A stretch of 64,000 bases of DNA from Bacillaceae bacterium JMAK1 (GTDB taxonomy: Bacteria; Bacillota; Bacilli; Bacillales; Marinococcaceae). This document shows positions 1 through 64,000 of this stretch, one piece after another; position 1 is the stretch's first letter, and every line of letters begins with the position of its first letter. Under the pieces are notes generated by a model. The model made no database searches. It had not been told where the DNA came from and saw only the letters and a list, made by a program, of their open reading frames with translations. The DNA lies in NCBI GenBank assembly GCA_012970285.1, contig JIBW01000011.1:124001-188000 (forward strand). Reading direction: 5' to 3'. Made by a program: the position numbers and the translations under genes.

Positions 1-19
1 AAATATGCAGAGTTATAAG

Positions 20-112
20 CAACTCTCAATATACATCTTTATATCACTCTTACATTACGAGCTTTTGGTTGACACCAAATTAACTCGAATAGCCAAGATA
101 CTTGTTTATTCA
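20..112 (-). pseudogene. Remnant of a second fic 3' end and spacer
   Basis: Read on the minus strand, this stretch repeats the last codons of the Fic gene and the spacer that follows it at 323-380 (the bases encoding YLGY and the following TTAATTTGG), but it is out of frame and degenerate. It ends in what would be the start of another antitoxin-like gene, which stops after eight codons. It indicates that a fic/antitoxin cassette was once tandemly repeated here. No product is expected. Confidence 0.5.
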
Positions 113-322
113 TCATGTATCCTCTTTATCTTTTTTTCTATCGCTATCAGTAAAAGGAACAATTTCACCATTAGGGTACTCTTTTACTAACTGATCATTC
201 TTTTTATAGACTATATACGTATTATTAGCCCTCGCATCAATACGCGCACGATCGCCAGTCATTTTTGCCCATTTATCTACCCACTCAAACTTTCGTTGTA
301 CACCCCTATCTTCATTTTGCAT
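113..322 (-). CDS. Antitoxin-like small protein (zeta-antitoxin paralogue)
   Basis: This 69-residue protein shares the core TGxRAxxDAxxNNTYIVY and the following KEYPxG with the 57-residue protein at 31682-31855, which overlaps a zeta-toxin gene and is probably its antitoxin. Here no zeta toxin follows; the gene lies 44 bases downstream of an intact Fic gene and is probably co-transcribed with it. The start is supported by AAGGGTGGTG upstream. The C-terminus differs from the paralogue and is Lys/Asp rich. It could be an orphaned antitoxin or a partner of the Fic protein; the homology is clear, the role is inferred. Confidence 0.6.
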   Translation of the reverse strand: MQNEDRGVQRKFEWVDKWAKMTGDRARIDARANNTYIVYKKNDQLVKEYPNGEIVPFTDSDRKKDKEDT

Positions 323-366
323 CTTTACACCACCCTTATATTACAAGCCTTTTAATTGACTCCAAA

Positions 367-1104
367 TTAACTAGAATAGCCAAGATACATTTCCAACGCC
401 CTAACTTCTCGCTCCATAATATAGTCAATAATTTGACTGAAATCGCCTTTCTCACCTGCTACATCTAACGCTTTATAATAATCTTGTCGGGATTCGACTT
501 CTGCAATGACCGGCAGATACCCGCAGCGCACTAATTCTAGATTCATGATTAATCTCCCGGTGCGTCCATTCCCATCTAAAAAAGGATGAACATTAACAAA
601 TTTGCTATGTAACATGGCTGCTCTTACAATCGGGTGTTCAGAATCGGCAATAGATGTCTCATACCAATTCATGAGATCGTTCATATGTTCTTTGATTAAA
701 TAAGAAGGCGTAACATTATGCGAAGCACCTTGAATCAAAACCTCTTCACCCCGATAGGAACCTGTATCCTCATCAATACCTCTCAAGATAATTGCGTGTA
801 TATTTCGAATGTCTCGCTCTGTGATTTGATTGTTTTTGGTATTCTCGACATACAGAATGGCATCTCGGTGGTTAATGACCTCTAGGTGTTCTTTTAGAGA
901 CTTTCCCTGACCGATGGTAATCCCATCCTCTAATATTGCTTTTGTCTCGTTTAACGTTAAGGTATTTCCTTCAATCGCATTGCTATGATAGGTGCATCGA
1001 AGAATATAGTCTTTCTGCAAAGAATGCAGCGTGTGCGAATTCATTGGCCGCTTATGGTCTAGAACTTCTTTTAGGTTCGTTACCATGGCTAGAGTTAAAT
1101 TCAT
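367..1104 (-). CDS. Fic domain protein (putative AMP-transferase), class II
   Basis: Fic proteins transfer AMP or related groups from nucleotides to hydroxyl side chains of target proteins. The catalytic motif HPFLDGNGRTGR is complete at residues 173-184 and matches the family consensus HPFxxGNGRxxR. Residues 41-47 (SNAIEGN) fit the auto-inhibitory helix motif of class II Fic proteins, whose Glu blocks productive ATP binding. The length of 245 residues suits a compact Fic protein without extra domains. The start has a good ribosome binding site (AAGGTGGTG, 6 bases). It precedes the antitoxin-like gene at 113-322. A paralogue at 14838-15583 is broken inside the same catalytic motif. Targets cannot be read from sequence. 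Confidence 0.88.
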   Translation of the reverse strand: MNLTLAMVTNLKEVLDHKRPMNSHTLHSLQKDYILRCTYHSNAIEGNTLTLNETKAILEDGITIGQGKSLKEHLEVINHRDAILYVENTKNNQITERDIRNIHAIILRGIDEDTGSYRGEEVLIQGASHNVTPSYLIKEHMNDLMNWYETSIADSEHPIVRAAMLHSKFVNVHPFLDGNGRTGRLIMNLELVRCGYLPVIAEVESRQDYYKALDVAGEKGDFSQIIDYIMEREVRALEMYLGYSS

Positions 1105-1191
1105 TTTTTCACCACCTTAAAAAGGAGGAGCTAAATCAATAGCTCCCCCTAATACTTCTATGAATTACTCTGTCTCTTAGTCCAATTGCGA

Positions 1192-1491
1192 CTAGCTATC
1201 CGCATCAAGAGTATCATTTTTAATAGCTTGTAAAATTTCATCTAACTCTACTTCAACTTTGCCACTCTGCACAAATGATGTTAAATCGGTTAATGAAACA
1301 TAGCTTACATCATCGTCTTTTCTTTGAATGGCTTCCTTTTCAATCTCATCATCTAAACAGTTCTCCACAATCTCTTTTAACTTATTACGCCTACTTATTT
1401 CTGTAACGAAAATTACCTTATCTTCCAGAGAGTGTAGCTGATCAAATGTCGTTCCATGCTTTTTCTCTTCCATTGTAATCAACCCATTCAA
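1192..1491 (-). CDS. Hypothetical protein with shared C-terminal module
   Basis: This 99-residue acidic protein has no fold that I recognise. Its last 35 residues (YVSLTDLTSFVQ... and the end ILQAIKNDTLD) are nearly identical to the C-terminus of the truncated C5-methyltransferase product at 48138, so this module travels independently. The internal Met at residue 7 is an alternative start; neither has a strong ribosome binding site. It lies upstream of the Fic gene on the same strand with an 87-base gap. Confidence 0.5.
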   Translation of the reverse strand: MNGLITMEEKKHGTTFDQLHSLEDKVIFVTEISRRNKLKEIVENCLDDEIEKEAIQRKDDDVSYVSLTDLTSFVQSGKVEVELDEILQAIKNDTLDADS

Positions 1492-1611
1492 ATTATGGCT
1501 TCCTATTATACTAACCGTGATACTTACTGTATAACCAAATATATCACTTCGATCACAATTTTACAACGGAACAAGATTCGCATTAAAATGATGATAAATC
1601 GTTATCTAAAC

Positions 1612-2091
1612 CTAGCTTAGTACTTTAAACAAATTCTCACTGTCGCGATAAGTGAAATATTCTAAAACCACACTTGGACAATGTTCACATACCCAGAAAT
1701 GCGTCTCTTCACCTTCCCACGAGCCTTCTGTAATAGGTACTGAACGGTATTCCATCGAGTCTTGCCAACAGAGCGGGCAATGCATCTCACCTCTAAATAT
1801 TTCTCGGTCTTCATCCCCATTAAGGCTAACTTCTCTGAGTGGCATCCACTTGAACGGATCACGCTCATATAAGTGACCTTCTTCACTAGATCCTTCATAC
1901 CGTATTAAAAATTCGGATTTCTTATATGATTTCAGTTCAAAATTAGCTTAAGAAACTAAGCCGAAATCAATGATATATTGACCTTTATCTTCAGTAATAA
2001 ACCTATGCGAAACAATCCTATCATTTGGAAATCTCTTCTTCAATAAGTCTCTAACACCATCTAATACCTCTTTTTTCATATCCTTATTCAT
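1612..2091 (-). pseudogene. Zinc-ribbon-like protein, interrupted by a stop
   Basis: One reading frame of about 160 codons runs from an ATG preceded by CTGGAGG to the stop at 1612. It is interrupted by an in-frame TAA at 1948-1950, after which the frame continues with ANFELKSYKK. The N-terminal half contains DGVRDLLKKRFPN; the C-terminal half has two CxxC pairs (CPLC and CEHC), suggesting a zinc ribbon. The paralogue at 34628-35106 encodes the residues across this stop but carries its own frameshift 20 codons further on. Either two short products are made or the gene is dead; I favour dead. Confidence 0.7.
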
Positions 2092-2210
2092 CTCAAAAAC
2101 CTCCAGATTTTTATAAATTACTTTCCAAATCTCAATATTAAAAGCGCAACAAATCACCGTTTCCGTTGGTTTGTTACGCCCTTTTGTTAATTTTTGTATA
2201 GCAGCATCAA

Positions 2211-2395
2211 TTAGTTAAACGAATAAGTCTTACGATTATAGGTAATCTCCGTTACATCATTTAGCAGAAGAGCTTCACAAGCACTACCCTCACTAAAATA
2301 AGCGTTATCTAAGGAACAACTGACTATTAGTAGGAACAAGTTCTTTTAGAGCATCATCTTTTTGCCATTTATCAACAATTACCCGATGATAAGTA
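2211..2395 (-). pseudogene. Degenerate gene remnant (third copy of the 35230/7060 relic)
   Basis: The minus strand ends with codons for DVTEITYNRKTYSFN followed by a stop, the same C-terminus that is seen as a relic at 35230-35330 and about 7090-7160. Upstream, codons for KWQKDDALKELVP are readable but in another register with stops between. The flank at 2160-2210 also repeats (GTTACGCCCTTTTGTTA). It is the decayed tail of an unrecognised small plasmid protein. Confidence 0.45.
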
Positions 2396-2398
2396 AGT

Positions 2399-2848
2399 CT
2401 AGAATTGTGCTGATCCACTGGGATGAGGATACTTGTTTCCGCAGGTTTCTAAGATCTGTCTAGCAATGGTTTCGTGAAAGTGTTCCCGCGTTCTTTTCTC
2501 TACATCATTTAAATCTGTTACATAACTTTTATAATGATGAGTGAATTTCAATCCTTTTATTGCATGACTGTGATCAGTTACCACTAAAGTATCTATATCC
2601 GAGTAGTAGACACCAATAAAGGTTAATCCTTGATCATACGTATTTAAGCCAATTGGCTTATATCGGGCTAAACTGGATTGATAGAGCAATACATCACCAT
2701 CATCAATTACAAACTTCGTCAATGCTACCTTTCCAGACAAGTACTCATTATCTGTCTGGATTTCCCCAAAGAAATTAAATTGCTTCTTGTCCTTTAAAAA
2801 ATAGAAGAAACGGTCATTTATCTTTGTCATTTCACTTGTTATGGCCAT
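2399..2848 (-). CDS. Hypothetical protein
   Basis: The 149-residue product begins MAITSEMTKIND; I chose the ATG at 2848 over an upstream one because GGAGGG stands 8 bases before it. The sequence is mixed alpha/beta in character, rich in aromatic residues (FFYFLKDKKQFNFF), with several Asp/His clusters (VVTDHSHA, HHYKSY). I recognise no domain or signal peptide, so it is probably cytoplasmic. It stands alone between decayed genes and the restriction-modification locus. Confidence 0.6.
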   Translation of the reverse strand: MAITSEMTKINDRFFYFLKDKKQFNFFGEIQTDNEYLSGKVALTKFVIDDGDVLLYQSSLARYKPIGLNTYDQGLTFIGVYYSDIDTLVVTDHSHAIKGLKFTHHYKSYVTDLNDVEKRTREHFHETIARQILETCGNKYPHPSGSAQF

Positions 2849-3003
2849 TATTAAGCCCTCCATTTATTAATAGTTATTTGCTTCTTCTTTGCGTCATCGT
2901 TGAAAACTTAATCTTGTCATCACGTTCATTCACTCCAAAAAAAGACACAATTAGCGATTAACACGCAAATTATGCCTTTGATCGTACGATAGATTGTTAT
3001 TCA

Positions 3004-3105
3004 TTAACCAATGTGTTCGTCCAAGACCTCATTCAGTATAGAGAAGTATGTTTGGCCATGTAGGAACGAAAGCAAATGCTTATCTAAGCGTTCTACAGCC
3101 ACCAT
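3004..3105 (-). CDS. Very small ORF downstream of the RM gene
   Basis: A 33-codon frame starting MVAVERLDKHLLSFL follows the 73-residue gene after an 8-base gap. The composition (amphipathic, no rare-codon clusters) looks coding, but the ribosome binding site is weak (AAAGGG, 14 bases upstream). It may be the frameshifted end of a longer protein. Function unknown. Confidence 0.3.
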   Translation of the reverse strand: MVAVERLDKHLLSFLHGQTYFSILNEVLDEHIG

Positions 3106-3113
3106 AACAAGGT

Positions 3114-3335
3114 CTAGATCCCTTTGATCTCGCTCATTACAGAACCGCTATGTTCCTGGCTTAAATAGGACAGACGAGTCGCTAATTGGCTCCAGTCAAT
3201 GGCTTGTGCCTTAACAATTTTTAAATCAGCGTTATATATTATGGAGTAGATACCATCCTCATAAATACCTTGATTCACATACATCTCCCATCTATCATCC
3301 ATCATTACTTGATACTGAAACGTTGCATTATCCAC
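3114..3335 (-). CDS. Hypothetical protein downstream of the RM gene
   Basis: This 73-residue product starts at a GTG, 30 bases after the stop of the MmeI-like gene and in the same frame, so it is almost certainly co-transcribed with it. It is rich in Tyr, Trp and acidic residues (MMDDRWEMYVNQGIYEDGIY) with no membrane segment. No family is recognised. A role accessory to the restriction-modification enzyme is possible from position only. Confidence 0.5.
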   Translation of the reverse strand: MDNATFQYQVMMDDRWEMYVNQGIYEDGIYSIIYNADLKIVKAQAIDWSQLATRLSYLSQEHSGSVMSEIKGI

Positions 3336-3365
3336 CTTGTCTACATACCAAAAGTGTATTACGTT

Positions 3366-6080
3366 TTATTCCCCCTGATTAAGCTCTACATATCGATCGA
3401 TTAAAAACTCCATCCGTTTTTCATCCATTTTTTCTTTTCGAAAACCATACGATCGATCTACGGCATTGTTTAGGGCTATATGCACCTTTCGCAATTTTTG
3501 CGGCATCGCAATTGGATCATATAAGTGTGCCAGAGTATTCCCTTGTTCAAAATATTCATTTCGCACATCTAAGATGATCCCAACATGTTTTTCAATTTCT
3601 TTGACTTGTTTATCTGTTGGTTCAGGGAAAGGGAACGTATTGTAGACCAATGTGTTAGAGTAACGATAATCCCCTTTTAATCGCCCAGCGATTGTACGTA
3701 CCCATGCCATATGCATTGAAGAGTTTAGAATACCAAATATATAAGGTGTAGCATTGGGTATCTGAAAAGCTGAATCACTACAAATGCTATCGCTTGTGAA
3801 ATATCCAATTGGGACGTATTCTCGGTTTTCAGAGGTAACTCTAGGGATTACCAAAAAATCATCTTCAGAGACTCTATTTTCTGGAAACTCACGAGGGTAT
3901 TGAGCCCATCTTACAGTCGCCTTCTTAGTGCTTTTTAACCGAAAAGCTCTAACCGCCTCCATCAACTCTTTTACTTTCGGCATTCTTTGCAATTCATTTG
4001 GAGGACAATACTTTAAATAAAGACAATATCTACGTCTATCATTGATGAGCTCTGAAGCGCCTATCCACTTGCGAAAATACTTTTCAGAAAGGGGCTCTTT
4101 ATTGATAAAATCAATCATTTCATCTTCGTTAAAAAGATAATTTCCATTATCAACTGGAGAGCTACCTTTGATCATCTTTGGAACATCCGAGAGTGTGTCA
4201 TTTATTTTCTGGATAATGATTGTTTCAGCATCAACTAAATAATGGTTAATATTTCTAGCACTAACTAAGGTTGGTTCCCCATTAATATCCGGATAGGTGA
4301 ATAAGTGTTTTTTTCGATGTCTATCCTTACTAAACCCAACAATTACACAGTAAACAACTGCCTTACCCTTAGCTTCACTATTCCAACGAAAGGTTTGATG
4401 TGCAAATTCAATGACCATACCTTTTCGCTTTAAAATATATTTCCATAAAGTATTTGCTTGTTGTCCCTGAACAATGGAGTTTGTGCCAACAAAAGCAACC
4501 CTTGTTTTTGTTCCTTGTATAACGTCAACAGCCTTAATAAACCATGCAGCAACGAAATCTAATTGTCCGGTGGGGACCCCAATACTCTTAAAAATGTGCT
4601 TTGCATCACTTTTTTGTTCTGGTGTCATATATGAAGAGCCTACAAATGGAGGATTTCCAAATATATAAGAAGCTTCCCTTCCTTTTAAAACCTCTTTCCC
4701 CCAATCAAGCAGCAATGCATTTCCGTGTACAACATTTGGAGACCTACGAAGGGGTAGACGAATCATATACTGTCCAAATTCCTCACTGATCATCATATTC
4801 ATTTGGTGATCAATGATCCACATGGCTACTTGAGTAACTTGTGCAGAGAAGTCTTCTATTTCGATGCCATAAAATTGATCAACGTCAATTCGGACCATAT
4901 CATCGATGTTTAGCAAAATCCTATCATCCAATAAATCTCGAATAATTTCTTTTTCAAGCATACGTATTTCACGATAAGTAATAATTAAAAAGTTTCCACA
5001 CCCACAAGCAGGGTCAAAAAAAGTTAGTTTTGAAAGATCCTCATGAAAGGACCGGACACGTTTTTGATTCCCTTTGATGGATTTGAACTTCGCCCAAAGT
5101 TCATCTAAAAACAAAGGTTTAATCACTTTCATAATGTTCTCTTCACTTGTATAATGGGCTCCAAGAGTACGGCGTGCATCGGGATTCATCACATTTTGGA
5201 AGAGTGATCCGAAAACTGCAGGTGATATTTTCCCCCAATCCATCTTTGATGTATCAAGTAGAAGTTCCCGCATTTCACGATCAAAGTTTGCAATTCTTAA
5301 CTGCTCTTCAAACAATCTCCCATTTACGTATGGAAAACCCTGCAACGATTCATTCAGATTTGATTGGCGTTTATCGACGGATGTATTTAACAGTTGATAA
5401 ATTTGACTAATATGTATACCTAAATCACTACCATCTTCTTTTGTCTCGTGGAGCAAGTAGTCTCTAAAGTAGTTCTTATCAAAAATACCTGTGTCATCAG
5501 CAAACAAACAAAATAACAGGCGGACAAGATAAACTTCTAAATCATGTCCTGTATATCCAACAGTCTTCAGCTTGTCGTGAAGGATCGCCATCTGCTCTGC
5601 TGCTTGAATGTTGACCGGATCCCGCTCAGTAATTTCTTGTTTTTGGTATCCAGCCATAAAACCAAATAATTCAATATTCTGGGGTAATTGATCCAACCTA
5701 AAGTTTCGCTCTCCCCCATTATCTAAATCGTAAAGTCGAAAGTTCTCAAAATCTGAAACAAGTATGTACTGAGGTAAATCGGACTCACGGATACCCGGAA
5801 AGTAGTCTCGAGCCTGATTATATGCTTTATCTAAATCCCTTCCTTTTGACTTATGCTCGACCAGTAACTTGCTACGCCAAAGCAGATCAACATATCCATG
5901 TCCTTCTTGCATATTTACTCGTTCTTCAAAAGTGGCCACTCGTCTTCTACTAACGCCAAATACATGAAAAAATTGATCCCAGAAGCTCTTTGCCTCAGCA
6001 TGCTCACTGGATTCATTTTTCCACTCATTCGCAAAAGCGATCGCACGAGAACGAATTTCATTCCAACTTAGTGTAGTCAT
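3366..6080 (-). CDS. MmeI-like (type IIL/IIG) restriction-modification enzyme
   Basis: A single 904-residue polypeptide carries nuclease, methyltransferase and specificity parts, as in MmeI (about 920 residues). Near the N-terminus, Asp65 in HGYVDLL and E75-H-K77 in LLVEHKSKG form a PD-(D/E)xK nuclease site. SAM-binding motif I DPACGCGNF lies at 356-364 and the adenine N6-methylation motif NPPF at 476-479. The remainder to 904 would hold the target-recognition region. Family knowledge: these enzymes methylate one strand of a short asymmetric site and cut about 20 bases away, and need no separate methylase. All key residues are present and the frame is unbroken, so it is probably active. The start precedes MTTLSWNEI; the upstream region to 6250 is gene-free. 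Confidence 0.85.
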   Translation of the reverse strand: MTTLSWNEIRSRAIAFANEWKNESSEHAEAKSFWDQFFHVFGVSRRRVATFEERVNMQEGHGYVDLLWRSKLLVEHKSKGRDLDKAYNQARDYFPGIRESDLPQYILVSDFENFRLYDLDNGGERNFRLDQLPQNIELFGFMAGYQKQEITERDPVNIQAAEQMAILHDKLKTVGYTGHDLEVYLVRLLFCLFADDTGIFDKNYFRDYLLHETKEDGSDLGIHISQIYQLLNTSVDKRQSNLNESLQGFPYVNGRLFEEQLRIANFDREMRELLLDTSKMDWGKISPAVFGSLFQNVMNPDARRTLGAHYTSEENIMKVIKPLFLDELWAKFKSIKGNQKRVRSFHEDLSKLTFFDPACGCGNFLIITYREIRMLEKEIIRDLLDDRILLNIDDMVRIDVDQFYGIEIEDFSAQVTQVAMWIIDHQMNMMISEEFGQYMIRLPLRRSPNVVHGNALLLDWGKEVLKGREASYIFGNPPFVGSSYMTPEQKSDAKHIFKSIGVPTGQLDFVAAWFIKAVDVIQGTKTRVAFVGTNSIVQGQQANTLWKYILKRKGMVIEFAHQTFRWNSEAKGKAVVYCVIVGFSKDRHRKKHLFTYPDINGEPTLVSARNINHYLVDAETIIIQKINDTLSDVPKMIKGSSPVDNGNYLFNEDEMIDFINKEPLSEKYFRKWIGASELINDRRRYCLYLKYCPPNELQRMPKVKELMEAVRAFRLKSTKKATVRWAQYPREFPENRVSEDDFLVIPRVTSENREYVPIGYFTSDSICSDSAFQIPNATPYIFGILNSSMHMAWVRTIAGRLKGDYRYSNTLVYNTFPFPEPTDKQVKEIEKHVGIILDVRNEYFEQGNTLAHLYDPIAMPQKLRKVHIALNNAVDRSYGFRKEKMDEKRMEFLIDRYVELNQGE

Positions 6081-6249
6081 ATATTTGACATCCCCTTACG
6101 TATACATTTTTTCCCCATTATATAATAACAGACGTCCCCTTTATCTTTTGGCTTGATTTTTGACCGATCTGGTTTTCCAAACCGAATCTCATCTGTTGTC
6201 GGAAAAAAAACCGACAGCTTGCTACCGGTTTCTCGTTTACCTACTTTAA

Positions 6250-6469
6250 TTATCTGAAAGTGTTAAGATAATCAATAGAAATTTCGTCTATTTCGCCCTC
6301 TTGAGTAAGTGTGAAATAAACTATATCACCATTATTTAGTACAGGGATTGTTGAAATTGTAACATTCATATAATTTCTTAGATTTATCGGCTATGATAAT
6401 TGCTTTGTCGCCCAAATTTGTTCCTATAATTCAATAAACGATTCCGTAGACCACATCATTTTTATTCAT
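6250..6469 (-). pseudogene. Decayed small gene
   Basis: Minus-strand codons MNKNDVVYGIVY start after GAAGGAAAGGATG and run into a stop. The same protein seems to continue as LGDKAIIIADKSKKLYE and, after a register change, as MNVTISTIPVLNNGDIVYF to IDYLNTFR at 6250. At least two frame errors separate the pieces. About 75 residues when repaired; no family recognised. Between this and 6587 further codons (VSVTLKERYQTTVLLK) look like another relic. Confidence 0.5.
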
Positions 6470-6586
6470 CAATCGTAACATCCTTTCCTTCTCTTTAATA
6501 AAACGGTTGTTTGGTATCTTTCTTTGAGCGTCACAGATACCTTTCCCTGTGCTGTTTGCGTTTTGATTACTGACACTCTTAACTAA

Positions 6587-6789
6587 TTATAATTTATCAT
6601 CGGGTATTTTAAAGACTTCGGCATTTACATCTTGTGACGTTAACCATGAATTTAGGGCTCAAATGTTCGCTCTTGTTTGACGTGCTGCCAATCCGCTTCT
6701 TGTTCTGGGTACCAATCGAACAACCGCTCGACTTCGCTGATAGCCTGATCAATATCTGTGATTGAGATTTCAAATACGATCCCTTTCAT
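6587..6789 (-). pseudogene. Frameshifted small acidic protein gene
   Basis: The frame starts MKGIVFEISITDIDQ after GGGTGAAAGGA and ends with a stop after 45 codons. One base further over, the coding continues as LNSWLTSQDVNAEV to IPDDKL and a stop at 6587, so a single frameshift has split a protein of about 67 residues. Function unknown. The G+C-richer DNA at 6850-7040 just upstream may be a foreign insert. Confidence 0.55.
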
Positions 6790-7160
6790 TCCTTTCACCC
6801 TTTCTTGTTAACGTCTCCATGTGATGGCCATCGGCCCGCTGAAGAGGTTTTTCTGTTTATTCGTGAATCTGCGCCATAGAAAGCGCCGTGTTGACGGGCT
6901 GTTGTTTGCGTATCAGCATCGAAATCCGGGTGAAATGGCGATATGAAACCCTTTGGATCGATGGAGATGATTCAACCCAATGTGTGCCACGCTTTTTCTC
7001 CCCGCTGGTCGCGGATGGAACCGCACTTGAATTCCTAGGGGTTGAGCTGTGTTTTGTTGCGCCCTTTTGTTATATGTTTGTATCGCTGCAACAATTAATT
7101 AAACGAATACGTCTTACGTCCATAGGTAATCTCAGTTACATCATCTAACCATAAAATAAG
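6790..7160. other. Gene-poor stretch with relics
   Basis: No intact gene. Bases 6850-7040 are noticeably richer in G+C than the surroundings and read as an open minus-strand frame (GEKKRGTHWVESSPS) without a usable start. Bases 7040-7160 repeat the sequence at 35180-35320, including the codons for VTEITYGRKTYS, here without a complete frame. Confidence 0.4.
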
Positions 7161-7168
7161 TGTTCTAA

Positions 7169-7393
7169 TTAAAAGACATGCATCTTATTCTTACATTTGA
7201 TCTTATGATTACCAGAGGATACCAAAATGGTCTTAGTATGACTTAACTCTGTTTTTAGTAAATTATAGATCTCTTCGTGTTTCTTTAACCTAGGGTCTTC
7301 TGTGATTTCATCGTATATTGCTAAGAAGGTTCTATAATTATCAATACTGTTTTTTAACAGGTGCTTTTTTCTTTCATTAATGCAAATGCGCAT
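7169..7393 (-). CDS. Hypothetical plasmid protein (paralogue of 35294-35548)
   Basis: The 74-residue product, MRICINERKKHLLKNSI, is about 90% identical over its length to the product at 35294. It is predicted helical and highly charged, without membrane segments. The ribosome binding site is AAAGGAGAGATCAACG ahead of the ATG. Its C-terminus (NKMHVF) ends in a stop where the paralogue reads on. Both copies sit between the same two relics, so the whole block was duplicated. No function can be assigned. Confidence 0.55.
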   Translation of the reverse strand: MRICINERKKHLLKNSIDNYRTFLAIYDEITEDPRLKKHEEIYNLLKTELSHTKTILVSSGNHKIKCKNKMHVF

Positions 7394-7424
7394 CGTTGAT
7401 CTCTCCTTTTGTTTTGGTAATTAT

Positions 7425-7473
7425 AAAAAAGCATGACCAAAACCAATGAGTTAGCGGTTTAAGTCATGCCTTT
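7425..7473 (-). terminator. Intrinsic terminator
   Basis: On the minus strand GGCATGAC and GTCATGC pair around a loop that contains a second short stem, followed by a run of T. It closes the reading frame ending at 7464; an equivalent hairpin follows the paralogous gene near 35580-35625. Confidence 0.65.
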
Positions 7474-7664
7474 GAATTCGTTTTTGTTGTTAAGATTGCA
7501 CCCAGGCTCTTGGCTTGTTTTGCTTCTTCCCAAGTTTGTTCGATACACCTCAATTGCTCCATTAAACGGTCGATTCGACTAGGAATGTTCGCCTGCTAAA
7601 ACTTATCTTCTAGTTCCTGCAGCTGACATTTACAGCTTTCACGAACTTGCAAATACGTGTTCAT
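7464..7664 (-). pseudogene. Small coiled-coil protein gene with a nonsense codon
   Basis: The frame begins MNTYLQVRESCKCQLQELE and contains the same LQELEDKF-QANIPSRID segment as the product at 35615-35803, but the codon between F and Q is TAG. Downstream it continues to GAILTTKTNSKA and a stop. The intact paralogue's C-terminus (KRIQRHD) is itself shifted relative to this copy, so neither copy preserves the whole ancestral protein. Confidence 0.55.
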
Positions 7665-7679
7665 TGGGAACCTTCATCT

Positions 7680-8190
7680 CCATGAAAATTACTTTAGCTT
7701 CGAAATCATTCGTCTTTTCAATCTTAGCCATGCCCATAGACACTTATCTAAGTCAGTAACGTCCATACAATCACGTATGTCTTTTACTCGAACGAAATTC
7801 GTGTCTTCTAAACCTTCTAGTTTATCAATCACGTTATCTAGAACTTCACCATCGGAAAAAACGAATCAAGATTCTCCACAAAAAGAGAATCGCGAGTTTT
7901 AATACCCAATCAATGACATCACTCACAAAGCGGTTAAGCGATGGAGCATCCGCATTCAAGATCTATTCTGGAAGTACCTTATATTGATCTTCTAGTTGCA
8001 CTGGCCCAGGTATATACACAACGAACCCATCCTCTGGATAAACATCGATGTACAAATCATCAGCTCCGGTCTCTTTTCTTTCCCTCTCTACGTATCGATT
8101 AGCAGCTCTGTATTCAGAAAAACGAGTCTCCATTCTCCGATGCTGCCAAACGCTTCTCCAAGTTGGCTCCGGGTACTTAATATCATATTA
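7680..8190 (-). pseudogene. Decayed gene with two disruptions
   Basis: An AAGGAGAG site precedes an ATG at about 8188, but the coding soon shifts frame into YPEPTWRSVWQHRRMETRF and on to VYPEDGFVVYIPGP, stopping with TAG at 7963-7965. In-frame codons then continue (ILNADAPSLNRFVSDVIDW), and a final shifted piece reads EDTNFVRVKDIRDCMDV. The pieces suggest one ancestral protein of about 150 residues. No family is recognised. Confidence 0.5.
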
Positions 8191-8250
8191 TTCTCTCCTT
8201 CAATTAATTTAGTGTTACCTGGTCTGTTCCTCTAGTTTCTAAAACAAAAA

Positions 8251-8297
8251 AGGCATTGCTAAAGAACCCTTTTGTTTATGAACTTTTAGCAATGCCT
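8251..8297 (-). terminator. Intrinsic terminator downstream of 8335-8661
   Basis: Minus-strand AAGGCATTGCTAAAA pairs with TTTAGCAATGCCTT and is followed by TTTTTGTTTT. A near-identical hairpin lies at 8789-8836. Confidence 0.8.
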
Positions 8298-8334
8298 TGA
8301 GTTAACTTTATGAGACGAGTGTGCAGGGTGGCTT

Positions 8335-8661
8335 TTAGAAGGAATGCTGATCGTACTTACCCTCTAACACTTTGCGAATAACACCGTACATCTCATCAAT
8401 TTCATTTTCACGTTGTAAGAACAGTTCATATTGTTCTCCCTCATACTCATCTTCTTTTAATTCGTATAGGTGTTCGACAATGGTTTGGATTGCGTCACCT
8501 TCAAATACAAGTACCGTTGAGTGAGAATCTGTAAGAACAGAATCACTCTTGATTGTTGCACCAATTGATAAGTTTAGGCTTATTATCTTTTGCACTAATC
8601 CAGTAACATCACTTGGCGCATCCGATTTTAACAGAGCCAGTAGAACATCTCTGTCTTCCAT
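8335..8661 (-). CDS. Hypothetical protein
   Basis: The ATG-initiated product has 108 residues (MEDRDVLLALLKSDAPSD), acidic and largely helical, with no membrane segment. The same frame is open upstream to 8721 (codons IKTLKDQSKEKNDGVAFTGE), where AAGGAGG stands 10 bases ahead of an ATC codon. So the true start may be a non-standard or mutated codon at 8721, which would give 128 residues. Two flanking terminators isolate it as a single-gene unit. Function unknown. Confidence 0.5.
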   Translation of the reverse strand: MEDRDVLLALLKSDAPSDVTGLVQKIISLNLSIGATIKSDSVLTDSHSTVLVFEGDAIQTIVEHLYELKEDEYEGEQYELFLQRENEIDEMYGVIRKVLEGKYDQHSF

Positions 8662-8788
8662 CTCACCAGTAAATGCAACGCCATCATTCTTTTCTTTTGA
8701 TTGATCTTTTAACGTCTTGATCTTAGTTCAACCTCCTTCGAGTTTTTTGTGCTAGCTAGTATTCCTTACATAGTTTTTTCCAACAAAA

Positions 8789-8836
8789 AAAGCATTGTCA
8801 AAGAACCCTTTTGTTTAAGAGTTTTTAACAATGCCT
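8789..8836 (-). terminator. Intrinsic terminator
   Basis: Minus-strand AGGCATTGTTAAAA pairs with TTTGACAATGCTT, followed by seven T. It lies upstream of the 8335 gene and would terminate transcription arriving from the 9 kb side. Confidence 0.7.
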
Positions 8837-8914
8837 TTGAAATGTTGGTTTTGTTGAAACGGGTGTTCTTTTCATGGTGGTTCATCCGATGTAACCGTAG
8901 TTATTATCGTTTCC

Positions 8915-8980
8915 ATTTCATCCCTGCGCCTATTAGAGGGGGGCGAAAAGCAGTGTAGGTAAAGATCAGTATAAGTAAAA
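8915..8980. repeat. Structured intergenic repeat, copy 1
   Basis: The segment TTTCATCCCTGCGCCT, a G-run, and GTAGGTAAAGATCA recur at 14487-14545 in the same order. CCC and GGGG can pair. Each copy lies behind a terminator and ahead of a gene-poor stretch. The remaining sequence to 9197 holds no gene. Confidence 0.4.
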
Positions 8981-9197
8981 GATACTACACTTGTTTGATT
9001 GTTGCAATAATTCGGGTGTTTGTCCGGCGTTAACTAAGTTATGTGCCTGAACATTGTAAAAACAACAATTTATTGTTCAAGGCTTACTAAGCATAATTCA
9101 GCTCTACAGAATAGCCATAAACCAGTTAAGTCTTTTCATTTATAAAAGCGCAATTCTTATCGCAGAATCGCACCCGTTAGCTGAATAAGAAGATCTC

Positions 9198-9965
9198 TTA
9201 TTCAAATACAACCATTTCCCCAACATCTATAAATCCAAATCGCTTGTAGATATTTTTTCCGTCATCTGAAGCCTGCAATATGACTGGCTTTTGTTTATCC
9301 TTTGTTTGACTTAAAAGAAATTGAAACATTTCACTACCATACCCTTTACCTCTTACTGTTTCCTTTGTCATCACGTCATAAATCCCGTAGCTATCTTTTC
9401 CTTTTATTAGTAAACCAGTCGTTACAACTATTTCTTCTATGCATCCAATAAACATTTGAACGTCCGGACCTAACTTTACTTGTGAAAACTTATTAAAATA
9501 GCTTTTCAGTGCATCTTGTTCTGGCGTGCCTTCAAATAAGCTTATAAACACCTCTATATATCTTAAAAGTTCTTCATTATTTTTCACTTGGGTGATTTTT
9601 AATTGATTGGAAAACCTTTGATCAATATGGAGCGTATTTTCACGTTTCATCATCACATTACGTTCTGCCTCTTTTAAGTCATATGCTTGCATAAGGTTTT
9701 TCCAATCATCATTCACATGCTCATCATCCATCCAAACACTAAATGGATAATCCTTTTTTGAAAAATAATCGAGCCCCTGTCTAACTTTGAATGTTCCTTG
9801 TAAGTTTGAAGACTTTGCCAATAATACATTAAATGTATCAGTAGGTATTTCCGTATTTGCTAAGACGAAATCTTCTTCACTTGTTAGTTCACCACTAACT
9901 GCATAAACAAATGCTTTTATTTTCTCTTCAAAATTACTTATCACTAATTGATGATTTGTATTCAT
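9198..9965 (-). CDS. GNAT-family N-acetyltransferase
   Basis: This 255-residue protein has a C-terminal acetyl-CoA-binding GNAT fold. Residues 205-210 (RGKGYG) match the (Q/R)xxGxG/A pyrophosphate-binding loop, preceded by a beta strand (YGIYDVMT) and followed by the helix EMFQFLLSQ and the strand/helix NIYKRFGF that closes the fold. The N-terminal 125 residues are of another type, as in two-domain GNATs that modify small molecules or peptides. The substrate cannot be predicted. It stands alone, with 160 gene-free bases either side, and lies next to a toxin-antitoxin pair. Confidence 0.8.
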   Translation of the reverse strand: MNTNHQLVISNFEEKIKAFVYAVSGELTSEEDFVLANTEIPTDTFNVLLAKSSNLQGTFKVRQGLDYFSKKDYPFSVWMDDEHVNDDWKNLMQAYDLKEAERNVMMKRENTLHIDQRFSNQLKITQVKNNEELLRYIEVFISLFEGTPEQDALKSYFNKFSQVKLGPDVQMFIGCIEEIVVTTGLLIKGKDSYGIYDVMTKETVRGKGYGSEMFQFLLSQTKDKQKPVILQASDDGKNIYKRFGFIDVGEMVVFE

Positions 9966-10127
9966 GATTTTGCACCTTTCATTTTTTCAATAATCTGGCC
10001 CTATAATTGAAAAAGGGCGATACTTTAAATATTATTGTTGAAACTAGCATTTTTATTTAAGATAGTCTCTGCAACACAGATACAAATGAAAAACAAAACT
10101 AAAAATAATAAGACAAGATGATATTTA

Positions 10128-10541
10128 TTAATCATCTTGTCTAGAATGTACCTCAATCCACTTCGCTATATACAAGATATGTTTTTCCATATCGACAGTT
10201 TTATCATCATTTTCTGCGATTTCTACTGTGAAATTAACGACCTCTTCGTTAGAGGCTGTTAACGTTCGATTATTCAATTGCAGCATACGCAATAATGACC
10301 AAAAAGCTGTACGTTTATTCGCATTGTGAAATGCATGGTTTTTAATCAACGAATGAAAAAGTGCCGCACATTTAAGATATAATGTAGGATAAGCCTCATA
10401 CCCAAAAACATCCGTTTTAGGACGGTTTAAAGCAGAATCAAGATTTCCATATTCTTTAATTCCAATTTCTTCTCCAGGTGAGTACTTTGTTATGACGTAT
10501 GCATTGATACGTTTCACTTCTGTTTCCGAGACATAATTCAT
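10128..10541 (-). CDS. doc: Doc-type toxin (Fic/Doc fold)
   Basis: Doc toxins phosphorylate EF-Tu and arrest translation until neutralised by an antitoxin. The 137-residue product has HAFHNANKR at 69-77, matching the Doc version of the Fic motif (HxFx(D/N)xNKR), in which the second half of the Fic consensus is replaced by NKR. Length suits Doc (about 126 residues). The gene overlaps the AbrB-like antitoxin gene (stop and start share bases at 10541), the usual arrangement with the antitoxin first. A second pair lies at 15613-16276. Confidence 0.85.
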   Translation of the reverse strand: MNYVSETEVKRINAYVITKYSPGEEIGIKEYGNLDSALNRPKTDVFGYEAYPTLYLKCAALFHSLIKNHAFHNANKRTAFWSLLRMLQLNNRTLTASNEEVVNFTVEIAENDDKTVDMEKHILYIAKWIEVHSRQDD

Positions 10542-10777
10542 TATCGATCAACTAATCTCCTTGTAGCCTCACCATACGTATCATCCGATTGCTGTAGGAA
10601 ATCTAAAAACTCTTGATCTACACTTGATTCTTGTTTCTTAATTGGTTTAACGAAAAAGCCTTCATCTTTTAATTCAATTTCCAATTCTGTACTCTCATCA
10701 ATATTAAGCGCTTTTTTCACATAAGCAGGAACCGTGAGTGCATGACTTCCACCATACGGATGCATCTTTGTCGTCAT
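10541..10777 (-). CDS. AbrB/MazE-like antitoxin of the Doc pair
   Basis: I place the start at the ATG at 10777 (MTTKMHPYGG) because GGGAGG stands 9 bases upstream; an earlier ATG at 10831 lacks a site. The resulting 78 residues hold a SpoVT-AbrB swapped-hairpin fold (HALTVPAYVKKALNID, then ELEIELKDEGFFVKPI) for DNA binding, and an acidic C-terminal tail (FLDFLQQSDDTYGEA) that would wrap the toxin. It probably represses its own promoter; AT-rich direct repeats TATATACATCAATATATG lie at 10860-10885. Confidence 0.8.
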   Translation of the reverse strand: MTTKMHPYGGSHALTVPAYVKKALNIDESTELEIELKDEGFFVKPIKKQESSVDQEFLDFLQQSDDTYGEATRRLVDR

Positions 10778-10963
10778 CGATTTTTTCCTCCCTTGTACAG
10801 AGTTATCTCTTTCACTTCCTTGATTTTTCATGATTATATCACCTCATATAAGATTTGTATATTCAAAAGTATATACATCAATATATGAATGTTATAACCG
10901 AAAAGATGTCAATCTAACCAAAAATACCTTTTTTTCAGACCAAAGCACTCTGATACTCATTTT

Positions 10964-11409
10964 TTACAACTGCATAACAGCGTCTAATTCATTTTGTACA
11001 GAACACAATTCTGGCAGATTTTCTTGTACTAATACCTTAGCAAATGCGGAAATTTCACGTAAAATCGTTCCCTCACAGTACATAACCGCTTCAATCTTTG
11101 ATAATGTCACCTGGGCATGAAAGTCGTAAACAACCTCTTTTGAGTACCTAGATAAATAACAGGGGGTCCCCTTGGTGGAACATTCCACATGAAATGTTGA
11201 TTTTTCGGTGCTTTTTCAAGCATCTGTAGATCTAAAAGATAAAAGTCACTCTTATAGTCTTCGACAAACAATTGGACGACATTACGCATAACCTTTAGTG
11301 CCGGATGATTGTAGGTCCCATCAAGAATTTGTTGATCGATTTTATTTAGGAAAGCTTACTGCTCTCCTCTTGTTAATAACTCATAATCTAAGCATGATAA
11401 GGTTTCCAT
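10964..11409 (-). pseudogene. Broken gene of the ArdC operon
   Basis: The frame starts METLSCLDYELLTRGEQ after GGAAAGGA and meets TAA after 17 codons. It continues in frame as AFLNKIDQQILDGTYNHPALK to FMWNVPP, shifts at a G/C-run near 11160, and ends SVQNELDAVMQL. Repaired, the protein is about 150 residues. It follows one copy of the structured leader found before the other genes of this operon. Function unknown. Confidence 0.6.
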
Positions 11410-11474
11410 TCAGTTCCTTTCCACACCCTGTCCTAATAGCGGCAGTTAATGTGTGCCGCGTCGTTTAGGACATA
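11410..11474 (-). promoter_or_regulatory. Structured leader RNA, copy L4
   Basis: Minus-strand RNA begins with CTTCCCC, folds through GTCCTAA/TTAGGAC and GCGGCA/TGCCGC, and ends GTGTGGAAAGGA just before the ATG at 11409. This copy supports the alternative GCGGCA:TGCCGC pairing most strongly and lacks the UUCG loop. Confidence 0.6.
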
Positions 11475-11511
11475 GGGGAAGACCTGTATTTTATAATTGA
11501 GTCACTTCTTA

Positions 11512-11904
11512 TTAGCGGTTTTGATAATACGCCCTTAGTTCTTGGTCTAAGTTAGAATTCCGAGTCATCTGTACAAATGCTTTAAATGGATCAACTTCAC
11601 TGAATAATCGATCACCATTAAACCAATAGAACTTCACTTGATCTCGTTTGACTTGAATGACCAACGATTTTGCATGCAACAAAGAAAACCCATCCTCAAA
11701 ATAAACCATTGATTCGTTCTGGCAACATAACCATAAGAACGGTTTTTTTGGATCTTTTAATATGAATCCAACATCGGTTATAAACTCACTAAAGCCTTCT
11801 TGTTGAATCTCCTTTGCAATTAACATCATTCGATCAATAGCAAGGTTCGTTTTGTTCTCTTTTTGTAACCGCTCAATGATAGACATTGCATCTTCTTTAT
11901 TCAT
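11512..11904 (-). CDS. Hypothetical protein of the ArdC operon
   Basis: The start at 11904 (MNKEDAMSII) is preceded by GGAAAGGA, part of the repeated leader. The 130-residue product begins with a helical segment, followed by a beta-rich part (FLWLCCQNESMVYFEDGFSL, VKFYWFNGDRLF). It has no signal or membrane segment. A truncated paralogue lies at 40496-40853 in the second copy of this block, so it travels with ardC. Its function is unknown; a role in anti-restriction or conjugation is suggested only by the neighbourhood. Confidence 0.65.
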   Translation of the reverse strand: MNKEDAMSIIERLQKENKTNLAIDRMMLIAKEIQQEGFSEFITDVGFILKDPKKPFLWLCCQNESMVYFEDGFSLLHAKSLVIQVKRDQVKFYWFNGDRLFSEVDPFKAFVQMTRNSNLDQELRAYYQNR

Positions 11905-11985
11905 GATTGATCCTTTCCACAAACTCTAGCCACCGAAGCAGCAATAGAGTTTGCCGCCTCGTAGCCAGAGGGGAAGGCGTAGTTT
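11905..11985 (-). promoter_or_regulatory. Structured leader RNA, copy L1
   Basis: Read on the minus strand: CGCCTTCCCCTC, then GAGGCGGCA, then CAAACTCTA paired with TAGAGTTTG (11945-11953 with 11920-11928), capped by GCTGC-TTCG-GTGGC, then GTGGAAAGGATC and the ATG at 11904. The UUCG loop closed by C-G is typical of very stable RNA hairpins. The early CCTTCC tract could pair with GGAAAGG and hide the ribosome binding site. Confidence 0.7.
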
Positions 11986-11990
11986 TTTTG

Positions 11991-12259
11991 TTAGTTAAGC
12001 TCGTATCCTATGTCTGAATAAGCAGGAATGATGATATAGTTAATCATCGCTCGGGCTTCTTGGTCACTTTCAGCAAGAAGCGGTTCTGCAAAGACGTTTG
12101 TATCTTCGTCTAACATCACTCGGACCGAAGACGACTCATCATTCGATTTTCGAGGCAACACGTTAGTGATGTCATTCCATCACTTGTTTTTTCTGTTAGC
12201 ACCTGGACACCATCACCAAGCGCATAATCTTTCACACCTTTTTGTGTACCTTTACGCAT
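11991..12259 (-). pseudogene. Frameshifted gene overlapping ardC
   Basis: MRKGTQKGVKDYALGDGVQV starts inside the last codons of ardC (8-base overlap), implying translational coupling. After the codons CCLENRMMS the frame ends in TGA; one base over it continues VRVMLDEDTNVFAEPLLAE to PAYSDIGYELN. The copy at 40942-41196 is broken at a different place (a lost T after eight codons). So the ancestral protein of about 89 residues is lost in both blocks. Confidence 0.6.
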
Positions 12260-13139
12260 GTGTCGCCACCTCTTCTTCCGTTGTTACTTCTAATTGGCTA
12301 TCCGCATTCATATAGTCATAGGCTTTTTCCGCTATACTAGCAGCACGAACCAACATCTGAGAGTCATCCTGAAGTTTTTGCATCCAAGACTGAATGTACG
12401 CAGATGTATTCTCAATCGTTTTGTGATCGATTTGTGCGGTGCGACAAAGTAGTGCTGCACCCATCTCCGCGATAAGTTCTTCATACGCATATGCCGTACT
12501 TCCAAACTTATTTTGCAGATTACGATTGAGTCGACTGATATGACCTGTGGAATGTGCCATCTCATGAAACAGCGTGGCATAATATCCTTCGGCATTATGA
12601 AATCGACCAATATCAGGCATCATTACGATATCCTGTTGACTGCTATAGGCTGCTTGTACACCGCTGATCACTTCTGGACGATCCAAATAAGCGTTTAACA
12701 GCTTTTCACAAGCTTCTATGGAATCATGATGACGATGAACGACCACTCGCTTAGGTTCCAACCCTTCGACCTGATGTTCAATGTTAAATACATTCGCGGT
12801 TTTCACCAATGGGATCTGCTTTTTATTTTTTTCTTCACTTTCGTCTTGTTGACTCTCATCATCTGTAATTGTAATCGGCTTGTAGATGAGGATTTTCATG
12901 GCTTTTGACCCTTTTTTGATTGTGCCACCTTCGTCTTTAATCTGCTTGAACGTCGCCCACTCACCGCCCCTAAGAAGCAACTGGTTGAAACCACGGTAAC
13001 GCTTCATCGAGATACGATTGTAGGCGTCGGGAACTGTCCACGGTTTACGCCAAGGTATGTCTCCCTCTTTTAAACGGTCTAAGATAATCTCGACCAAGGA
13101 ATGTACAATTTCTATTGTTGTTGTTCGTTTCTTTTTCAT
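12252..13139 (-). CDS. ardC: ArdC-like anti-restriction protein
   Basis: ArdC proteins bind single-stranded DNA through an N-terminal domain and carry a zinc metallopeptidase-like domain; on plasmids they protect incoming DNA from host restriction. Here residues 1-125 form the N-terminal domain (RLKEGDIPWRKPW, FNQLLLRGGEWATF are typical). HEMAHSTGH at 192-200 is the HExxH zinc site and E220/E221 in YAYEELIAEMGA the third ligand. Length 295 is complete. The start is fixed by GGAAAGGA of leader L2. It lies in an operon of seven small genes, most of them decayed. A copy lacking its first 44 residues is at 41189-41958. Confidence 0.88.
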   Translation of the reverse strand: MKKKRTTTIEIVHSLVEIILDRLKEGDIPWRKPWTVPDAYNRISMKRYRGFNQLLLRGGEWATFKQIKDEGGTIKKGSKAMKILIYKPITITDDESQQDESEEKNKKQIPLVKTANVFNIEHQVEGLEPKRVVVHRHHDSIEACEKLLNAYLDRPEVISGVQAAYSSQQDIVMMPDIGRFHNAEGYYATLFHEMAHSTGHISRLNRNLQNKFGSTAYAYEELIAEMGAALLCRTAQIDHKTIENTSAYIQSWMQKLQDDSQMLVRAASIAEKAYDYMNADSQLEVTTEEEVATHA

Positions 13140-13216
13140 CTAGTTTTTCCTTTCCACACTCTAGCCACCGAAGCGGCATTTAGAATGTGCCGCCTCGTTT
13201 ACGCCAGAGGGGAAGG
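13140..13216 (-). promoter_or_regulatory. Structured leader RNA, copy L2 (before ardC)
   Basis: The minus strand reads GCCTTCCCCTC, GAGGCGGCA, then CACATTCTA paired with TAGAGTGTG, capped by GCCGC-TTCG-GTGGC, then GTGGAAAGGA and the ardC ATG. Compared with L1 the outer stem differs by a compensatory A-U to C-G change and a C-G to U-G change, which supports the stem as functional. Confidence 0.72.
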
Positions 13217-13480
13217 CTAGTTTTTAATTTCCCAAATGTACTTTAAGTTGAAATGTTCTTTTACTTTTGGAATGACTTCATCGAAATCTTTCGCCACGAA
13301 TTTCCATACACAGACGTTGTCTTTCCTTCTGTTAATAAAGTATTCCTTGCATCGTTCTTCCTCAAGGATTCCGTCTTGATTTCTGACTTTACGTGTAATG
13401 ACATTGGCCGAAATAGACTGAATGAGATAATGATCGGAAAAGTCATTCACCAACATTACAGGCTGTTCACTCTTATTCAT
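13217..13480 (-). CDS. Hypothetical protein of the ArdC operon
   Basis: An 87-residue product starting MNKSEQPVMLVND, with the start set by GGAAAGGATAACGC of leader L3. The middle (VITRKVRNQDG, then KEYFINRRKDNVCVWKFVAKDF) is basic and beta-rich; the end is VKEHFNLKYIWEIKN. It has no signal, membrane segment or recognised domain. It is the third gene of the operon, just upstream of ardC. Confidence 0.6.
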   Translation of the reverse strand: MNKSEQPVMLVNDFSDHYLIQSISANVITRKVRNQDGILEEERCKEYFINRRKDNVCVWKFVAKDFDEVIPKVKEHFNLKYIWEIKN

Positions 13481-13556
13481 GCGTTATCCTTTCCACATCG
13501 TGGCCGAACGGCCAATGATGCGCCGCTCTACTATGCCCGAGGGAAGGCGTATTTAG
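13481..13556 (-). promoter_or_regulatory. Structured leader RNA, copy L3
   Basis: The minus strand reads CGCCTTCCCTCGGGC, GAGCGGC, then CATC..TTGGCC paired across GTTC with GGCC..GATG, then GTGGAAAGGATAACGC and the ATG at 13480. This copy is the most divergent in sequence yet keeps the order pyrimidine tract, G+C-rich strand, hairpin, Shine-Dalgarno. Confidence 0.62.
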
Positions 13557-13598
13557 TAGGATGCCGTTTGCTAAATCATGTTAAATATTGTCGTCTAT

Positions 13599-13793
13599 TT
13601 AATAGTTTAAAATGTCTTTCAAATTGATCGTATCTGCTAGGTCACACACTCTTGAGTCCATACCATCTCGAACTGTTTGTTTTAATTCTTCTTCGCGTAA
13701 TCCCAATTCGAGCAGCGCTTCCATTAGAGCAATGCGAATGGCTTTTTGTTCCTTTTTAGATAATTGGCCAACATAAGCTTTATGCTTATTCAT
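13599..13793 (-). CDS. Hypothetical helical protein
   Basis: The 64-residue product (MNKHKAYVGQLSKKEQKAIRIAL) is predicted to be a bundle of short helices (RIALMEALLELGLREEELKQTV). Its ATG overlaps the stop of the upstream gene by four bases (ATGA), so the two are translationally coupled. The C-terminus DTINLKDILNY is typical of small phage or plasmid proteins. Function unknown. Confidence 0.58.
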   Translation of the reverse strand: MNKHKAYVGQLSKKEQKAIRIALMEALLELGLREEELKQTVRDGMDSRVCDLADTINLKDILNY

Positions 13794-14221
13794 TCGGATG
13801 ATCCCGAAACAGACAATGTATTGGTACCTACGTTAATCTTTAATAATTCATGTAGTGTTTTTGTATTTTTGTACTCTTGTTCTACATCTGAGTATTCAAT
13901 GGTTTGTAACAACGAAAGGAAGTAAATACAAGATGCTTCACTCCCACTAAATAGTCGTTGCAGCATCTCCCAACACGCGTCTAACATGTCTTTACATGCA
14001 ATATCCCAAAGTACTTTCACTTCATACTCATCTAAACGCTTTAAATACACTTCCACTTCAATAGCAGAAATGCCAGGTACATTCTCCTCAGTAGATTGAC
14101 TAATGGCATCTACGATGGAAATGCTTACGTCCATTGATGTGTAGTGATACGTAACCTTTGGGATGTACATATCCATAAACAATGCATGATAGGTTATTTT
14201 TGGACCTACATTTGTAATCAT
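13790..14221 (-). CDS. Hypothetical protein, first gene of the ArdC operon
   Basis: This 143-residue product begins MITNVGPKITYHALFMDMYI with a ribosome binding site AAAGGAGAG. It continues with an acidic central part and a helical C-terminal half (DEYEVKVLWDIACKDMLDACWEML). No signal peptide or known domain. An attenuator-like hairpin stands directly upstream at 14244-14288, so expression of the whole operon may be set there. Confidence 0.6.
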   Translation of the reverse strand: MITNVGPKITYHALFMDMYIPKVTYHYTSMDVSISIVDAISQSTEENVPGISAIEVEVYLKRLDEYEVKVLWDIACKDMLDACWEMLQRLFSGSEASCIYFLSLLQTIEYSDVEQEYKNTKTLHELLKINVGTNTLSVSGSSE

Positions 14222-14243
14222 TTGTCGTACTCTCCTTTTTTAT

Positions 14244-14288
14244 TGCAACAAAAAAAGAGAACAATAGTCATTGTCCTCTTGTTGTTGC
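14244..14288 (-). terminator. Attenuator-like terminator ahead of the ArdC operon
   Basis: On the minus strand AGAGGACAAT pairs with ATTGTTCTCT, followed by seven T, and an outer GCAACA/TGTTGC can pair as well. It sits 23 bases upstream of the first start codon of the operon rather than behind a gene, so it may be a transcription attenuator. Confidence 0.6.
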
Positions 14289-14368
14289 GTCTCTATGTTT
14301 TTTTGATACGTGTCTCTTTTAGTACCTCTCTTCATCTTCTCTCCTTTCAATTTGCTATCTATGGGCAT

Positions 14369-14421
14369 AAAAAAAGCGCACGAAAAATAGCACTCCAAGG
14401 AATGTTTTTTTCGTACGCTTT
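14369..14421 (-). terminator. Intrinsic terminator
   Basis: Minus-strand AAAGCGTACGAAAAA pairs with TTTTTCGTGCGCTTT and is followed by further T. No intact gene precedes it (14430-14640 is gene-free). Confidence 0.6.
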
Positions 14422-14486
14422 TGTATTTTAGTGTTTTCTTGCTTATGTTTTAGTGTTGCGGGATTAGTACGCTTTCTGCATACATT

Positions 14487-14545
14487 TTTCATTTCTTCCC
14501 TGCGCCTAAAAGGGGGGAACAAATGGGTCGTAGGTAAAGATCATT
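14487..14545. repeat. Structured intergenic repeat, copy 2
   Basis: Same order of TTTC, CCCTGCGCCT, a G-run and GTAGGTAAAGATCA as at 8915-8980. The stretch 14430-14650 contains no other feature. Confidence 0.4.
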
Positions 14546-14651
14546 TTTAACACGTTCATCTTAACAAATTTCCCAATTTATTAGCAAGACTTTTTTGCTA
14601 TAGATCTTTATATCAACCTTCTCAAGAAACCAAGATAATGACGAAAACACA

Positions 14652-14693
14652 AAAAAGTAGTCACCCCACCATCCAAAGTTGTGGTAACTACTT
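14652..14693 (-). terminator. Terminator of the AbrB-Doc-Fic operon
   Basis: Minus-strand AAGTAGTTACC pairs with GGTGACTACTT, followed by TTTT. It lies downstream of the broken fic gene. A related half-hairpin occurs near 47375-47415. A further hairpin (TCAGTG/CACTGA) stands at 14756-14792. Confidence 0.65.
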
Positions 14694-14837
14694 TCCGAAC
14701 AAGTATAGAGGATAAGTAAACCACCGTTCTTAGGTGAATCCCTTCCCTCTAATTTAGCCTGTCAGTGGTCGCACACTGATGGGCTTTATTAGTTTATACT
14801 AACATTAGCAATTGCTGTAAGGACGCTTGTTTTACAA

Positions 14838-15583
14838 CTAACTCATATAGCCAAGATACGTTTCTAAAGCACGAACTTCTCGCTCCTTAACATAATTAAT
14901 TATTTTACTGAAGTCAGCTTTAACCCCTGCTACATCTAACGCATCATAGTAATCTTGTCGCGCTTCAACTTCGATTATAACCGGCAAATACCCGCAGCGC
15001 ACTAATTCTAAATTCATGATCAAGCGCCCAGTGCGTCCATCCCATCCAAAAAGGGGTGCATATTAACGAACTTGCTGTGTAACATAGCTGCTCTTACAAT
15101 GGGGTTTTCAGCATGGGCGATAGATGTTTCATACCAATCTAATAGATCGCTCATGTGTTCTTTGATTAAATAAGAAGGTGTTACTTTTTGCGAAGCGCCT
15201 TGAATCAAAACCTCGTCATTCCGATAGGAACCCGCGCTCTCATGAATGCCTCGCAAGATGATCGCATGAAGATACCGAATGTCTCGCTCCGAGATTTGAT
15301 TGTTTGTGATACTCTCCATATACAGAATAGCATCTCGATGGTTAATGACCTCTAAGTGTTCTCTCAGAGACTTCCCCCCACCAATGGTAATTCCATCCTC
15401 TAATATCGCTTTTGTCTCATTTAACGTTAACGTGTTTCCTTCAATCGCATTGCTATGATAGGTGCTGCGAAGGATATAATCTTTCTGCAACGAATGTAAC
15501 GTGTTCAAATTCATTGGTCGTTTTTTGTCTAACACTTCTTTTAAATTCGTTGCTTTGGCTAAAGCTTCATTCATTCCATTCAC
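14838..15583 (-). pseudogene. Fic protein gene, frameshifted in the catalytic motif
   Basis: This is a paralogue of the intact Fic gene at 367-1104, with about 85% identical residues, including the inhibitory SNAIEGN motif. Loss of one A after GGATGGG turns HPFLDGNGR into HPFLDGMDALGA and a stop at 15020. The C-terminal codons (LIMNLELVRCGYLPV) follow in another frame to 14838. Both halves are otherwise undamaged, so the inactivation is recent. It is the third gene of an operon after AbrB and Doc. Confidence 0.85.
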
Positions 15584-15612
15584 TACCTTGTCTTCTGATT
15601 TATCAATCCTTA

Positions 15613-16011
15613 CTAATGAAATTCTGTTGAGTTTCTTTTAATCCAGTCACTTATCTCATCAAGGTTCACGTCATGGTGAACGATTTTCAGCGTAAAATCA
15701 ACCATTTCTCGATTACTTGTCTTTAACTCATACCCATTTTTGTACAAAAACATGAAGGTAGCCAAGTGAGAAGTTCGTTTGTTAGTGGAAGCAAAACAAT
15801 GATTGTGAGCAATACGCTGATAGAGTACTGCTGCTTTTGTATAGATACTTTTATAAGCATCCTCATCCTTCACAGACTGTTTCGGACGACTCAGTGCTGA
15901 ATCAAGTAAATTCGGGTAGAGCACCTCGATCGTTTCACCTGGGGAAAATTTCTTTACTTGTACCGCATTCAAATAAATAACTTCTTCGGCTGTTAGATAC
16001 TTAGTGGTCAT
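15613..16011 (-). CDS. doc: Doc-type toxin, second pair
   Basis: The 132-residue product contains HCFASTNKR at 71-79, the Doc form of the Fic motif. It is only distantly related to the Doc at 10128, so the two pairs were probably acquired separately. The AbrB-like antitoxin gene ends one base before its start region. The neighbouring fic gene begins 29 bases downstream. If functional it would modify EF-Tu, as known for phage P1 Doc; whether the SxN substitutions around the motif matter is unknown. Confidence 0.82.
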   Translation of the reverse strand: MTTKYLTAEEVIYLNAVQVKKFSPGETIEVLYPNLLDSALSRPKQSVKDEDAYKSIYTKAAVLYQRIAHNHCFASTNKRTSHLATFMFLYKNGYELKTSNREMVDFTLKIVHHDVNLDEISDWIKRNSTEFH

Positions 16012-16012
16012 C

Positions 16013-16276
16013 CTATCGATCCACTAGCTCTTTGTAGCCATCTTCATATTGATTTAACGCCTTATTTAACCCTTCAATAAAGTCTTCATCATCAATGAAA
16101 TCTAAATGTTCTAATGAAGCTTTTTTAGAAAGGGTGATTGATCCATCATCATTTAATTGAAACGACAAACGGTCACCGCGTTTCGCATTCATGTGTTTTA
16201 ATACATCTTGAGGCAATGTTACTCCATCTAATTTACCGACATTCGTTATTTTTCGTTCCACTGTGTTCACCGCCAT
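16013..16276 (-). CDS. AbrB/MazE-like antitoxin, second pair
   Basis: The 87-residue product has the AbrB-type hairpin (ITNVGKLDGVTLPQDVLKHM, then KRGDRLSFQLNDDGSITL) and an acidic tail (FIDDEDFIEGLNKALNQYED) suited to toxin binding. GGGGGAAG stands 12 bases ahead of the ATG. Stop and the Doc start are separated by one base. The promoter would lie in the AT-rich 16280-16370. Confidence 0.8.
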   Translation of the reverse strand: MAVNTVERKITNVGKLDGVTLPQDVLKHMNAKRGDRLSFQLNDDGSITLSKKASLEHLDFIDDEDFIEGLNKALNQYEDGYKELVDR

Positions 16277-16379
16277 AAATAAAATACTTCCCCCAGTAGT
16301 ATATCCTTTTATTATAAAATTTATTACAATTATAATTTAAGATCAATTTGTAATTACTTGATCGATGAATTTTTTATTA

Positions 16380-16580
16380 TAGACTAATTAGAAAGACACA
16401 ATGAGTCTGTGCATGGCGTTTCATTGTGTCTGCAATTAAAATAACTAAGTATAAGTGGCCAAACTCATTGATCAACGCTCGATCGGGATTTACATGGCTA
16501 GCAAGGTAATTCAATAGATATTAACCTCTAGTTAAAACGTAAGTTCCGCACATCTCGTCCATGATGAAACTAAAAAAGGT
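16380..16580. repeat. Dispersed repeat, copy A
   Basis: About 180 bases from GACACAATGA to GTCCATGATGAAAC recur, diverged, at 29655-29762, 32886-33010 and 48805-48975. Copy A begins with a GACACAATGA/TCATTGTGTC inverted repeat. Its minus strand is open and reads ASHVNPDRALINEFGHLYL and ILIADTMKRHA, whereas the other copies contain stops or shifts in that frame. It appears to be the eroded end of an old gene carried along by recombination. Confidence 0.6.
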
Positions 16581-16588
16581 TGAAATCT

Positions 16589-16696
16589 ATGAAAAAAGAC
16601 ACAAAGTTTGTTACTGCTAGTGGTTATAAGTCAGTAGCGAAATCTCAAATTGAGAAAAACAAGAAAGTTGTCGAGAAAAATAAAAAGGAAAGCTAA
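16589..16696 (+). CDS. Basic heptad microprotein, short form
   Basis: The 35-residue product starts MKKDTKFVTASGYKSVAKSQ and ends with the heptads IEKNKKV and VEKNKKES. One third of the residues are Lys. The N-terminal 20 residues are identical to the 49-residue form at 33022-33171, which has two more heptads. AAAAAAGG precedes the ATG by 8 bases. The stop codon lies inside a perfect terminator stem. A nucleic-acid or membrane-surface role is possible; no family is known to me. Confidence 0.55.
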   Translation: MKKDTKFVTASGYKSVAKSQIEKNKKVVEKNKKES

Positions 16697-16713
16697 TGTT
16701 TCATTAGCTTTCC
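16687..16713. terminator. Bidirectional terminator covering two stop codons
   Basis: GGAAAGCTAATG pairs perfectly with CATTAGCTTTCC around TTT. The TAA of the plus-strand microprotein and the TA(A) of the minus-strand microprotein remnant both fall in the stem. An identical element is at 33162-33188. Confidence 0.75.
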
Positions 16714-16752
16714 TTCACCTCTTTAGATCGTTTAATTACTCTTTTATTACGT

Positions 16753-16878
16753 TCAATTAATTGTTTGTTTTTTTCCTTTTTGGTAGACGATATACGTATT
16801 ATTCATTTTTGCATCGAGCATCGCTCGTTCACCGGTCATCTTCACGACTTTTCGAAAACGTTCAACGTCAAAAGCCAT
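16753..16878 (-). pseudogene. Truncated antitoxin gene fused to a microprotein tail
   Basis: The first 36 codons are nearly identical to the zeta antitoxin gene at 31682-31855 (MAFDVERFRKVVKMTGERA), including the upstream AGGAGG and flank. At about 16770 the sequence switches to the 3' end of the minus-strand basic microprotein gene found at 33179-33340 (codons NKQLIERNKRVIKRSKE) in another frame, giving a stop after 41 codons. No zeta toxin follows. It records recombination between the two loci. Confidence 0.7.
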
Positions 16879-17104
16879 TCCTTTTTTCCTCCTATAAGCT
16901 CTTCACAATACACACGACACAATGGAAAAGCTAATGGTTAGTTTAGTATACGAAAACGATTGATCTCTGATGTGATTGATATTTATAAATTGCTTCGCCT
17001 GATGTTAATGCTTTCATTCATCATCATCCTTTAACCTTACTAATAGGTACCCAGATGCTAAGCGATCAAAACAGAAATCTTTTTCCAAAAAACGTCGTAT
17101 TTTC

Positions 17105-17938
17105 TTACTGCAGATTCTCTAGCGCTGTTTTAACGTCTCGATATACTTCTAAGTGCGTGAGCTTAACTCCGAGTTGAACGGTAGTTTGCGCCATATCGGG
17201 ACGAACTCCTGTAATGATTGTTCGAATTCCTAAAAGCCCAAGGGTATCTGTAACGGTAAAAAAGCGGGATGCAGCATAAGTATCAAACATGTGAATGGCT
17301 GATAAATCAATAATCAATGTTTGAACTCCGTTTTCTGCAACGATAGGTACCACATTGTTTAAGATGTGAGTTGCACGATCATCGCTCATTACGCCTATAA
17401 TAGGTATAATTGATACACTTTCTTTTACAGGAACAATGGGAGCCGATAAATCTAACAATTCCTCTTCCAACTTTAATAAACGTAATTGGTGACGGCTATT
17501 GTAGTATTCCGTTGATTGAGCAATGGCTTGGTCGAAGATCTCAGTTATCCGATATAAAAACGGAAAGACTTGCTCATCTTGGTTCGTTTCTTGAATAACG
17601 TCAAACGAATTTTTTAACTCATTTTCAACTTTATGTAAGGCAAAAACACGAAACCTTGTTAGCAGTTTAATGATGTAATCCAGTTCATAACCTTGCTGAG
17701 CTAACTCATTCGAAGAATCGTAATCTAAATTCAACTCTTCAGTCGAGCCCTGATCCATTAACTCTTTTTTTACTTTTTTAAGAAGACGATATAAAAGCCG
17801 TTGATGAAGTTCTTTTTCTTCATCAGTTAAAACTTCTTCCTCATTCTTTGCGGTTTCTTCAATAATCCCCTGCACGGTCCCTTCTAAGTCCATGAAAAAG
17901 TTCTGATACATTACACTCGTTCTACTAAACATGTTCAT
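17105..17938 (-). CDS. rsbR: RsbR-type stressosome protein (STAS domain)
   Basis: RsbR paralogues form the stressosome with RsbS and RsbT and feed environmental signals to the sigmaB cascade. The 277-residue product has a variable N-terminal, mostly helical sensor half (residues 1-150) and a C-terminal STAS domain (about 165-275) with the signatures IIPIIGVMSDDRA, LIIDLSAIHMFDT and GIRTIITGVRPD. Thr/Ser residues in FDTYAASRFFTVTDT are candidates for the RsbT phosphorylation sites. No rsbS, rsbT or rsbX lies nearby, so it is an orphan that could mix into the host's stressosome. The gene stands alone. Confidence 0.82.
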   Translation of the reverse strand: MNMFSRTSVMYQNFFMDLEGTVQGIIEETAKNEEEVLTDEEKELHQRLLYRLLKKVKKELMDQGSTEELNLDYDSSNELAQQGYELDYIIKLLTRFRVFALHKVENELKNSFDVIQETNQDEQVFPFLYRITEIFDQAIAQSTEYYNSRHQLRLLKLEEELLDLSAPIVPVKESVSIIPIIGVMSDDRATHILNNVVPIVAENGVQTLIIDLSAIHMFDTYAASRFFTVTDTLGLLGIRTIITGVRPDMAQTTVQLGVKLTHLEVYRDVKTALENLQ

Positions 17939-18199
17939 ACCTTCTTTCTAACCATTGAATTGAAGACCTTGCCTTCGATTCAACGTAAGTATTATAAACG
18001 ATGTTTCTTGTTCAACTTATCAAATCTAACCCTCAATTGGTTATAAGTTACATAATGGGTGCTATTACCTTCTTATCTACGCAGACTATTATACCTCATG
18101 TTAACATTACATAGTTCATACAAATAAAAGGGCTAACCATTAAGTAGCGTTCTTAGTAAAAGCGCCCTTTAGCTGAGATAATTCTTTAGACTTTAATCT

Positions 18200-18634
18200 T
18201 CAAATCCCGATCCCTTGGTAATAGAATCTTGTAATATCCCATGCATAATAAAATGAAATAATAATAAACAATAACAATACTGACCAATGCGAGGCCCACT
18301 TTTTATTCGCAAGAATGATCAAAATATACCATCCTGCAAGCATAATTAAAGGCGTACCAATATAAAGCCAATTTTCTGGATACCAAAATAATGTAGAAAG
18401 AAAAATATTGTAAGAAATAATTGAGCCTGAAATAACATAATAATAAGGTCTGCTTAGGTTGATTTGTTTAATGTATGTATACGACCAGATGGTTGAAAAA
18501 AATGCCAGCATGATAAATACAGCAGCATTCAAACTTCCGCCAAATCCTGACCCAAAGATATATATAAAAGAAAATACTGATAAGAAAACTAACAATACAA
18601 AGAAGGCAACGTGAACCCAAGCTTTACTGGTCAT
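18200..18634 (-). CDS. Small integral membrane protein
   Basis: The 144-residue product has five hydrophobic segments, for example AFFVLLVFLSVFSFIYIFG, AAVFIMLAFFSTIWSYTYI, and a C-terminal SVLLLFIIISFYYAW. Short basic loops (KQINLSRPYYY, NKKWASHW) separate them. No transporter or enzyme signature is visible. The gene at 18710-18859 upstream also encodes a membrane segment and may be co-transcribed. Confidence 0.6.
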   Translation of the reverse strand: MTSKAWVHVAFFVLLVFLSVFSFIYIFGSGFGGSLNAAVFIMLAFFSTIWSYTYIKQINLSRPYYYVISGSIISYNIFLSTLFWYPENWLYIGTPLIMLAGWYILIILANKKWASHWSVLLLFIIISFYYAWDITRFYYQGIGI

Positions 18635-18709
18635 GATTACCCCTCCAATAATATGTGGTATCTGTTGATAAATACAAGATCTCGCCAGTTAACGGAAAAA
18701 CTGACCTCA

Positions 18710-18859
18710 CTACACTAACAAATTAAATATAAAAGGCACTCCGTATAGAAGCAATATTAAGAAAGAAATATATCCGCCCCATGCAAGAACAATTTTCTTC
18801 TTACTTGTGTTAGCCTCTTCTTTCATCTTATGAATAAGATGCTTTTTGATCGGATCCAC
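18710..18859 (-). CDS. Single-span membrane microprotein or fragment
   Basis: A GTG-initiated 49-residue frame begins with a charged stretch (DPIKKHLIHKMKEEANTSKK) and ends in one membrane segment (YISFLILLLYGVPFIFNLLV). The ribosome binding site is weak and a stop precedes the GTG directly, so it may be the C-terminus of a lost gene. It lies 75 bases upstream of the five-span membrane protein. Confidence 0.4.
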   Translation of the reverse strand: MDPIKKHLIHKMKEEANTSKKKIVLAWGGYISFLILLLYGVPFIFNLLV

Positions 18860-19300
18860 TTAGATAGGTATCTACCTGCAAACATTGATAAGAGAAAAAG
18901 GATAAGAAATAAAGGAGCAACTGACTTCTAATTCGCTTATCATCCAACGGTTCTGTATTAGTTCAATGGAATTCACTCCACAAAACGTATTATAGATACT
19001 AATACCCTGTTCGCTGTTAAGGTAACCGGTGATAGGACTAATTTTTTCAGGATCGCGCCCGATTACAGAAAAAATGCCACTAGCACGATTGTTGAATAAT
19101 ACATTCATCACTATACAAATCGACTTCCGTTAATAACTTATTATAGTTAACTTAAAAAGGCTTGAAACCATTGATATTAAGCCATTTACAAAACAGGTAC
19201 TTCTTCTTGCTTTTATGCAACGGAAAAAACCTTGAAAACAATGGTTTTCCCATAATTTTAAAATTTTCGTTATGTTATCATTACACTCATATTGTCAATT
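18860..19300. other. Gene-free stretch
   Basis: I see no gene supported by a ribosome binding site. A minus-strand 79-codon frame at 18872-19111 lacks one and has no recognisable composition. The AT-rich 19255-19300 precedes the lipoprotein gene and probably contains its promoter. Confidence 0.35.
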
Positions 19301-19314
19301 TAGGAGGGGTCAAC

Positions 19315-19701
19315 ATTTACAAGGGTATCTTAATAATATTATTCAGTTTTTTTATAATTGCATGCAGTGCAGATAGCGATGAACCTCAAAATCCATCTGA
19401 GGTAGAAGGCATTGGCTCGTCATCTACATGGGAGGCGGAAATTCTCAATGAAAGTGAAGCTGGTGAGAGGATCTATACAATGGAAGTAAGGTTTAAAGAA
19501 GATACATCGAAACTTTTAAGTTACGAAATAGATATGAATGGTTATAGATCATCTGGAAGCCCTGGAAATAATCCCACACCACACGCAATTCGTTTTAACG
19601 ATATCGAGCTTGAAAATTTTTACGAATTCAATATTGTTTGGGGTGATGATGAAGGAAATGAACACCTTGAAAGCTTTCGCATAGATATAGAGGAACTTTG
19701 A
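19315..19701 (+). CDS. Putative lipoprotein with a probable ATT start
   Basis: The mature part follows a lipoprotein signal: hydrophobic GILIILFSFFIIA then Cys-Ser-Ala, so it would be lipidated and held on the outer face of the membrane. The rest (about 110 residues) is acidic and beta-rich (IYTMEVRFKEDTSKLLSYEI). The frame is open far upstream, but AGGAGG is 7 bases before an ATT codon at 19315 that puts exactly a short basic N-region (IYKG) before the hydrophobic core. This points to ATT initiation or a mutated ATG. No family recognised. Confidence 0.6.
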   Translation: MYKGILIILFSFFIIACSADSDEPQNPSEVEGIGSSSTWEAEILNESEAGERIYTMEVRFKEDTSKLLSYEIDMNGYRSSGSPGNNPTPHAIRFNDIELENFYEFNIVWGDDEGNEHLESFRIDIEEL

Positions 19702-19904
19702 TATCTGAAAATAAATAGCCCCATAAATGAAATATAATCTTTTTTTGTTACAAGTATTGATCACTATAACACTCATGAATCTAACACAATAGAAATGTGT
19801 AAGATCACAAGAAAAGCGGCTGCTATTAAAGTAGCCATTTTCCATTAATGGCCCTCACAAAGAAAAGCACAACCCTTGTTACAGGATTGCGCCCATTTGT
19901 TGAA

Positions 19905-21335
19905 TTAAAGAAACATCAAACACGCTTTAAGTTCCTTAGTATTAAATATTTTACTTTTATATGTTGCAAGATTTTCTAAAATAAACTCTATAGCTTCTTG
20001 AGTTCTCGGTTCCTGTAGATCTATGCTAATTAAACGTAATAATTGCCTTGTTTGTTCAATACAGTTCGGTGCATTTAACTCGTTGCGTATTTCTGGTTCG
20101 CTCATAAACCTTATTAACTTATTAACTTGATTAGAGTTAAATAGTTGTATTATTTCATTGTAAATAGGCATTGCACCAGGAGATACCCCATCTTGATACC
20201 AGTTTCCATTTCCAATTCTACAAATTAATATTGCCTTAATTAAATGGTCTTCAATGCTTGGTAGTATATCTGATTCGTCAACAATATACTTTCTAATTTG
20301 TCGAGCGGGTGGTACTTCATGATGAAAGTTATCTATAGCGTAATGAGCTTCAAGTAAACGTTCTATTAATGATTTTAATTCTCTACTTCTCGTACCTTCA
20401 CTTTTGTAATTTAATCCATTACACTTTTCTAGAAATCTATTTGCTAAGGCAAGAGAATCATCATCTAGATTCAACCCATATTGATCTAACTTATGACCTA
20501 TCTCAAATTTCTTATTATTAGGACTTGTATCCCAGACTACTGGTGCTAAGTTCAGAATATTACCCCTGATATTTTGGGAAGTATTTTTTTTAGTAAAAAT
20601 ACTAAACAGAGTAACTAGCAAATTACCAGATATACGAGTGTTTTGTTTGTTTAACTCCTCACTTATTTGTAGCACCCGCACTTCATCAATTACTAAATCT
20701 TCATTCTTGAGATTAACTATGAGTTGTTGAACAAATAATGCTGCATAAGAAGGCCGATCATCAATTACATCTTTAACACAGGTTTCTAGCCAACCTAAAA
20801 GTTCAAACGTTCTAATTGATTCGACATTAGGGTGCGATGCTCCGATGTTATTCCTCATAAATAATATATGCTTAAGCTTTTCATGAAGAAGATCTGAAAT
20901 TAACTCAAGTTTTCTGCATGTGTCAATTAAAGTATTGTCTTTAATTGAAGCTAAATCCTCTTTTGTGGAATATGTTTCTCTTAAATCGCCACCAACAGCA
21001 GCATCGTAAAATAAATCTAATCCATATACATTTACTTTTTCTCTTAAGGAAAGAACAACCTCGTTCCAAATATAGTTTAAAGCTGCATCATATAAGCCTA
21101 TAGCAGAACTGGCTACAAACTTAGATAAATAGATGGCGTCACGTTTACTTTGTACAGACAATCCTTGAATAGTTGAAGGCAAGTTTTTACTCATTACTTC
21201 TCTTTCTTTGCTAGATGCTATGATGTGTTCATGTGGCAATCCCAAACCTTGTAAATATTCTTCAAAGTTAGTAGCAGCAGCTAATGATGGAGTACCATCA
21301 TTACTGTGTATTATTTCTGGTGTTTTTTCACTCAA
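19905..21335 (-). CDS. HEPN-motif protein, candidate defence ribonuclease
   Basis: This 476-residue protein contains RNNIGASH at 161-168, matching the R-x(4-6)-H active motif of HEPN ribonucleases, at the end of a long helix (RKLELISDLLHEKLKHILFM) as expected in that fold. The helical N-terminal part (KRDAIYLSKFVASSAIGLYD) supports it. The C-terminal 300 residues are helical and of unknown type. It stands alone, with no partner kinase, ATPase or nucleotidyltransferase gene adjacent. HEPN proteins often act in abortive infection or as toxins; that role here is inference. The start has AGGGAGATAGGGTC upstream. Confidence 0.6.
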   Translation of the reverse strand: MSEKTPEIIHSNDGTPSLAAATNFEEYLQGLGLPHEHIIASSKEREVMSKNLPSTIQGLSVQSKRDAIYLSKFVASSAIGLYDAALNYIWNEVVLSLREKVNVYGLDLFYDAAVGGDLRETYSTKEDLASIKDNTLIDTCRKLELISDLLHEKLKHILFMRNNIGASHPNVESIRTFELLGWLETCVKDVIDDRPSYAALFVQQLIVNLKNEDLVIDEVRVLQISEELNKQNTRISGNLLVTLFSIFTKKNTSQNIRGNILNLAPVVWDTSPNNKKFEIGHKLDQYGLNLDDDSLALANRFLEKCNGLNYKSEGTRSRELKSLIERLLEAHYAIDNFHHEVPPARQIRKYIVDESDILPSIEDHLIKAILICRIGNGNWYQDGVSPGAMPIYNEIIQLFNSNQVNKLIRFMSEPEIRNELNAPNCIEQTRQLLRLISIDLQEPRTQEAIEFILENLATYKSKIFNTKELKACLMFL

Positions 21336-21608
21336 TGACCCTATCTCCCTTCATATAATATATTGTTTAATAATTACCACTCTATATTAAACATTACGGG
21401 AAGCTTTCTCAACGACATATTATAGAATTCTTCTTGGCTAACCATCTTCAAGTCGAAATTCACTTAAATGACCATTCGCAAAGACTAGCGCCATCCCTAT
21501 TAGAGGATCGCGTCCGATTGTTGAGATCCATTTAATCCCAACTAATTTTTTGGTACGATTTAACATACATCAATTTCTATAAGAAAAATACAATGGAGTC
21601 TTTATGTT

Positions 21609-21806
21609 ATGAGTATTGCTTTTGGTGTGGTTTTTTTCCTCCCAAGCCTCAGTTTATATATGAAACAGGGATTTAACAGTAACTATGTTGCTATCGACAT
21701 CCCAGAGAGTAGTAATCAGCTACTGAAAAATTATGAAGGTAGTTACACTTTCACAGGTGATCGTTATTACTCGTACAGATTTTATACAAAAGTAACGCTT
21801 GAGTGA
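21609..21806 (+). CDS. Short ORF with a hydrophobic N-terminus
   Basis: A 65-residue frame begins with a hydrophobic stretch (MSIAFGVVFFLPSLSLYM) and continues with a polar, Tyr-rich tail (YEGSYTFTGDRYYSYRFYT). It might be a secreted small protein, or the truncated N-terminus of a longer one. The ribosome binding site is poor and the region downstream to 21960 is gene-free. Confidence 0.35.
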   Translation: MSIAFGVVFFLPSLSLYMKQGFNSNYVAIDIPESSNQLLKNYEGSYTFTGDRYYSYRFYTKVTLE

Positions 21807-21965
21807 ATTTAATTTCCACGAGGTTTGTTTTAAAAACAGAGAGGCTTGACTCGTTAGACTAGGGAGGATTTTGATGGCGAGTATAGAACTCAAACAATCC
21901 CAGTAACGTGTACAGTTCTATATAAGCTGTATTTATTACTGAATAGTTAGAGTGCAGGAGGATTT

Positions 21966-22553
21966 ATGTTTGCGAATCGATTAATGATTGTAACATTGGT
22001 TGGTAATATTTTTATATTTTTATTGCCTTATTTCGGATACATTAATGTCCTAGCATACCACTCACCTGTTGTTTTTAGCATTCTACTTATAATCGCGAAT
22101 TTTATTTTCGTTCTTCTTATCGCATCGAAAATCACAATTAAGAAAAAAATTATATTCTATGTAGAAGTTTTGGTTATTAGCATACTCATTAGTATACCTA
22201 ATGCTATACACTATAGTACATTTGACTTTTTTCATGATAGCATTACATTGCAGTCTCCAAAAAATGATAAACTAGTCATTGCATACTCCTATGATACCGA
22301 CTTTCAAGGGGAATACTTTATGTACGATTATCGTTTCTATAAAGACAATGGAATCTTTATGATAGATTTAGATCAAAGGATTTTCATCTCTAAACGTATA
22401 GATGAACGACCAGAACAGTTTCATGGCACTAGCGACATGGGACAAAGAGGATTTCCTTTAGAGTTCCTAGGACTAAACGATGCACAATGGATCGAGGAAG
22501 ATATTATTGAATTCCCTATGTATTATCAAGATACCCAAGTACATCTAAACTAA
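21966..22553 (+). CDS. Membrane-anchored hypothetical protein
   Basis: The 195-residue product has three membrane segments in its first 75 residues (LMIVTLVGNIFIFLLPYFGY; VVFSILLIIANFIFVLLIAS; FYVEVLVISILISIP) and an extracytoplasmic soluble domain of about 115 residues rich in Asp and Tyr. GCAGGAGGATTT places the start precisely. I do not recognise the soluble domain. It is followed by 530 gene-free bases. Confidence 0.6.
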   Translation: MFANRLMIVTLVGNIFIFLLPYFGYINVLAYHSPVVFSILLIIANFIFVLLIASKITIKKKIIFYVEVLVISILISIPNAIHYSTFDFFHDSITLQSPKNDKLVIAYSYDTDFQGEYFMYDYRFYKDNGIFMIDLDQRIFISKRIDERPEQFHGTSDMGQRGFPLEFLGLNDAQWIEEDIIEFPMYYQDTQVHLN

Positions 22554-22559
22554 CTTTAA

Positions 22560-23000
22560 ATTCTCATTAATAAAGATATAACTGAATTTTATTTACATGT
22601 ATCGATTGCTATTGATTAGCTTATTATGTGTCAAAATGCTAATTACTGATATTCAATTAAATGGCCCTATAATTGAATTAAGCAAAATGTATTAGAACTG
22701 CGAAATGGCCAACGCTATGCAGAATAAAATAAAACATAAATTCAAGTAGCTACCGCCTCATAAAAGTTATTAACTAAACTTTTTAAAAAAGAGTAACACT
22801 TTAGGAAGCAAAATGCCGTCAGTAAGTCATATTTAAGTCCTGAGTATTGTAATTAGTTATTAACCACTTGCGGGTATTATTAGTTTAGGTTGTACTTGAA
22901 TAAGAGGTTTAATTATGATTATAATGGAACTTTATTTATATTAAAATATAAGCTTTTAGAAGGTAGCGTAAAAAATGTTGAGTTTGTCATAAATAATATT
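22560..23000. other. Gene-free stretch
   Basis: No coding frame with a ribosome binding site and no strong hairpin is visible on either strand. Confidence 0.4.
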
Positions 23001-23001
23001 A

Positions 23002-23037
23002 AAGCGCACACGTCTTAATATGACGAATGCGCTTTTT
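23002..23037. terminator. Intrinsic terminator
   Basis: AAAGCGCA and TGCGCTTT pair with an inner GTC/GAC, followed on the plus strand by TTTTT; on the minus strand it follows the OmpA-like gene, so it may serve both directions. Confidence 0.65.
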
Positions 23038-23086
23038 GTGTCTAGTGATTGTTAAGGGATGGAACGATTATTGTATTAACAATACT

Positions 23087-24928
23087 TTATCCAGTTGATT
23101 CATTGCTGCCACTGGATTCACCATTCTCAATATCTGTATTAATGGGCACGTCGGTAATTCTCCATGGGACGAGGTAAGCTAACCATTGATCAATGTTTAG
23201 ATCAAAGTTATCGCTCGGGGCTTTATCAACCGTAATTGTCTCACCCGGTACATCAGGCCAAATGATGGTGACGACCATTGCCCCTCCTTCGCCTAATGTA
23301 TTCCCTGAACCTTCACGTACATTACGATGAGTTAGCGGAGTTAACTCTTCTGTTCCCTTTTCCACCTCATCATAGGCAGTTAGTGCCCAATAATCAATTG
23401 GAAAAACGCGTTTATCTCCATAAAGTAATGTAACACCGTTTGCGTCATAATTATCAAGAAAGCCACCTGACGTAAGTGCATCGCCATCTACATGAAGACT
23501 CCTCACACCGTGACCATATCCAATATTTACTGGATTGTGAATGTGACTGGATCTGTCACTTGTATTGTGCAGGCGAACACGCCCGATAATATAGCCATCT
23601 AACCTCTTTAACGAATCTATAGATACCCCCAATGGATTATTATTATATTCGACCTCAATGACATCACCATCTTTGTATGCAGCAACAGGTCCTAAATTGT
23701 CCGGGAGTTCGAACTCTTCCTCTGTCACTTCCACCATGTCTTCAGGTTGTGAGAAATGAAATTCTACACGGCGGTTCAGCTGTTGACCTTCTTCATCTTC
23801 ATTAGAAGCAATAGGCTCATTATATGACCTTCCTTCTGTTTCTACGACATCAAAAACTGCAAGATCAATGATAGTTTCTAACTCATCGTGAACAGATTGT
23901 GCCCGACTTTCAGACAATTTTTGATTGTAAACTTCATCCCCTTGATCATCCGTATGACCTACAATTATAAGGTCTCCACCGTTCACACGGGTCAATTCTT
24001 CTGCTGTCGCTTCTAATATATTTTCAGCGTCATCTTGCAACTCGGAAGAATCAAACTCAAACAACACATCGGAATCTAATGTGATCGATGCTTGCCCTTC
24101 CTCCGCTAACGTTCCAACTGGATCGTTCACACTTTCATTGTATGTTTGTAATGGATAGGTTTGTTCCGTAAGATCTTGCAATGAAGTTGATGTGGTGTCT
24201 AACACATTCTCATATAAAAATGCTTCCGCAGTATTAATGACTTCATCTGATTGGACAACGGGAACATCTAAAATGAGATCAAAACTTTCCATCATGACAT
24301 GAACTTGCTCTTCTTTCGGAGCATTAAAGACCGCTGAATAACTAACAATATTTCCCTCATTGAATTCACGATTATCAATCTCTTCACTTTTCAACGCATG
24401 TGTAGAAAGGTATTCATCACCTCTGTCGTCTCTGTACTCTTGATAAAATAACGTATGGGAAATCGTATCATTTGTACTATCGAGTAATCTTATTTGATAG
24501 CCAAGACGATCATATTGATTTCCTCGTGCGGTAGATTGATTGGAAGTCCTTGTTGTACTTGGATGACTTAACATGTGATCTAAACCAATCCTTGCCTCAC
24601 CACTGAGTTTTTCAAACTCAACGGTAAAAATAGCGAGATCACCTTCCCGCTCAATAGGATGTACCGTTACACCCACCTCAACTTCTTCCCCTTCACGCTC
24701 GAATATTTCAGTATGTACAACGGGTTCTGGGGCAACACTGTCAACGCCATCCTCGGACTCGCCATAACGATTATGCTCTTGTTCATTTGACAATTCATCA
24801 ATTTCTTCATTTCCAAGGGTGTTGTCACCTGCTTCACTATCAACCTCTTCTTCTGAGTGAGTATCGTTATTAAAGCAGCCAGTTAGCGTAAAAGATAAAA
24901 CTAATAAAATAGAAATTTGTTTCTTCAT
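23087..24928 (-). CDS. OmpA-like peptidoglycan-binding lipoprotein
   Basis: The 613-residue product starts with a lipoprotein signal (MKKQISILLVLSFTLTGC) and a long acidic linker. Around residues 285-395 is an OmpA/MotB C-terminal domain with the signatures FEFDSSELQDDA, IIVGHTDDQGDEVYNQKLSE-RA and NRRVEFHF, which bind peptidoglycan. The segments before and after it are unknown; the C-terminal 200 residues may be a second beta domain. OmpA-type lipoproteins in Gram-positives link membrane to wall. Strongly negative overall charge fits a salt- or alkali-adapted host. It is a single-gene unit with AGGAGG before the start. Confidence 0.82.
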   Translation of the reverse strand: MKKQISILLVLSFTLTGCFNNDTHSEEEVDSEAGDNTLGNEEIDELSNEQEHNRYGESEDGVDSVAPEPVVHTEIFEREGEEVEVGVTVHPIEREGDLAIFTVEFEKLSGEARIGLDHMLSHPSTTRTSNQSTARGNQYDRLGYQIRLLDSTNDTISHTLFYQEYRDDRGDEYLSTHALKSEEIDNREFNEGNIVSYSAVFNAPKEEQVHVMMESFDLILDVPVVQSDEVINTAEAFLYENVLDTTSTSLQDLTEQTYPLQTYNESVNDPVGTLAEEGQASITLDSDVLFEFDSSELQDDAENILEATAEELTRVNGGDLIIVGHTDDQGDEVYNQKLSESRAQSVHDELETIIDLAVFDVVETEGRSYNEPIASNEDEEGQQLNRRVEFHFSQPEDMVEVTEEEFELPDNLGPVAAYKDGDVIEVEYNNNPLGVSIDSLKRLDGYIIGRVRLHNTSDRSSHIHNPVNIGYGHGVRSLHVDGDALTSGGFLDNYDANGVTLLYGDKRVFPIDYWALTAYDEVEKGTEELTPLTHRNVREGSGNTLGEGGAMVVTIIWPDVPGETITVDKAPSDNFDLNIDQWLAYLVPWRITDVPINTDIENGESSGSNESTG

Positions 24929-24959
24929 GTTAACCTCCTATACCGACTAAAGTTTTCTA

Positions 24960-25700
24960 CAAGAACTAAATGTTAATATGTATGCTAATAAATATGCTAT
25001 CATATCTCGCATAAAATACAGAATTCACAGAAATATAAATATCGTATTTGTACACAGGTATTCTAAATTTTCAATCCAATAATGAGCTTTCATTTTAAAA
25101 TAAAATTACATTTTATAAATTCGACAATTGACATGTATTGTTTTCAATTAGTGTGCTCTGACTTGAGACTATAGTGTATTTAATTCATAATCAAAACAAG
25201 TTCAATCCAAATAAGATTTTAAAGCTTACCGTAGCTAAAGTTAACTATTTAATTTTTAGAGATTGTTTACTTATTCTTTAACAATTGCTGAGCTAGCTCC
25301 AATTTTAAATAAACAAGGAGTAAGACATGACTTATATAGAACAAAATTAAATAGCCGTTTTAAAAATACTGAACGTACAAAGTATTTAAATAAGAGTTCA
25401 CGTGCAAGAGGTTTTGTTAATCTTATGCCACTTTAGAAGATTTTTAGAAATAAACAAAGTTACAAACACGCGTGGGCAGATTGAAAAATGACATGGTACT
25501 TCAGAGAGATTATTGCATGTTAAATCTTCAGAAAAGAATTGACCCGTTAGCTTTTATACTAACTTCTACTGCACTATATTATTTAAGCAATTTTCATCAG
25601 TCTTTGCTAAACACCTTCTTAAACACCTATACAGACAATCCTTGCCATACTTTACACATTTAATATTTCTGACTTACGTTTAATATAAAGTATCTATATT
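24960..25700. other. Gene-poor AT-rich stretch
   Basis: No intact gene. A CAAGGAGTAAGAC site at 25313-25326 is followed by an ATG that stops after seven codons, while a shifted frame (RTKLNSRFKNTERTKYLNKS to VNLMPL) reads like the tail of a small basic protein, so a broken microgene is possible. Nothing else is supported. Confidence 0.35.
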
Positions 25701-25717
25701 AGGAGGAGATAAATTCT

Positions 25718-25876
25718 ATGAGAATCTTGATTATTGAGGATGACACTCTTCTACTAGAAGCCCTTGATGAAGGATTAAGGCAGTTATTTCTGAGCATGTT
25801 GTATTTAAATAAAGCCAATGACTATTTAAAGTCATTGGCTTCTTTAATAGTTTATAATTTGCAAATTCACATCTAG
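25718..25876 (+). pseudogene. Response-regulator gene truncated by an internal deletion
   Basis: AGGAGGAGATAAATTCT precedes an ATG and the codons MRILIIEDDTLLLEALDEGL, the classic start of an OmpR-type receiver domain with its Glu-Asp-Asp acidic pocket. After about 23 codons the frame runs into a terminator hairpin (AAGCCAATGACT/AGTCATTGGCTT, 25812-25842) and random sequence. The phosphorylated Asp, the rest of the receiver and the DNA-binding domain are gone, and no histidine kinase is present. A deletion joined the gene start to its own or a neighbour's terminator. Confidence 0.75.
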
Positions 25877-25895
25877 GGCTATTGGTGTGAAGCAA

Positions 25896-26144
25896 TCATA
25901 TTAATATAATGCTAACACCTACAAATATGCCAACTAATAAATAGATGGTCCCTCCAACATTATTGTTTTCGATATACTTTAAAGTAGCATTTGCTAACAT
26001 CCCTACAGACAAGGCAATGAACGCAATGAAAATCGTTGTCTGTTGTGCTTCTGTGCTTGAATTCATCCCAATAATCAATAACGGCAAAATGATTACCATA
26101 AGAATAACACCAATGATTAAAGTTCCTTTGTTTGACCTTGACAT
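25896..26144 (-). CDS. Three-span small membrane protein
   Basis: The 82-residue product has membrane segments GTLIIGVILMVIILPLLIIG, TTIFIAFIALSVGMLANATL and GTIYLLVGIFVGVSIILI. GGAGAGGTGATGAGAA precedes the ATG. A deleted copy of its 5' half lies at 47430-47540, again just upstream of a copy of the secreted protein gene, so the divergent pair was duplicated as a unit. It could be an immunity-type protein for the divergent secreted peptide, but this is inference from position. Confidence 0.6.
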   Translation of the reverse strand: MSRSNKGTLIIGVILMVIILPLLIIGMNSSTEAQQTTIFIAFIALSVGMLANATLKYIENNNVGGTIYLLVGIFVGVSIILI

Positions 26145-26280
26145 TTCTCATCACCTCTCCAGAACAAAATAACTTATACCTGTACTTCCCTTATCTAAAT
26201 TCCATAAAACGAATTATTATAAAATAGAATCTTTTCTAAAAAACAAGTTTAACATAGTTTTCCAGAAGGAAAAGGGTACT

Positions 26281-26844
26281 ATGGCTCAAAAAAATGAAAG
26301 GGTGTACCAGAAAATGAAAAAATTGTCACTTACAGTTTCTACTCTTTTTTTAGCTTCTGTCTTATCTGTACCTCTTACAGCTGATGCCAATGAAGGAACT
26401 GAAGAACCTTTACCACAATTTGAAGTTGCAGATGATGATATTTCAACCTCTAGCATTCCGAGTGACCCTAGAACTATCTTAAATGAACCTAGCGATGGCG
26501 GAAATTGGATTGGTCCATCAAGTGCGAGTAATCCATCATCTACTGGCGATGTGCAAACTGATCAATCAACAGCATCAGCAGTTTTAGCAGGATTAACAGC
26601 TAAGATACCTTATGTAAATGCATTAACTACAGGTGGAGGTATTGTATTAGCGATCTACAATGCTAATACACCAAACACTTATTACGAACAATTTAGCTAC
26701 TATTCAGACGGAGCAACTGGACCACAATTACACCAAGCAACAGTCACATATTTTTATACTGAAAGTACAAGAGATGCAGATAGTTATGTAGGTAGAACAT
26801 CTGGTTATAGTACTATGACTGAAAGTGTTCCTGAACCAGAATAA
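26281..26844 (+). CDS. Small secreted protein, full-length copy
   Basis: The product has a Sec signal peptide (best start is MKKLSLTVSTLFLASVLSVP with cleavage after ADA; an ATG 11 codons earlier is also possible and has GGAAAAGGG). The mature 150 residues are Ser/Thr/Asp rich, with a hydrophobic Gly-rich segment (ALTTGGGIVLAIYNANTPN) and a conserved end (VGRTSGYSTMTESVPEPE). C-terminal copies recur at 29766-29940 and 47649-47837. Divergent from a three-span membrane protein, it might be an antimicrobial or signalling precursor; I do not recognise the family. Confidence 0.6.
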   Translation: MAQKNERVYQKMKKLSLTVSTLFLASVLSVPLTADANEGTEEPLPQFEVADDDISTSSIPSDPRTILNEPSDGGNWIGPSSASNPSSTGDVQTDQSTASAVLAGLTAKIPYVNALTTGGGIVLAIYNANTPNTYYEQFSYYSDGATGPQLHQATVTYFYTESTRDADSYVGRTSGYSTMTESVPEPE

Positions 26845-26888
26845 ATAATATACAAAGTAAAGTGATAAATTAGCTATGCTATGCTTTA

Positions 26889-26993
26889 GAAAAAGAACTA
26901 CCTTCGTTTAAAGAAGATAGTTCTTTTTCTATAGTACGTATTCATAACTTATGAAGATTAAAACAAAAAAGCCTATAACTAGGCTTTTTTGTA
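26889..26993 (+). terminator. Two consecutive terminator hairpins
   Basis: AAAAAGAACTA pairs with TAGTTCTTTTT at 26889-26930 behind the secreted protein gene, and AAAAAAGCCTA pairs with TAGGCTTTTTT at 26966-26993. The stretch from there to 27190 contains no gene. Confidence 0.75.
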
Positions 26994-27196
26994 ATTTATA
27001 TATCACTAAAAGGGGGATATAATCATTTTACCCTCTAAACTCAACTTTTAATGTTACTTTTTGTTAGATTGATAATTAATTTAGTAACCTTTACAGCTGA
27101 ATCTTTCATAAATCATATTATAATTTTTAGTTGCTGACTTACTCCAACTGAATTAACTTGTACAGCTTACAGTGCTACATCATCGCAATGAGTTAA

Positions 27197-27574
27197 TTAC
27201 TGAACATGTACCTTCTTAATTGGTTGATAATTACTTTCCCCATCATTAATTCTAGCTTGAATAAAGTAAGGTCCCGTTCCTTGAAAATTATAATCTAAAA
27301 AATAGGTAATATCATCTTCGGTTTCTCCAGTAATAATTTGTCCATCTTCTCTCTTCGCTCGTTCCCAGATTTCAAACTCCATTGAATCGATTGAAGATTT
27401 ATCAATGGTAGGTTCGTTATTTAGATGCACAGCAATTTGATAAGATTCATCAGCCTTAACTAGGTCAGGTACTTTCAATACGTTAGCATTAGCCTCTTCA
27501 AGATCCGAATCTGAAGAACAGCCTACCAACAAAATCATCAATCCAATAGTGTAAAACAATACTACTTTCTTCAT
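27197..27574 (-). CDS. YtkA/FixH-like lipoprotein
   Basis: The 125-residue product has a lipoprotein signal (MKKVVLFYTIGLMILLVGC) and a single beta-sandwich domain. The pattern MEFEIWERA, then YFLDYNFQGTGPYFIQARI resembles the YtkA-like domain (FEIW... and GxYxV.. strands), found in Bacillus lipoproteins near respiratory and copper functions. The ribosome binding site is AGGAGAGATT. It follows a small membrane protein gene at 27600-27806 and is probably co-transcribed with it. The family call is by eye. Confidence 0.65.
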   Translation of the reverse strand: MKKVVLFYTIGLMILLVGCSSDSDLEEANANVLKVPDLVKADESYQIAVHLNNEPTIDKSSIDSMEFEIWERAKREDGQIITGETEDDITYFLDYNFQGTGPYFIQARINDGESNYQPIKKVHVQ

Positions 27575-27599
27575 TCTAATCTCTCCTCATTACTTTTGA

Positions 27600-27806
27600 T
27601 TAATAAAAAAAATAAAGGATTGCAACTACAACTAAAACGACAATGGGGACAACTATTGTATACATAAGTGTCAACATGTTAAAACTAGAAGAGGCACTAT
27701 AATTTTCATCACCTGGATTCTTAGCGATCATTAGCGTCCACCCTACCGTAATTACAACACCTGAGATCAATAATAATATTAAATTTATTGACAAATTCCT
27801 AACCAC
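27600..27806 (-). CDS. Two-span small membrane protein
   Basis: The 68-residue product has segments INLILLLISGVVITVGWTLM and LTLMYTIVVPIVVLVVVAIL with a short polar loop (AKNPGDENYSASSSFN). It lies 25 bases upstream of the YtkA-like lipoprotein on the same strand. Start region AAAGGTGGTTAGG is plausible. Function unknown. Confidence 0.6.
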   Translation of the reverse strand: MVRNLSINLILLLISGVVITVGWTLMIAKNPGDENYSASSSFNMLTLMYTIVVPIVVLVVVAILYFFY

Positions 27807-27927
27807 CTTTCGCTCTTTAATGCCTCCTTTATATTAAGCACTTCTAATTTTAAACAATAATATCTTTAAACTAATAATCCAATTGAATTAAAATTGACTA
27901 ATCCAATTGTAACTACTGGAGAGTGCT

Positions 27928-29367
27928 ATGTTATTAACAATAGATAGAAGAAGTAAAAAACCAATATTTAAACAAATCGTTAATCAAATTCATCAAAAAA
28001 TATTAAGCGGCGAATTAGCACCTAATTCAAGAATGCTTTCAGAAAGGGAACTAGCAAAAACTTTAAGTGTTAATCGCATGACTGTAGTACGTTCATACGA
28101 TGAACTTCAATCATTAGGTTTAATTGAAAGGTTTAAAGGAAGTGGTACATTTGTTGCTGTGGCACATAAACGAGATGTTTCAAAATTAACAAATTGGACT
28201 ACATATATAAATGATAATACCTTTCTTACAACAAATCCTATAATTCAAAAAATCCGTGAACACTCTAGAACTATGACAAACGGATTTGATCTTGCAAATG
28301 GTGAGTTGGCTCCTGATTTATTCCCTTCCAATTTATTAGAAGCTATTATGAGGCGAATTTCTATAAGTGATATTAACCTTGGATATTCTCCACCTGAAGG
28401 TATCGGTGATTTAAGAGATTCACTCTGCCTTTCTTTAGACTCAAGAAAATCTATTAAAACAACTAGTGCTTGTATACTGATTACTTCCGGAGCACAACAG
28501 GCACTTTATTTAATTGCGAATTGCTTGTTAAGACCTGGGGATGTTATAGCAATCGAATCTCCATCCTATAATTATTCTTTATCTATATTTAAATCTGCTG
28601 GATTAAAAATTGTTGGCTTAAAAGTAAAAAAGGATGGTATTGATCCTAAAGAGATTGAACACCTCTATAAAAGCTACAATATTAAAATGATCTTTTTAAA
28701 TCCTACATACCAAAATCCTACAGGAACAGTTATGTCAAGTAAAAAACGCATTGAAGTATTAAGAATTTCAGAGAGATTAAGGATTCCTATAGTAGAAGAC
28801 GACCCCTTCAGTGATTTAAATTATGGAACTAAAGCTTTACCGCCCCCTATAAAAAGCTATGATGACAAAGAAAACGTCCTATACATAGGTTCTTTTTCTA
28901 AAATTGTTGCATCAGGTCTTAGAATAGGGTGGTTGGTTGCCCCGATTGAAGTAATAAAAAAGTTATCTGATGTCAGACAACAAATTGACTTTGGACTTAG
29001 TATATTTCCGCAGATAATAGCAAATGAATTTGTAAAATCAGAAAGTTATACCCAACATATAGAACTAGTTAATGATCTACTTCGTTTCAAAAGAGACATT
29101 CTAGTAACTGCTATGAATAGAGAACTAAAACATTTGGTTCAATATCAAGAACCAAATGGAGGATTTCACTTATGGGTGAAATTAAATAATAAATATAACG
29201 AAAGTAAACTTATTAATGAAAGTTTCAATAACAACCTCTTGTTTATGCCAGGAAGTATATATGGTGATAAAAATGGATACTTCAGATTAACCTTTGCACG
29301 ATTGAACAACCAAGACATTGACAATGCTATAGAAAAACTAAAGCTAATTATTGAAAAAGCAACTTAA
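27928..29367 (+). CDS. MocR/PdxR-type transcription regulator (GntR + aminotransferase)
   Basis: MocR regulators join a GntR winged helix to a class I aminotransferase-like domain that binds PLP and senses amines or PLP itself. The 479-residue product has the GntR domain at 1-75 (LSERELAKTLSVNRMTVVRS) and the aminotransferase part after a linker; NPTYQNPTG at 258-266 and GSFSKIVASGLRIGW (PLP lysine K325) are intact. Such regulators usually control a divergent or adjacent metabolic gene; here the divergent neighbour is the 27600-27806 membrane protein pair. It may have been brought in alone. The ATG follows CTGGAGAGTGCT. Confidence 0.87.
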   Translation: MLLTIDRRSKKPIFKQIVNQIHQKILSGELAPNSRMLSERELAKTLSVNRMTVVRSYDELQSLGLIERFKGSGTFVAVAHKRDVSKLTNWTTYINDNTFLTTNPIIQKIREHSRTMTNGFDLANGELAPDLFPSNLLEAIMRRISISDINLGYSPPEGIGDLRDSLCLSLDSRKSIKTTSACILITSGAQQALYLIANCLLRPGDVIAIESPSYNYSLSIFKSAGLKIVGLKVKKDGIDPKEIEHLYKSYNIKMIFLNPTYQNPTGTVMSSKKRIEVLRISERLRIPIVEDDPFSDLNYGTKALPPPIKSYDDKENVLYIGSFSKIVASGLRIGWLVAPIEVIKKLSDVRQQIDFGLSIFPQIIANEFVKSESYTQHIELVNDLLRFKRDILVTAMNRELKHLVQYQEPNGGFHLWVKLNNKYNESKLINESFNNNLLFMPGSIYGDKNGYFRLTFARLNNQDIDNAIEKLKLIIEKAT

Positions 29368-29436
29368 TACCTTCTCTTGTATCAATACATTTTGATATTG
29401 TGAGCTCTTTTTCACCTATCAAGTACAAGTACATAA

Positions 29437-29580
29437 ATAAGTGGTGTTTATCAAATTACTGCGTCGATTAATGCTGAGGCAACAACGGATCCTGATCCGA
29501 ATCAACCATTTATAACAGCAATTATTACAGTAAATAGTACACCAATTTTTGGCGATACTACTACATTTTACAAAAATTAA
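29437..29580 (+). pseudogene. C-terminal relic of a secreted protein
   Basis: The plus-strand codons ISGVYQITASINAEATTDPD to FGDTTTFYKN end in TAA and look like the tail of an exported beta-rich protein, but upstream the frame is closed. No start is present. The parent family is not recognised. Confidence 0.45.
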
Positions 29581-29654
29581 CTTATGCGATATAGAGGAAG
29601 GCAAAGCATTTTGTCTCTCTCTTTTTTTGCTTGTAAAACGCTAGGCATGGGTTA

Positions 29655-29762
29655 ATAGATGTTTATGCATGGCGTTTCATTGTTTCTGCAATCAAAATGA
29701 CTCAGTATAAGTGTCCAAACCGAAAGACCAACTCGTCGATCGGGACCTACATGAAGGCGAGG
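29655..29762. repeat. Dispersed repeat, copy D
   Basis: A shortened copy of the element at 16380-16580 (GCATGGCGTTTCATTGT, then ACTCAGTATAAGTGTCCAAA, then GATCGGGACCTACATG). It directly abuts the fragment of the secreted protein gene at 29766, so a recombination junction lies at about 29763. Confidence 0.55.
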
Positions 29763-29765
29763 TGA

Positions 29766-29940
29766 AGCAAACACTTATTACGAGCAATTTAGCTACTATT
29801 CAGACGGAGCAACTGGACCACAATTACAACAAGCAACAGCCACATATTTTTATACTGAGCGTACAAGAGATTCAGATAGTTATGTAGGTAGAACATCTGG
29901 TTATAGTACTATGACTAAAAGTGTTCCTGAACCAGAATAA
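29766..29940 (+). pseudogene. C-terminal fragment of the secreted protein gene
   Basis: From CACTTATTACGAGCAATTTAG to the TAA this is nearly identical to the last 58 codons of the gene at 26281-26844, but without start or signal peptide. Two codons differ in the end (MTKSVPEPE instead of MTESVPEPE). Confidence 0.8.
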
Positions 29941-29974
29941 ATAATATACAAAAAAAGGGGAGCTAAATCTGATA

Positions 29975-30222
29975 TGCTCCCTCCAAAGTAGACACTTAAA
30001 AAAGTGAAAACTTTGGAGGGATTTTTTTGTCGAGAAAATCAAAAGTTAATTTGGCGATTCTAGAAGACGTTTTCAAGAAACGTGCCAAAGGCTATTCCTA
30101 CAAGTGGCTCATTGAAACGTATCAACTTCCCATCGTTGAAACCACCTTACATCGCTATTATGAACGGTATCGGCTTCATGGGCTTGAGGCTTTACAAACG
30201 AGGAAAACGAACCAGAGGTAAT
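29975..30222 (+). mobile_element. IS3-family fragment (OrfA N-terminus)
   Basis: Codons MSRKSKVNLAILEDVFKKRA to LHGLEALQTRKTNQR form the N-terminal helix-turn-helix of an IS3-type OrfA (64 residues at 30027-30221). The inverted pair CCCTCCAAAGT/ACTTTGGAGGG at 29980-30022 just upstream may be the IS end. OrfB is missing and the OrfA is cut short, so the element is dead. Confidence 0.65.
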
Positions 30223-30287
30223 ATAGCGTCTAGAATTTTCTAACCATCCACCCTAACCCCTCCAATTTTCCATCCTCCTATCAACCG

Positions 30288-30548
30288 GAATGAGAATTGC
30301 AGAGTTAGCCAATGCCGATATGGAGCGTTTAGTATGGCGCTCGTCAGAACAAGCGTATTTCCTCAATATCGAAGGTAAAAGGAAGAAGCAGCGACCGATT
30401 GTGATCTATGAAGATGTGTTGTACATTATGAAAGAACTTCGCAGACAACGAGGGATTCCAGAGGATAGCAAGTTAGGTCCTTTATTCCCTAAGACCAACG
30501 GAAAACGATACTCGGCTACCTATTTAAGTGGCCACTTTAAACACTTGC
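30288..30548 (+). pseudogene. Tyrosine recombinase fragment
   Basis: The codons MRIAELANADMERLVWRSSE to SKLGPLFPKTNGKRYSATYL match the catalytic-domain start of a phage-type integrase, with the first catalytic Arg in GMRIAEL and the beta-strand Lys in EGKRKKQRPIVI. The HxLRH box and the Tyr are absent, because at about 30545 the sequence switches to an inverted relic of another gene. Confidence 0.7.
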
Positions 30549-30800
30549 TTTATGGTTTCGAAGAACCCTTCTGACATTTTCTAAAGTAACATTTCCAGAT
30601 ATTAATTCCATTAATGCTGTAGCTGCACCAACAGTCATAGATTCAATTAACGCAGGAACCTCTCTATTAATTAGAGCATCAATATCCCTTGTATAATTAT
30701 CATATGGGATCTAAAGGCAGATTAAACTTTTCTATGTTTGAATAAACGGCATTTCCTTCATTAGTATTGAAATTGGTGTTTTGGCCTACCAATTACTATT
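30545..30800 (-). pseudogene. Relic of a small exported protein
   Basis: The minus strand reads NTNEGNAVYSNIEKFNLPLD, a frame break, then YDNYTRDIDALINREVPALI and MELISGNVTLENVRRVLR. Neither start nor signal peptide remains. A separate plus-strand tail, PITIAYNGLQWILACDDAVN with a stop, lies at 30789-30866. Both recall exported peptide precursors; family unknown. Confidence 0.4.
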
Positions 30801-30889
30801 GCATATAATGGTTTGCAATGGATCTTAGCATGCGATGATGCAGTTAATTCGTTTAATGACTTATAAAAGATATATATAATACAAATTAG

Positions 30890-30926
30890 TAAATCCTGCT
30901 CCCACAAGGAGTAGGATTTACTTTTA
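30890..30926 (+). terminator. Intrinsic terminator
   Basis: AAATCCTGCTCC pairs with GGAGTAGGATTT, followed by ACTTTTAT. It would end the transcript of the peptide relic at 30789-30866. The stretch from here to 31085 holds no gene. Confidence 0.65.
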
Positions 30927-31085
30927 TCGTATCAATAACGATCAGCATTTAAATCTTGCAACTGTCGTACTTCAATCAACTTCAGTATGTCTTTCGGCAT
31001 CAGAATACACATGTATAGAAGATGTAACTGATCCCATTACTCCAGAGCGGAAAATTGTAAAGGTAGTTAAAACGAAAGTACCCCT

Positions 31086-31685
31086 TTAACTTTCGTTAAT
31101 TCTTTGGCGAATTTGTTGAAGTAAATTATCACCCCATGTTACTACAGGATGGATGTGCATGATAATTTGTCCGTTTTCGAATGTCGCGAATAGTTCGCCA
31201 TCTTTTCCTGAGTTATCTACGATCATGAGTGTGTCAATAAAATTAAAGTGGCTAAGGAGGTTTTCACGACTAACGGTATGGCGCCGTAAGACATCTTGCT
31301 CTGGAATGTCGTGGCCCCCATTTTCAACTCTTTTAGCGATACGCCTTAAATTAATGGCAACATGGTTAGTTCCTACATAAATGACGACTACTTGGAATCC
31401 TTTGGATTTGGCTTGTTTTATCTGACGTATAGATGTTTTGCTTGCTAATGTGGTTTCAATGGAGAAGTCTTGATTTGATTGAATACATTCATCGACGATC
31501 TGAAGTGCCTCTTTCCCTGCACGGAGCGTAGGGTTTTTAGTTGTTCGATTCTCATGTTTTTTAACTAAGGCATCGGGATCAACATTAATCACCGACCCTA
31601 AATGATCATAAAACATCCCTCTAATGGTACTCTTTCCCGAACCGTTGTTTCCTGCAAAAACATACATAAAGGATTTCGGACTCAT
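31086..31685 (-). CDS. Zeta-type toxin (UDP-sugar kinase fold)
   Basis: Zeta toxins phosphorylate UDP-N-acetylglucosamine and so poison wall synthesis. The 199-residue product has a P-loop GNNGSGKST at 12-20, the sensor segment VINVDPDALVKKH, and the helix-strand FSIETTLASKTSIRQIKQA typical of the family. The stop-start overlap ATGA with the small gene upstream (31682-31855) identifies that gene as the probable antitoxin. The pair probably stabilises the element; the C-terminus is complete. Confidence 0.82.
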   Translation of the reverse strand: MSPKSFMYVFAGNNGSGKSTIRGMFYDHLGSVINVDPDALVKKHENRTTKNPTLRAGKEALQIVDECIQSNQDFSIETTLASKTSIRQIKQAKSKGFQVVVIYVGTNHVAINLRRIAKRVENGGHDIPEQDVLRRHTVSRENLLSHFNFIDTLMIVDNSGKDGELFATFENGQIIMHIHPVVTWGDNLLQQIRQRINES

Positions 31686-31855
31686 GATAACGGCTCCATA
31701 CCAGAATCTTTTTCAATTCGCCCATCTGGATATTCCCTAACGAGTTCCTTTCCTTTTTGATATACGATATACGTATTATTCATTTTTGCATCGAGCATCG
31801 CTCGTTCGCCGGTCATCTTCACGACTTTTCTAAAACGTTCAACGTCAAAAGCCAT
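31682..31855 (-). CDS. Antitoxin of the zeta-type pair
   Basis: The 57-residue product (MAFDVERFRKVVKMTGERAM) overlaps the toxin start by four bases. AGGAGG stands 8 bases ahead of the ATG. The core NNTYIVY and the EYPDG turn recur in the orphan at 113-322 and in the truncated copy at 16753-16878. It does not look like the classical helical epsilon antitoxin, so it is probably a different antitoxin type. Upstream sequence 31860-31960 is nearly identical to 16880-16980, marking a shared promoter region. Confidence 0.7.
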   Translation of the reverse strand: MAFDVERFRKVVKMTGERAMLDAKMNNTYIVYQKGKELVREYPDGRIEKDSGMEPLS

Positions 31856-31859
31856 TCCT

Positions 31860-32250
31860 TTTTCCTCCTATAAGCTCTTCACAATAACACGATACAATGG
31901 AAAAGCTAATCGTTAGTTTAGTATACGAAAACAATCGATCTCAAATGTAATTGATATTTAAAAATCTAAAGAAAGCACGACCTGATCTTTTTCTTCTTAG
32001 GTATTACAAATAATTGAACGTTTATCTTATGCTGTTGTGGTTGAGTAACTCTCACTGGGGAGCAACCCTTTTATATTATTAACCAATCAGCAAAAGAAGT
32101 AAGGTTGCAACACAATTATCTGACATAAATCCATTATAACTGCTGATATAAAAGATTGAAAACCGAACAAAAAAAGCCGTCACCTAAAAAAGTGGCGTAT
32201 CCCCTTTATATTTCATATTAATGCTTCATTATTATAGGACCATATGCATC
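31860..32250. other. Promoter region and gene-free stretch
   Basis: Bases 31865-31965 duplicate 16890-16985 and probably hold the antitoxin promoter. Beyond that only a weak hairpin (AAAGCCGTCACC/ near 32175-32200) is visible. Confidence 0.4.
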
Positions 32251-32256
32251 AATGAG

Positions 32257-32626
32257 ACTCTTCCATCTCACTTTCTAATTCAATTTGGAACTGGACAGTA
32301 TTTATAATCATAACATCACTAATAATTGTGTTGTGCATTTCAATTTCGATGATTAAATATGAATTACATAAAGAAACATTTATAGCTAGAGCAGGTTTTT
32401 TAAAGTTGAGATTGCTTATGACAATATTTATAAAGTTAATAGGGTTAATGGTCTTGATTTGTCCTCTGGTGCTTTAAAAATGGCTTTGGCAGGGGATGGA
32501 TTGGATATTCATTATAAATATGGGTTTAGAAGTGTCAGAATATCACCAAAAGAAGATGAAATTTTTGTTAAAGAATTAAGTACAAGAACTAATAAAGCAA
32601 CCTTTAGTTTAGAAAACATGAATTAA
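32257..32626 (+). pseudogene. Membrane-anchored bacterial PH-domain protein, frameshifted
   Basis: A hydrophobic segment (WTVFIIITSLIIVLCISISM) is followed by KYELHKETFIARAGF, a one-base shift, then KVEIAYDNIYKVNRVNGLDL and FRSVRISPKEDEIFVKELS, ending at 32626. The combination is typical of YyaB/bPH-type PH-domain proteins. The start is missing because a stop precedes the hydrophobic segment. These genes are often seen near SdpA/SdpI-type loci, which fits the next relic. Confidence 0.6.
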
Positions 32627-32648
32627 CTATATAGAGGGGGTATGATTT

Positions 32649-32930
32649 ATGAAAATTTTTCTGAAGTATTCGTACATTTATACTTTTTGCAATGCTAGTA
32701 GGAGTTGCTTTCTTATTTTCTTATTCTCTTATTCACTTTCAAATGCATTCTCAAGCACTGTTCTCAAACCACATGGTGGTCAGAATGCTATGATACAAGT
32801 TATGCCTCAAGGGTGGGGTTCTTTAGCACTGAGCCTAGAGAACCTGGTTTTATAGTCCTTAATAATGAGTTAGAAATGGACCTAAAGTGGCCAAACCCAT
32901 TGATTAATGCTCGATCGGGTTCACATGGCT
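32649..32930 (+). pseudogene. SdpA-family relic
   Basis: The pieces in three frames are MKIFLKYSYIYTF, then FAMLVGVAFLFSYSLIHFQM, then PQGWG and GFFSTEPREPGFIVLNNELE. The PQGWGFFT-x-x-PRE pattern is the hallmark of SdpA-family proteins, which help mature the SdpC cannibalism toxin. At least two frameshifts and a truncation into the dispersed repeat at 32886 make it inactive. SdpB and a clear SdpC are not present. Confidence 0.6.
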
Positions 32931-33010
32931 AGCGAGGTAGTTCCATAGACCTTAACCTTTGGTTTAAACGTTTAAGTTCCGCACATCTTGTCCATGATGA
33001 AACTAAAAAA
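32886..33010. repeat. Dispersed repeat, copy B
   Basis: Bases AAGTGGCCAAACCCATTGAT to TGTCCATGATGAAAC repeat the right half of the element at 16380-16580 and, as there, lead directly into a basic microprotein gene. Confidence 0.6.
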
Positions 33011-33021
33011 GGTTGAAATCT

Positions 33022-33171
33022 ATGAAAAAAGACACAAAGTTTGTTACTGCTAGTGGTTATAAGTCAGTAGCGAAATCTCAAATTAAGAAAAACAAGAAAC
33101 AAATTGAGAAAAACAAGAAACAAATTGAGAAAAACAAGAAAGTTGTCGAGAAAAATAAAAAGGAAAGCTAA
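33022..33171 (+). CDS. Basic heptad microprotein, long form
   Basis: The 49-residue product is identical to the 35-residue form at 16589 over its first 20 residues, then has IKKNKKQ, IEKNKKQ, IEKNKKV, VEKNKKES: four heptads instead of two. The duplication of a 21-base unit is visible in the DNA. The predicted structure is a strongly basic amphipathic helix. It is transcribed toward the minus-strand microprotein gene at 33179-33340, which has similar heptads. Function unknown. Confidence 0.6.
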   Translation: MKKDTKFVTASGYKSVAKSQIKKNKKQIEKNKKQIEKNKKVVEKNKKES

Positions 33172-33188
33172 TGTTTCATTAGCTTTCC
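33162..33188. terminator. Shared bidirectional terminator
   Basis: GGAAAGCTAATG pairs with CATTAGCTTTCC around TTT. Both convergent genes end inside the stem: TAA at 33169-33171 on the plus strand and at 33179-33181 on the minus strand. Confidence 0.78.
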
Positions 33189-33340
33189 ATCACCTCTTTA
33201 GATCGTTTAATTACTCTTTTATTACGTTCAATTAATTGTTTGTTTGCCCTAATTTGTTTTTGAATATGACTAGACGTTGAGTAACTTTTTCTAGCAGGAA
33301 GTATTTGGCCTGTCTTTCTTACTTTTAGATGATTCGCCAT
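33179..33340 (-). CDS. Basic heptad microprotein, convergent partner
   Basis: This 53-residue product (MANHLKVRKTGQILPARKSY) ends with heptads IQKQIRA, NKQLIER, NKRVIKR. It starts one base after the stop of the 356-residue membrane protein gene upstream, with AAGGAGGAG ahead of the ATG, so the two are an operon. Net charge is about +14. It resembles its convergent neighbour in size and heptads. The 3' part of a second copy is fused to an antitoxin fragment at 16716-16770. Confidence 0.65.
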   Translation of the reverse strand: MANHLKVRKTGQILPARKSYSTSSHIQKQIRANKQLIERNKRVIKRSKEVMES

Positions 33341-33341
33341 A

Positions 33342-34412
33342 TTAACTCTCCTCCTTCGAATTGGAGTGATGTAGAATTAATCCATTTATAGTGAGTTGAC
33401 TCATAAGCTCAGAAATGAATACACGATCCTTTTCCTCTTCCCCAATTAGAATCTCCGGTGACACGTTAAGCTTCATAACCCAAGAAAATTCTTCAATTTC
33501 AATGTACCACACATAACTTGTATAGTCATTTTTCTCTTGAATATGAGGCGCATTGACATCGATATTCTCATCTATTACGAAATCTAAATTACTAACATCA
33601 ATGTAATTTGGGTCTATACTTGTAGTACCTATTCCCCTAGAACCTAGTAATTGAAACTTTCGCTTACCGTGGAATGCTTCATAGGTAACTTCGTATATCT
33701 CATAACCTGCTGGAAATTCAAAGTGACCGTAATTCATTCTTCCTCCACTTATTTCAATCATATTCCTACAGAAATTATCTAACAACCGAACATACTTTTG
33801 AATACCTTTTTCTAATAGCTCAATTGTTTCTGTATTTTCGTGTAACATGTTATTCGTCTCATTAATAATCTGGATTTGCTCTTCCAATTGATTTGTTAAG
33901 TTTTCGTTCTTATCAATCAGAATTTTTAATCGATTATTATCAGCATCGGTATTAGATTTATAGTTTTCAAGCTCCACACCTATCTCTTGTGACATATCTA
34001 CTAATGAATATAACGCTTCATCTTCTACTGGGCGCACACCCTTATAAAGTAAATAGCTAAAATTAGGGTGATCAGGTTGGGTTAAGTTTTGTTTACCAAG
34101 CATTTTTAGAATAATGATTACATTTATGGAAATCACAAACCAAAACAGAATACGAGAACTCCATGTATCTGGGTAGATTTCAAAAATTAAAGGTACTATT
34201 GGTGTAAATATTTGAACGCCGATAGTAGATATAATTAATGTTAAAACTGACATAAACCAGTGTTCTTTCAAGTTTTTCGCAACTACTTTTATACCTTCTA
34301 AGCATTGGAACCAAAAACTTGGATATTTGCGGTCTTTTCCTTGTCTTAGTAGTTCTATTAACTTCGGCAATGTTTTTTTTATGATTTCTAACGTATTTAA
34401 CTCAGTTTTCAT
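33342..34412 (-). CDS. Membrane protein with coiled coil
   Basis: The 356-residue product has a short cytoplasmic N-terminus, two membrane segments at about 60-85 and 92-112 (FMSVLTLIISTIGVQIFTPI; ILFWFVISINVIIILKML), a long coiled coil at about 150-215 (LIDKNENLTNQLEEQIQIIN) and a C-terminal globular domain of 140 residues (FEFPAGYEIYEVTYEAFHGK). No enzymatic motif is visible. It is co-transcribed with the basic microprotein gene that follows it. The architecture suggests a membrane-tethered scaffold; function unknown. Confidence 0.6.
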   Translation of the reverse strand: MKTELNTLEIIKKTLPKLIELLRQGKDRKYPSFWFQCLEGIKVVAKNLKEHWFMSVLTLIISTIGVQIFTPIVPLIFEIYPDTWSSRILFWFVISINVIIILKMLGKQNLTQPDHPNFSYLLYKGVRPVEDEALYSLVDMSQEIGVELENYKSNTDADNNRLKILIDKNENLTNQLEEQIQIINETNNMLHENTETIELLEKGIQKYVRLLDNFCRNMIEISGGRMNYGHFEFPAGYEIYEVTYEAFHGKRKFQLLGSRGIGTTSIDPNYIDVSNLDFVIDENIDVNAPHIQEKNDYTSYVWYIEIEEFSWVMKLNVSPEILIGEEEKDRVFISELMSQLTINGLILHHSNSKEES

Positions 34413-34627
34413 AACATCTCCTATTATTGGTATTTTACTTTTGATATGTTTGTAAAAGAATCAGTATTATCTTTCTTCTACCACTATAAATCATTGTCAA
34501 AATGCTTAAAACCTATTTCCACCCCGTTTTTAATGTTTATATAACATAGTGCGCAACACACCAACGAAAACGGTGGTGTGTTGCGCTCATACCTCGACAT
34601 TTTTATATCTAACATAGGTAACTCTAA

Positions 34628-35106
34628 TTAATTTAATGCATTAAACAAGTTCTGACTGTCTCGATAAGTAGGGTATTCCAAGACCACACTTGGACAATGC
34701 TCACATACCCAGAAATGCGTTTCTTCACCTTCCAATTCCCCTTTTGTAATGGGTAAGGTACGGTATTCCATTGAGTCTTGCCAACAAAGCGGGCAATGCA
34801 TCTGACCTCTAAATATTTCACGGTATTCATCGCTAATAAGGCTAATTCCTTGTAAAGGCATCCACTTAACCAGATCACGTTCATATAAGTGACCTTTTTC
34901 ACTAGTTCCTTCATAACGAACTAAAAAATCGGCTTTTTGTGTGATTTCAGTTCAAAGTTATCTTTATAAACAAAGCCATAATCAATGATATAATGGTCTT
35001 TTTCTTCTGTTATTAACCTGTGCGAAACAATTCTATGGTTTGGAAAGCTCTTCGTTAACAAGTCTCGTACTCGATCTAATACCTCTTTTTTCATATCCTT
35101 TTTCAT
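34628..35106 (-). pseudogene. Zinc-ribbon-like protein, frameshifted copy
   Basis: AGGAGGACTC precedes MKKDMKKEVLDRVRDLLTKS, which reads through the position of the stop found in the copy at 1612-2091 (YKDNFELKSHKK) but then loses one A in a run and terminates. The remainder (LVRYEGTSEKGHLYERDLVK, then CPLC and CEHC) continues in another frame to 34628. So the two copies carry different knock-out mutations in the same gene. Confidence 0.75.
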
Positions 35107-35229
35107 ATCATGAGTCCTCCTAACTTTTACAATCCTTCCATAGTAAAAAAGTAAAGGCGCACCAAATTAGCACTTACGTTGCTGTGTTTTGTTGCGCCCT
35201 TTTGTTATATGTTTGTATCGCTGCAGCAA

Positions 35230-35330
35230 CTAATTTAACGAATACGTCTTACGTCCATAGGTAATCTCAGTTACATCATCAACAAGAACCTCATCATCTA
35301 ACCATAAAATAAGAGTGTTCTAATGAAAAG
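35230..35330 (-). pseudogene. C-terminal relic of a small plasmid protein
   Basis: The minus strand reads LILWLDDEVLVDDVTEITYG and RKTYSLN with a TAG stop. No start remains; it directly follows the 35294 gene. Related tails are at 2211 and about 7090. Confidence 0.5.
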
Positions 35331-35548
35331 ACATGCATCTTATTCATACATTTGATCTTATGATTATCAGAGGATACCAAAATAGTCTTAACATGACTTA
35401 ACTCTGTTTTTAGTAAATCATAGATCTCTTCGTGTTTCTTTAACTTAGGATCTTCTGTGATTTCATCGTATATTGCTAAGAAGGTTCTATAATTATCAAT
35501 ACTGTTTTTTAACAGGTGCTTTTTTCTTTCATTAATGCAACTGCGCAT
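35294..35548 (-). CDS. Hypothetical plasmid protein (paralogue of 7169-7393)
   Basis: The first 73 residues (MRSCINERKKHLLKNSIDNY) match the 7169 product; here the frame reads on for 11 residues (SLEHSYFMVR) into the neighbouring relic. Same AAAGGAGAGATCAACG ribosome binding site. Predicted all helical and charged. Function unknown. Confidence 0.55.
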   Translation of the reverse strand: MRSCINERKKHLLKNSIDNYRTFLAIYDEITEDPKLKKHEEIYDLLKTELSHVKTILVSSDNHKIKCMNKMHVFSLEHSYFMVR

Positions 35549-35614
35549 CGTTGATCTCTCCTTTTGTTTTGGTAATTATAAAAAAGCATGACCAAAACCA
35601 ATTAGTTAGCGGTT

Positions 35615-35803
35615 TTAGTCATGCCTTTGAATTCGTTTTGTTGTTAAAATTGCACCGAGCCTCTTGGCTTGTTTTCCTTCTTCCCAAGTTTGTTCAATAC
35701 ATCTCAATTGCTCCATTAAACGGTCGATTCGACTAGGAATGTTCGCCTGCTGAAACTTATCTTCTAGTTCCTGCAGCTGGCAGTCCAGCGCCAAAAATTG
35801 CAA
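35615..35803 (-). CDS. Small coiled-coil protein, possibly truncated
   Basis: The 62-residue frame contains LQELEDKFQQANIPSRIDRL, the intact version of the sequence stopped by TAG at 7464-7664, and ends KRLGAILTTKRIQRHD. Its first residues (MQFLALDC) derive from the foreign sequence of a dehydrogenase gene start (see 35784-35816), so the native N-terminus is lost. Whether it is translated is doubtful. Confidence 0.4.
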   Translation of the reverse strand: MQFLALDCQLQELEDKFQQANIPSRIDRLMEQLRCIEQTWEEGKQAKRLGAILTTKRIQRHD

Positions 35804-35816
35804 TTGTTTTCTTCAT
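35784..35816 (-). pseudogene. 5' end of a nucleotide-binding dehydrogenase gene
   Basis: The minus strand starts MKKTIAIFGAG, the beta-strand and GxG start of a Rossmann-fold short-chain dehydrogenase, and then switches to the plasmid repeat after about 12 codons. It is divergent from the TetR gene at 35943, which would be its usual regulator pair. Confidence 0.6.
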
Positions 35817-35942
35817 TTATATAGCCACCTTTTTTTGTTATAATTAAAACAACTGTTGTTGTCTTAAGGCAATTATAGAATGATATGTATGCTCCAACAA
35901 CCAACAAAAAAGGATATATGTCGTGATAAGGAGAGAAAGTTT

Positions 35943-36477
35943 ATGAAAGTAGAAGGGATACGTAATACCAAAACTAAGCAGTTAATCGAAGAGGCTTTTC
36001 AAGAAATATTAAAAAAGAACGATATTGAATAATATAACGATTAAAAATATTACTGAAAAAGCTAATGTGAACAGAGCTACTTTTTATGCTCATTTTGATG
36101 ATAAATATCAGTTATTTGATGATATGATTTATAAAGCAATTTGTAAGGATATTTACGAAAAAGCTGGGAAATTACAAGAGTTAGATCGTAACCATATCGA
36201 AATTTTGTACACATCTATACATGCGTTTCTAAATACAATAGTAGAGAATTGCCCATATAGTTATATAAAATTGTTTCCTTTATTAAGAATCAAAATGATT
36301 GATGTTCTAAAAATGCATAGTGACTCTAAAACCATTGAAACAGAAATGAAAATGGATTCGTTTAGATCTATAATGATCTCTAGCATGCTTTATGAGGCAG
36401 CAGAAATCTCAATTCTAAAAAAATCAAACCTAAGTCAAAAAGAGTTATTGAAGCAATTAAATAACTTCATCTTTTAA
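35943..36477 (+). pseudogene. TetR-family regulator gene, frameshifted
   Basis: GGAGAG precedes MKVEGIRNTKTKQLIEEAFQ, which ends in a stop after 29 codons. One base over, the HTH continues: NNITIKNITEKANVNRATFY and AHFDDKYQLFDDM, and the ligand domain ends at 36477 (LLKQLNNFIF). It is a complete TetR protein of about 178 residues apart from the single frameshift between helices 1 and 2. Its divergent target (the dehydrogenase) is also lost. Confidence 0.8.
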
Positions 36478-36480
36478 TTG

Positions 36481-36900
36481 CACTTTATGATTTTTCTTTA
36501 GCTAACGGTTAAAGAAAAACTACAACAATCTGGCCCGATTGTTGAAGACTTCTCCAGAAAAGGAGATTCCATCCTTAAAGTAAAATTCTTATATATTATC
36601 CTTGTTTGGAACCATAAAATTGCCAAAAGTAAAAAGAACCATCTCTATGTATGGTGGAGACAGCGGGAGTCAGATAAAGGATAAAATAACAAATGTATTA
36701 TTAACAGGATCCCTTTACTTATCGAGGGGTAACGACTGTAGAGTATAAGTTTCATACATGCTACACCTCATCATAATTAATAAAAGCCAAGCACATTTAT
36801 AACGTAGCAATTTGTCGAAAGTGACGGAAGCTGTGTACAACTCCCTCTCTAACATAATAAAACAGTCTAAATTTTTTGTCACTCAATATCCAGCCCCATA
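36481..36900. other. Gene-free stretch before array 1
   Basis: A hairpin TTTTTCTTTA/TAAAGAAAAA at 36492-36519 could terminate the TetR transcript. No coding frame is supported in the rest. Confidence 0.45.
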
Positions 36901-36931
36901 TTCCTATAACTAACTTTGTTTGTTGCTTATA

Positions 36932-37020
36932 ACGTCTTTAATTTCGTTACATACAATGATTTCAGAGGGAAACGTCTATTCCTCCCGTTGATTCTTAGAC
37001 GCTTCAAATCCCTCTATTTT
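36932..37020 (+). ncRNA. Array 1 unit 1: type-b RNA with sigmaK-like promoter
   Basis: AC at 36932-36933, 16 bases, then CATACAATG (36950-36958). The RNA folds AGAGGG/CCCTCT (outer) and CGTCTA/TAGACG (inner), with loop TTCCTCCCGTTGATTCT. No T-run follows directly. Confidence 0.6.
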
Positions 37021-37039
37021 ACAGATATATATATATATC

Positions 37040-37136
37040 AATGCGACTTTGAATATTCTATAAGTACCACTCCTGTGTGGTAAACCCAAACCATGACTTT
37101 GGGTAAACACGTCTCAATTATTGAGGCGTGTTTTTG
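37040..37136 (+). ncRNA. Array 1 unit 2: type-f RNA
   Basis: TACCAC-TCCTGT-GTGGTA (37065-37082), CCCAAA/TTTGGG (37085-37103), and terminator ACACGTCTCAA/TTGAGGCGTGT with T-run ending 37135. Confidence 0.6.
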
Positions 37137-37140
37137 TTTA

Positions 37141-37243
37141 GGAATGTATATAATTCCACCAATGGGTTAAATTATAATTGCCCACTCCAATTTCCGCGTA
37201 TATGCATACATTGACACGTCTTGTGATGAGACGTGTCTTTTAT
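37141..37243 (+). ncRNA. Array 1 unit 3: type-a RNA
   Basis: The unit (GGGTTAAATTATAATTGCCC, ACTCCAA, then CGCGTATATGCATACA) ends in the perfect stem GACACGTCT/AGACGTGTC (37213-37237) and TTTTA. Four relatives are at 37861, 38440, 50100 and 51345. Confidence 0.6.
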
Positions 37244-37253
37244 TAACACAGTG

Positions 37254-37358
37254 GTATACTTCCTTCAAAACTTGTACATACTTTTAATGTAGCAGCCCTG
37301 CGTATTGTTTTGTTTTCCATCAACTTTGACGCGCCTCTTTGCGAGGCTTGCTTTTTTT
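37254..37358 (+). ncRNA. Array 1 unit 4: type-e RNA
   Basis: GTATACTT (37254-37261), 15 bases, CATACTTTTA (37277-37286); the RNA contains GCAGCCCTGC and ends in GCCTC/GAGGC with seven T (to 37358). Its counterpart at 50699 keeps both boxes and the 15-base spacing. Confidence 0.65.
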
Positions 37359-37458
37359 GTATATTTTATAAGTTATCCCACATACTACAATTGTCTCTCC
37401 CGAGACAATCCCTAGGTTATGATATAGTTGACACGCCTTTACTCTTTGGCGTGTTTTC
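37359..37458 (+). ncRNA. Array 1 unit 5: type-c RNA with TCCC loop
   Basis: GTATATT (37359-37365), 15 bases, CATACTACA (37381-37389). The RNA begins with ATTGTCTC-TCCC-GAGACAAT (37390-37409) and ends in ACACGCC/GGCGTGT plus TTTT (37431-37457). Counterpart at 50800-50902. Confidence 0.68.
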
Positions 37459-37529
37459 ATTTTCTAATAAAGCCGCGGAACCTTGATCCGAGGCTTCTTA
37501 TGTAAAAACCACTACCCCAAACTAATTGG

Positions 37530-37622
37530 TATATATTAATATAAATTGGACACCATATTACTAAGGTTCGTCCATGAACCTGTATCAATTCTGCGGGCAC
37601 GTTCTTTTGAGCGTGCCTTTCA
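37530..37622 (+). ncRNA. Array 1 unit 6: type-d RNA with TCC loop
   Basis: TATATT (37532-37537), 16 bases, CATATTACTA (37554-37563). The RNA begins with AGGTTC-GTCCAT-GAACCT (37564-37581) and ends in GGCACG/CGTGCC with TTT (37596-37620). A further hairpin with AAGCC/GGCTT arms lies upstream at 37470-37498. Confidence 0.65.
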
Positions 37623-37711
37623 CATTAAAATTTTAGGACGCATATACTGAAATTGTGGAGGGAAACATCTACTATTCCCCTAAAATTTTAGATGCTCCAA
37701 AGCCCTCCACA
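37622..37711 (+). ncRNA. Array 1 unit 7: type-b RNA with sigmaK-like promoter
   Basis: AC at 37622-37623, 17 bases, CATATACTG (37641-37649). Outer stem TGTGGAGGG/CCCTCCACA (37654-37662 with 37703-37711), inner CATCTA/TAGATG, loop containing TTCCCC. The inner stem differs from unit 1 by a compensated G-C to A-T pair. Confidence 0.68.
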
Positions 37712-37723
37712 TTAATTTATAAT

Positions 37724-37954
37724 GTATATTCCGCTGTAATTTTGTAAATTATATTAATGCCTCTCTCTTAGCAGTCTTACGTAATGATATTGTGGTTGGA
37801 CACGTCTCTTCATTAAAATAAGACGTGTCTTTTTATTGTAACGATGTGCGATATGTAAAACTTCAATAATGGGCTAAATTATTAATGTCCACTCCAAAAC
37901 CCGCATAAATGTATACATCACCTTACACGTCCCATTACGGGGCGTGCTTTTTTC
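37724..37954 (+). ncRNA. Array 1 units 8-9: type-g and type-a RNAs
   Basis: GTATATT (37724-37730) and TTATATTAAT lead a type-g unit that ends in GACACGTCT/AGACGTGTC (37799-37829) with T-run. A type-a unit follows, ending in CACGTCCC/GGGGCGTG (37926-37946) and six T. Confidence 0.6.
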
Positions 37955-37963
37955 TTTATCGAC

Positions 37964-38100
37964 ACATTTTAATTAATAACGCATACCATGATTTTGAAGG
38001 GTGAGGTCTGACCCCCCTATTAAAATTAGACGCTTTATCCCTTTACTAAAATTAATGTATTACCCCTGTAACCTTATTGAAAGTTACAGGGGGCTATTTT
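37964..38100 (+). ncRNA. Array 1 unit 10: type-b RNA and terminator
   Basis: AC at 37964-37965, 16 bases, CATACCATG (37982-37990). Outer stem AAGGG/CCCTT (37997-38043), inner GTCTGA/TTAGAC, loop CCCCCCTATTAAAA. A strong stem CCCCTGTAAC/GTTACAGGGG follows at 38063-38092 and may also terminate the minus-strand gene beyond it. Confidence 0.65.
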
Positions 38101-38105
38101 GACGA

Positions 38106-38273
38106 TTAAGCTACAGGTCCTGTAGGTCCAGTAACTTCAGGTGGAGTATCTCCGTCTCCATACGGAGTACGATTGATTAAGTTGTTATTAATAACAATCA
38201 ACCCACATTTATCTTCCTTTTTATGACAAGGCTTTTTTCGTTTTTTGTGGAATAAATGATCAAATTCACTCAT
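38106..38273 (-). CDS. Small spore-type protein with collagen-like end
   Basis: This 55-residue product (MSEFDHLFHKKRKKPCHKKE, DKCGLIVINNN) ends with the collagen-like GPTGPVA. GGAGGTGACGTC precedes the ATG. Lys/His/Cys-rich N-terminus with a Gly-Pro-Thr tail is typical of small coat or exosporium proteins; this is inference. It is embedded within array 1, opposite in direction. An upstream minus-strand frame (MIGLINLGQTQ) overlapping its ribosome binding site may be a leader peptide. Confidence 0.62.
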   Translation of the reverse strand: MSEFDHLFHKKRKKPCHKKEDKCGLIVINNNLINRTPYGDGDTPPEVTGPTGPVA

Positions 38274-38403
38274 GACGTCACCTCCAAATTGTAGATACGA
38301 CCATCATATACAGCAACATAAAAATATGACTCTGCGTTTGACCTAAATTAATGAGTCCAATCATTTAATTATGTTTTGCATATATTTGAATATCACCTCC
38401 AGT

Positions 38404-38437
38404 GACCGAGAGCAAATTTTGTTTTCGGTTATTTTTT
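38404..38437 (+). terminator. Hairpin with T-run inside array 1
   Basis: ACCGA and TCGGT flank an AT-rich loop and ATTTTTTA follows on the plus strand. It separates the embedded gene from the last array unit. Confidence 0.45.
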
Positions 38438-38439
38438 AG

Positions 38440-38657
38440 TTTTATGTATAATCACTAGTAGTCCAGGTTATCTTATGGATGTTCACTCCTAGTCCCCACA
38501 TAAATATATACATCAACCTTTACACGCCTCTTAAGAGGCGTGCTCTTTTTGTGTGTTATCTGAGTTTCTATTTACATATTATCTTAGTATCCTACGGCAT
38601 TAGGGTTATACGAAATCTTCCCTCTTTTTTGCGCATTCACCTGAGTGCGCCTTTTTT
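38440..38657 (+). ncRNA. Array 1 last unit (type-a) and end hairpin
   Basis: The type-a unit (GTTCACTCCTAGTCCCCAC, ATAAATATATACATCA) ends in the palindrome CACGCCTCTTAAGAGGCGTG (38523-38542) with T-run. A further hairpin GCGCA/TGCGC with six T is at 38631-38657; its counterpart in array 2 is GAGCC/GGCTC at 51511-51540. Confidence 0.6.
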
Positions 38658-39741
38658 ACGTGACGAATTGTAAAATCAAGTGCAACACCTAAAAATAAAG
38701 ACAGCTCATGACAGCCTTGTGTAAGATGGATTGTAACCACACAAATACACCTACGGAGGCTTTGTCATGAGCTATCAACATCTTACCACATCACATTTGA
38801 ACGAGCGCGTATTGAAACGCTACAGAAAATAGGATATTCCATGCGGAAAATCTCCGATGAACTAAGAAGAAGTCCTTCCACGATATCAAGGGAGCTTCGT
38901 CGCAATACTGTCGTTACTCAAGAATACCGTTCTGAGATCGCACAAGACATCGCTCATAAGCGGCGCCTGGCCTGTCGCCCTGATGGGAAGTGGAGTCCTG
39001 AGCTCGCTCGGATTATACAAGAAAAGCTAGATCAAACGTGGTCTCCAGAGCAGATTGTATATCGTCTATTTTTTGAAACGTTATCTTTCAAGACCTTGTA
39101 CAGATGGCTTTATCAAGGGTTTCTCGAACGTAATGTTCACGTCCTGCGCCACAAGGGGAAACGTCAGAAACCAAAAGAAACACGTGGGCGTTTTAACATC
39201 GGTACTACCATTCAAAAGCGACCGAAAGATTCGAAAACGCGAAACATTTGGTCATTGGGAACTCGATACGGTCGTTTCGAGCCGTGGAAAAGTAAAGGTT
39301 GTATGGCTACGTTTATTGAGCGCAAGACACGTTGGTATATCGTCTTTAAGATGCCGAATCGTACGGCAGCTTCTATGGAGTCAGCCATTAAAAGCTTGCA
39401 TACGTTACTGCCGTCCGTAGGCGTCCGTAGCGTTGAAAACAGCGACCGTGGACCGAGGAAAAGAATTTGCGTGCTATTCAAGGATCGAAGCCGATCTCCC
39501 ACGCATCTATTTCGCAGATGCTTATTCGTCTTGGCAACGTGGGAGTAATGAGAATGCCAATGGTCTTCTGCGCGAGTTCTTTCCGAAAGCATATGATTTA
39601 AGTCTTGTATCTGAGGGAGAAATGGAGAATGCCCTTCGTTTAATTAATGGACGCCCACGCAAATGTTTAAATTGGAAAACGGCGCACGAGGCTTTTCAAC
39701 ATGAACTGTTGCACTTAGATTGACAAACCGTCACGTAAAAA
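38650..39741 (+). mobile_element. Inactive IS30-family element
   Basis: The ends carry inverted repeats of about 35 bases with inner part TTGTnAAnTCnAAGTGCAAC and outer part TTTTTTACGTGACG (38650-38687 and 39707-39741). The transposase (38767-39723) shows the IS30 helix-turn-helix (MRKISDELRRSPSTISRELR), the DDE core (ETFGHWELDTV, TVDRGKEFA) and C-terminal GSNENANGLLREFF, but in at least four different frames. It inserted directly at the end of array 1. Confidence 0.85.
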
Positions 39742-39818
39742 AACCCCCACTAATGTGAGGGTTTACTACTTCACCATTAACAGCGTTTATTAATCGCAAT
39801 AGTTGCACTATATCAAGA

Positions 39819-40358
39819 TTAATTCCGTTCTTCGTATTCTTCTTTCCGATCTTCATGAAGCTGGAATGGACGATCTGTTATTTTATCTCCTACGAACAAC
39901 GGAGCATCAATTTCTTCCCCATTGACAAGTATTTGCGTGGATTCATAACCAAATTCCATCATAATAAGTCCTACTTGCTCTTGAAACGCATCATTAAATG
40001 GTAAATGATAGTCGATATCATACAATTCTTCAGAAAAAGAAACAACAGCGACTCCATCATCGTTCTCCTGCACGTACTCAACTTCAACTCCTAGAGAAAC
40101 AAGAATATCTCCCACTCCATGATCAGGGTCGCTTGCCCAAGTATGAATGGCAGCCCAATACAACTCATCTTCTTCAGCAGCATAAATCGTGGTATTCTCT
40201 TTAAATCTAGAATCGACTTCTTTTATGTCTTCTGAGTAGTAAAGATACACGGTTTCATTAATAGCATCCTCTTCAACAGAGGAAGCTTCAACATCCTGAC
40301 CCCTCCATTTTATCGATTGTATCACATTATTTAATGACCCTGTATCTCTTAAAATCAT
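39819..40358 (-). CDS. GerMN-domain protein, probably N-terminally truncated
   Basis: The 179-residue product contains two blocks typical of GerMN domains (ETVYLYYSEDIKEVDSRF, GVAVVSFSEELYDIDY and VGLIMMEFGYESTQILVNGE), found in GerM, a spore germination and septal protein, and in sporulation lipoproteins. A signal peptide or lipobox is missing and there is no ribosome binding site at the first ATG, so the 5' end is probably lost near 40360, possibly through the rearrangement that brought in the ArdC block. It follows the IS30 element. Confidence 0.6.
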   Translation of the reverse strand: MILRDTGSLNNVIQSIKWRGQDVEASSVEEDAINETVYLYYSEDIKEVDSRFKENTTIYAAEEDELYWAAIHTWASDPDHGVGDILVSLGVEVEYVQENDDGVAVVSFSEELYDIDYHLPFNDAFQEQVGLIMMEFGYESTQILVNGEEIDAPLFVGDKITDRPFQLHEDRKEEYEERN

Positions 40359-40495
40359 GCAAATAATGTCTTATGATAACCTCTCTGTGTGACCGCTGTC
40401 TTATTTCTTATTCTACTAATATAAAGAAAAAAAGATGATTATATTTGTCTCACTTCCATATTAGCGGATTTAATAATACGCCCTTACTTCTTGAT

Positions 40496-40853
40496 CTAGT
40501 TAGAATTCCAAGTCACACGTACAAATCCTTTAAATGGGTCAACTTCTTTGAATAATTGATCACCATTAGACCAATAAACCTTCACTTGCTCTCTTTTGAT
40601 TTGAATTGCCATCGATGTTGCATGCAATAAAGAAAACCTATCCTCAAAATAAACCATTGATCCGTTCTTGCAACATAACCATAAGAACGGTTTTTTTGGA
40701 TCTTTTAATATGAACCCAACGTCAGTTACAAACTCACCAAAGCCTTTCTGCTGAATTTCCTTTGCAATTAACGTCATTCGGTCAATAGCAACGTGCGCTT
40801 TCTTCTCTTCCTGTAACCGCTCAATGATAGACATTGCATCTTCTTTATTCATA
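40496..40853 (-). CDS. Paralogue of the 11512 protein, C-terminally truncated
   Basis: The start (MNKEDAMSIIERLQEEKKAH) is set by GGAAAGGATC of leader L5. The sequence follows the 11512 product closely up to TWNSN, where loss of one base brings in TAG; the last 14 residues are missing. Probably still folded in its main part. Function unknown. Confidence 0.55.
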
Positions 40854-40941
40854 TGATTGATCCTTTCCACAAACTCTAACCACCGAAGCAGCAATAGAGT
40901 TTGCTGCCTCGTAGCTAGAGGGGAAGGCGTAGTTTTATTTG
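40854..40941 (-). promoter_or_regulatory. Structured leader RNA, copy L5
   Basis: Nearly the same as L1: CGCCTTCCCCTC, GAGGCAGCA, CAAACTCTA/TAGAGTTTG capped by GCTGC-TTCG-GTGGT, GTGGAAAGGATC. The change of GGCGGCA to GGCAGCA keeps pairing with TGCTGC. Confidence 0.7.
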
Positions 40942-41196
40942 TTAGTTAAGCTCGTAGCCTACATCTGAATAAGCAGGGATGATGATATAGTTAATTATCG
41001 CTCGGGCTTCTTGGTCACTTTCTGCAAGAAGCGGTTCTGCAAAGACGTTAGTAAAATCACTCGTGATAAGACGGCTCATCATTCGATTTTCGATGCAACA
41101 GGTTAGTGAAGTCATTCCATTACTTGTTTTCTGTTAGCAGATGGACACCATCTCCAAGTGCATAATCTTTCACACCTTTTGTGTACCTTTACGCAT
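40942..41196 (-). pseudogene. Second copy of the gene overlapping ardC, broken
   Basis: MRKGTQKV is followed by a stop because one T of a run is missing relative to 12241. The rest (TNVFAEPLLAESDQEARA and PAYSDVGYELN) can be followed in other frames, with an additional short deletion near 41060. Confidence 0.6.
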
Positions 41197-41958
41197 GTGT
41201 CGCCACCTCGTCTTCCATCGTTACTTCCAATTGGCTATCCGCATTCATATAGTCATAGGCTTTTTCCGCTAAACTAGCAGCACGAACCAACATTTGGGGA
41301 TCACCCTGAAGCTTTTGCAACCAGGACTGAATGTACGCAGATGTATTCTCAATCGTTTTATGATCGATTTGTGCGGTTCGACACAGTAGTGCTGCACCCA
41401 TCTCCGCGATAAGTTCTTCATACGCATATGCCGTACTTCCAAACTTATTTTGCAAATTGCGATTGAGTCGATTAACATGCCCTGTGGAATGCGTCAACTC
41501 ATGGAACAGCGTGGCATAGTATCCTTCAGCGGTATTGAATTTTCCGCTATCAGGCATCATAACGACATCTAATTGACTACTATAGGCTGCTTGTACACCG
41601 TTGATCACCTCGGGACGATCCGAATAAGCGTTTAACAACTGTTCGCAAGCATTAATGGAGCTATGATGTTGATGAACGATCACACGCTTAGGTTCCAATC
41701 CTTCAACTTGATGTTCGATGTTAAATACATTCGCTGCCTTGACCAATGGGATTATCTTTTCGTTATTTTCTTCTCTTTCGTCTTGTTGACTGTCATCTTC
41801 TTTGATCGTAATTGGCTTGTAGATGAGAATTTTCATTGCTTTTGACCCTTTTATGATGGTGCCACCTTCATCTTTGATCTGCTTAAACGTCGCCCACTCA
41901 CCGCCCCCAAGAATCAATTGATTAAAACCACGATAACGCTCCATCGAGATGCGATTAT
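41189..41958 (-). pseudogene. ardC: ArdC-like gene lacking its 5' end
   Basis: From the codons NNRISMERYRGFNQLILGG to the stop this matches ArdC at 12252-13139 with about 85% identity. It includes HELTHSTGH (the HExxH zinc site with Met changed to Leu and Ala to Thr) and YAYEELIAEMG. Upstream of 41958 the sequence is unrelated, so the first 44 residues, the leader and the three upstream genes were deleted. The internal ATG (MERYRGF) has no ribosome binding site. Confidence 0.78.
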
Positions 41959-41970
41959 TGGCACAGGATC

Positions 41971-42144
41971 CTAAAGGATATTAAGAACCAATTTATTGAT
42001 TTTAGTCTCTAACATATTTTTTAATTTTCGGAAAATATATATACTAATGTCTACTGGTACATCATCTTTAGACAGTTCAGATCGTTTAAGAATCTTCTGT
42101 TTTACACCTTTGTTTGAAAGCTTCGTATCCCTTACTTTGATCAT
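41971..42144 (-). CDS. Hypothetical basic protein
   Basis: With the ATG at 42144 (AAAAGGTG upstream) the product has 57 residues, MIKVRDTKLSNKGVKQKILK, and is basic and helical (SIYIFRKLKNMLETKI). An in-frame TTG at 42207 without a site would extend it. It may be a small plasmid replication or control protein; no family recognised. Confidence 0.4.
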   Translation of the reverse strand: MIKVRDTKLSNKGVKQKILKRSELSKDDVPVDISIYIFRKLKNMLETKINKLVLNIL

Positions 42145-42235
42145 AAATACGACACCTTTTCCCGTGTTTAGTAGTAAGAAGCTTCTGCTCCTGTCTCGTA
42201 GTTGCAAAGTCTACTCTTTGCTTGTTTAGCGATGA

Positions 42236-42258
42236 AAAACAACAATTTATTGTTGTTT
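42236..42258 (-). terminator. Intrinsic terminator
   Basis: Minus-strand AAACAACAAT pairs with ATTGTTGTTT and runs into TTTC. It lies behind the 42328 gene. A half-copy of the same bases lies at 9058-9078. Confidence 0.5.
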
Positions 42259-42327
42259 CAAGCTTTTCTTTTTTTAATAAAATTTTTTTATGTGAAATTA
42301 ATTTCGTTAAAAAACAATACACAACCA

Positions 42328-42513
42328 TTAACGGCCGCCTTTTGTTTTCCAATCTTCCAATCGATGATTGATGACTTTTACTTTAGGGAGGACACGGTCC
42401 CCGTATTGATTACTTATGAAAATTATTAGCCTTACCATATACGCATTGCGATCCAAAAAATTTGCAAGCTCATTTAATTTCTTCTGTTGAAATGCTGAAA
42501 TACGTCTTCTCAA
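42328..42513 (-). CDS. Hypothetical basic small protein
   Basis: A TTG-initiated 61-residue product with GAGGGAAGGG 3 bases upstream (RRRISAFQQKKLNELANFLD, then VRLIIFISNQYGDRVLP). It could be a small DNA-binding or accessory plasmid protein. It precedes the 41971 gene on the same strand. Confidence 0.42.
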   Translation of the reverse strand: MRRRISAFQQKKLNELANFLDRNAYMVRLIIFISNQYGDRVLPKVKVINHRLEDWKTKGGR

Positions 42514-42648
42514 ACCCTTCCCTCTTTAACTGCTAATTAGTATCTATCGACCTACAACTACTGATTCTCTGTCATTCGCAAATTCGCCAAGACAACCTCC
42601 TCACTGCGATACACACTTACGTATCGCATATTAAATATGTTCGCAGTG

Positions 42649-42873
42649 TCAGAAGGTGCATTTGCGCACAAACAATTGTTGGTATGAATCCTCTGTTTGT
42701 TCTCTTAAGTGAAACTGAGCTGCAGACTCTGTATAACTAACTTGATTATGTAAAAATGATACATAATGAGTAAACCCAACCTCTCTATCCTGTTCCTTGT
42801 TGTTAAGGATTAAATTCAAGGTCACACTTACAATCAATCCAAACCCGAGAATTCCTATTATGAAGTTCTTCAA
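42649..42873 (-). CDS. Small membrane-anchored protein
   Basis: A TTG-initiated 74-residue product with an N-terminal membrane anchor (MKNFIIGILGFGLIVSVTLN) and a polar outside part (VSYTESAAQFHLREQTEDSY). It ends RKCTF. The ribosome binding site GTAGG is modest. Function unknown. Confidence 0.5.
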   Translation of the reverse strand: MKNFIIGILGFGLIVSVTLNLILNNKEQDREVGFTHYVSFLHNQVSYTESAAQFHLREQTEDSYQQLFVRKCTF

Positions 42874-42894
42874 TGCATTAACCTACTTTCTTTA

Positions 42895-42945
42895 GAGCAG
42901 CCTCTGTAAGTAAGCTCGACCTGTTAGGCCGAGCTACTTGATTAC
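42895..42945 (-). terminator. Hairpin upstream of 42649-42873
   Basis: AGTAGCTCGGCC and GGTCGAGCTTACT pair on the minus strand. Without a clear T-run its termination activity is uncertain. The surroundings 42950-43070 are gene-free. Confidence 0.4.
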
Positions 42946-43072
42946 TTATTGAAAGCTACTCCTTATGAAATTTAAAGTCATTGGCTCATTAGTTAATTAT
43001 CTCGATATTCAAATTGGATTGACAAGTAGGTCATCGTTTACTCCATTTACCCCAATCTTTTATATGAATATA

Positions 43073-43249
43073 TCAATCTGTTGAACCAAAGATGAAAAAT
43101 GTAAATAAAAGCAATAGAATACTTAATAACAAAGTTATTATATTTTGATTTAATTTTACAAGATCATCTTGCTTCTTAATCAAAGAAAACATAGACAAAA
43201 CGATGCCTCCAACAAACAGATAAGAGTAAGCAAAAGACAAAAGCAACAT
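43073..43249 (-). CDS. Two-span membrane microprotein
   Basis: The 58-residue frame has segments MLLLSFAYSYLFVGGIVLSM and ITLLLSILLLLFTFFIFGST with a short basic loop (SLIKKQDDLVKLNQN). No good ribosome binding site precedes it and a stop lies six codons upstream, so it could be a fragment. Function unknown. Confidence 0.4.
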   Translation of the reverse strand: MLLLSFAYSYLFVGGIVLSMFSLIKKQDDLVKLNQNIITLLLSILLLLFTFFIFGSTD

Positions 43250-43396
43250 TAGACGATAGTCGAGCTAGTTGATCTAATAAAGTAGTAAAGAACAGCAGAA
43301 TATACACTAACACATAATGATCCGATATTAGAGGCGTTGAAATAGTGCAACAAATTCCTCCTTAAATAAATCTATACTTGACTCAAGGGTACAGTC

Positions 43397-43816
43397 TCAA
43401 TCAATATCAATTAGTTCAATCAATGTTGCTGTACCTTCTTCCGGTATTATAAAATGTTCATTTTCATAACCAGCATACATAATTCTACTTTCCTCTCCTG
43501 CATCACCAAGAATTAGATGTAAAATAGTATCTCCTGCGTCATGATCAACTAATAAATCATAAGCTGGCACAAGTTCCTCTGAATTTGCTCGTACCCCATC
43601 TGAGGCAGAATCTAAAACACTTTTCAAGGCATCTAATTCATTCTGTTCGGTTAGAATAGCTACTTCCGTATTTGCTCCAGAACCCCCATACTTTTCAAAG
43701 CTATAAAATTCCGCATTCGTTAAACCTTCAAAAGTATGAAATACTGTGCCACTACTTCCAAATAAACCGCATCCTGACAATATTAATAAAGGGATAAAAA
43801 ACAGAATTTTCTTCAA
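43397..43816 (-). CDS. Putative lipoprotein
   Basis: The 139-residue product has a lipoprotein signal (MKKILFFIPLLILSGCGLFG). The mature part is acidic with one predicted alpha/beta domain (ILTEQNELDALKSVL, LLVDHDAGDTILHLILG), reminiscent of small stress or sporulation lipoproteins in Bacillus. GGAGTGTTAATTTG precedes the ATG. The family is not recognised with certainty. Confidence 0.6.
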   Translation of the reverse strand: MKKILFFIPLLILSGCGLFGSSGTVFHTFEGLTNAEFYSFEKYGGSGANTEVAILTEQNELDALKSVLDSASDGVRANSEELVPAYDLLVDHDAGDTILHLILGDAGEESRIMYAGYENEHFIIPEEGTATLIELIDID

Positions 43817-44074
43817 ATTAACACTCCTTTTTTATTTTGACTTTTATCTTAATTGATTACACATATTCATATCAACGATTATGGCAATAAACAGTAAAAA
43901 GGAATTATGAACGTTTATATATAAAGTATTTTTAGACTACAGAGTATTAATTAACAACTAGCTCTTAATAATTTTTTAATGTGTTTTTTTGTCGAAAAAC
44001 TACTCCATTTTACATAAGACCCTTGATCATAATAAAATTTCTGGTAGGTTAAAATGTGAACAAATTATGAAAGG

Positions 44075-44908
44075 ATGATTGTTATCAGAAAATTTTTTAC
44101 TTACATTGGCGGGGTAGCAACGTTAGCCCTTGCTTTTGGTGCTGCAACTGGCGGATTGTCTTCTGGCATTGGAGATTTATTAAGTGAATCCCAAGCAGAA
44201 GCGAGTCAAACAAAAAACGGAAACGGTGAAATTGTCATTAAGTACACTGCCCCTGATGTTGACTTAGACACGGCCACGGAAGATGATCTGAAGCTGTTAG
44301 AAGAAGTTGGTTGGATCGTTGACGAAGACGGAACATTGACTATTGAGCGAACATTGGATGAATTCGAACTTGATCATGATCATGACTCGGATAGTCATCA
44401 AGTCATGGACACTAGTTCACTATCAGTTAACGACTCACAAACTACACTCAATGAAGATGGGACTTTTAATGTTGCTGCAGATACCGATGAAGTCGAAGTA
44501 CAGTTTGGCGGCCACCAAGCCGTTACCGCAGAAAAAGATGTAGCTGGCAATTATACCGCAGTTTTTGAAGTAGACCTTTCCGAAACACTTTTTGCAATGG
44601 ATGATATGAGTGATGTTGAAGGTGACTTCACCACTCAGGGTACTCTTAGTCCAGTACCTCCGCATGGAACCAGATATAGCCCTGGTCAAATGGTTCACTG
44701 TAATCGATTCAACGGACCACAAACTGATGATGTTCATTATGCCCATTCTCATTGGCGCGCATATTATAACTTTGTTTTGAGTGATTGTGATTACGGTGTT
44801 GGTCAAGGATACTGTTCTATCATAAGCGGGAACGACAAATGTAACCGCCCAACACGCGCTGAATGCTCATTGGATATTGGGCATAGCCGTTTATATCACA
44901 GACATTAA
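44075..44908 (+). CDS. Secreted His/Cys-rich protein next to CopC/CopD
   Basis: The 277-residue product has a signal peptide (FFTYIGGVATLALAFGAATG), an acidic middle part containing a metal-binding-like HDHDSDSH, and a C-terminal domain with five Cys and several His (MVHCNRFNGPQTDDVHYAHS, LSDCDYGVGQGYC). Such residues could hold copper or another metal, or form disulfides. The first ATG at 44075 stands only directly after GAAAGG, so the exact start is uncertain. A GGAGCAgCCAA/TTGGTTGCTCC hairpin without T-run separates it from copC; all three genes may form an operon. Confidence 0.55.
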   Translation: MIVIRKFFTYIGGVATLALAFGAATGGLSSGIGDLLSESQAEASQTKNGNGEIVIKYTAPDVDLDTATEDDLKLLEEVGWIVDEDGTLTIERTLDEFELDHDHDSDSHQVMDTSSLSVNDSQTTLNEDGTFNVAADTDEVEVQFGGHQAVTAEKDVAGNYTAVFEVDLSETLFAMDDMSDVEGDFTTQGTLSPVPPHGTRYSPGQMVHCNRFNGPQTDDVHYAHSHWRAYYNFVLSDCDYGVGQGYCSIISGNDKCNRPTRAECSLDIGHSRLYHRH

Positions 44909-44986
44909 TCGATGTTTCAAAGGAGCAGCCAATTGGTTGCTCCTAAATATCATTCGAAAACAAGAGAAGTGAGGGTTTTGTTTCTT

Positions 44987-45595
44987 ATGAACTTATTACG
45001 CAGATGTGTATTTTTTACAGCTCTTATAATTATGATTACAACATTACATAGCCCTTCAGTACAGGCTCACTCCTATGTAACAAGTTCCACTCCTGAAGAT
45101 GGAGAAACAATTGAGCAACCGATTGAAATTATTGATTTGACTTTTGACGCTGGGATCGAACCTTCAAGTACAATAACAATTCAAGACGCTGACGGAACTG
45201 ATTACGAAATTAGTGAGCTCAACATTGAAGAAACTGAAATTACGGTTGAACTATCAGATATATTGTTTACTGGAGATTACACATTGGAATGGGAAGCACT
45301 TGGTGTTGACGGCCACATTACAGAGGGGACCATACAATTCCAAGTAGATGCTGAAGAGCCTGAGGTGGATGAAGAAGAGACAAGGGAAGTTTCAACTACT
45401 GAAGATGATGGTTGGGCTGATGATGCACAACATGTAATGCAAGAAACCACTGATGATTTAGAAGAGGTTGATGCAAGTTCATCTGAGGAAATTCAAAATA
45501 ACAATGGAACGATAATCGGTCTAGTTATCGGTGGAATCGTAATTGCTCTGATTGGTTCAATTGTAGCGCTACTGGTAAGTAGAAATAGAGGATAG
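44987..45595 (+). CDS. copC: CopC-domain copper-binding protein, membrane anchored
   Basis: The 203-residue product has a signal peptide (FFTALIIMITTLHSPSVQA) and a mature start HSYVTSSTPEDGE, where the N-terminal His is the first Cu(II) ligand in CopC proteins. One CopC beta-barrel follows (about 100 residues; GDYTLEWEALGVDGHITEGT contains the second His pair). An acidic linker and a C-terminal membrane anchor (LVIGGIVIALIGSIVALLV) complete it. Stop and the copD start are 6 bases apart. It delivers or scavenges copper at the outer face together with CopD. Confidence 0.82.
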   Translation: MNLLRRCVFFTALIIMITTLHSPSVQAHSYVTSSTPEDGETIEQPIEIIDLTFDAGIEPSSTITIQDADGTDYEISELNIEETEITVELSDILFTGDYTLEWEALGVDGHITEGTIQFQVDAEEPEVDEEETREVSTTEDDGWADDAQHVMQETTDDLEEVDASSSEEIQNNNGTIIGLVIGGIVIALIGSIVALLVSRNRG

Positions 45596-45601
45596 TGAGC
45601 C

Positions 45602-46768
45602 ATGATTATTATAATCATAACCAATATACTTTATTTTATAGTCTTCTCATTGTTCATTGGTTTTTTCATTGTCAGGTCTGTTCCCCCACTATACAGACCT
45701 GACTTAAACGTTCCAAAACCTTTTATCTCATTGCTTTTCATCTCTATTTTTATACTTGGTACAATACCTTTAGTAGATACTGCATTTTTAATAATGTCTT
45801 TTGAAAGCACTTCTTTTACAAATGCATTAGGTAGCCTATTTACTGAGTACAGCATCGGTCAATCATACCTAGATTTTTTGTTATTTTATGTAATCACTAT
45901 TATTTCTTTAAAGTGGATAAAGCAAGATAAACTTAAGTGGTTAATCTTAATTCCTATTTTTGGAATGGTGTTCGCGTACAGTTGGACCACACATCCTGCA
46001 GCACTTAGTATCGCTGGCTATGTTTTTTACGTATTGCATTTTATTGCAGCGATGAGTTGGGTGGGTACACTAACAATTATTAGCTTCTTTACCAAAGGTG
46101 AAACTAAGTGGATAAGCTTCATGAAGTGGTTTACACCGTTAGGTATTACAGCCGTCATTTTAGTTTTCATGAGTGGTATAGGGATGATGCTACTAATAAC
46201 ACCAAACTATGCAGATAGCCTTCTGTTAAACTACGGTCAACTGCAACTTATAAAACACTTACTCTTTATTCCATTAGTCTTCTATGGTTTTGCACATGGA
46301 TTTATTTTAAAGCATAAAATGGATGACGAATATAGCCGCATTGGTATAAAGCCTAGAAAATCCTTTCAAATAGAAACTGTTATATTATTATTTGTCTTTA
46401 TCGTAACTGGATTTATGTCCTCTAGCGAGCCACCACATGATGTAGCTGAAACCCTACAAAGAGTTGAGGCCTCAAGTTTAGGTATGTTCTTTATAGGTGA
46501 CGGCACCTTTAACCTTGAAAATTTCGTGAGCATAGACTTTAATTTTCTTTCATTTATTCTACTCATTATTGCAATTGGGTCATTAGGTTGTATGACAATC
46601 CTTATTGGGAACAACAGCAATAAAAATTGGTTAGTACCCATTACCCTTCTATCTTTTGTGTTCTTAATGTACTTTTCTATCATGTTTAGTGCAAATATGG
46701 ATACAATAGAAAGCACATTGTATTACAATGGTCCACTTCCTTTTAACATCATTTATTTGCACAATTAA
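45602..46768 (+). CDS. copD: CopD-family membrane protein
   Basis: The 388-residue polytopic protein has nine or ten membrane segments. Conserved features of CopD are the YSWTTHPAALSIAGYVFYVLH core, HFIAAMSWVGTL and KHLLFIPLVFYGFAHG, whose His residues line a copper path. CopC/CopD pairs move copper across the membrane in many Gram-positives (YcnJ is a fusion of both). The gene follows copC by 6 bases and is closed by a strong terminator. Confidence 0.82.
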   Translation: MIIIIITNILYFIVFSLFIGFFIVRSVPPLYRPDLNVPKPFISLLFISIFILGTIPLVDTAFLIMSFESTSFTNALGSLFTEYSIGQSYLDFLLFYVITIISLKWIKQDKLKWLILIPIFGMVFAYSWTTHPAALSIAGYVFYVLHFIAAMSWVGTLTIISFFTKGETKWISFMKWFTPLGITAVILVFMSGIGMMLLITPNYADSLLLNYGQLQLIKHLLFIPLVFYGFAHGFILKHKMDDEYSRIGIKPRKSFQIETVILLFVFIVTGFMSSSEPPHDVAETLQRVEASSLGMFFIGDGTFNLENFVSIDFNFLSFILLIIAIGSLGCMTILIGNNSNKNWLVPITLLSFVFLMYFSIMFSANMDTIESTLYYNGPLPFNIIYLHN

Positions 46769-46833
46769 ATTAAACTACAAGAGGTACCCCCAACATTTCG
46801 TAAATATTGTACGCTAATCATATTTTCAACCTA

Positions 46834-46874
46834 AAAAAAGTCGATTCCCTGTACGATAAGGAATCGACTTTTTT
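46834..46874 (+). terminator. Terminator of the copC-copD operon
   Basis: AAAAAGTCGATTCC pairs with GGAATCGACTTTTT, followed by T. Confidence 0.85.
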
Positions 46875-46982
46875 AAATTCAGTTTTACAATCACGCCCGT
46901 TGAATAGAGATTGATAAAAAAACTCGGGCTAAAACATTTCCTCTTTACATTGACATCTTTTCATACTTTATATTGTTTGAAA

Positions 46983-47262
46983 CCGTATTGGTGCTCCAAC
47001 AACACTAAAATTAACACTTTTTGATTTCGCCATTTTATTAGCAACATGGAATCCTAAGCAGGCATCAATGATACTATCTTACAGTGTATCTGCACTTTAC
47101 ATGGGGATAGGTTTAGGAGCATTTATAGGTGGTGGAGTCATTAGCTTGAGTTCAATAAACTACGTGGGAATTAACAGTGAAGTATTAGTATTTGTTGCTT
47201 TAATTATCTTCATCTCAGTTAATAAGACTGCAAAAAAACTACTGAAAACAAGTGCTAACTAA
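46983..47262 (+). pseudogene. C-terminal fragment of an MFS transporter
   Basis: The plus strand reads RIGAPTTLKLTLFDFAILLA, QASMILSYSVSALYMGIGLG and ends with KTAKKLLKTSAN, the last three membrane segments of a DHA1-type exporter. No start is present and the upstream portion is lost. The N-terminal MFS start at 63815 is a different gene. Confidence 0.65.
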
Positions 47263-47419
47263 AAATAAAAGTGTCATCATATTCACCAATGGTACCTTTA
47301 TACAGTTATAGCCTTGGCTGTTGGAACACAAGTCTATACGATTTCAAGAAACCAAAATAATGATGATAACAGAGAAAGTAGTCACCCACCTCCACCATCC
47401 AAAATTGTGGTATAGTAGG

Positions 47420-47545
47420 TCGCCGTTCAACAGCAAAACGCAATGAAAATTGTTGTCTGTTGTGCATCTGTACTTGAATTCATCTCAATGATTAAAGTTC
47501 CTTTGTTTGACTTTGACACACTTCATCACCTCTCTAGAACAAAAT
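47420..47545 (-). pseudogene. Deleted copy of the three-span membrane protein gene
   Basis: The sequence repeats the 5' flank and two separate pieces of the gene at 25896-26144 (including AACTTTAATCATTG and ATGAATTCAAGTACAGA on the minus strand) with internal deletions. It stands again divergent to a copy of the secreted protein gene. Confidence 0.6.
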
Positions 47546-47648
47546 TACTTATAAGTGTACTTCCCTCATATTATTTCTATAAAAAAATTATTTGAAATTA
47601 AAACTTATTCTAAAAGATAACATAGTTTAACGTAAGGAAAATGGTAAT

Positions 47649-47837
47649 ATGGCTCAAAAAAATGAAAGAGTGTACCAGAAAATGAAAAACTACTATTCAG
47701 ACGGAGCAACTGGACCACAATTACAACAAGCAACAGTTACATATTTCTATACTGAAAGTACAAGAGATACAGATAGTTATGTAGGTAGAACATCTGGTTA
47801 TAGTACTATGACTGAAAGTGTTCCTGAACCAGAATAA
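47649..47837 (+). CDS. Deleted copy of the small secreted protein gene
   Basis: The first 13 codons (MAQKNERVYQKMK) and the last 49 of the 26281 gene are joined in frame (KNYYSDGATGPQLQQATVTY), which removes the signal peptide and the Gly-rich segment. The 62-residue product would remain in the cytoplasm. The upstream flank is the same as at 26240, so it may still be transcribed. Probably non-functional, though the precise in-frame join is notable. Confidence 0.55.
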   Translation: MAQKNERVYQKMKNYYSDGATGPQLQQATVTYFYTESTRDTDSYVGRTSGYSTMTESVPEPE

Positions 47838-47867
47838 ATAATATACAAAATAAAGGGGGCTAAATCA

Positions 47868-48134
47868 TTAGCTCCCCTTTACTTCTATCAATGGTAGCTT
47901 TATATTCTTAATCTTACAGAATCCTACAAGCTCATCAGTAAGACTCTCTCCCACACCTTCAGGTTTAATTAAAGGTCCAGCTTTTGCTCTTGTTGTAATT
48001 TTGTTTAAAACAAGAGGCAACATACCAATTTGTTTCTTCAGATCCTTTTTAGCTTCAGGATGAAATAAAATCTCGACGTTGTACCGCTTGTAAACTTCCA
48101 AACTGATTTCAGCTAACTTCTCTTCAACACCCAA
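47868..48134 (-). CDS. RelE-like protein, tentative
   Basis: A TTG-initiated 88-residue product, three bases after the truncated methyltransferase gene. The segment YNVEILFHPEAKKDLKKQIG resembles the N-terminal strand-helix of RelE-type toxins, and GVGESLTDELVGFCKIKN resembles their middle strand, but the catalytic end is missing or different (KLPLIEVKGS). It might also be a phage accessory protein. No antitoxin gene is adjacent. Confidence 0.4.
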   Translation of the reverse strand: MGVEEKLAEISLEVYKRYNVEILFHPEAKKDLKKQIGMLPLVLNKITTRAKAGPLIKPEGVGESLTDELVGFCKIKNIKLPLIEVKGS

Positions 48135-48137
48135 TCT

Positions 48138-48615
48138 TTACTCGCTATCCTCATCTAAAGTATCATTTTTAATAGCTTGTAAGATTTCATCTAACTCATC
48201 TTCATCTTCAACTTCCTCACTTTGAACAAAGGATAATAATTCAGTTAGTGGAACATAGTTTACACCGTCGTTTTTAATTCTTTGGATGGCCCATCGATGA
48301 GCAATCCATGCAAGCCCTCTTATTGTTTTGTTTACCGGCTTAGCACCTATAGCCTTTGAAAAGTGTTTGCAGTCTGTAGACAGACAACACAGCCCTACTT
48401 TACGTCCATTAACTACTTCAACGGGATCAACACCCCAAACAGATTCGCAGTAGTCTTCCGTGTGTGGATGATTTAGCTTGTGCATAGCAATGGCTCTAGT
48501 ATCATGGTTGATGGACACACCTACATTAAGTTCTGTTGCTTCTTCTATACCTAGTGAAGCTCCCCCATCACCTGCGAAATAATCAACAACAAATTTCGTG
48601 AAATAATGTTGTCAT
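48138..48615 (-). pseudogene. C5-cytosine methyltransferase N-terminus fused to another tail
   Basis: Read from an ATG at 48615 with one early frame error, the codons KFVVDYFAGDGGASLGIEEA (motif I), SINHDTRAIAMHKLNHPHTE and LSTDCKHFSKAIGAKP (catalytic Cys motif, here STDC) belong to a phage/plasmid C5-methyltransferase. After IAHRWAIQRIKND the enzyme sequence stops and is replaced by VPLTELLSFVQ and LQAIKNDTLDEDSE, the module also found at 1192-1491. The later motifs and target-recognition domain are missing, so it cannot methylate. The GTG at 48518 could still start the fusion. Confidence 0.7.
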
Positions 48616-48651
48616 ACGTAATGGTTGTTTTTGCACCTATTTCTCCTAATA

Positions 48652-48694
48652 AAAAGGCACAACTAAACCAAAAAATCGGTTAGTTGTGCCTTTT
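48652..48694. terminator. Bidirectional intrinsic terminator
   Basis: AAAAGGCACAACTAA pairs with TTAGTTGTGCCTTTT; both strands end in T-rich sequence. Confidence 0.75.
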
Positions 48695-48804
48695 ATATTT
48701 ATTATTTATAACGCTCACAATTCATTTAGATTAGATGTTCACCTGGATTTGAATTTTATAAATGCTTTCTTGTAAACACTTTAAACCGCTTATAAGACAA
48801 AACA

Positions 48805-48975
48805 AATGCCCGTGCATGGCGTGCGTTTCATTGTGTCCAGGATTTAAAACTAAGTATAAGTGGCTAAACCCATTGAATTGCTAGATCGGGATTCACAAAG
48901 CTAGCGAGTTAATTCAATAGAGCTTAACCTTTGGTAAAACGTTTAAGTTCCACACATCTCGTCCATACTTATCGC
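48805..48975. repeat. Dispersed repeat, copy C
   Basis: The order GTGCATGGCG, CATTGTGTC, AACTAAGTATAAGTGGC, GATCGGGATTCAC, AGTTCCACACATCTCGTCC is that of the element at 16380-16580. Here no microprotein gene follows; the sequence changes at about 48976. Confidence 0.55.
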
Positions 48976-49079
48976 TGGTCGATATGTAAACTAAATAAAT
49001 GACTAAGAGGCTTCTAATGTTCAATACGTTGTATAATTAAGTAGATATAAATAATATTGAAGAGAAGCGAGGGGATCAA

Positions 49080-49454
49080 ATGAAATTATTCTATGGAGTA
49101 CTAGCAATACTTGGGACATTACTTCCCTACTCGCAGTTGTTACCGTGGTTATTTGACTATGGCTTTAATTTGACACAGTTCTTTGCCGAGATAAACCAGT
49201 CGAGAATGGGGGCATTCGCTTGGTGGGATGTGATCATCTCAATTATTGTCGTCATTGGTTTTATCATTTACGAAGGAAAACGTAAAGGAATGCGACATCT
49301 TTGGATTCCGATAATTGCTTCACTCACGGTTGGTGTTTCTTTGGCCTTGCCTCTATTTCTCCTATTTCGAGAGATGCATTTAGATAAACCAACTGAATTT
49401 GATATGTTCAACGATGAAAATTATTTATATGATAAAAGTGAAAAGAAAGACTAG
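49080..49454 (+). CDS. DUF2834-type membrane protein
   Basis: The 124-residue product has three membrane segments (MKLFYGVLAILGTLLPYSQL; WWDVIISIIVVIGFIIY; LWIPIIASLTVGVSLALPLF). The conserved signatures of the DUF2834 family, GTLLPYSxxLPWL and AFAWWDVIxS, are clear. Its biochemical role is unknown. The gene is preceded by GAAGCGAGGGGATCAA and stands alone. Confidence 0.75.
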   Translation: MKLFYGVLAILGTLLPYSQLLPWLFDYGFNLTQFFAEINQSRMGAFAWWDVIISIIVVIGFIIYEGKRKGMRHLWIPIIASLTVGVSLALPLFLLFREMHLDKPTEFDMFNDENYLYDKSEKKD

Positions 49455-49735
49455 GTAAGTTATTATTAATGGCTATTCTTAGTCGATCGATAGAGTAATG
49501 ACTGTGGTCGTCTCGACGTCGTCGATATTGTTAGCATAAGTCACCAAAATCATTAACGAATTTTTCTGAAATCACGTAAGGTTTTGGGACATCTCTATGC
49601 TTGCAGTACCTCTCTAGAAATACAAAAAGAAGACCATAATTTGAAAATGTTGATACATTAGTGTAGCATCCAAATCGTTATGATAATTTAGAAACTTTCG
49701 CTTCACTTTTTCATTCACGTTGATATTGTTAGAAA
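49455..49735. other. Gene-free stretch
   Basis: No supported coding frame or clear hairpin. Only scattered inverted words (GTCGTCTCGACGTCGTCGAT) are visible. Confidence 0.4.
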
Positions 49736-49736
49736 A

Positions 49737-49889
49737 TTAATTTTCTGTATACAAAATAATAGCAGCAAAAAGGCTAGCTACACTAAACTTTATATCTATT
49801 ACATTAATATTAGAATTTTCTTTTAAGAAATTATTTATTTTTTTATCTAAGCCTTTTTCTGTCACAGAGCTCACTGTTTTAGTTTGCAT
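49737..49889 (-). CDS. Cse60-like sporulation protein
   Basis: The 50-residue product (MQTKTVSSVTEKGLDKKINN) resembles Cse60, a small sigmaE-dependent mother-cell protein. It has the helix KINNFLKEN, the strand VIDIKFSVAS and the ending AAIILYTEN, corresponding to the FL...IIDIKYQ and AMILY elements of that family. AAAGGAGTTAGTAAT precedes the ATG. It lies 170 bases from array 2 and fits the sporulation theme. The N-terminus is shorter than usual, so the family call is by pattern only. Confidence 0.55.
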   Translation of the reverse strand: MQTKTVSSVTEKGLDKKINNFLKENSNINVIDIKFSVASLFAAIILYTEN

Positions 49890-50256
49890 ATTACTAACTC
49901 CTTTTTAATAAATTTAATGTTTCTTAAAGTAAAAGTTTAGCCAAATATTCTGATTCTACAATTATCTAGAGTCATGTCAAAAATATCAAGATATTAATTT
50001 TTATTATCGATAAGATCTAAGACAATAATTGATGCTCTTAGAATCATAACTTCATGATAATGATTATTATACGTCTTATCTTATTGAGGCGCTTTTTATA
50101 TAACAATGTAAATAATATCAATAACAATAACGGGTAAATTTATTAATGAAAATTCCAAATCTTGCATAAATGTATGTACCAACGTTAACACATCCTTTCA
50201 TGACGCGTGCTTTTTCGTATCTGTTGCATATATTCCTACTCAAGGCAAAAGGAACG

Positions 50257-50346
50257 TTACATTGTAAACTCTCCTTTTGCATACTTTCCTTGACGTTCAT
50301 ATTCCTGGTTTTGTTCTTGAGTCCGTTCTTCTCCACTCTTGATCAT
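50257..50346 (-). CDS. 29-residue microprotein in array 2
   Basis: MIKSGEERTQEQNQEYERQG and a Lys/Glu-rich end (KYAKGEFTM) follow GGAGGTGC, 7 bases from the ATG. It is hydrophilic, Gln/Glu rich, and recalls very small spore proteins in composition. It is embedded in array 2 in the same relative orientation as the 55-residue gene in array 1, though the two proteins are unrelated. Confidence 0.5.
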   Translation of the reverse strand: MIKSGEERTQEQNQEYERQGKYAKGEFTM

Positions 50347-50570
50347 ATTAAAGCACCTCCATTCTAATTACTTAAGGCATTTTTTATTACTAAACAAATT
50401 TTGTCCTAAACCAAAAAGTTTTTACTGATCTATTTTCTAATGAAAAGGACTAAATATTTATAACTTTCATATCCATTGTGTATGTATAGTCAATTAACAA
50501 ACACAAATAGTATATTTGCTTTCACCCCACGCCGAAAGGCGAGGGTCTTGGTTGGCTCTTCTAGTTGAAC
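50347..50570. other. Spacer within array 2
   Basis: AT-rich. A G+C-rich hairpin CACGCCGAAAGGCG at 50528-50541 stands out. No coding frame. Confidence 0.35.
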
Positions 50571-50574
50571 AAAA

Positions 50575-50695
50575 GTGACCATTGTATAATTTCAATAAAA
50601 ATGCAAGCTATATAAATGCCACTCCTGTGTGATAACCCTAAATCATGACAATAAGTAGATATCCCTCAGGCATTGAGGCGTGTTTATTTTATAAA
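50575..50695 (+). ncRNA. Array 2 type-f RNA
   Basis: CCAC-TCCTGT-GTG (50619-50632) corresponds to the TCCTGT hairpin of array 1; the terminator-like CCTCA/TGAGG (50665-50679) is followed by GCGTGTTTATTTT. Confidence 0.55.
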
Positions 50696-50698
50696 CTT

Positions 50699-50799
50699 GT
50701 ATACTTCCTGAAGAACTTGTACATAATATTACTACAGCAGCCCTTTGTTTTGCTCTCGCATCAACCTTGACACGTCTCATTATGAGACGTGCTTTTTTC
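50699..50799 (+). ncRNA. Array 2 type-e RNA
   Basis: GTATACTT (50699-50706), 15 bases, CATAATATTA (50722-50731), GCAGCCC, and the terminator CACGTCTCA/TGAGACGTG with six T (50771-50798). Confidence 0.65.
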
Positions 50800-50902
50800 G
50801 TATATTTTATAACTTATTCCACAAACTACAAACGTCTCTCCCGAGACACATTTCTAAGTTATGATACTTAGTTGACACACCTTAACTTCTTGGAGTGTTT
50901 TC
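50800..50902 (+). ncRNA. Array 2 type-c RNA with TCCC loop
   Basis: GTATATT (50800-50806), 15 bases, CAAACTACA (50822-50830), hairpin GTCTC-TCCC-GAGAC (50834-50847), terminator ACACACC/GGAGTGT plus TTTTC. A separate hairpin AGTCTTGGA/TTCCAAGACT with loop CCTCATG follows at 50917-50943. Confidence 0.65.
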
Positions 50903-51029
50903 TTTATAAACAATTAAAGTCTTGGACCTCATGTTCCAAGACTTCATATATAAGAATCACTAACCTACAAATAGTTCCCTTCAAAATTACTGTTATCTTT
51001 ACTATCTGTCAACAAATCTTCCTTTTAAT

Positions 51030-51124
51030 TGGCATATACTGATTCAATTTGGAAACCATTTTAATAAGGTTCCTCCATGAACCTGTATCAAATCTGTGGT
51101 CACGTTTTTTTGAGCGTGCCTTTC
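51030..51124 (+). ncRNA. Array 2 type-d RNA
   Basis: GCATATACT, then CATTTTAATA, hairpin AGGTTC-CTCCAT-GAACCT (51067-51084), and terminator CACG/CGTG with TTT (51101-51123). The loop GTCCAT of array 1 is CTCCAT here while the stem is identical. Confidence 0.6.
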
Positions 51125-51213
51125 ACATTTTATATTTATGGCGCATATCATGATATTGCGGAGGGCAGGTCTAATACTCCCGTTGAGACTTAGACGCCTC
51201 CAGCGCCCTCCGC
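51125..51213 (+). ncRNA. Array 2 type-b RNA with sigmaK-like promoter
   Basis: AC at 51125-51126, 17 bases, CATATCATG (51144-51152). Outer stem GCGGAGGG/CCCTCCGC, inner GTCTAA/TTAGAC, loop TACTCCCGTTGAGAC. Compared with the array 1 copies both stems vary by paired changes. Confidence 0.68.
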
Positions 51214-51224
51214 TTAACTATATT

Positions 51225-51446
51225 GTATACTTACCGTTACGTTCGCACATTATATAAATGCCTCACTTTTAGCCGTTATACTTAATTTTTATGGTTGTAC
51301 ATTGTACACGTCTCACCTTACTTTGGCGTGTTTTTTATATACTGATGTATATAATCTTAATGATGGGTTAATTTATTAATGTCCATTCCAAATCCCGCAA
51401 AAATGTATGTACCAACTTTGGCACGGCTCATATGAGGCGTGCTTTT
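51225..51446 (+). ncRNA. Array 2 type-g and type-a RNAs
   Basis: GTATACTT (51225-51232), 15 bases, CATTATATA (51248-51256) lead the type-g unit ending near 51337 with GGCGTGTTTTTT. The type-a unit follows and ends with CACGGCTCATATGAGGCGTG (51422-51441) and TTTTTG. Confidence 0.6.
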
Positions 51447-51899
51447 TGTGTCTGTTTACATATGTTATCTAAGTACCCTTGTATTAGGATACCTGATATT
51501 TCCCCTCATTGAGCCCGCTATTGTTTGCAGGCTCTTTTTTAAGCTACTACTGCCATACATCTTCATGATTGTCTATCGTTCGCTTCTATCTCTTTGCTAT
51601 AGGATTCGTGTACCTATTGCCGTAGATCGTAAAATCAACATACAAAATCTAATGTATTGTAATTCTGAAATAAAGGTTCAATAATAACATCTTTCTAAAC
51701 CAAATTTGAACTGAGTTAAAAGAATCAGTTTTGAAAAAAGTAAGCATTACATGCTAGATCGATAAGAATTATATTCATTACAATTATATTAGGTAACTTT
51801 GTTAACTTTATCCACTCTCCCTGTTGTTGAGAACATAGAACATTAAGATTATGTAAACATCTATTTGTAAAGTTTGACTTATAAAATTTAAGGATATAT

Positions 51900-51917
51900 A
51901 ATTCCGATATCGGAATT
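51900..51917. promoter_or_regulatory. Palindromic operator for PadR
   Basis: AATTCCGATATCGGAATT is a perfect 18-base palindrome 37 bases ahead of the PadR start, followed by a half-site GAATTCGATATTG. PadR proteins commonly repress their own operon through such sites, so it is probably the autoregulatory operator. Confidence 0.7.
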
Positions 51918-51953
51918 CGATATTGTTACTTTAATGATACACGGGGGACAGAT

Positions 51954-52262
51954 ATGGAAGAAAAAATACTAAGAAAACTCTTCCTTGGTTTTATTCAAAT
52001 CCACATTTTACACCATGCAAAAGACCATCCAATTTATGGTGTATGGATGGTCGAAGAATTAAAAGAGCACGGATATGAAATTAGCGCTGGAACACTCTAT
52101 CCTATCCTACACAATATGGAATACGATGGTTTGCTAACGAAAGAAAATAGAAATGTTGGTGGTAAGATCCGAAAATACTACTCCATCACAGTTAAAGGAA
52201 ACGTTATCTTAAATGAAGCAAGGAATAAGGCTTATGAGCTTTTTAAAGAAATTAAAGATTAG
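51954..52262 (+). CDS. PadR-family repressor
   Basis: The 102-residue protein is a typical short PadR: winged helix with HPIYGVWMVEELKEHGYEIS and AGTLYPILHNMEYDGLLTKE, then a C-terminal helix for dimerisation. It follows ACGGGGGACAGAT. The chromate transporter gene starts 20 bases downstream, so it very probably controls that gene in response to chromate or related stress, as in other PadR-ChrA operons. Confidence 0.87.
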   Translation: MEEKILRKLFLGFIQIHILHHAKDHPIYGVWMVEELKEHGYEISAGTLYPILHNMEYDGLLTKENRNVGGKIRKYYSITVKGNVILNEARNKAYELFKEIKD

Positions 52263-52281
52263 AATAGAGGTGCTTTAAACA

Positions 52282-53457
52282 GTGCACTATTTAAAACAGC
52301 TTTATGAAATTCTCATTGTTTCTACAAGGCTTGGATTGACTTCGTTTGGTGGGCCAATTGCTCATCTGGGTTATTTTCATGAAGAATATGTTCGAAGAAG
52401 AAAGTGGATGGATGAAAAAAGTTATGCCGATTTAGTCGCTTTGAGTCAGTTTTTACCTGGACCAGCTAGCAGTCAAGTTGGTATTGGTATTGGTGTAATG
52501 AAAGCTGGAGCATTAGGTGGTGTCATTTCTTTTATCGGGTTTACACTACCTTCGGTTATTGCGCTAATCACATTCGCATTCATCGCACAAGAAACTGACA
52601 TTGCAGATTCTGGATTTATCCAAGGTTTGAAAATTGTAGCCGTTGTCGTCGTTGCTCATGCAATACTGGGTATGGCGAAAAACTTGACGCCAGACCTATT
52701 AAGAAAAACTATTGCGCTATTTGCTCTAATAGCAACTTTAATGATACCTCATTTTCTTTCACAAATTGGAGTAATTCTTGTTGCTGGTCTGTTAGGCTAC
52801 TTTATATTTAAAGAAAATCATAACGAAGAAAAGCTGTCCATGAAATTTCCAATCTCAAAAAGGTTTGGGACCATTTGCTTAACATTATTTTTTAGTCTAT
52901 TACTTGGTCTCCCTATTATAAGTAATATTAGTTCAATGACTTGGATTGGCATCTTCGATAGTTTTTATCGTGCAGGGTCTTTAGTATTTGGAGGTGGTCA
53001 TGTCGTACTTCCTCTTTTAGAACGAGAATTTGTTCCTACAGGATTAATTAGTGAAGAATCGTTTTTAGCCGGTTATGGTGCGGCTCAGGCCGTTCCAGGT
53101 CCCCTTTTTACATTTGCTGCCTATATTGGTGCTGATATAGGTGGATGGTCGGGAGGATTAATGGCAACAGTTGCAATATTTCTACCAGCATTCCTCCTTA
53201 TATTAGGAGCATTACCATTTTGGCATTCCTTAAGAGAAAATCGCAAAATTAAGGGGGCTTTTATGGGGGTTAATGCTGCTGTTGTAGGGATTCTAATCTC
53301 TGCATTTTACCAACCAATATGGACAAGTGCGATCTTAACACCAATCGACTTTACCATGGCAGCATTGCTATTTTTCATGCTCGTATACTGGAAGCTCCCT
53401 CCATGGTTCATCGTTTTAACAGGTGCGATCGGAGGGGCTTTAATAGCGATATTTTAA
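52282..53457 (+). CDS. chrA: Chromate transporter (ChrA, long form)
   Basis: ChrA exports chromate. The 391-residue protein contains two homologous halves of five or six membrane segments; each begins with the family signature: LGLTSFGGPIAHLGYFHEEY with PGPASSQ in the first, and AGSLVFGGGHVVLPLLEREF with QAVPGPLFTFAAYIG in the second. Start GTG preceded by AGAGGTG. The frame is intact, so it probably confers chromate resistance under PadR control. Confidence 0.9.
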   Translation: MHYLKQLYEILIVSTRLGLTSFGGPIAHLGYFHEEYVRRRKWMDEKSYADLVALSQFLPGPASSQVGIGIGVMKAGALGGVISFIGFTLPSVIALITFAFIAQETDIADSGFIQGLKIVAVVVVAHAILGMAKNLTPDLLRKTIALFALIATLMIPHFLSQIGVILVAGLLGYFIFKENHNEEKLSMKFPISKRFGTICLTLFFSLLLGLPIISNISSMTWIGIFDSFYRAGSLVFGGGHVVLPLLEREFVPTGLISEESFLAGYGAAQAVPGPLFTFAAYIGADIGGWSGGLMATVAIFLPAFLLILGALPFWHSLRENRKIKGAFMGVNAAVVGILISAFYQPIWTSAILTPIDFTMAALLFFMLVYWKLPPWFIVLTGAIGGALIAIF

Positions 53458-53572
53458 AAAGGGATAGAATGTTATTATTACTTCAACACCTTTATTACAC
53501 TCTATCAAATGATTGTTCTTCTAATCATCTAATTAAGTAAAGAGGCTGAGACAAAAGGTTTTCAGCCAATTA

Positions 53573-53630
53573 AAAAACCGAACTACTATTTGAAACTCTA
53601 ATTTAGGACTTCAAGTTAGTTCGGTTTTTA
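53573..53630 (+). terminator. Terminator of the padR-chrA operon
   Basis: AAAAACCGAACTA pairs with TAGTTCGGTTTTT across a loop of about 30 bases. Confidence 0.7.
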
Positions 53631-53639
53631 TTATTTTCT

Positions 53640-54240
53640 CGTATTGAGTAACGAGCATTATTCGGCTTTACCAAGCCTCTTCTATAATATTTAACTTAAA
53701 CCGCCACACACCCTTCTCACGGGTGATAATAGTCTTGTAAAGTCGCCATTGTCTTGTTTTAAGGATGGATGATCCACATTTAGGACGAACTTTCTTAATA
53801 TAAGACTTATTCTAGTCAACATACTTCTAGCTGAATCATGAATAACCGTTGTCTAGTAATCGGTGCTCTGAAAACACAAGCTTTTAAAACCTTCCAGTGA
53901 TAAGCCAAATCACATAATCCTTTGAAGTAATTTTGAAACGTTCCCCCTTTTTCGTTACCATAGGTCGTTAATTCTCATCTAAAAAACCACAATCTTTGAA
54001 TTCCTCTACGTTTTCTATAATACTAACACTCAGACAAATTTCTTTGATACAACGATGACCATTCAAAGCGAACCATCGAATCGTTTGATCTAATCTTCCA
54101 CCTTTTGCTTTAAAGCAGTATTTGTAGTCAGTAGACGCCCAACATTAACCGAAGTTTCTACCTTTTACCACTTCCTTCGAATTAATATCCCAAACACTAT
54201 TGTGTAAGTATTACTTAACAAACTACACTTTGTAAGTGAC
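53640..54240 (-). pseudogene. C5-cytosine methyltransferase relic
   Basis: The minus strand reads SVWDINSKEVVKGRNFG, CWASTDYKYCFKAKGG (catalytic motif with Cys changed to Tyr), IIENVEEFKDCG (motif VI ENV), then RPMVTKKGGTFQNYFKGLCD, CVFRAPITRQRLFMI and, near 53700-53800, KCGSSILKTRQWRLYKTI from a zinc ribbon. Stops and shifts interrupt every 30 to 60 codons. It is an older relative of the enzyme truncated at 48138-48615. Confidence 0.65.
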
Positions 54241-54365
54241 GTTTGTTTTGTTTGTAACATATACTCGGTCACATAACTTTTACAAACAGGCTAAAGTACT
54301 TTAAGACCGTAACATTAATTTTTCGTTTGAATATTATAGGTAAAAATCCAAGGAGGCCACCACAT

Positions 54366-54491
54366 ATGGAGCTGAAAGATCAATCAAACTTTTTGCTAAT
54401 TATTGTATTTGTTATTTTTTCTTTATTCAGTTCAGGATATTCGAGGGATGATGAGGATACAGAGAACAGTGACATCATGTTTTTAGTCTAA
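54366..54491 (+). CDS. Single-span microprotein
   Basis: A 41-residue product, MELKDQSNFLLIIVFVIFSL, with one membrane segment and an acidic tail (SRDDEDTENSDIMFLV). AAGGAGGCCACC gives a strong start. It resembles the small membrane proteins made during sporulation in Bacillus (YjcZ-like size and layout) but has no Gly-rich part. It is followed after 18 bases by the next gene. Confidence 0.55.
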   Translation: MELKDQSNFLLIIVFVIFSLFSSGYSRDDEDTENSDIMFLV

Positions 54492-54509
54492 TTATAAAGG
54501 AGCTTATCT

Positions 54510-54728
54510 ATGGATAGTAAAGTTAAAAACATTCAACTAAGTGAACGTGAACTTCTAATGTTATGTAAAATTTTAACTGACACAGCCTCCAATCAATTGA
54601 TTAAAATGAAACTAGGAAAAACGATGGATTATGATTATAAAACTTTAGGACCCATGCTTGTGAAAATAGGAAAGCAACTCCAAATAAATGAATCTTGGAA
54701 TGATCTAGAATCCATCAATTATCAATGA
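54510..54728 (+). CDS. Hypothetical helical protein
   Basis: The 72-residue product (MDSKVKNIQLSERELLMLCK, ILTDTASNQLIKMKLGKTMD) is helical and cytoplasmic. AAAGGAGCTTATCT precedes the ATG. Its stop overlaps the next start (ATGA), so it is translationally coupled with the 54725 frame. Confidence 0.55.
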   Translation: MDSKVKNIQLSERELLMLCKILTDTASNQLIKMKLGKTMDYDYKTLGPMLVKIGKQLQINESWNDLESINYQ

Positions 54729-55303
54729 TTAAAGACAGCCTAATGCAACTTGAGAGGGTTGGAGCCTAGCTCGTCGCAATTGGAAATATCCTTCAAGCAG
54801 TTGGTGCGTCACAAAGAATAGATATAGCAGAGGATATTCGAAATTCATATAGCATTATTGGGTTAACGATTGAAGCAATTGGCATAGGCTTAATTATTGA
54901 TAGTATTGACGAAGTTAATGAGGAAACCATTGGTACTAGTTTACAAGGCGTCGGTACGCTCACCGTTCTGTACGCCGCTTTAAGCGATTTTGACGAGTCT
55001 CAAACAACTGAACTTGATATTAAAGGAAACCTTATCCAGGCCTCAGGCGAAGCTTATACTTTAATAGGGGTTGAAGAGACTTTACATGAGTCTATATTTA
55101 ACAAAGTGGGGTTCATCGGTGTATTCACTGTAATAATTGGAAATATTTCTGAGGCCATCGCAGGTGTTAAGGAACTTAACGGCATCCTGGCTGAGGAATT
55201 ATTTGAATTTGGAGCAATTGCGCAAGCCGTAGGATCTATACTAGGCGTCCTATCTTTTGAAGGTCTTTTGATGGAACAAGAAAGCGCTTTTAAATATTAT
55301 TAA
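54725..55303 (+). pseudogene. DUF6944-like repetitive protein with an early TAG
   Basis: From the ATG at 54725 the frame is open for 193 codons except for a TAG at 54767-54769 (codon 15, MIKDSLMQLERVGA-stop-LVAIGNILQAVG). The rest shows internal repeats of an AIGNxLQAxG type (LVAIGNILQAVGAS, LIQASGEAYTLIG, IAQAVGSILGVL), typical of the repetitive DUF6944-type proteins of Bacilli. Either a nonsense mutation has hit the gene or translation restarts downstream; no good internal start is visible. Confidence 0.6.
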
Positions 55304-55412
55304 CTTAATAAGAATTTGGTATAAAAATATTTGTAAACGATAAACCGGAAAACATGAGGTTTTTAAAGTTAAGATTATTTGTTAGCCAACCTCTTTATAT
55401 CTCAGCCTCTTT

Positions 55413-55856
55413 TTACCTATTTGTTAAGAAATACAAGAACCAAACAGCATGTTGTTGTTCATCTAATGCTGCACGACTAAAAATTCTTTTGACTTCCAAA
55501 TCACTCGAACGATCAGATGCTTTATTATAAAAATCAACAGTATTCTGTTCATCTTTAAAGGCAGATAGTATATCTTCACTATAACTTGAAGGACAAGGTT
55601 CTGTTATTTGTGCTTGGGGCTGTTGCCCAGTTAACCTTGTGTATGCTTTTGACAGGTCATTAAAGTGCTCAATTTCATCATTTCGAATCTCCACAATCTG
55701 ATTTCGAGTCATATCATCAGGTGCTCTATTAGCGATTTGTTCGTAGCATTGAATCGCACTATATTCTCCATTAATCGCTGTTTGAAGATCAGTAAGAGTT
55801 TCCTGAGACACTCGATTTTGATAAACCATTCCTCGATTATACGGATAATACAACAT
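55413..55856 (-). CDS. Ferritin-like (rubrerythrin-type) protein
   Basis: I take the ATG at 55856 (MLYYPYNRG) because AAAGGAG stands 5 bases before it. The 147-residue protein is a four-helix bundle with carboxylate/His motifs in repeat: INGEYSAIQCYE, EIRNDEIEHFNDL, FKDEQNTVDFYN and LDEQQHAVWFLY, as in ferritin-like di-iron proteins associated with spores and coats. The two ExxH-type motifs (EIEH and EQQH) would provide the metal site. It lies among sporulation-type genes near the mnx operon. Confidence 0.72.
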   Translation of the reverse strand: MLYYPYNRGMVYQNRVSQETLTDLQTAINGEYSAIQCYEQIANRAPDDMTRNQIVEIRNDEIEHFNDLSKAYTRLTGQQPQAQITEPCPSSYSEDILSAFKDEQNTVDFYNKASDRSSDLEVKRIFSRAALDEQQHAVWFLYFLTNR

Positions 55857-55859
55857 AAT

Positions 55860-56080
55860 CACTCCTTTTAATTACTGTATGATCCATACATAAAAAAAAT
55901 TAATAAAAATCAAATGACATTACGTATACCTAACCCGAGCATGGGTTAATTTAAAGGTATGCCCGCAATTACTTTTTTACTTAAGTAATATGAATTGAGA
56001 TGATTAGAGAATTAGAGTAATTATTCACCATCACAATTTTTTTATTATAATTTCACATAACTAAAAATTTAGAGGAGAGT
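55860..56080. other. Intergenic stretch
   Basis: No gene or strong hairpin. AT-rich promoter-like sequence upstream of the YetF relic. Confidence 0.35.
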
Positions 56081-56087
56081 ATGTAAC

Positions 56088-56287
56088 TTGCCTGAACATT
56101 ATGAAATTATTTTACGCTCATTATTGGCTTTTTCAATACTTTTGGTTGGGGCTAGGCTGTTAGAAAAACAGGCTATTTCACAAATGGATTTTTGCACTTT
56201 ATTATAGCCACTTCTATAGGAGCAATGACAGCAAACCTGTCATTTAATTTGAAAATACCCATCTATCTTTTTGTATTTAACTTCTAA
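56088..56287 (+). pseudogene. YetF/DUF421 membrane protein relic
   Basis: AGAGGAGAG precedes a TTG and PEHYEIILRSLLAFSILLVG, ARLLEKQAISQMDF, the conserved start of YetF-family proteins. A frameshift follows, then ATSIGAMTANLSFNLKIPIY and a stop. Only the first 65 of about 220 residues remain. Confidence 0.65.
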
Positions 56288-56289
56288 TT

Positions 56290-56730
56290 TTTTGAAATGA
56301 TTAATATTTTCGTTATAAATCCTTAACTTCTACACTTGCAAGAAGATGGATTACCGGAAACCCAAATGTAGTGGTTGAAATTTTAATATGAACTCTAACT
56401 CTCTAATAATCGTTTGGTGTCTCATGAGTTTTTATAAGTATTCATAAGAGCACTCTCTTGACCAAGTAATTTTATTTTCCCTCTTACTTCTTCCATTATA
56501 AAACAAACTTTAGCACTCTATTTCTTGTCTCTTCTCTTCTGAAATACCTTTCATTTACCTTCCCCCTCAAACCAAAATGGGTGTACAAGCAAACTCCACA
56601 AAATCCACTCTGGTTTTGAGGAGTGAAAATAATTAGAATATTTTAACACATTGTGAATACACATAAACTTGATTTCTTCTATATGGGGGAGATTCGAATC
56701 TCATTAAACACCTAATAAATCATAAAGGAG
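56290..56730. other. Gene-free stretch, probable mnx promoter region
   Basis: No coding frame. In the stretch ACATTGTGAATACACATAAACTTG (56650-56673), a CACATAAAC block resembles a sigmaK -10 region about 65 bases before the first mnx gene; this assignment is tentative. In Bacillus the mnx operon is expressed late in sporulation. Confidence 0.35.
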
Positions 56731-56738
56731 GTTATTAA

Positions 56739-57044
56739 TTGTCACAACATGAAGGAGAGCAAAGAGGTCTTATCCTTGGAAGCTTCCCATTTGAAGACAT
56801 TGTAGGAACAGAGGTCTTATTAGTCACTGTTGCCGATCAGCTCAATATTCTTGGTCAAACTTTTCGACCGATTTTTACGGGGACAGTTGCAGGATTGACA
56901 GTCGGCTTTTTAACATTGAATCCAGTCATTATCAAAATGAGTAATGCACCTTTCTATCATTTTCCTACCCCCCTAAACTTCCCACTGGAAAAAATCACAT
57001 TTATTGTTCCTTTTGATCCTGATACTAAAATTCCATTGACTTGA
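56739..57044 (+). CDS. mnxE: MnxE-like subunit of the spore Mn(II) oxidase
   Basis: In marine Bacillus the exosporial Mn(II) oxidase is a complex of the multicopper oxidase MnxG with the small proteins MnxE and MnxF, encoded in that order. This TTG-initiated 101-residue product (AAAGGAGG 7 bases upstream) has the right size and position. It is beta-rich and hydrophobic in its middle (IFTGTVAGLTVGFLTLNPVI) and ends FIVPFDPDTKIPLT. MnxE is thought to bind copper; here few His are present. The call rests on gene order with mnxF and mnxG. Confidence 0.7.
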   Translation: MSQHEGEQRGLILGSFPFEDIVGTEVLLVTVADQLNILGQTFRPIFTGTVAGLTVGFLTLNPVIIKMSNAPFYHFPTPLNFPLEKITFIVPFDPDTKIPLT

Positions 57045-57053
57045 GGAGGTGAA

Positions 57054-57350
57054 ATGGTGGAAAACTCTCCACAAATGAATTCTGAAAGATCAATTAATTC
57101 GATTCGTGAAGAATTCGTCACACAAACATTTATTAACGGGATTGGGAAACAAGTTTTTGTTCTCTTTCCTCAATTTCCATTTATGGTCATAGGACAAATT
57201 GTAGATGTCATTAATGATTACGTTTCAGTAAATGTGGACACGACTCACATTTCCGAATTTGAAAAAGGAGAACCCGTTTGGATTCATGTTGATGACATTG
57301 AGGTGTTTTACATCGAAGACGAATACTGCAAAATCCCATCGCTACGTTAA
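57054..57350 (+). CDS. mnxF: MnxF-like subunit of the spore Mn(II) oxidase
   Basis: The 98-residue product starts 9 bases after the previous stop with GAGGAGGTGAA. The core FVLFPQFPFMVIGQIVDVIN, DYVSVNVDTTHISEFEKG and WIHVDDIEVFYIED is a small beta-barrel and fits MnxF in size, position and the conserved DDIEVFYIE-type ending as I recall it. Together with MnxE it forms the ring that carries MnxG. It is followed by mnxG after 30 bases. Confidence 0.72.
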   Translation: MVENSPQMNSERSINSIREEFVTQTFINGIGKQVFVLFPQFPFMVIGQIVDVINDYVSVNVDTTHISEFEKGEPVWIHVDDIEVFYIEDEYCKIPSLR

Positions 57351-57380
57351 GTAATTTGCCTAACGGAAAGGAGAACTAAT

Positions 57381-60300
57381 TTGCTGAGAAAATTTCATGT
57401 TGTTGCTATACCGATTCGAATTGTCCTCAACAACTTTGGTGATCACGATCCAAACGGGATGATATACGTTTTAAAAGAAAACGAAAAAAAGGTTAGGGCA
57501 TTGGTGGCGAAACATCCATTTGAACCAGTAAACCTTGTTGAACCTCTAGTTATTCGAGCCAACTCAGGTGATGATATTGAAATAGTATTTGAAAACCAGT
57601 TAGCTTTTGATACATCAATGCATATTCAAAACGTTGAATATAACATTCAAACTTCTGACGGAGCTTTTGTAGGTTGTAATAAAGATTCTACAGCGCCACC
57701 TTGTCCCCCAGGCGGACAGCAAATCTATCGCTGGAGTGTATCTCAACAAGGGATTAACATTTTTACAGACTTAGGAAATTCTTTATCCAGTGAACTTGGA
57801 AGCAACGTGCACGGCTTATTCGGGGCATTAATCGTCCAACCGAAAGGCTCGACATGGACTGATCCAGTTACAGGGAAGTTTATGAACAGCGGGCTTTATG
57901 CAGATATTCATCACCCAATACTCCCTTCATTTCGAGAATATGCATGGTTTTTTCATGATGAGATGGAGGTGGATGATTTAACGGGAAACACCCCTATCAG
58001 TACGCACACATTACAACCTGAGGCAGTACATTCAGTAAATTATCGTTCTGAACCGATGCGAAACCGAATGAAATTAATCCACGAAGGAGTCGTGTGTCCA
58101 GATTGTTCAGGTGAAGAAGTTCATCATGATTCATGGCCATTTGGGGACCCTGCGACACCAATTCTTCGTGCCTATGTTGGGGATCCTGTTAAAATCCGGT
58201 TAATTCATGGTGGTGTGCAAGAAACGCATGTCTTTCATTATCATGTGCACCAATGGCTTTTTGAAATGCAGGATCAGGATTCAGAAATCATTGATTCACA
58301 AGCAATATCCCCACAGAATTCATATACAGTTTCACCTTTATATGGGGCAGGAAGCTTACAAGGGGCTATTGGCGATATCATCATTCATTGTCACCTTTAT
58401 CCTCACTTTCATGAAGGCATGTGGGGAATGAATCGAATTTTTAACACATTACAGGACGGGAGCCAATGTTATCCCAATGGAGTGCCCATCAAGGCTTTAA
58501 ATCCTTTACCTGACCGTCCCTTCCCACCAAAACCGACACCGGAACTTCCCGGATTTCCGAATTTTATTCCAGGAATCAATGGCTGTAAAGCCCCGCGTCC
58601 ACCGTTAGGAATTATTGGAGGAAGAGAATCAACGGCGCTTGAAATTAACCAATTTACAACTAATGCACAGCCAGGGGCTGTATTTACAAATCCCTGTATT
58701 GCAGACATTACGCCCGTAAGAGAGTTTCATGTGATAGCTATTCAACGACCAATTATTTACAACAAAGAAGGTTGGCACGACCCTGAAGGAAGAATGTTTG
58801 TTTTAGCTGAAGATGAAGCAGATATTGTTGCAGGTAGAAAGGTACCCGAACCCCTCATCATTCGTGCGAACCAGGGAGAATGTATACACGTAAAATTTAC
58901 AAATAAGTTGCCAGAAACTTTGGGTGGGAACGCGTTTCAACTAGTCGAACGAACTTACGAAGCTGGACTACACATTCATTTTGTGAAGTTTGATCCCTTG
59001 GTATCCGATGGGGCAAATGTTGGATGGAATTATGATTCGGGAGTTCTTCCTGGTGAGACCATTCGTTATCAATGGTATGCCGATGTTGAATTAAAAGGGA
59101 CATTTTTTCACGATCATTTATTTGCGAATGCTCACCAACCACATGGAGTATTCGGTGGGATTAACATTCAATCAAAGGGTTCTAGATATTTAGATATGAA
59201 AACAGGGAAAGACATTGAATCTGGAACACAAGCGATGATAATTAATCCTCTAACTCCAGACTACCGAGAAATGAGCATATTTGTGCAAGACTTTGCTTTC
59301 CTCTTTGATAAAGACGGCTGCCCACTAAATCCACCACCCTTTCCAGGTTCTCATGAAGATCCGGGTGTAATGGGGATTAACTATAAAAATGAACCCCTGC
59401 AATTTCGATTAGCCAAGCCTGATTGCGATCCAGCTTATGTATTCAGTTCCTATCTTCACGGAGATCCAGTAACGCCCATGTTAGGAACATACAACGGAGA
59501 CCCAGTACGTATACGCCTGTTTCAAGGGGCACAGGAAGAATCGCACAGCTTTAATTTACATCGGCAGCGTTGGAACCGCGAACGACGTGATTTGTATTCC
59601 GAGCTCACTCAACAAGAGCACATTGGAATTTCTGAACATTTCACTATGGAATTTGCGATCGAAGGTGACGGCGACTTCGATATGTTATATCATTTTGGCT
59701 CAATTGACGACCTATGGTTAGGGAACTGGGGGATTATTTCATCTTATCATGAGGAACACCCAGAAATTTTACCACTACCAGATCGAATTCCACCTCCTAA
59801 ACGACATAAAGAATTAATCAATTGCCCAACATATGACAATCCACCTCCTGCTACTAATCCAGGGGAGCCAGCTCCTGTTAGTGCCCCCATACGTAAGTAC
59901 GAAGTCGTTGCTTTACAAACTGATATCGTCTATAACAATTACGGTGATCATGATCCATTTGGTATTGTCTTTGCTCTCGCCGAGAATGAAAAAGCGATTC
60001 GAAGAGGGAAAATTAATCCTGAGCCGCTCATTCTTCGTGGTAATGTTGGAGAGTGTATCGAGGTTACACTACACAACAAACTTGATCCGAAATTCCATAG
60101 CCATCTCGTTCACGGGTATCCATTAGTTCCCGTCGAAGCACCGTTTCCACCATCATTACGAATCTCCATGCACCCACAATTACTAACTTATGATGTTAAT
60201 GGGTCTGATGGGGCGACCGTAGGGTTTAACCCTGATCAAACAATTGGTCCCGGCGAAAGCATCACCTATCGTTGGTATGTGGACACGAACGTAGGGTCTT

Positions 60301-60713
60301 GTAATCTGTGGGATATGGCCGACGTAAGAAACCATCGTCACCACGGGGCATTTGGTATTTTCATTGCTGAGCCTAAAGGCTCTGTCTATTTAGATCCAAT
60401 AACACGGAAGCCTTCTAATACGGGAAGTCAAATGATTATTTCCAATCCAATTTTAGGGGAATATCGAGAGTTTGTTTTAGTAATGCATGATGGAGTTCGC
60501 CTTTTAGATACAAATGGAAATTTAATTATTGATCCTGAACCGGTATTATTTTCCTCAGAGCAGGGTCTTGAAGATACAGTTTGCCTGGCAAAAAGGGGCG
60601 GAACGTGTGATTGCTGTGGATTACATGTTCCCTCTTGGTCCATTTTTTACAAGAAATGTGACGCTAAAAATGGGACAAGCTCCTGCACGTTCTTATATGG
60701 ATCTTTTGTATGA
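57381..60713 (+). CDS. mnxG: MnxG-like multicopper Mn(II) oxidase, fused at its end
   Basis: The 1110-residue TTG-initiated product (GAAAGGAG upstream) consists of repeated cupredoxin units, each starting like EFHVIAI..I.YN..G.HDP. All four copper motifs are present but in circular order: HVFHYHVH at 283-290 (HxxHxH), HCHLYPHFHEGM at 336-347 (HCH...H....M), HIH at 531-533 and HDH at 577-579. A third unit (from about 830, RKYEVVALQTDIVYN) breaks off after DPEPVLFSSEQ at about 1062, where the sequence runs into a frameshifted alcohol dehydrogenase remnant (60557 on), giving a foreign 48-residue tail. The last cupredoxin domain is therefore truncated compared with MnxG of about 1200 residues. 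The catalytic centre may be intact; assembly or stability may not be. Confidence 0.82.
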   Translation: MLRKFHVVAIPIRIVLNNFGDHDPNGMIYVLKENEKKVRALVAKHPFEPVNLVEPLVIRANSGDDIEIVFENQLAFDTSMHIQNVEYNIQTSDGAFVGCNKDSTAPPCPPGGQQIYRWSVSQQGINIFTDLGNSLSSELGSNVHGLFGALIVQPKGSTWTDPVTGKFMNSGLYADIHHPILPSFREYAWFFHDEMEVDDLTGNTPISTHTLQPEAVHSVNYRSEPMRNRMKLIHEGVVCPDCSGEEVHHDSWPFGDPATPILRAYVGDPVKIRLIHGGVQETHVFHYHVHQWLFEMQDQDSEIIDSQAISPQNSYTVSPLYGAGSLQGAIGDIIIHCHLYPHFHEGMWGMNRIFNTLQDGSQCYPNGVPIKALNPLPDRPFPPKPTPELPGFPNFIPGINGCKAPRPPLGIIGGRESTALEINQFTTNAQPGAVFTNPCIADITPVREFHVIAIQRPIIYNKEGWHDPEGRMFVLAEDEADIVAGRKVPEPLIIRANQGECIHVKFTNKLPETLGGNAFQLVERTYEAGLHIHFVKFDPLVSDGANVGWNYDSGVLPGETIRYQWYADVELKGTFFHDHLFANAHQPHGVFGGINIQSKGSRYLDMKTGKDIESGTQAMIINPLTPDYREMSIFVQDFAFLFDKDGCPLNPPPFPGSHEDPGVMGINYKNEPLQFRLAKPDCDPAYVFSSYLHGDPVTPMLGTYNGDPVRIRLFQGAQEESHSFNLHRQRWNRERRDLYSELTQQEHIGISEHFTMEFAIEGDGDFDMLYHFGSIDDLWLGNWGIISSYHEEHPEILPLPDRIPPPKRHKELINCPTYDNPPPATNPGEPAPVSAPIRKYEVVALQTDIVYNNYGDHDPFGIVFALAENEKAIRRGKINPEPLILRGNVGECIEVTLHNKLDPKFHSHLVHGYPLVPVEAPFPPSLRISMHPQLLTYDVNGSDGATVGFNPDQTIGPGESITYRWYVDTNVGSCNLWDMADVRNHRHHGAFGIFIAEPKGSVYLDPITRKPSNTGSQMIISNPILGEYREFVLVMHDGVRLLDTNGNLIIDPEPVLFSSEQGLEDTVCLAKRGGTCDCCGLHVPSWSIFYKKCDAKNGTSSCTFLYGSFV

Positions 60714-60846
60714 TAAAATTATCCGTCAAGAAATTGATCCTACCAAAATTATTACACATCAAATGCCATTACATGATGCAGCAATCGGTTACGATCTTTT
60801 TAACAAGAAAAAAGACAATTGTATTAAAGTTGTCTTGAAACCTTAA
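60557..60846 (+). pseudogene. Alcohol dehydrogenase C-terminal remnant
   Basis: In the frame ending at 60846, codons GAERVIAVDYMFPLG, NVTLKMGQAPARSYM, LLYDKIIRQEIDPTKIITHQ and GYDLFNKKKDNCIKVVLKP belong to the C-terminal 100 residues of a zinc-dependent alcohol dehydrogenase. Its 5' part is missing and the junction with mnxG is at about 60557. The first 20 codons of the remnant are read by mnxG in the wrong frame. Confidence 0.75.
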
Positions 60847-60849
60847 TTT

Positions 60850-61240
60850 GTTATTTAATGACTATCTTTATCATGACTCACTAAAAATGTGTCTATAAAC
60901 TAACTTTAACAAACTCAACTTCTGCATTACGCAAACTCAACCTCATGTAATGCTGCATTGCACCAGCCAAATATGCTTCTCTAGTCTTATTCCACAACAC
61001 AACAAAGAAAGCTTGGCACAACACCTTGCTTTCTTTGTTTGCTGTTATTGAAATCTCTGCTCAGTAGTCATGACAGAAATTTCGTCTTTTATTCTGCAAT
61101 AAGTTTCAGCTGATTTGGATCTAAAAAGCTAAAATTTCTTTTTAAACGTTTCTATTATAGAGACAAAGAGCATGTATTCCTCTGTATCAAGCATATATCT
61201 ATAATCAACGAATAATTATAATGTAGCAGCATACTTATGT
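60850..61240. other. Intergenic stretch ahead of Mn catalase
   Basis: AAGCAAGGTGTT-type inverted repeat sequence (AACAAAGAAAGC near 60999 with GCTTTCTTTGTT near 61029) forms a terminator-like hairpin. The remainder is AT-rich with no coding frame. Confidence 0.5.
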
Positions 61241-61255
61241 TAAGGAGGGATTTAT

Positions 61256-62113
61256 ATCTTCTATCACTTCAAAGAGCTTCAATATCCAGCAAAGCCTTCA
61301 AAACCAGACCCTGCATATGCAAGGAAGCTCCAAGAAATCTTAGGTGGACAATATGGTGAAATCAGTGTAATGATGCAGTACCTTTGGCAAGGTTTCAACA
61401 GTCGAGCAGATGCCAAATATCGTGATTTAGTACTTGATATAGGTACAGAGGAAATTGGTCATGTAGAGATGATCGCTACGATGATTGCTCGACTTTTAGA
61501 TGATGCACCATTCGATGAACAAGAAAAAGTATATAATAGCGACCCTGCAGTAGCAGCAATTATGGGTGGCTCCAACCCTCAACATGCTATTGTAAGTGGT
61601 TTAGGGGCACTACCTGCAGATAGTAATGGATACCCGTGGGTATCCAAGTACATTATTGCTAGTGGAAATCTTCTTGCTGATTTTCGAGCAAATTTAAATG
61701 CTGAATCACAGGGCAGATTGCAAGTAGCCCGTGTTTATGAAATGACAGATGACCCTGGAGTAAAAGATATGCTTTCATTTTTATTGGCACGTGATACTGG
61801 ACATCAAAATCAATGGTTAGCAGCAATTCAAGAATTAGAAGAGAAAGAAAGAGATATTGTAGTACCAACTACTTTTCCGAGAGAAAATGAATTGGAAGCA
61901 GTTGCTTATGATTTCTATAATTTTTCTGAGGGAGAAGAAAGTTCAACTGGTCCCTGGGCACGTGGAAAAGCGCCTGATGGAAGAGGATCATTTCATTATA
62001 AAAATGATCCAGTTATTTACGGAGAAGAACCAATTCTAAAACCAGCACCTCCTAAAATTTACAATACACCTCGTACTAATAACAATAACGCTATGACGAA
62101 AAGAGAATCTTAA
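61256..62113 (+). CDS. Manganese catalase, possible ATC start
   Basis: Manganese catalases disproportionate hydrogen peroxide with a di-Mn centre. The coding begins with FYHFKELQYPAKPSKPDPAY, the conserved N-terminus of Bacillus spore-associated enzymes, and the first codon, 7 bases behind AAGGAGG, is ATC. The first ATG is only at 61370 and would cut off the N-terminal helix with its metal-binding Glu. Metal ligands are visible: QYGEISVMMQY, EEIGHVEM, AESQGRLQVARVYEMT and ARDTGHQNQW. Length 285 is normal. It lies downstream of mnxG and fits the Mn/oxidative theme. Either ATC is used or the gene is silenced by a start mutation. Confidence 0.82.
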   Translation: MFYHFKELQYPAKPSKPDPAYARKLQEILGGQYGEISVMMQYLWQGFNSRADAKYRDLVLDIGTEEIGHVEMIATMIARLLDDAPFDEQEKVYNSDPAVAAIMGGSNPQHAIVSGLGALPADSNGYPWVSKYIIASGNLLADFRANLNAESQGRLQVARVYEMTDDPGVKDMLSFLLARDTGHQNQWLAAIQELEEKERDIVVPTTFPRENELEAVAYDFYNFSEGEESSTGPWARGKAPDGRGSFHYKNDPVIYGEEPILKPAPPKIYNTPRTNNNNAMTKRES

Positions 62114-62114
62114 T

Positions 62115-62453
62115 TTGGATTTGTGCTATAGAAATTTTAATGAGGTATTGACACAATATTATATGGTTAGTTTAATTGAATATTTAGATACATTATTTCA
62201 AATAAAGTTTATCCATCAGGAGAAAAACAAAAATCAAAATATACAAAAACTCTACATAGTAGCAACTACAGAAATGAATCAAGCTTTTTCTTGTTGTAAA
62301 AACTCTGAACATAAGGTAAAGTACGAACAATATTTAAAAGAAATCAATTTAACATTGCATTTGTTAACTCAAGAAATTCCATGCAGAGAACTAGCAGAAG
62401 AAAAGTTAAAAAATTTAAGATATGTAGAAAAAGAAATCTTGAAGCTAATCTAA
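62115..62453 (+). CDS. Hypothetical helical protein
   Basis: This TTG-initiated frame of 112 residues starts one base after the catalase stop and lacks its own ribosome binding site, so it would depend on coupling. The product is all helical with four Cys (FSCCKNSEHKVKYEQYLKEI; EIPCRELAEEKLKNLRYVEK). No family recognised. Confidence 0.45.
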   Translation: MDLCYRNFNEVLTQYYMVSLIEYLDTLFQIKFIHQEKNKNQNIQKLYIVATTEMNQAFSCCKNSEHKVKYEQYLKEINLTLHLLTQEIPCRELAEEKLKNLRYVEKEILKLI

Positions 62454-62508
62454 TATGAAACAATAATGAAAGTCCCCAAGTATTTAGGTAAGCAATAAAT
62501 AATTCAAA

Positions 62509-62581
62509 AAGGTATAGCACTTCATGAGCTATACCTTCAGGTTGTCGAGAAATCCTTGGTTCCGTGAACCAAGGATTTCTC
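62509..62581 (+). terminator. Two strong hairpins behind the catalase operon
   Basis: AAGGTATAGC/GCTATACCTT at 62509-62537 and the perfect 16-base stem GAGAAATCCTTGGTTC/GAACCAAGGATTTCTC around CGT at 62547-62581. The second stem has no T-run and may belong to the end of the adjacent IS. Confidence 0.65.
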
Positions 62582-62609
62582 TTGTGGTCAATTAATATAT
62601 TTAAATCAC

Positions 62610-63640
62610 GATTTTTAAAGGTGAACATGAAAAAAGCCTCTCCTGCTGTCTGGAGAGGTGCATCGCAATCTTCTTGATGTTCTGCACCGTTGCCGTCATG
62701 AGTGCCTTGTTCCGAGGCCCCTTCCAAACGGCGCAAACGAAAATTGCGAAGCCCGTGGAGTTGTTTTGAATCGAAAAGCTTCGCTCAATTTTATATCTTC
62801 GCTACGATAGATCGCTTTCCCTTCCTTCGAAAGTCGATTCATTCGCACACGTTCTTTGCTTTCTTCCCACACATGTCGAGTCAGCACTTTCTTGTGATTT
62901 TGTGACTGTTTACAGTTTGAAAGAAGTGGATACGTTTTACAATCTTCCGGATTGGAATGGCACTGACGATACCCTTCTCGATGTGTGGTGGAATACGTCA
63001 AAGTTTTGGACATGTGTACGTATTGGCTTTTGGATCATACGTATACTTCCACTTTGGGATGCGTCCTTTTACGGACGGTTTTCCATTCCTCCTTTTCCTT
63101 TTTGGCTAACGGCTTTTCTCCGTGTTCCTCCCGATCTTGCGTAACCGCCTCATCCAATTCGTCGAAGTTAGACTGTGTTTCGATTTTGACCGTTTTGCGT
63201 GTGAAGTGCTGGCGATCTAAGTGTGTAGAATCACTGAATAATACCCGACCACTCACCATGCCTTGTTCCATGGCTTTCACAACCACGTCATAAAAAATGT
63301 CTCAAAAGGCCGTCGTTCCTTGAAACCGTCTATGGCAAATAAAACTGATAGTCGAATGATGAGGGACTTTTTCCGTGAGTCCTAATCCAAGAAACCAGCG
63401 ATACCAATGTTCGTTTGAATGTCTCGTTCCAATTGGTGTTACGAACGAATGCCATACAGATACTCCAAAACATCATCTTAAAGAGCATCACCCGATCATT
63501 CGGTGGGCGACCGTTTGTGGTTGAATAATAGGGTTCAACGTTGTCATAAATGAAATTGAAGTCTACATGTTCATCAATTTTTCGTAGTAAATGATCTCTA
63601 TTGATTTATTAATCAATAGAGATCATTTCTAGTTCAATTT
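62610..63640 (-). mobile_element. Decayed IS1182-type transposase
   Basis: On the minus strand the pieces are RKIDEHVDFNFIYDNVEPYY and TTNGRPPNDRVMLFKMMF (N-terminal), then VSGRVLFSDSTHLDRQHFTR (catalytic Asp region), NFDELDEAVTQDREEHGEKP, later KIERSF-like segments and RRLEGASEQAL with MTATVQNIKKIAMHL at the C-terminus. This is the IS1182-family arrangement. At least five frame changes make it inactive. The stem AAATGATCTCTATTGATT/AATCAATAGAGATCATTT at 63585-63629 marks its upstream end. Confidence 0.75.
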
Positions 63641-63814
63641 GTTTATCCGTTTGCCGGTGTAACAAGACCCATGCCCACCAACCAGTTTCATTAATCATAT
63701 TTGATTAGCTAGTTAACTTACTCAATATATAAATCATCTTCCTAAAATTACCTTGGATAAAAATGCATTTCATGTAAAAGCTAAATGTAATAATGAAGTT
63801 TGGGGTGAACAGTA

Positions 63815-64000
63815 ATGAAAAGAAAGGTTAGTTTATGGTGTATAATTTCTCTTGCCACGATCCCACTTGTCATGACTCTCAGTAACTCTATGCTCATCCC
63901 TATTTTGCCTACTTTTGAACGTGAGCTTGGAATTACACCACTCCAATCAAGCATGATAATTACTAGCTTCTCGGTTTCTTCCGTCTTCCTGATCCCAATA
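63815..64000 (+). CDS. MFS transporter, N-terminus (cut by window end)
   Basis: The 62 visible residues (MKRKVSLWCIISLATIPLVM, then SMLIPILPTFERELGITPLQ) contain the first membrane segment, the loop characteristic of DHA1-type multidrug exporters (ILPTFERELG), and the start of segment two. GGGGTGAACAGTA precedes the ATG. The rest lies beyond the window. Confidence 0.75.
   Translation, partial: MKRKVSLWCIISLATIPLVMTLSNSMLIPILPTFERELGITPLQSSMIITSFSVSSVFLIPI

Follow-up and report, generated by a model that had tools for sequence, protein, structure and literature searches.

Tandem arrays of predicted small-RNA units in Geomicrobium: a lineage-specific family in prophage-like, plasmid-like and chromosomal DNA, some of whose units carry sporulation-type promoter-like boxes

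The 64-kb stretch of DNA analyzed here (the window) carries a tandem array of short units, array 1, at positions 36930-38560. Array 1 consists of 12 elements: three of type A, three of type C, and one each of types B1, B2, D, E, F, and G. These elements are listed in Table 1 together with those of a second array (array 2), which lies at 50.1-51.5 kb of the window. There is no plus-strand ORF of more than 64 codons in the region 36600-38760. An earlier note on this DNA had stated that array 1 holds no protein gene, and this has to be amended by one candidate ORF of 55 codons with a GGAGG site on the minus strand. A broken transposase lies beyond the array, and no sizeable plus-strand gene directly follows the array. 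No tRNA or tmRNA was found in the 64-kb window.

Table 1. Positions and features of the elements of arrays 1 and 2
Element	Position	Strand	Features
Array 1, type A copy a	36960..37026	+	nested hairpin AGAGGG..CCCTCT / CGTCTA..TAGACG; upstream box AC-N16-CATACAAT at 36932; R1 76.4 bits (model member)
Array 1, type B1	37041..37138	+	CCACTCCTGTGTGG head; terminator 37105-37133; homologous to array 2 50611-50708 and G001 C1
Array 1, type C first copy	37141..37245	+	terminator 37213-37237; R3 102.9 bits (model member), alignment A7
Array 1, type D	37252..37365	+	GTATA-N18-CATACT promoter-like pair at 37254; invariant AACTTGTACATA; degenerate-core terminator ~37329-37356; R2 113.7 bits (model member), alignment A4
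Array 1, type E	37358..37470	+	TGTATA-N17-CATACTA, sigma-G-like 12/13; hairpin 37390-37409 with UCCC loop; terminator 37430-37455
Array 1, type F hairpin	37470..37499	+	C-rich loop, no T-run; aligned across 4 arrays
Array 1, type G	37524..37630	+	hairpin AGGTTCGTCCATGAACCT and terminator GGGCACG..CGTGCC; alignment A6, consensus fold
Array 1, type A copy b	37653..37719	+	TTCACA-N18-TATACT at 37619 / AC-N17-CATA at 37622; R1 71.0 bits (model member)
Array 1, type B2	37720..37842	+	GCCTCTCTCTTAGC head; core terminator ~37799-37829; 5 copies aligned
Array 1, type C second copy	37848..37956	+	terminator 37926-37946; R3 114.4 bits (model member)
Array 1, type A copy c	37992..38055	+	AC-N16-CATA upstream at 37964; R1 60.3 bits (model member)
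55-codon candidate ORF	38106..38273	-	GGAGG site, GPTGP tail; no match in Pfam and plasmid searches
Array 1, type C third copy	38441..38552	+	terminator 38523-38542; R3 91.2 bits (model member)
Array 2, type C	50109..50219	+	R3 97.8 bits (model member)
Array 2, type B1	50600..50690	+	decayed terminator
Array 2, type D	50697..50806	+	TGTATA-N18-CATAATA; R2 133.6 bits (model member)
Array 2, type E	50791..50915	+	-10 = CAAACTA; alignment A5
Array 2, type F hairpin	50915..50946	+	scan scored a terminator-like site on the minus strand
Array 2, type G	51041..51136	+	alignment A6
Array 2, type A	51156..51222	+	R1 70.6 bits (model member)
Array 2, type B2	51240..51340	+	copy comparison
Array 2, type C second	51342..51451	+	R3 112.4 bits (model member)

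The terminator-like hairpins that the earlier note had reported on the plus strand were borne out. Eight terminator-like sites were found in array 1, all of them on the plus strand, against 1.0 ± 1.0 expected from shuffles searched on both strands. A CACG...CGTG core followed by a T-run occurred 7 times on the plus strand (at 37108, 37215, 37432, 37598, 37801, 37926, and 38523), against 0.04 expected from 300 shuffles, and one core match occurred on the minus strand. Four of the 7 core terminators are also among the 8 terminator-like sites. The terminator of the type D unit (37333-37347) has a degenerate core; when it is included, the terminators of array 1 are spaced about 100-210 bases apart, except for the last one, which follows after about 600 bases. 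In array 1, the three hairpins of type A and the small ones in types E, F, and G lack a T-run.

Comparison of the copies distinguished eight recurring unit types, A, B1, B2, C, D, E, F, and G. Type A is a nested hairpin (GGAGGG...CCCTCC around CGTCTA...TAGACG) without a T-run, and type F is a hairpin with a C-rich loop; these two types have no Rho-independent terminator of their own. In types B1, B2, C, D, E, and G, a head that differs from type to type is followed by a terminator of a common kind. The model of type D weakly matched C, B2, and G units (E values from 6e-5 to 0.21, with a chance-like minus-strand match at 0.05), which suggests common ancestry of these types or at least a shared terminator. 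The UCCC tetraloop of type E is present in 4 of 5 aligned copies. The copies of a unit are separated by indels of one or two bases, and the T-runs stand on the same side of the aligned units. The 5' portions of types D and E are conserved about as well as their stems. A conserved hairpin considered at the head of type C was dropped; it was absent from the consensus fold.

The pairing of the type A hairpin covers 87% of the alignment cells, compared with 32-58% when the strands are slid against each other. Changes on both sides were seen in six of its 15 pairs, where shuffles gave 2.9, and 9 of 500 within-column shuffles reached six. The fraction paired was barely above that of within-column shuffles, 55 of 500 of which reached it. 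The structural support for type A therefore comes mainly from the slid control. In type D, 3 of 14 pairs were changed on both sides and still paired, all three in the terminator stem, and the same held for 1 of 7 predicted pairs of the type C terminator. No pair changed on both sides was found in type E (0 of 22) or type G (0 of 15). The unit alignments exclude the 99% identical copy of array 1 in genome G001, and alignment A7 also excludes the type C copy on contig C1 of G001. The first regular expression for type A missed two copies, both of which were added afterwards, and one array 2 row of the first type C set was a B1 unit and was excluded from later work. The RNA models exclude the third chromosomal A+D copy (G001 C4) and a unit of genome G003, both of which were found later.

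The same genome (G000) has a third array at C1:211.8-212.8 kb and a pair of units, A+D, at C4:656 kb. In a BLAST search of 101 genomes, matches occurred in five, namely the own genome, G001, G002, and, with short matches of 32 and 47 bases, G046 and G052. When covariance models were run on 29 genomes of the family, type A was found in 3, type D in 3, and type C in 4 of them, all of the halophilic and alkaliphilic genus Geomicrobium. Among 397 genomes of the order, searched under stricter filters, the type A model matched two, G000 and G001. A pattern scan of the genome collection for type D returned three stretches, in Geomicrobium sediminis DSM 25540 and Geomicrobium sp. JCM 19038. Plasmid and phage collections gave no DNA match, and the sole viral contig that matched is in fact the G. 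sediminis region (100% over 6.5 kb). A search of Rfam at gathering and relaxed thresholds gave no family match; two relaxed-threshold matches (snoRNA and RsaD) were discarded as being below their cut-offs.

Besides the 99% identical copy in G001, array 1 is colinear with A2, A3, L022, L023, and L024. The colinear arrays share about 70-87% identity in G000, G001, and G002, and the same order of units recurs in genomes whose copies are about 70-80% identical. One unit, at 3663-3770 of L025, looks chimeric. The recurrence of the units in other arrays and genomes speaks strongly against a chance origin of array 1. Together with the colinear arrays and the kept stems of types C and D, it also lends good support to the proposal of the earlier note that the units would form a clustered family of short, separately terminated RNAs.

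Prophage-like regions hold five of the copies: L022/L030, L023, L024, L025 at 3.7 kb, and L094 of G003. An endolysin gene is present in all five, the endolysin being the sole mark by which L025 was called prophage-like; a tail protein gene was found in L030, L024, and L094, and holin genes in L022 and L023. In 5 of 5 cases the units are convergent with the 3' end of the endolysin gene, at a distance of 0.13 to about 2.2 kb. Among the ORFs adjoining arrays 1-3, no endolysin was recognized by eye. The contig of the window is 226 kb long and carries a gene for a ParM/Alp7A-like actin, from which we infer that it is plasmid-like.

The chromosomal A+D pair adjoins the same small ORF in three genomes. 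It is followed by glnA in G000 and G001, and G002 keeps there only the last 57 bases of glnA. On the other side of the pair, a fumarylacetoacetate-hydrolase gene is common to G002 and G000. The appearance of the G002 site suggests prophage entry at the glnA end.

We then consider the promoter-like boxes. The box GTATAYT-N15-CATA, which the earlier note had described as conserved, is rarer than claimed, with a single occurrence in the window (at 37359, where 0.10 would be expected). The looser form GTATA-N16-18-CATAMT occurs three times in the window (37254, 37359, and 50699; 0.38 expected), always in the arrays. The other box of that note, AC-N16/17-CATA, was not borne out as described. Array 1 has 4 matches to it where 1.25 would be expected (sd 1.12), three of which immediately precede type A hairpins. 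As the plus strand of the window has 49 matches in all, this box is weak evidence when taken alone.

The units were scored against B. subtilis consensus sequences of sigma factors, and one letter of the sigma-G -10 box was loosened between two scorings. Since the kinship of the copies inflates the z-scores, single sequences were also scored, with 300 shuffles each and with p values uncorrected for multiple tests. Against these consensus sequences, type D fits sigma-F/G (TGTATA-N18-CATAATA) and type E fits sigma-G (TGTATA-N17-CATACTA, 12/13). Type B2 gives a weak sigma-G fit (two copies, with p 0.21 and 0.02), type C shows a weak and inconsistent match to sigma-F (z 2.4; p 0.21 in two copies), and types G and B1 have no recognizable promoter pair. 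The type A units of the arrays fit sigma-E (11-12/14), sigma-K, and sigma-A (10-11/12 in four copies of this genome) alike, and also sigma-G (z 4.4). Their fit to the sigma-K type, AC-N15/16-CATANNNTA, is ambiguous for this reason; the sigma-K gap is given as 14-16 in PMC517825. The proposal that the boxes fit the mother-cell factors sigma-E and sigma-K agrees with array type A, though ambiguously. In types D and E, the forespore consensus (sigma-G/F) is a closer match than that of sigma-E.

The chromosomal type A unit is the strongest item among the promoter results. It scores 13/14 for sigma-E (p at most 0.003; two copies scored), and its GAATATT-N14-CATATAAT pair is kept in three genomes in which much of the spacer and of the upstream DNA differs. 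By sequence, it has a sigma-E-like promoter. In 233 kb, 4 sites reach 13/14 for sigma-E, one of which is this unit; another immediately precedes a ferritin-like gene at 55.4-55.9 kb. Sites of at least 12/13 for sigma-G number two in the 233 kb, with both strands counted, and these are the type E unit of array 1 and the type D unit of array 2. For sigma-F, 41 sites of at least 9/10 occur in the same 233 kb, so this consensus is unspecific here.

Genome-wide, TGTATA-N17/18-CATAMTA, a pattern chosen after the units had been seen, occurs three times, twice in the arrays, against one match of the reversed control. The canonical TGAATA form of sigma-G showed no genome-wide enrichment (1 against 1 in the control). 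By eye, the two sigma-G pattern matches outside the arrays showed no recognizable spore gene. As controls, spoIVA scored 11/14 for sigma-E (p 0.057) and the upstream region of sigG scored 11/13 for sigma-G, and all three SASP genes failed for sigma-G (9-10/13). With such mixed controls, the promoter assignment is suggestive and not settled.

The sigE and sigG genes are adjacent in the genome and both match NCBIfam equivalog models, and three SASP genes and spoIVA are present. The genus Geomicrobium is described as non-spore-forming, and the genome announcement finds the sporulation genes surprising (PMC4064037). A link to sporulation is thus supported for only part of the units.

We also examined the possible action of the units. 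The count of TCC plus CCC in array 1 is 38, against 22 ± 6.8. Because other windows also reach at least 38 (2 of 252 on the plus strand, namely array 1 and 4250, and 5 of 252 on the minus strand), this signal is weak. Base-composition skew was rejected as a sign of C-rich RNAs, 33 of 126 windows being equally skewed. When pairing to 51 translation starts was calculated, type A was the only one of the eight types to depart (-1.67 against 0.09 ± 0.86, in a weak test with 15 shuffles). Since this test sets just type A apart, by about 2 sd, and was otherwise negative, the mechanism of targeting is putative.

From these results, we put at about even the chance that the arrays represent a mobile and lineage-specific family of small RNAs, each terminated on its own and in part controlled by sporulation sigma factors. 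The arrays would then be tandem sets of small noncoding RNA genes of about eight related types, specific to Geomicrobium, and each unit would end in its own Rho-independent terminator (B1, B2, C, D, E, and G) or in a stable nested hairpin (A). They would have spread with prophages and a plasmid-like replicon, the A+D pair being also at one chromosomal site. The predicted RNAs of about 70-80 nt would most likely act in trans by pairing of their unpaired C/U-rich segments with mRNAs; while recurrence, unit structure, terminators, some compensatory changes, the convergence with endolysin genes, and the promoter-like boxes can be read directly from the sequence, transcription of the units, its timing, and this base-pairing action are what we infer. 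We further speculate that the arrays on prophages and the plasmid alternate mother-cell units (sigma-E, type A) with forespore units (sigma-F/G, types D and E) and that the element thereby adjusts the spore development of the host or secures its own entry into the spore, which we consider unlikely.

A different view is that the units are independent small RNAs without a particular link to sporulation, which sigma-A or a polymerase under phage control would transcribe during growth or upon induction of the prophage. The type A units of the arrays indeed fit TTCACA-N17/18-TATAAT up to 11/12, and the prophage-like location, the constant convergence with endolysin, and the description of the genus as sporeless agree with this view. 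But promoters of the sigma-A type do not exceed expectation (array 1 has 7 for 6.2 expected, array 2 has 2 for 6.7, and array 3 has 4 for 5.7), the sigma-A scores of types D, E, C, G, and B are no better than those of shuffles (z 1.8 for D and below 1 for the others; p above 0.2), and two genomes keep the A+D pair at a chromosomal site away from prophage genes. We therefore hold this view to be possible but rather improbable.

The arrays might also release no free small RNAs and instead give one long transcript or insulate transcription, either as terminators that block read-through out of or into the lysis operon or as a leader with serial attenuators. We regard this as quite doubtful: the multi-unit arrays are runs of terminators, which in prophage-like regions face the ends of lysis genes, but all 8 terminator-like sites of array 1 point in one direction (in array 2, three of six lie on each strand), conservation in types D and E extends to the 5' portions, and array 1 has no sizeable plus-strand gene directly after it before the broken transposase. 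Spreading palindromic repeats (REP- or MITE-like DNA) that resemble terminators by chance and have no RNA function are very unlikely, since the T-runs are one-sided, the promoter-like boxes outlast the spacer, and the unit order is kept between diverged genomes, even though copies occur on several replicons, one unit looks chimeric, and a terminal palindrome is common to the unit types.

If the predicted family of small RNAs is expressed as we suppose, prophages of a genus reported to be sporeless would carry a noncoding regulatory cassette that is tuned to the mother cell as well as to the forespore. The targets of sporulation small RNAs are little known, and the arrays offer a ready test of whether mobile elements act on sporulation via small RNAs. 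In 30 papers that name Geomicrobium, no title concerned small RNAs, and among the matches listed for tandem or sibling small RNAs with sporulation and prophages, nothing alike was found by title. Multicopy small RNAs and sporulation small RNAs are known kinds; as far as our searches show, heterogeneous arrays of them next to genes of prophages are undescribed.

In B. subtilis, sporulation sigma factors are required for 66 of the 152 RNAs that are expressed independently (PMC12456014). For such sporulation small RNAs of B. subtilis, neither tandem clustering nor carriage by prophages was found among the matches listed, as judged by titles and the beginnings of abstracts. The predicted RNAs of types D and E, with their forespore-type boxes, would resemble CsfG and Bvs196, the sigma-F/G-dependent forespore small RNAs of Bacillus. 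These are described as single RNAs in PMC9147052, whereas the present units form heterogeneous arrays in one genus; this comparison is made by description. PMC9147052 states that no mRNA target is identified for CsfG, and PMC12456014 groups CsfG with factors that regulate sporulation mRNAs.

LhrC1-5 of Listeria, as presented in PMC4132741, share with the arrays the repeated units, the C/U-rich loops, and the low-GC Gram-positive host. In contrast, LhrC is one kind of RNA that responds to envelope stress via LisRK, and the arrays have about eight types, sporulation-like promoters, and a mobile location. Pairing of the LhrC type, between UCCC and ribosome-binding sites, was not supported for the array units, save weakly for type A. 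Finally, like prophage morons, the arrays are extra units with their own terminators placed past the lysis genes. Morons usually encode proteins; the array units, in contrast, look noncoding and have copies in a plasmid-like contig and in the chromosome as well.

The chromosomal pair consists of a type-A unit, a nested hairpin without a T-run, and a terminator-bearing type-D unit. The terminator-like sequence 3' of this type D reappears after the D unit of the prophage-like region L022, and it is also present after the array units of L023, another such region. Judging from these sequences, it is as if the terminator-like sequence and the preceding units of L022, L023 and the chromosomal pair had moved together. 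In L025, the glnA gene beside the pair is reduced to its last 57 bases, and this remnant is a possible prophage entry site. Genes for tRNA-Thr and tRNA-Asn are located approximately 0.5 kb away from the type-C unit of genome G003. The lone terminator of L023 may be a further unit.

AACTTGTACATA was unchanged in all six aligned copies of type D; it takes in the last part of the spacer that separates the putative promoter boxes of this type. We consider it a possible additional binding site.

The transposase adjoining array 1 is broken into overlapping frames and is IS30-like by our reading; its relative in L019 has 315 codons and the domains HTH_38 and rve. The TetR-type regulator, of which the start and body are in different frames, is apparently frame-shifted. 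The 29-codon ORF of array 2 resembles the 55-codon ORF of array 1 in that both are antisense to their array and possess a GGAGG site; comparison of the former with Pfam gave no match.

The ferritin/rubrerythrin-like gene showed a Coat_F match below the cut-off, and immediately upstream of it is a sigma-E-like pair scoring 13/14 against the consensus. The restriction-modification, antirestriction and toxin-like genes are consistent with a plasmid-like contig.

Coordinates of the features
Feature	Location	Strand	Remark
MmeI-type restriction-modification enzyme	window 3366-6080		
ArdC-like antirestriction proteins (two)	window 12252-13139; 41189-41944		
Zeta-toxin-like protein	window 31086-31685		
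TetR-type regulator	window 35944-36477		
AACTTGTACATA	window 37269-37280		also in other type-D copies
Transposase	window 38841-39723		
Transposase relative	L019 5017-5964		
Germane-domain protein (spore germination type)	window 39819-40358	-	close to array 1
29-codon ORF	window 50257-50346	-	within array 2, opposite strand
Ferritin/rubrerythrin-like gene	window 55413-55902	-	
Chromosomal A+D pair	L073 4766-5113; L020 2788-3138; L025 8237-8483		
Single type-C unit	L094 4438-4530	-	prophage-like region
Lone CACG-core-like terminator	L023 5350-5380	-	apart from L023 array
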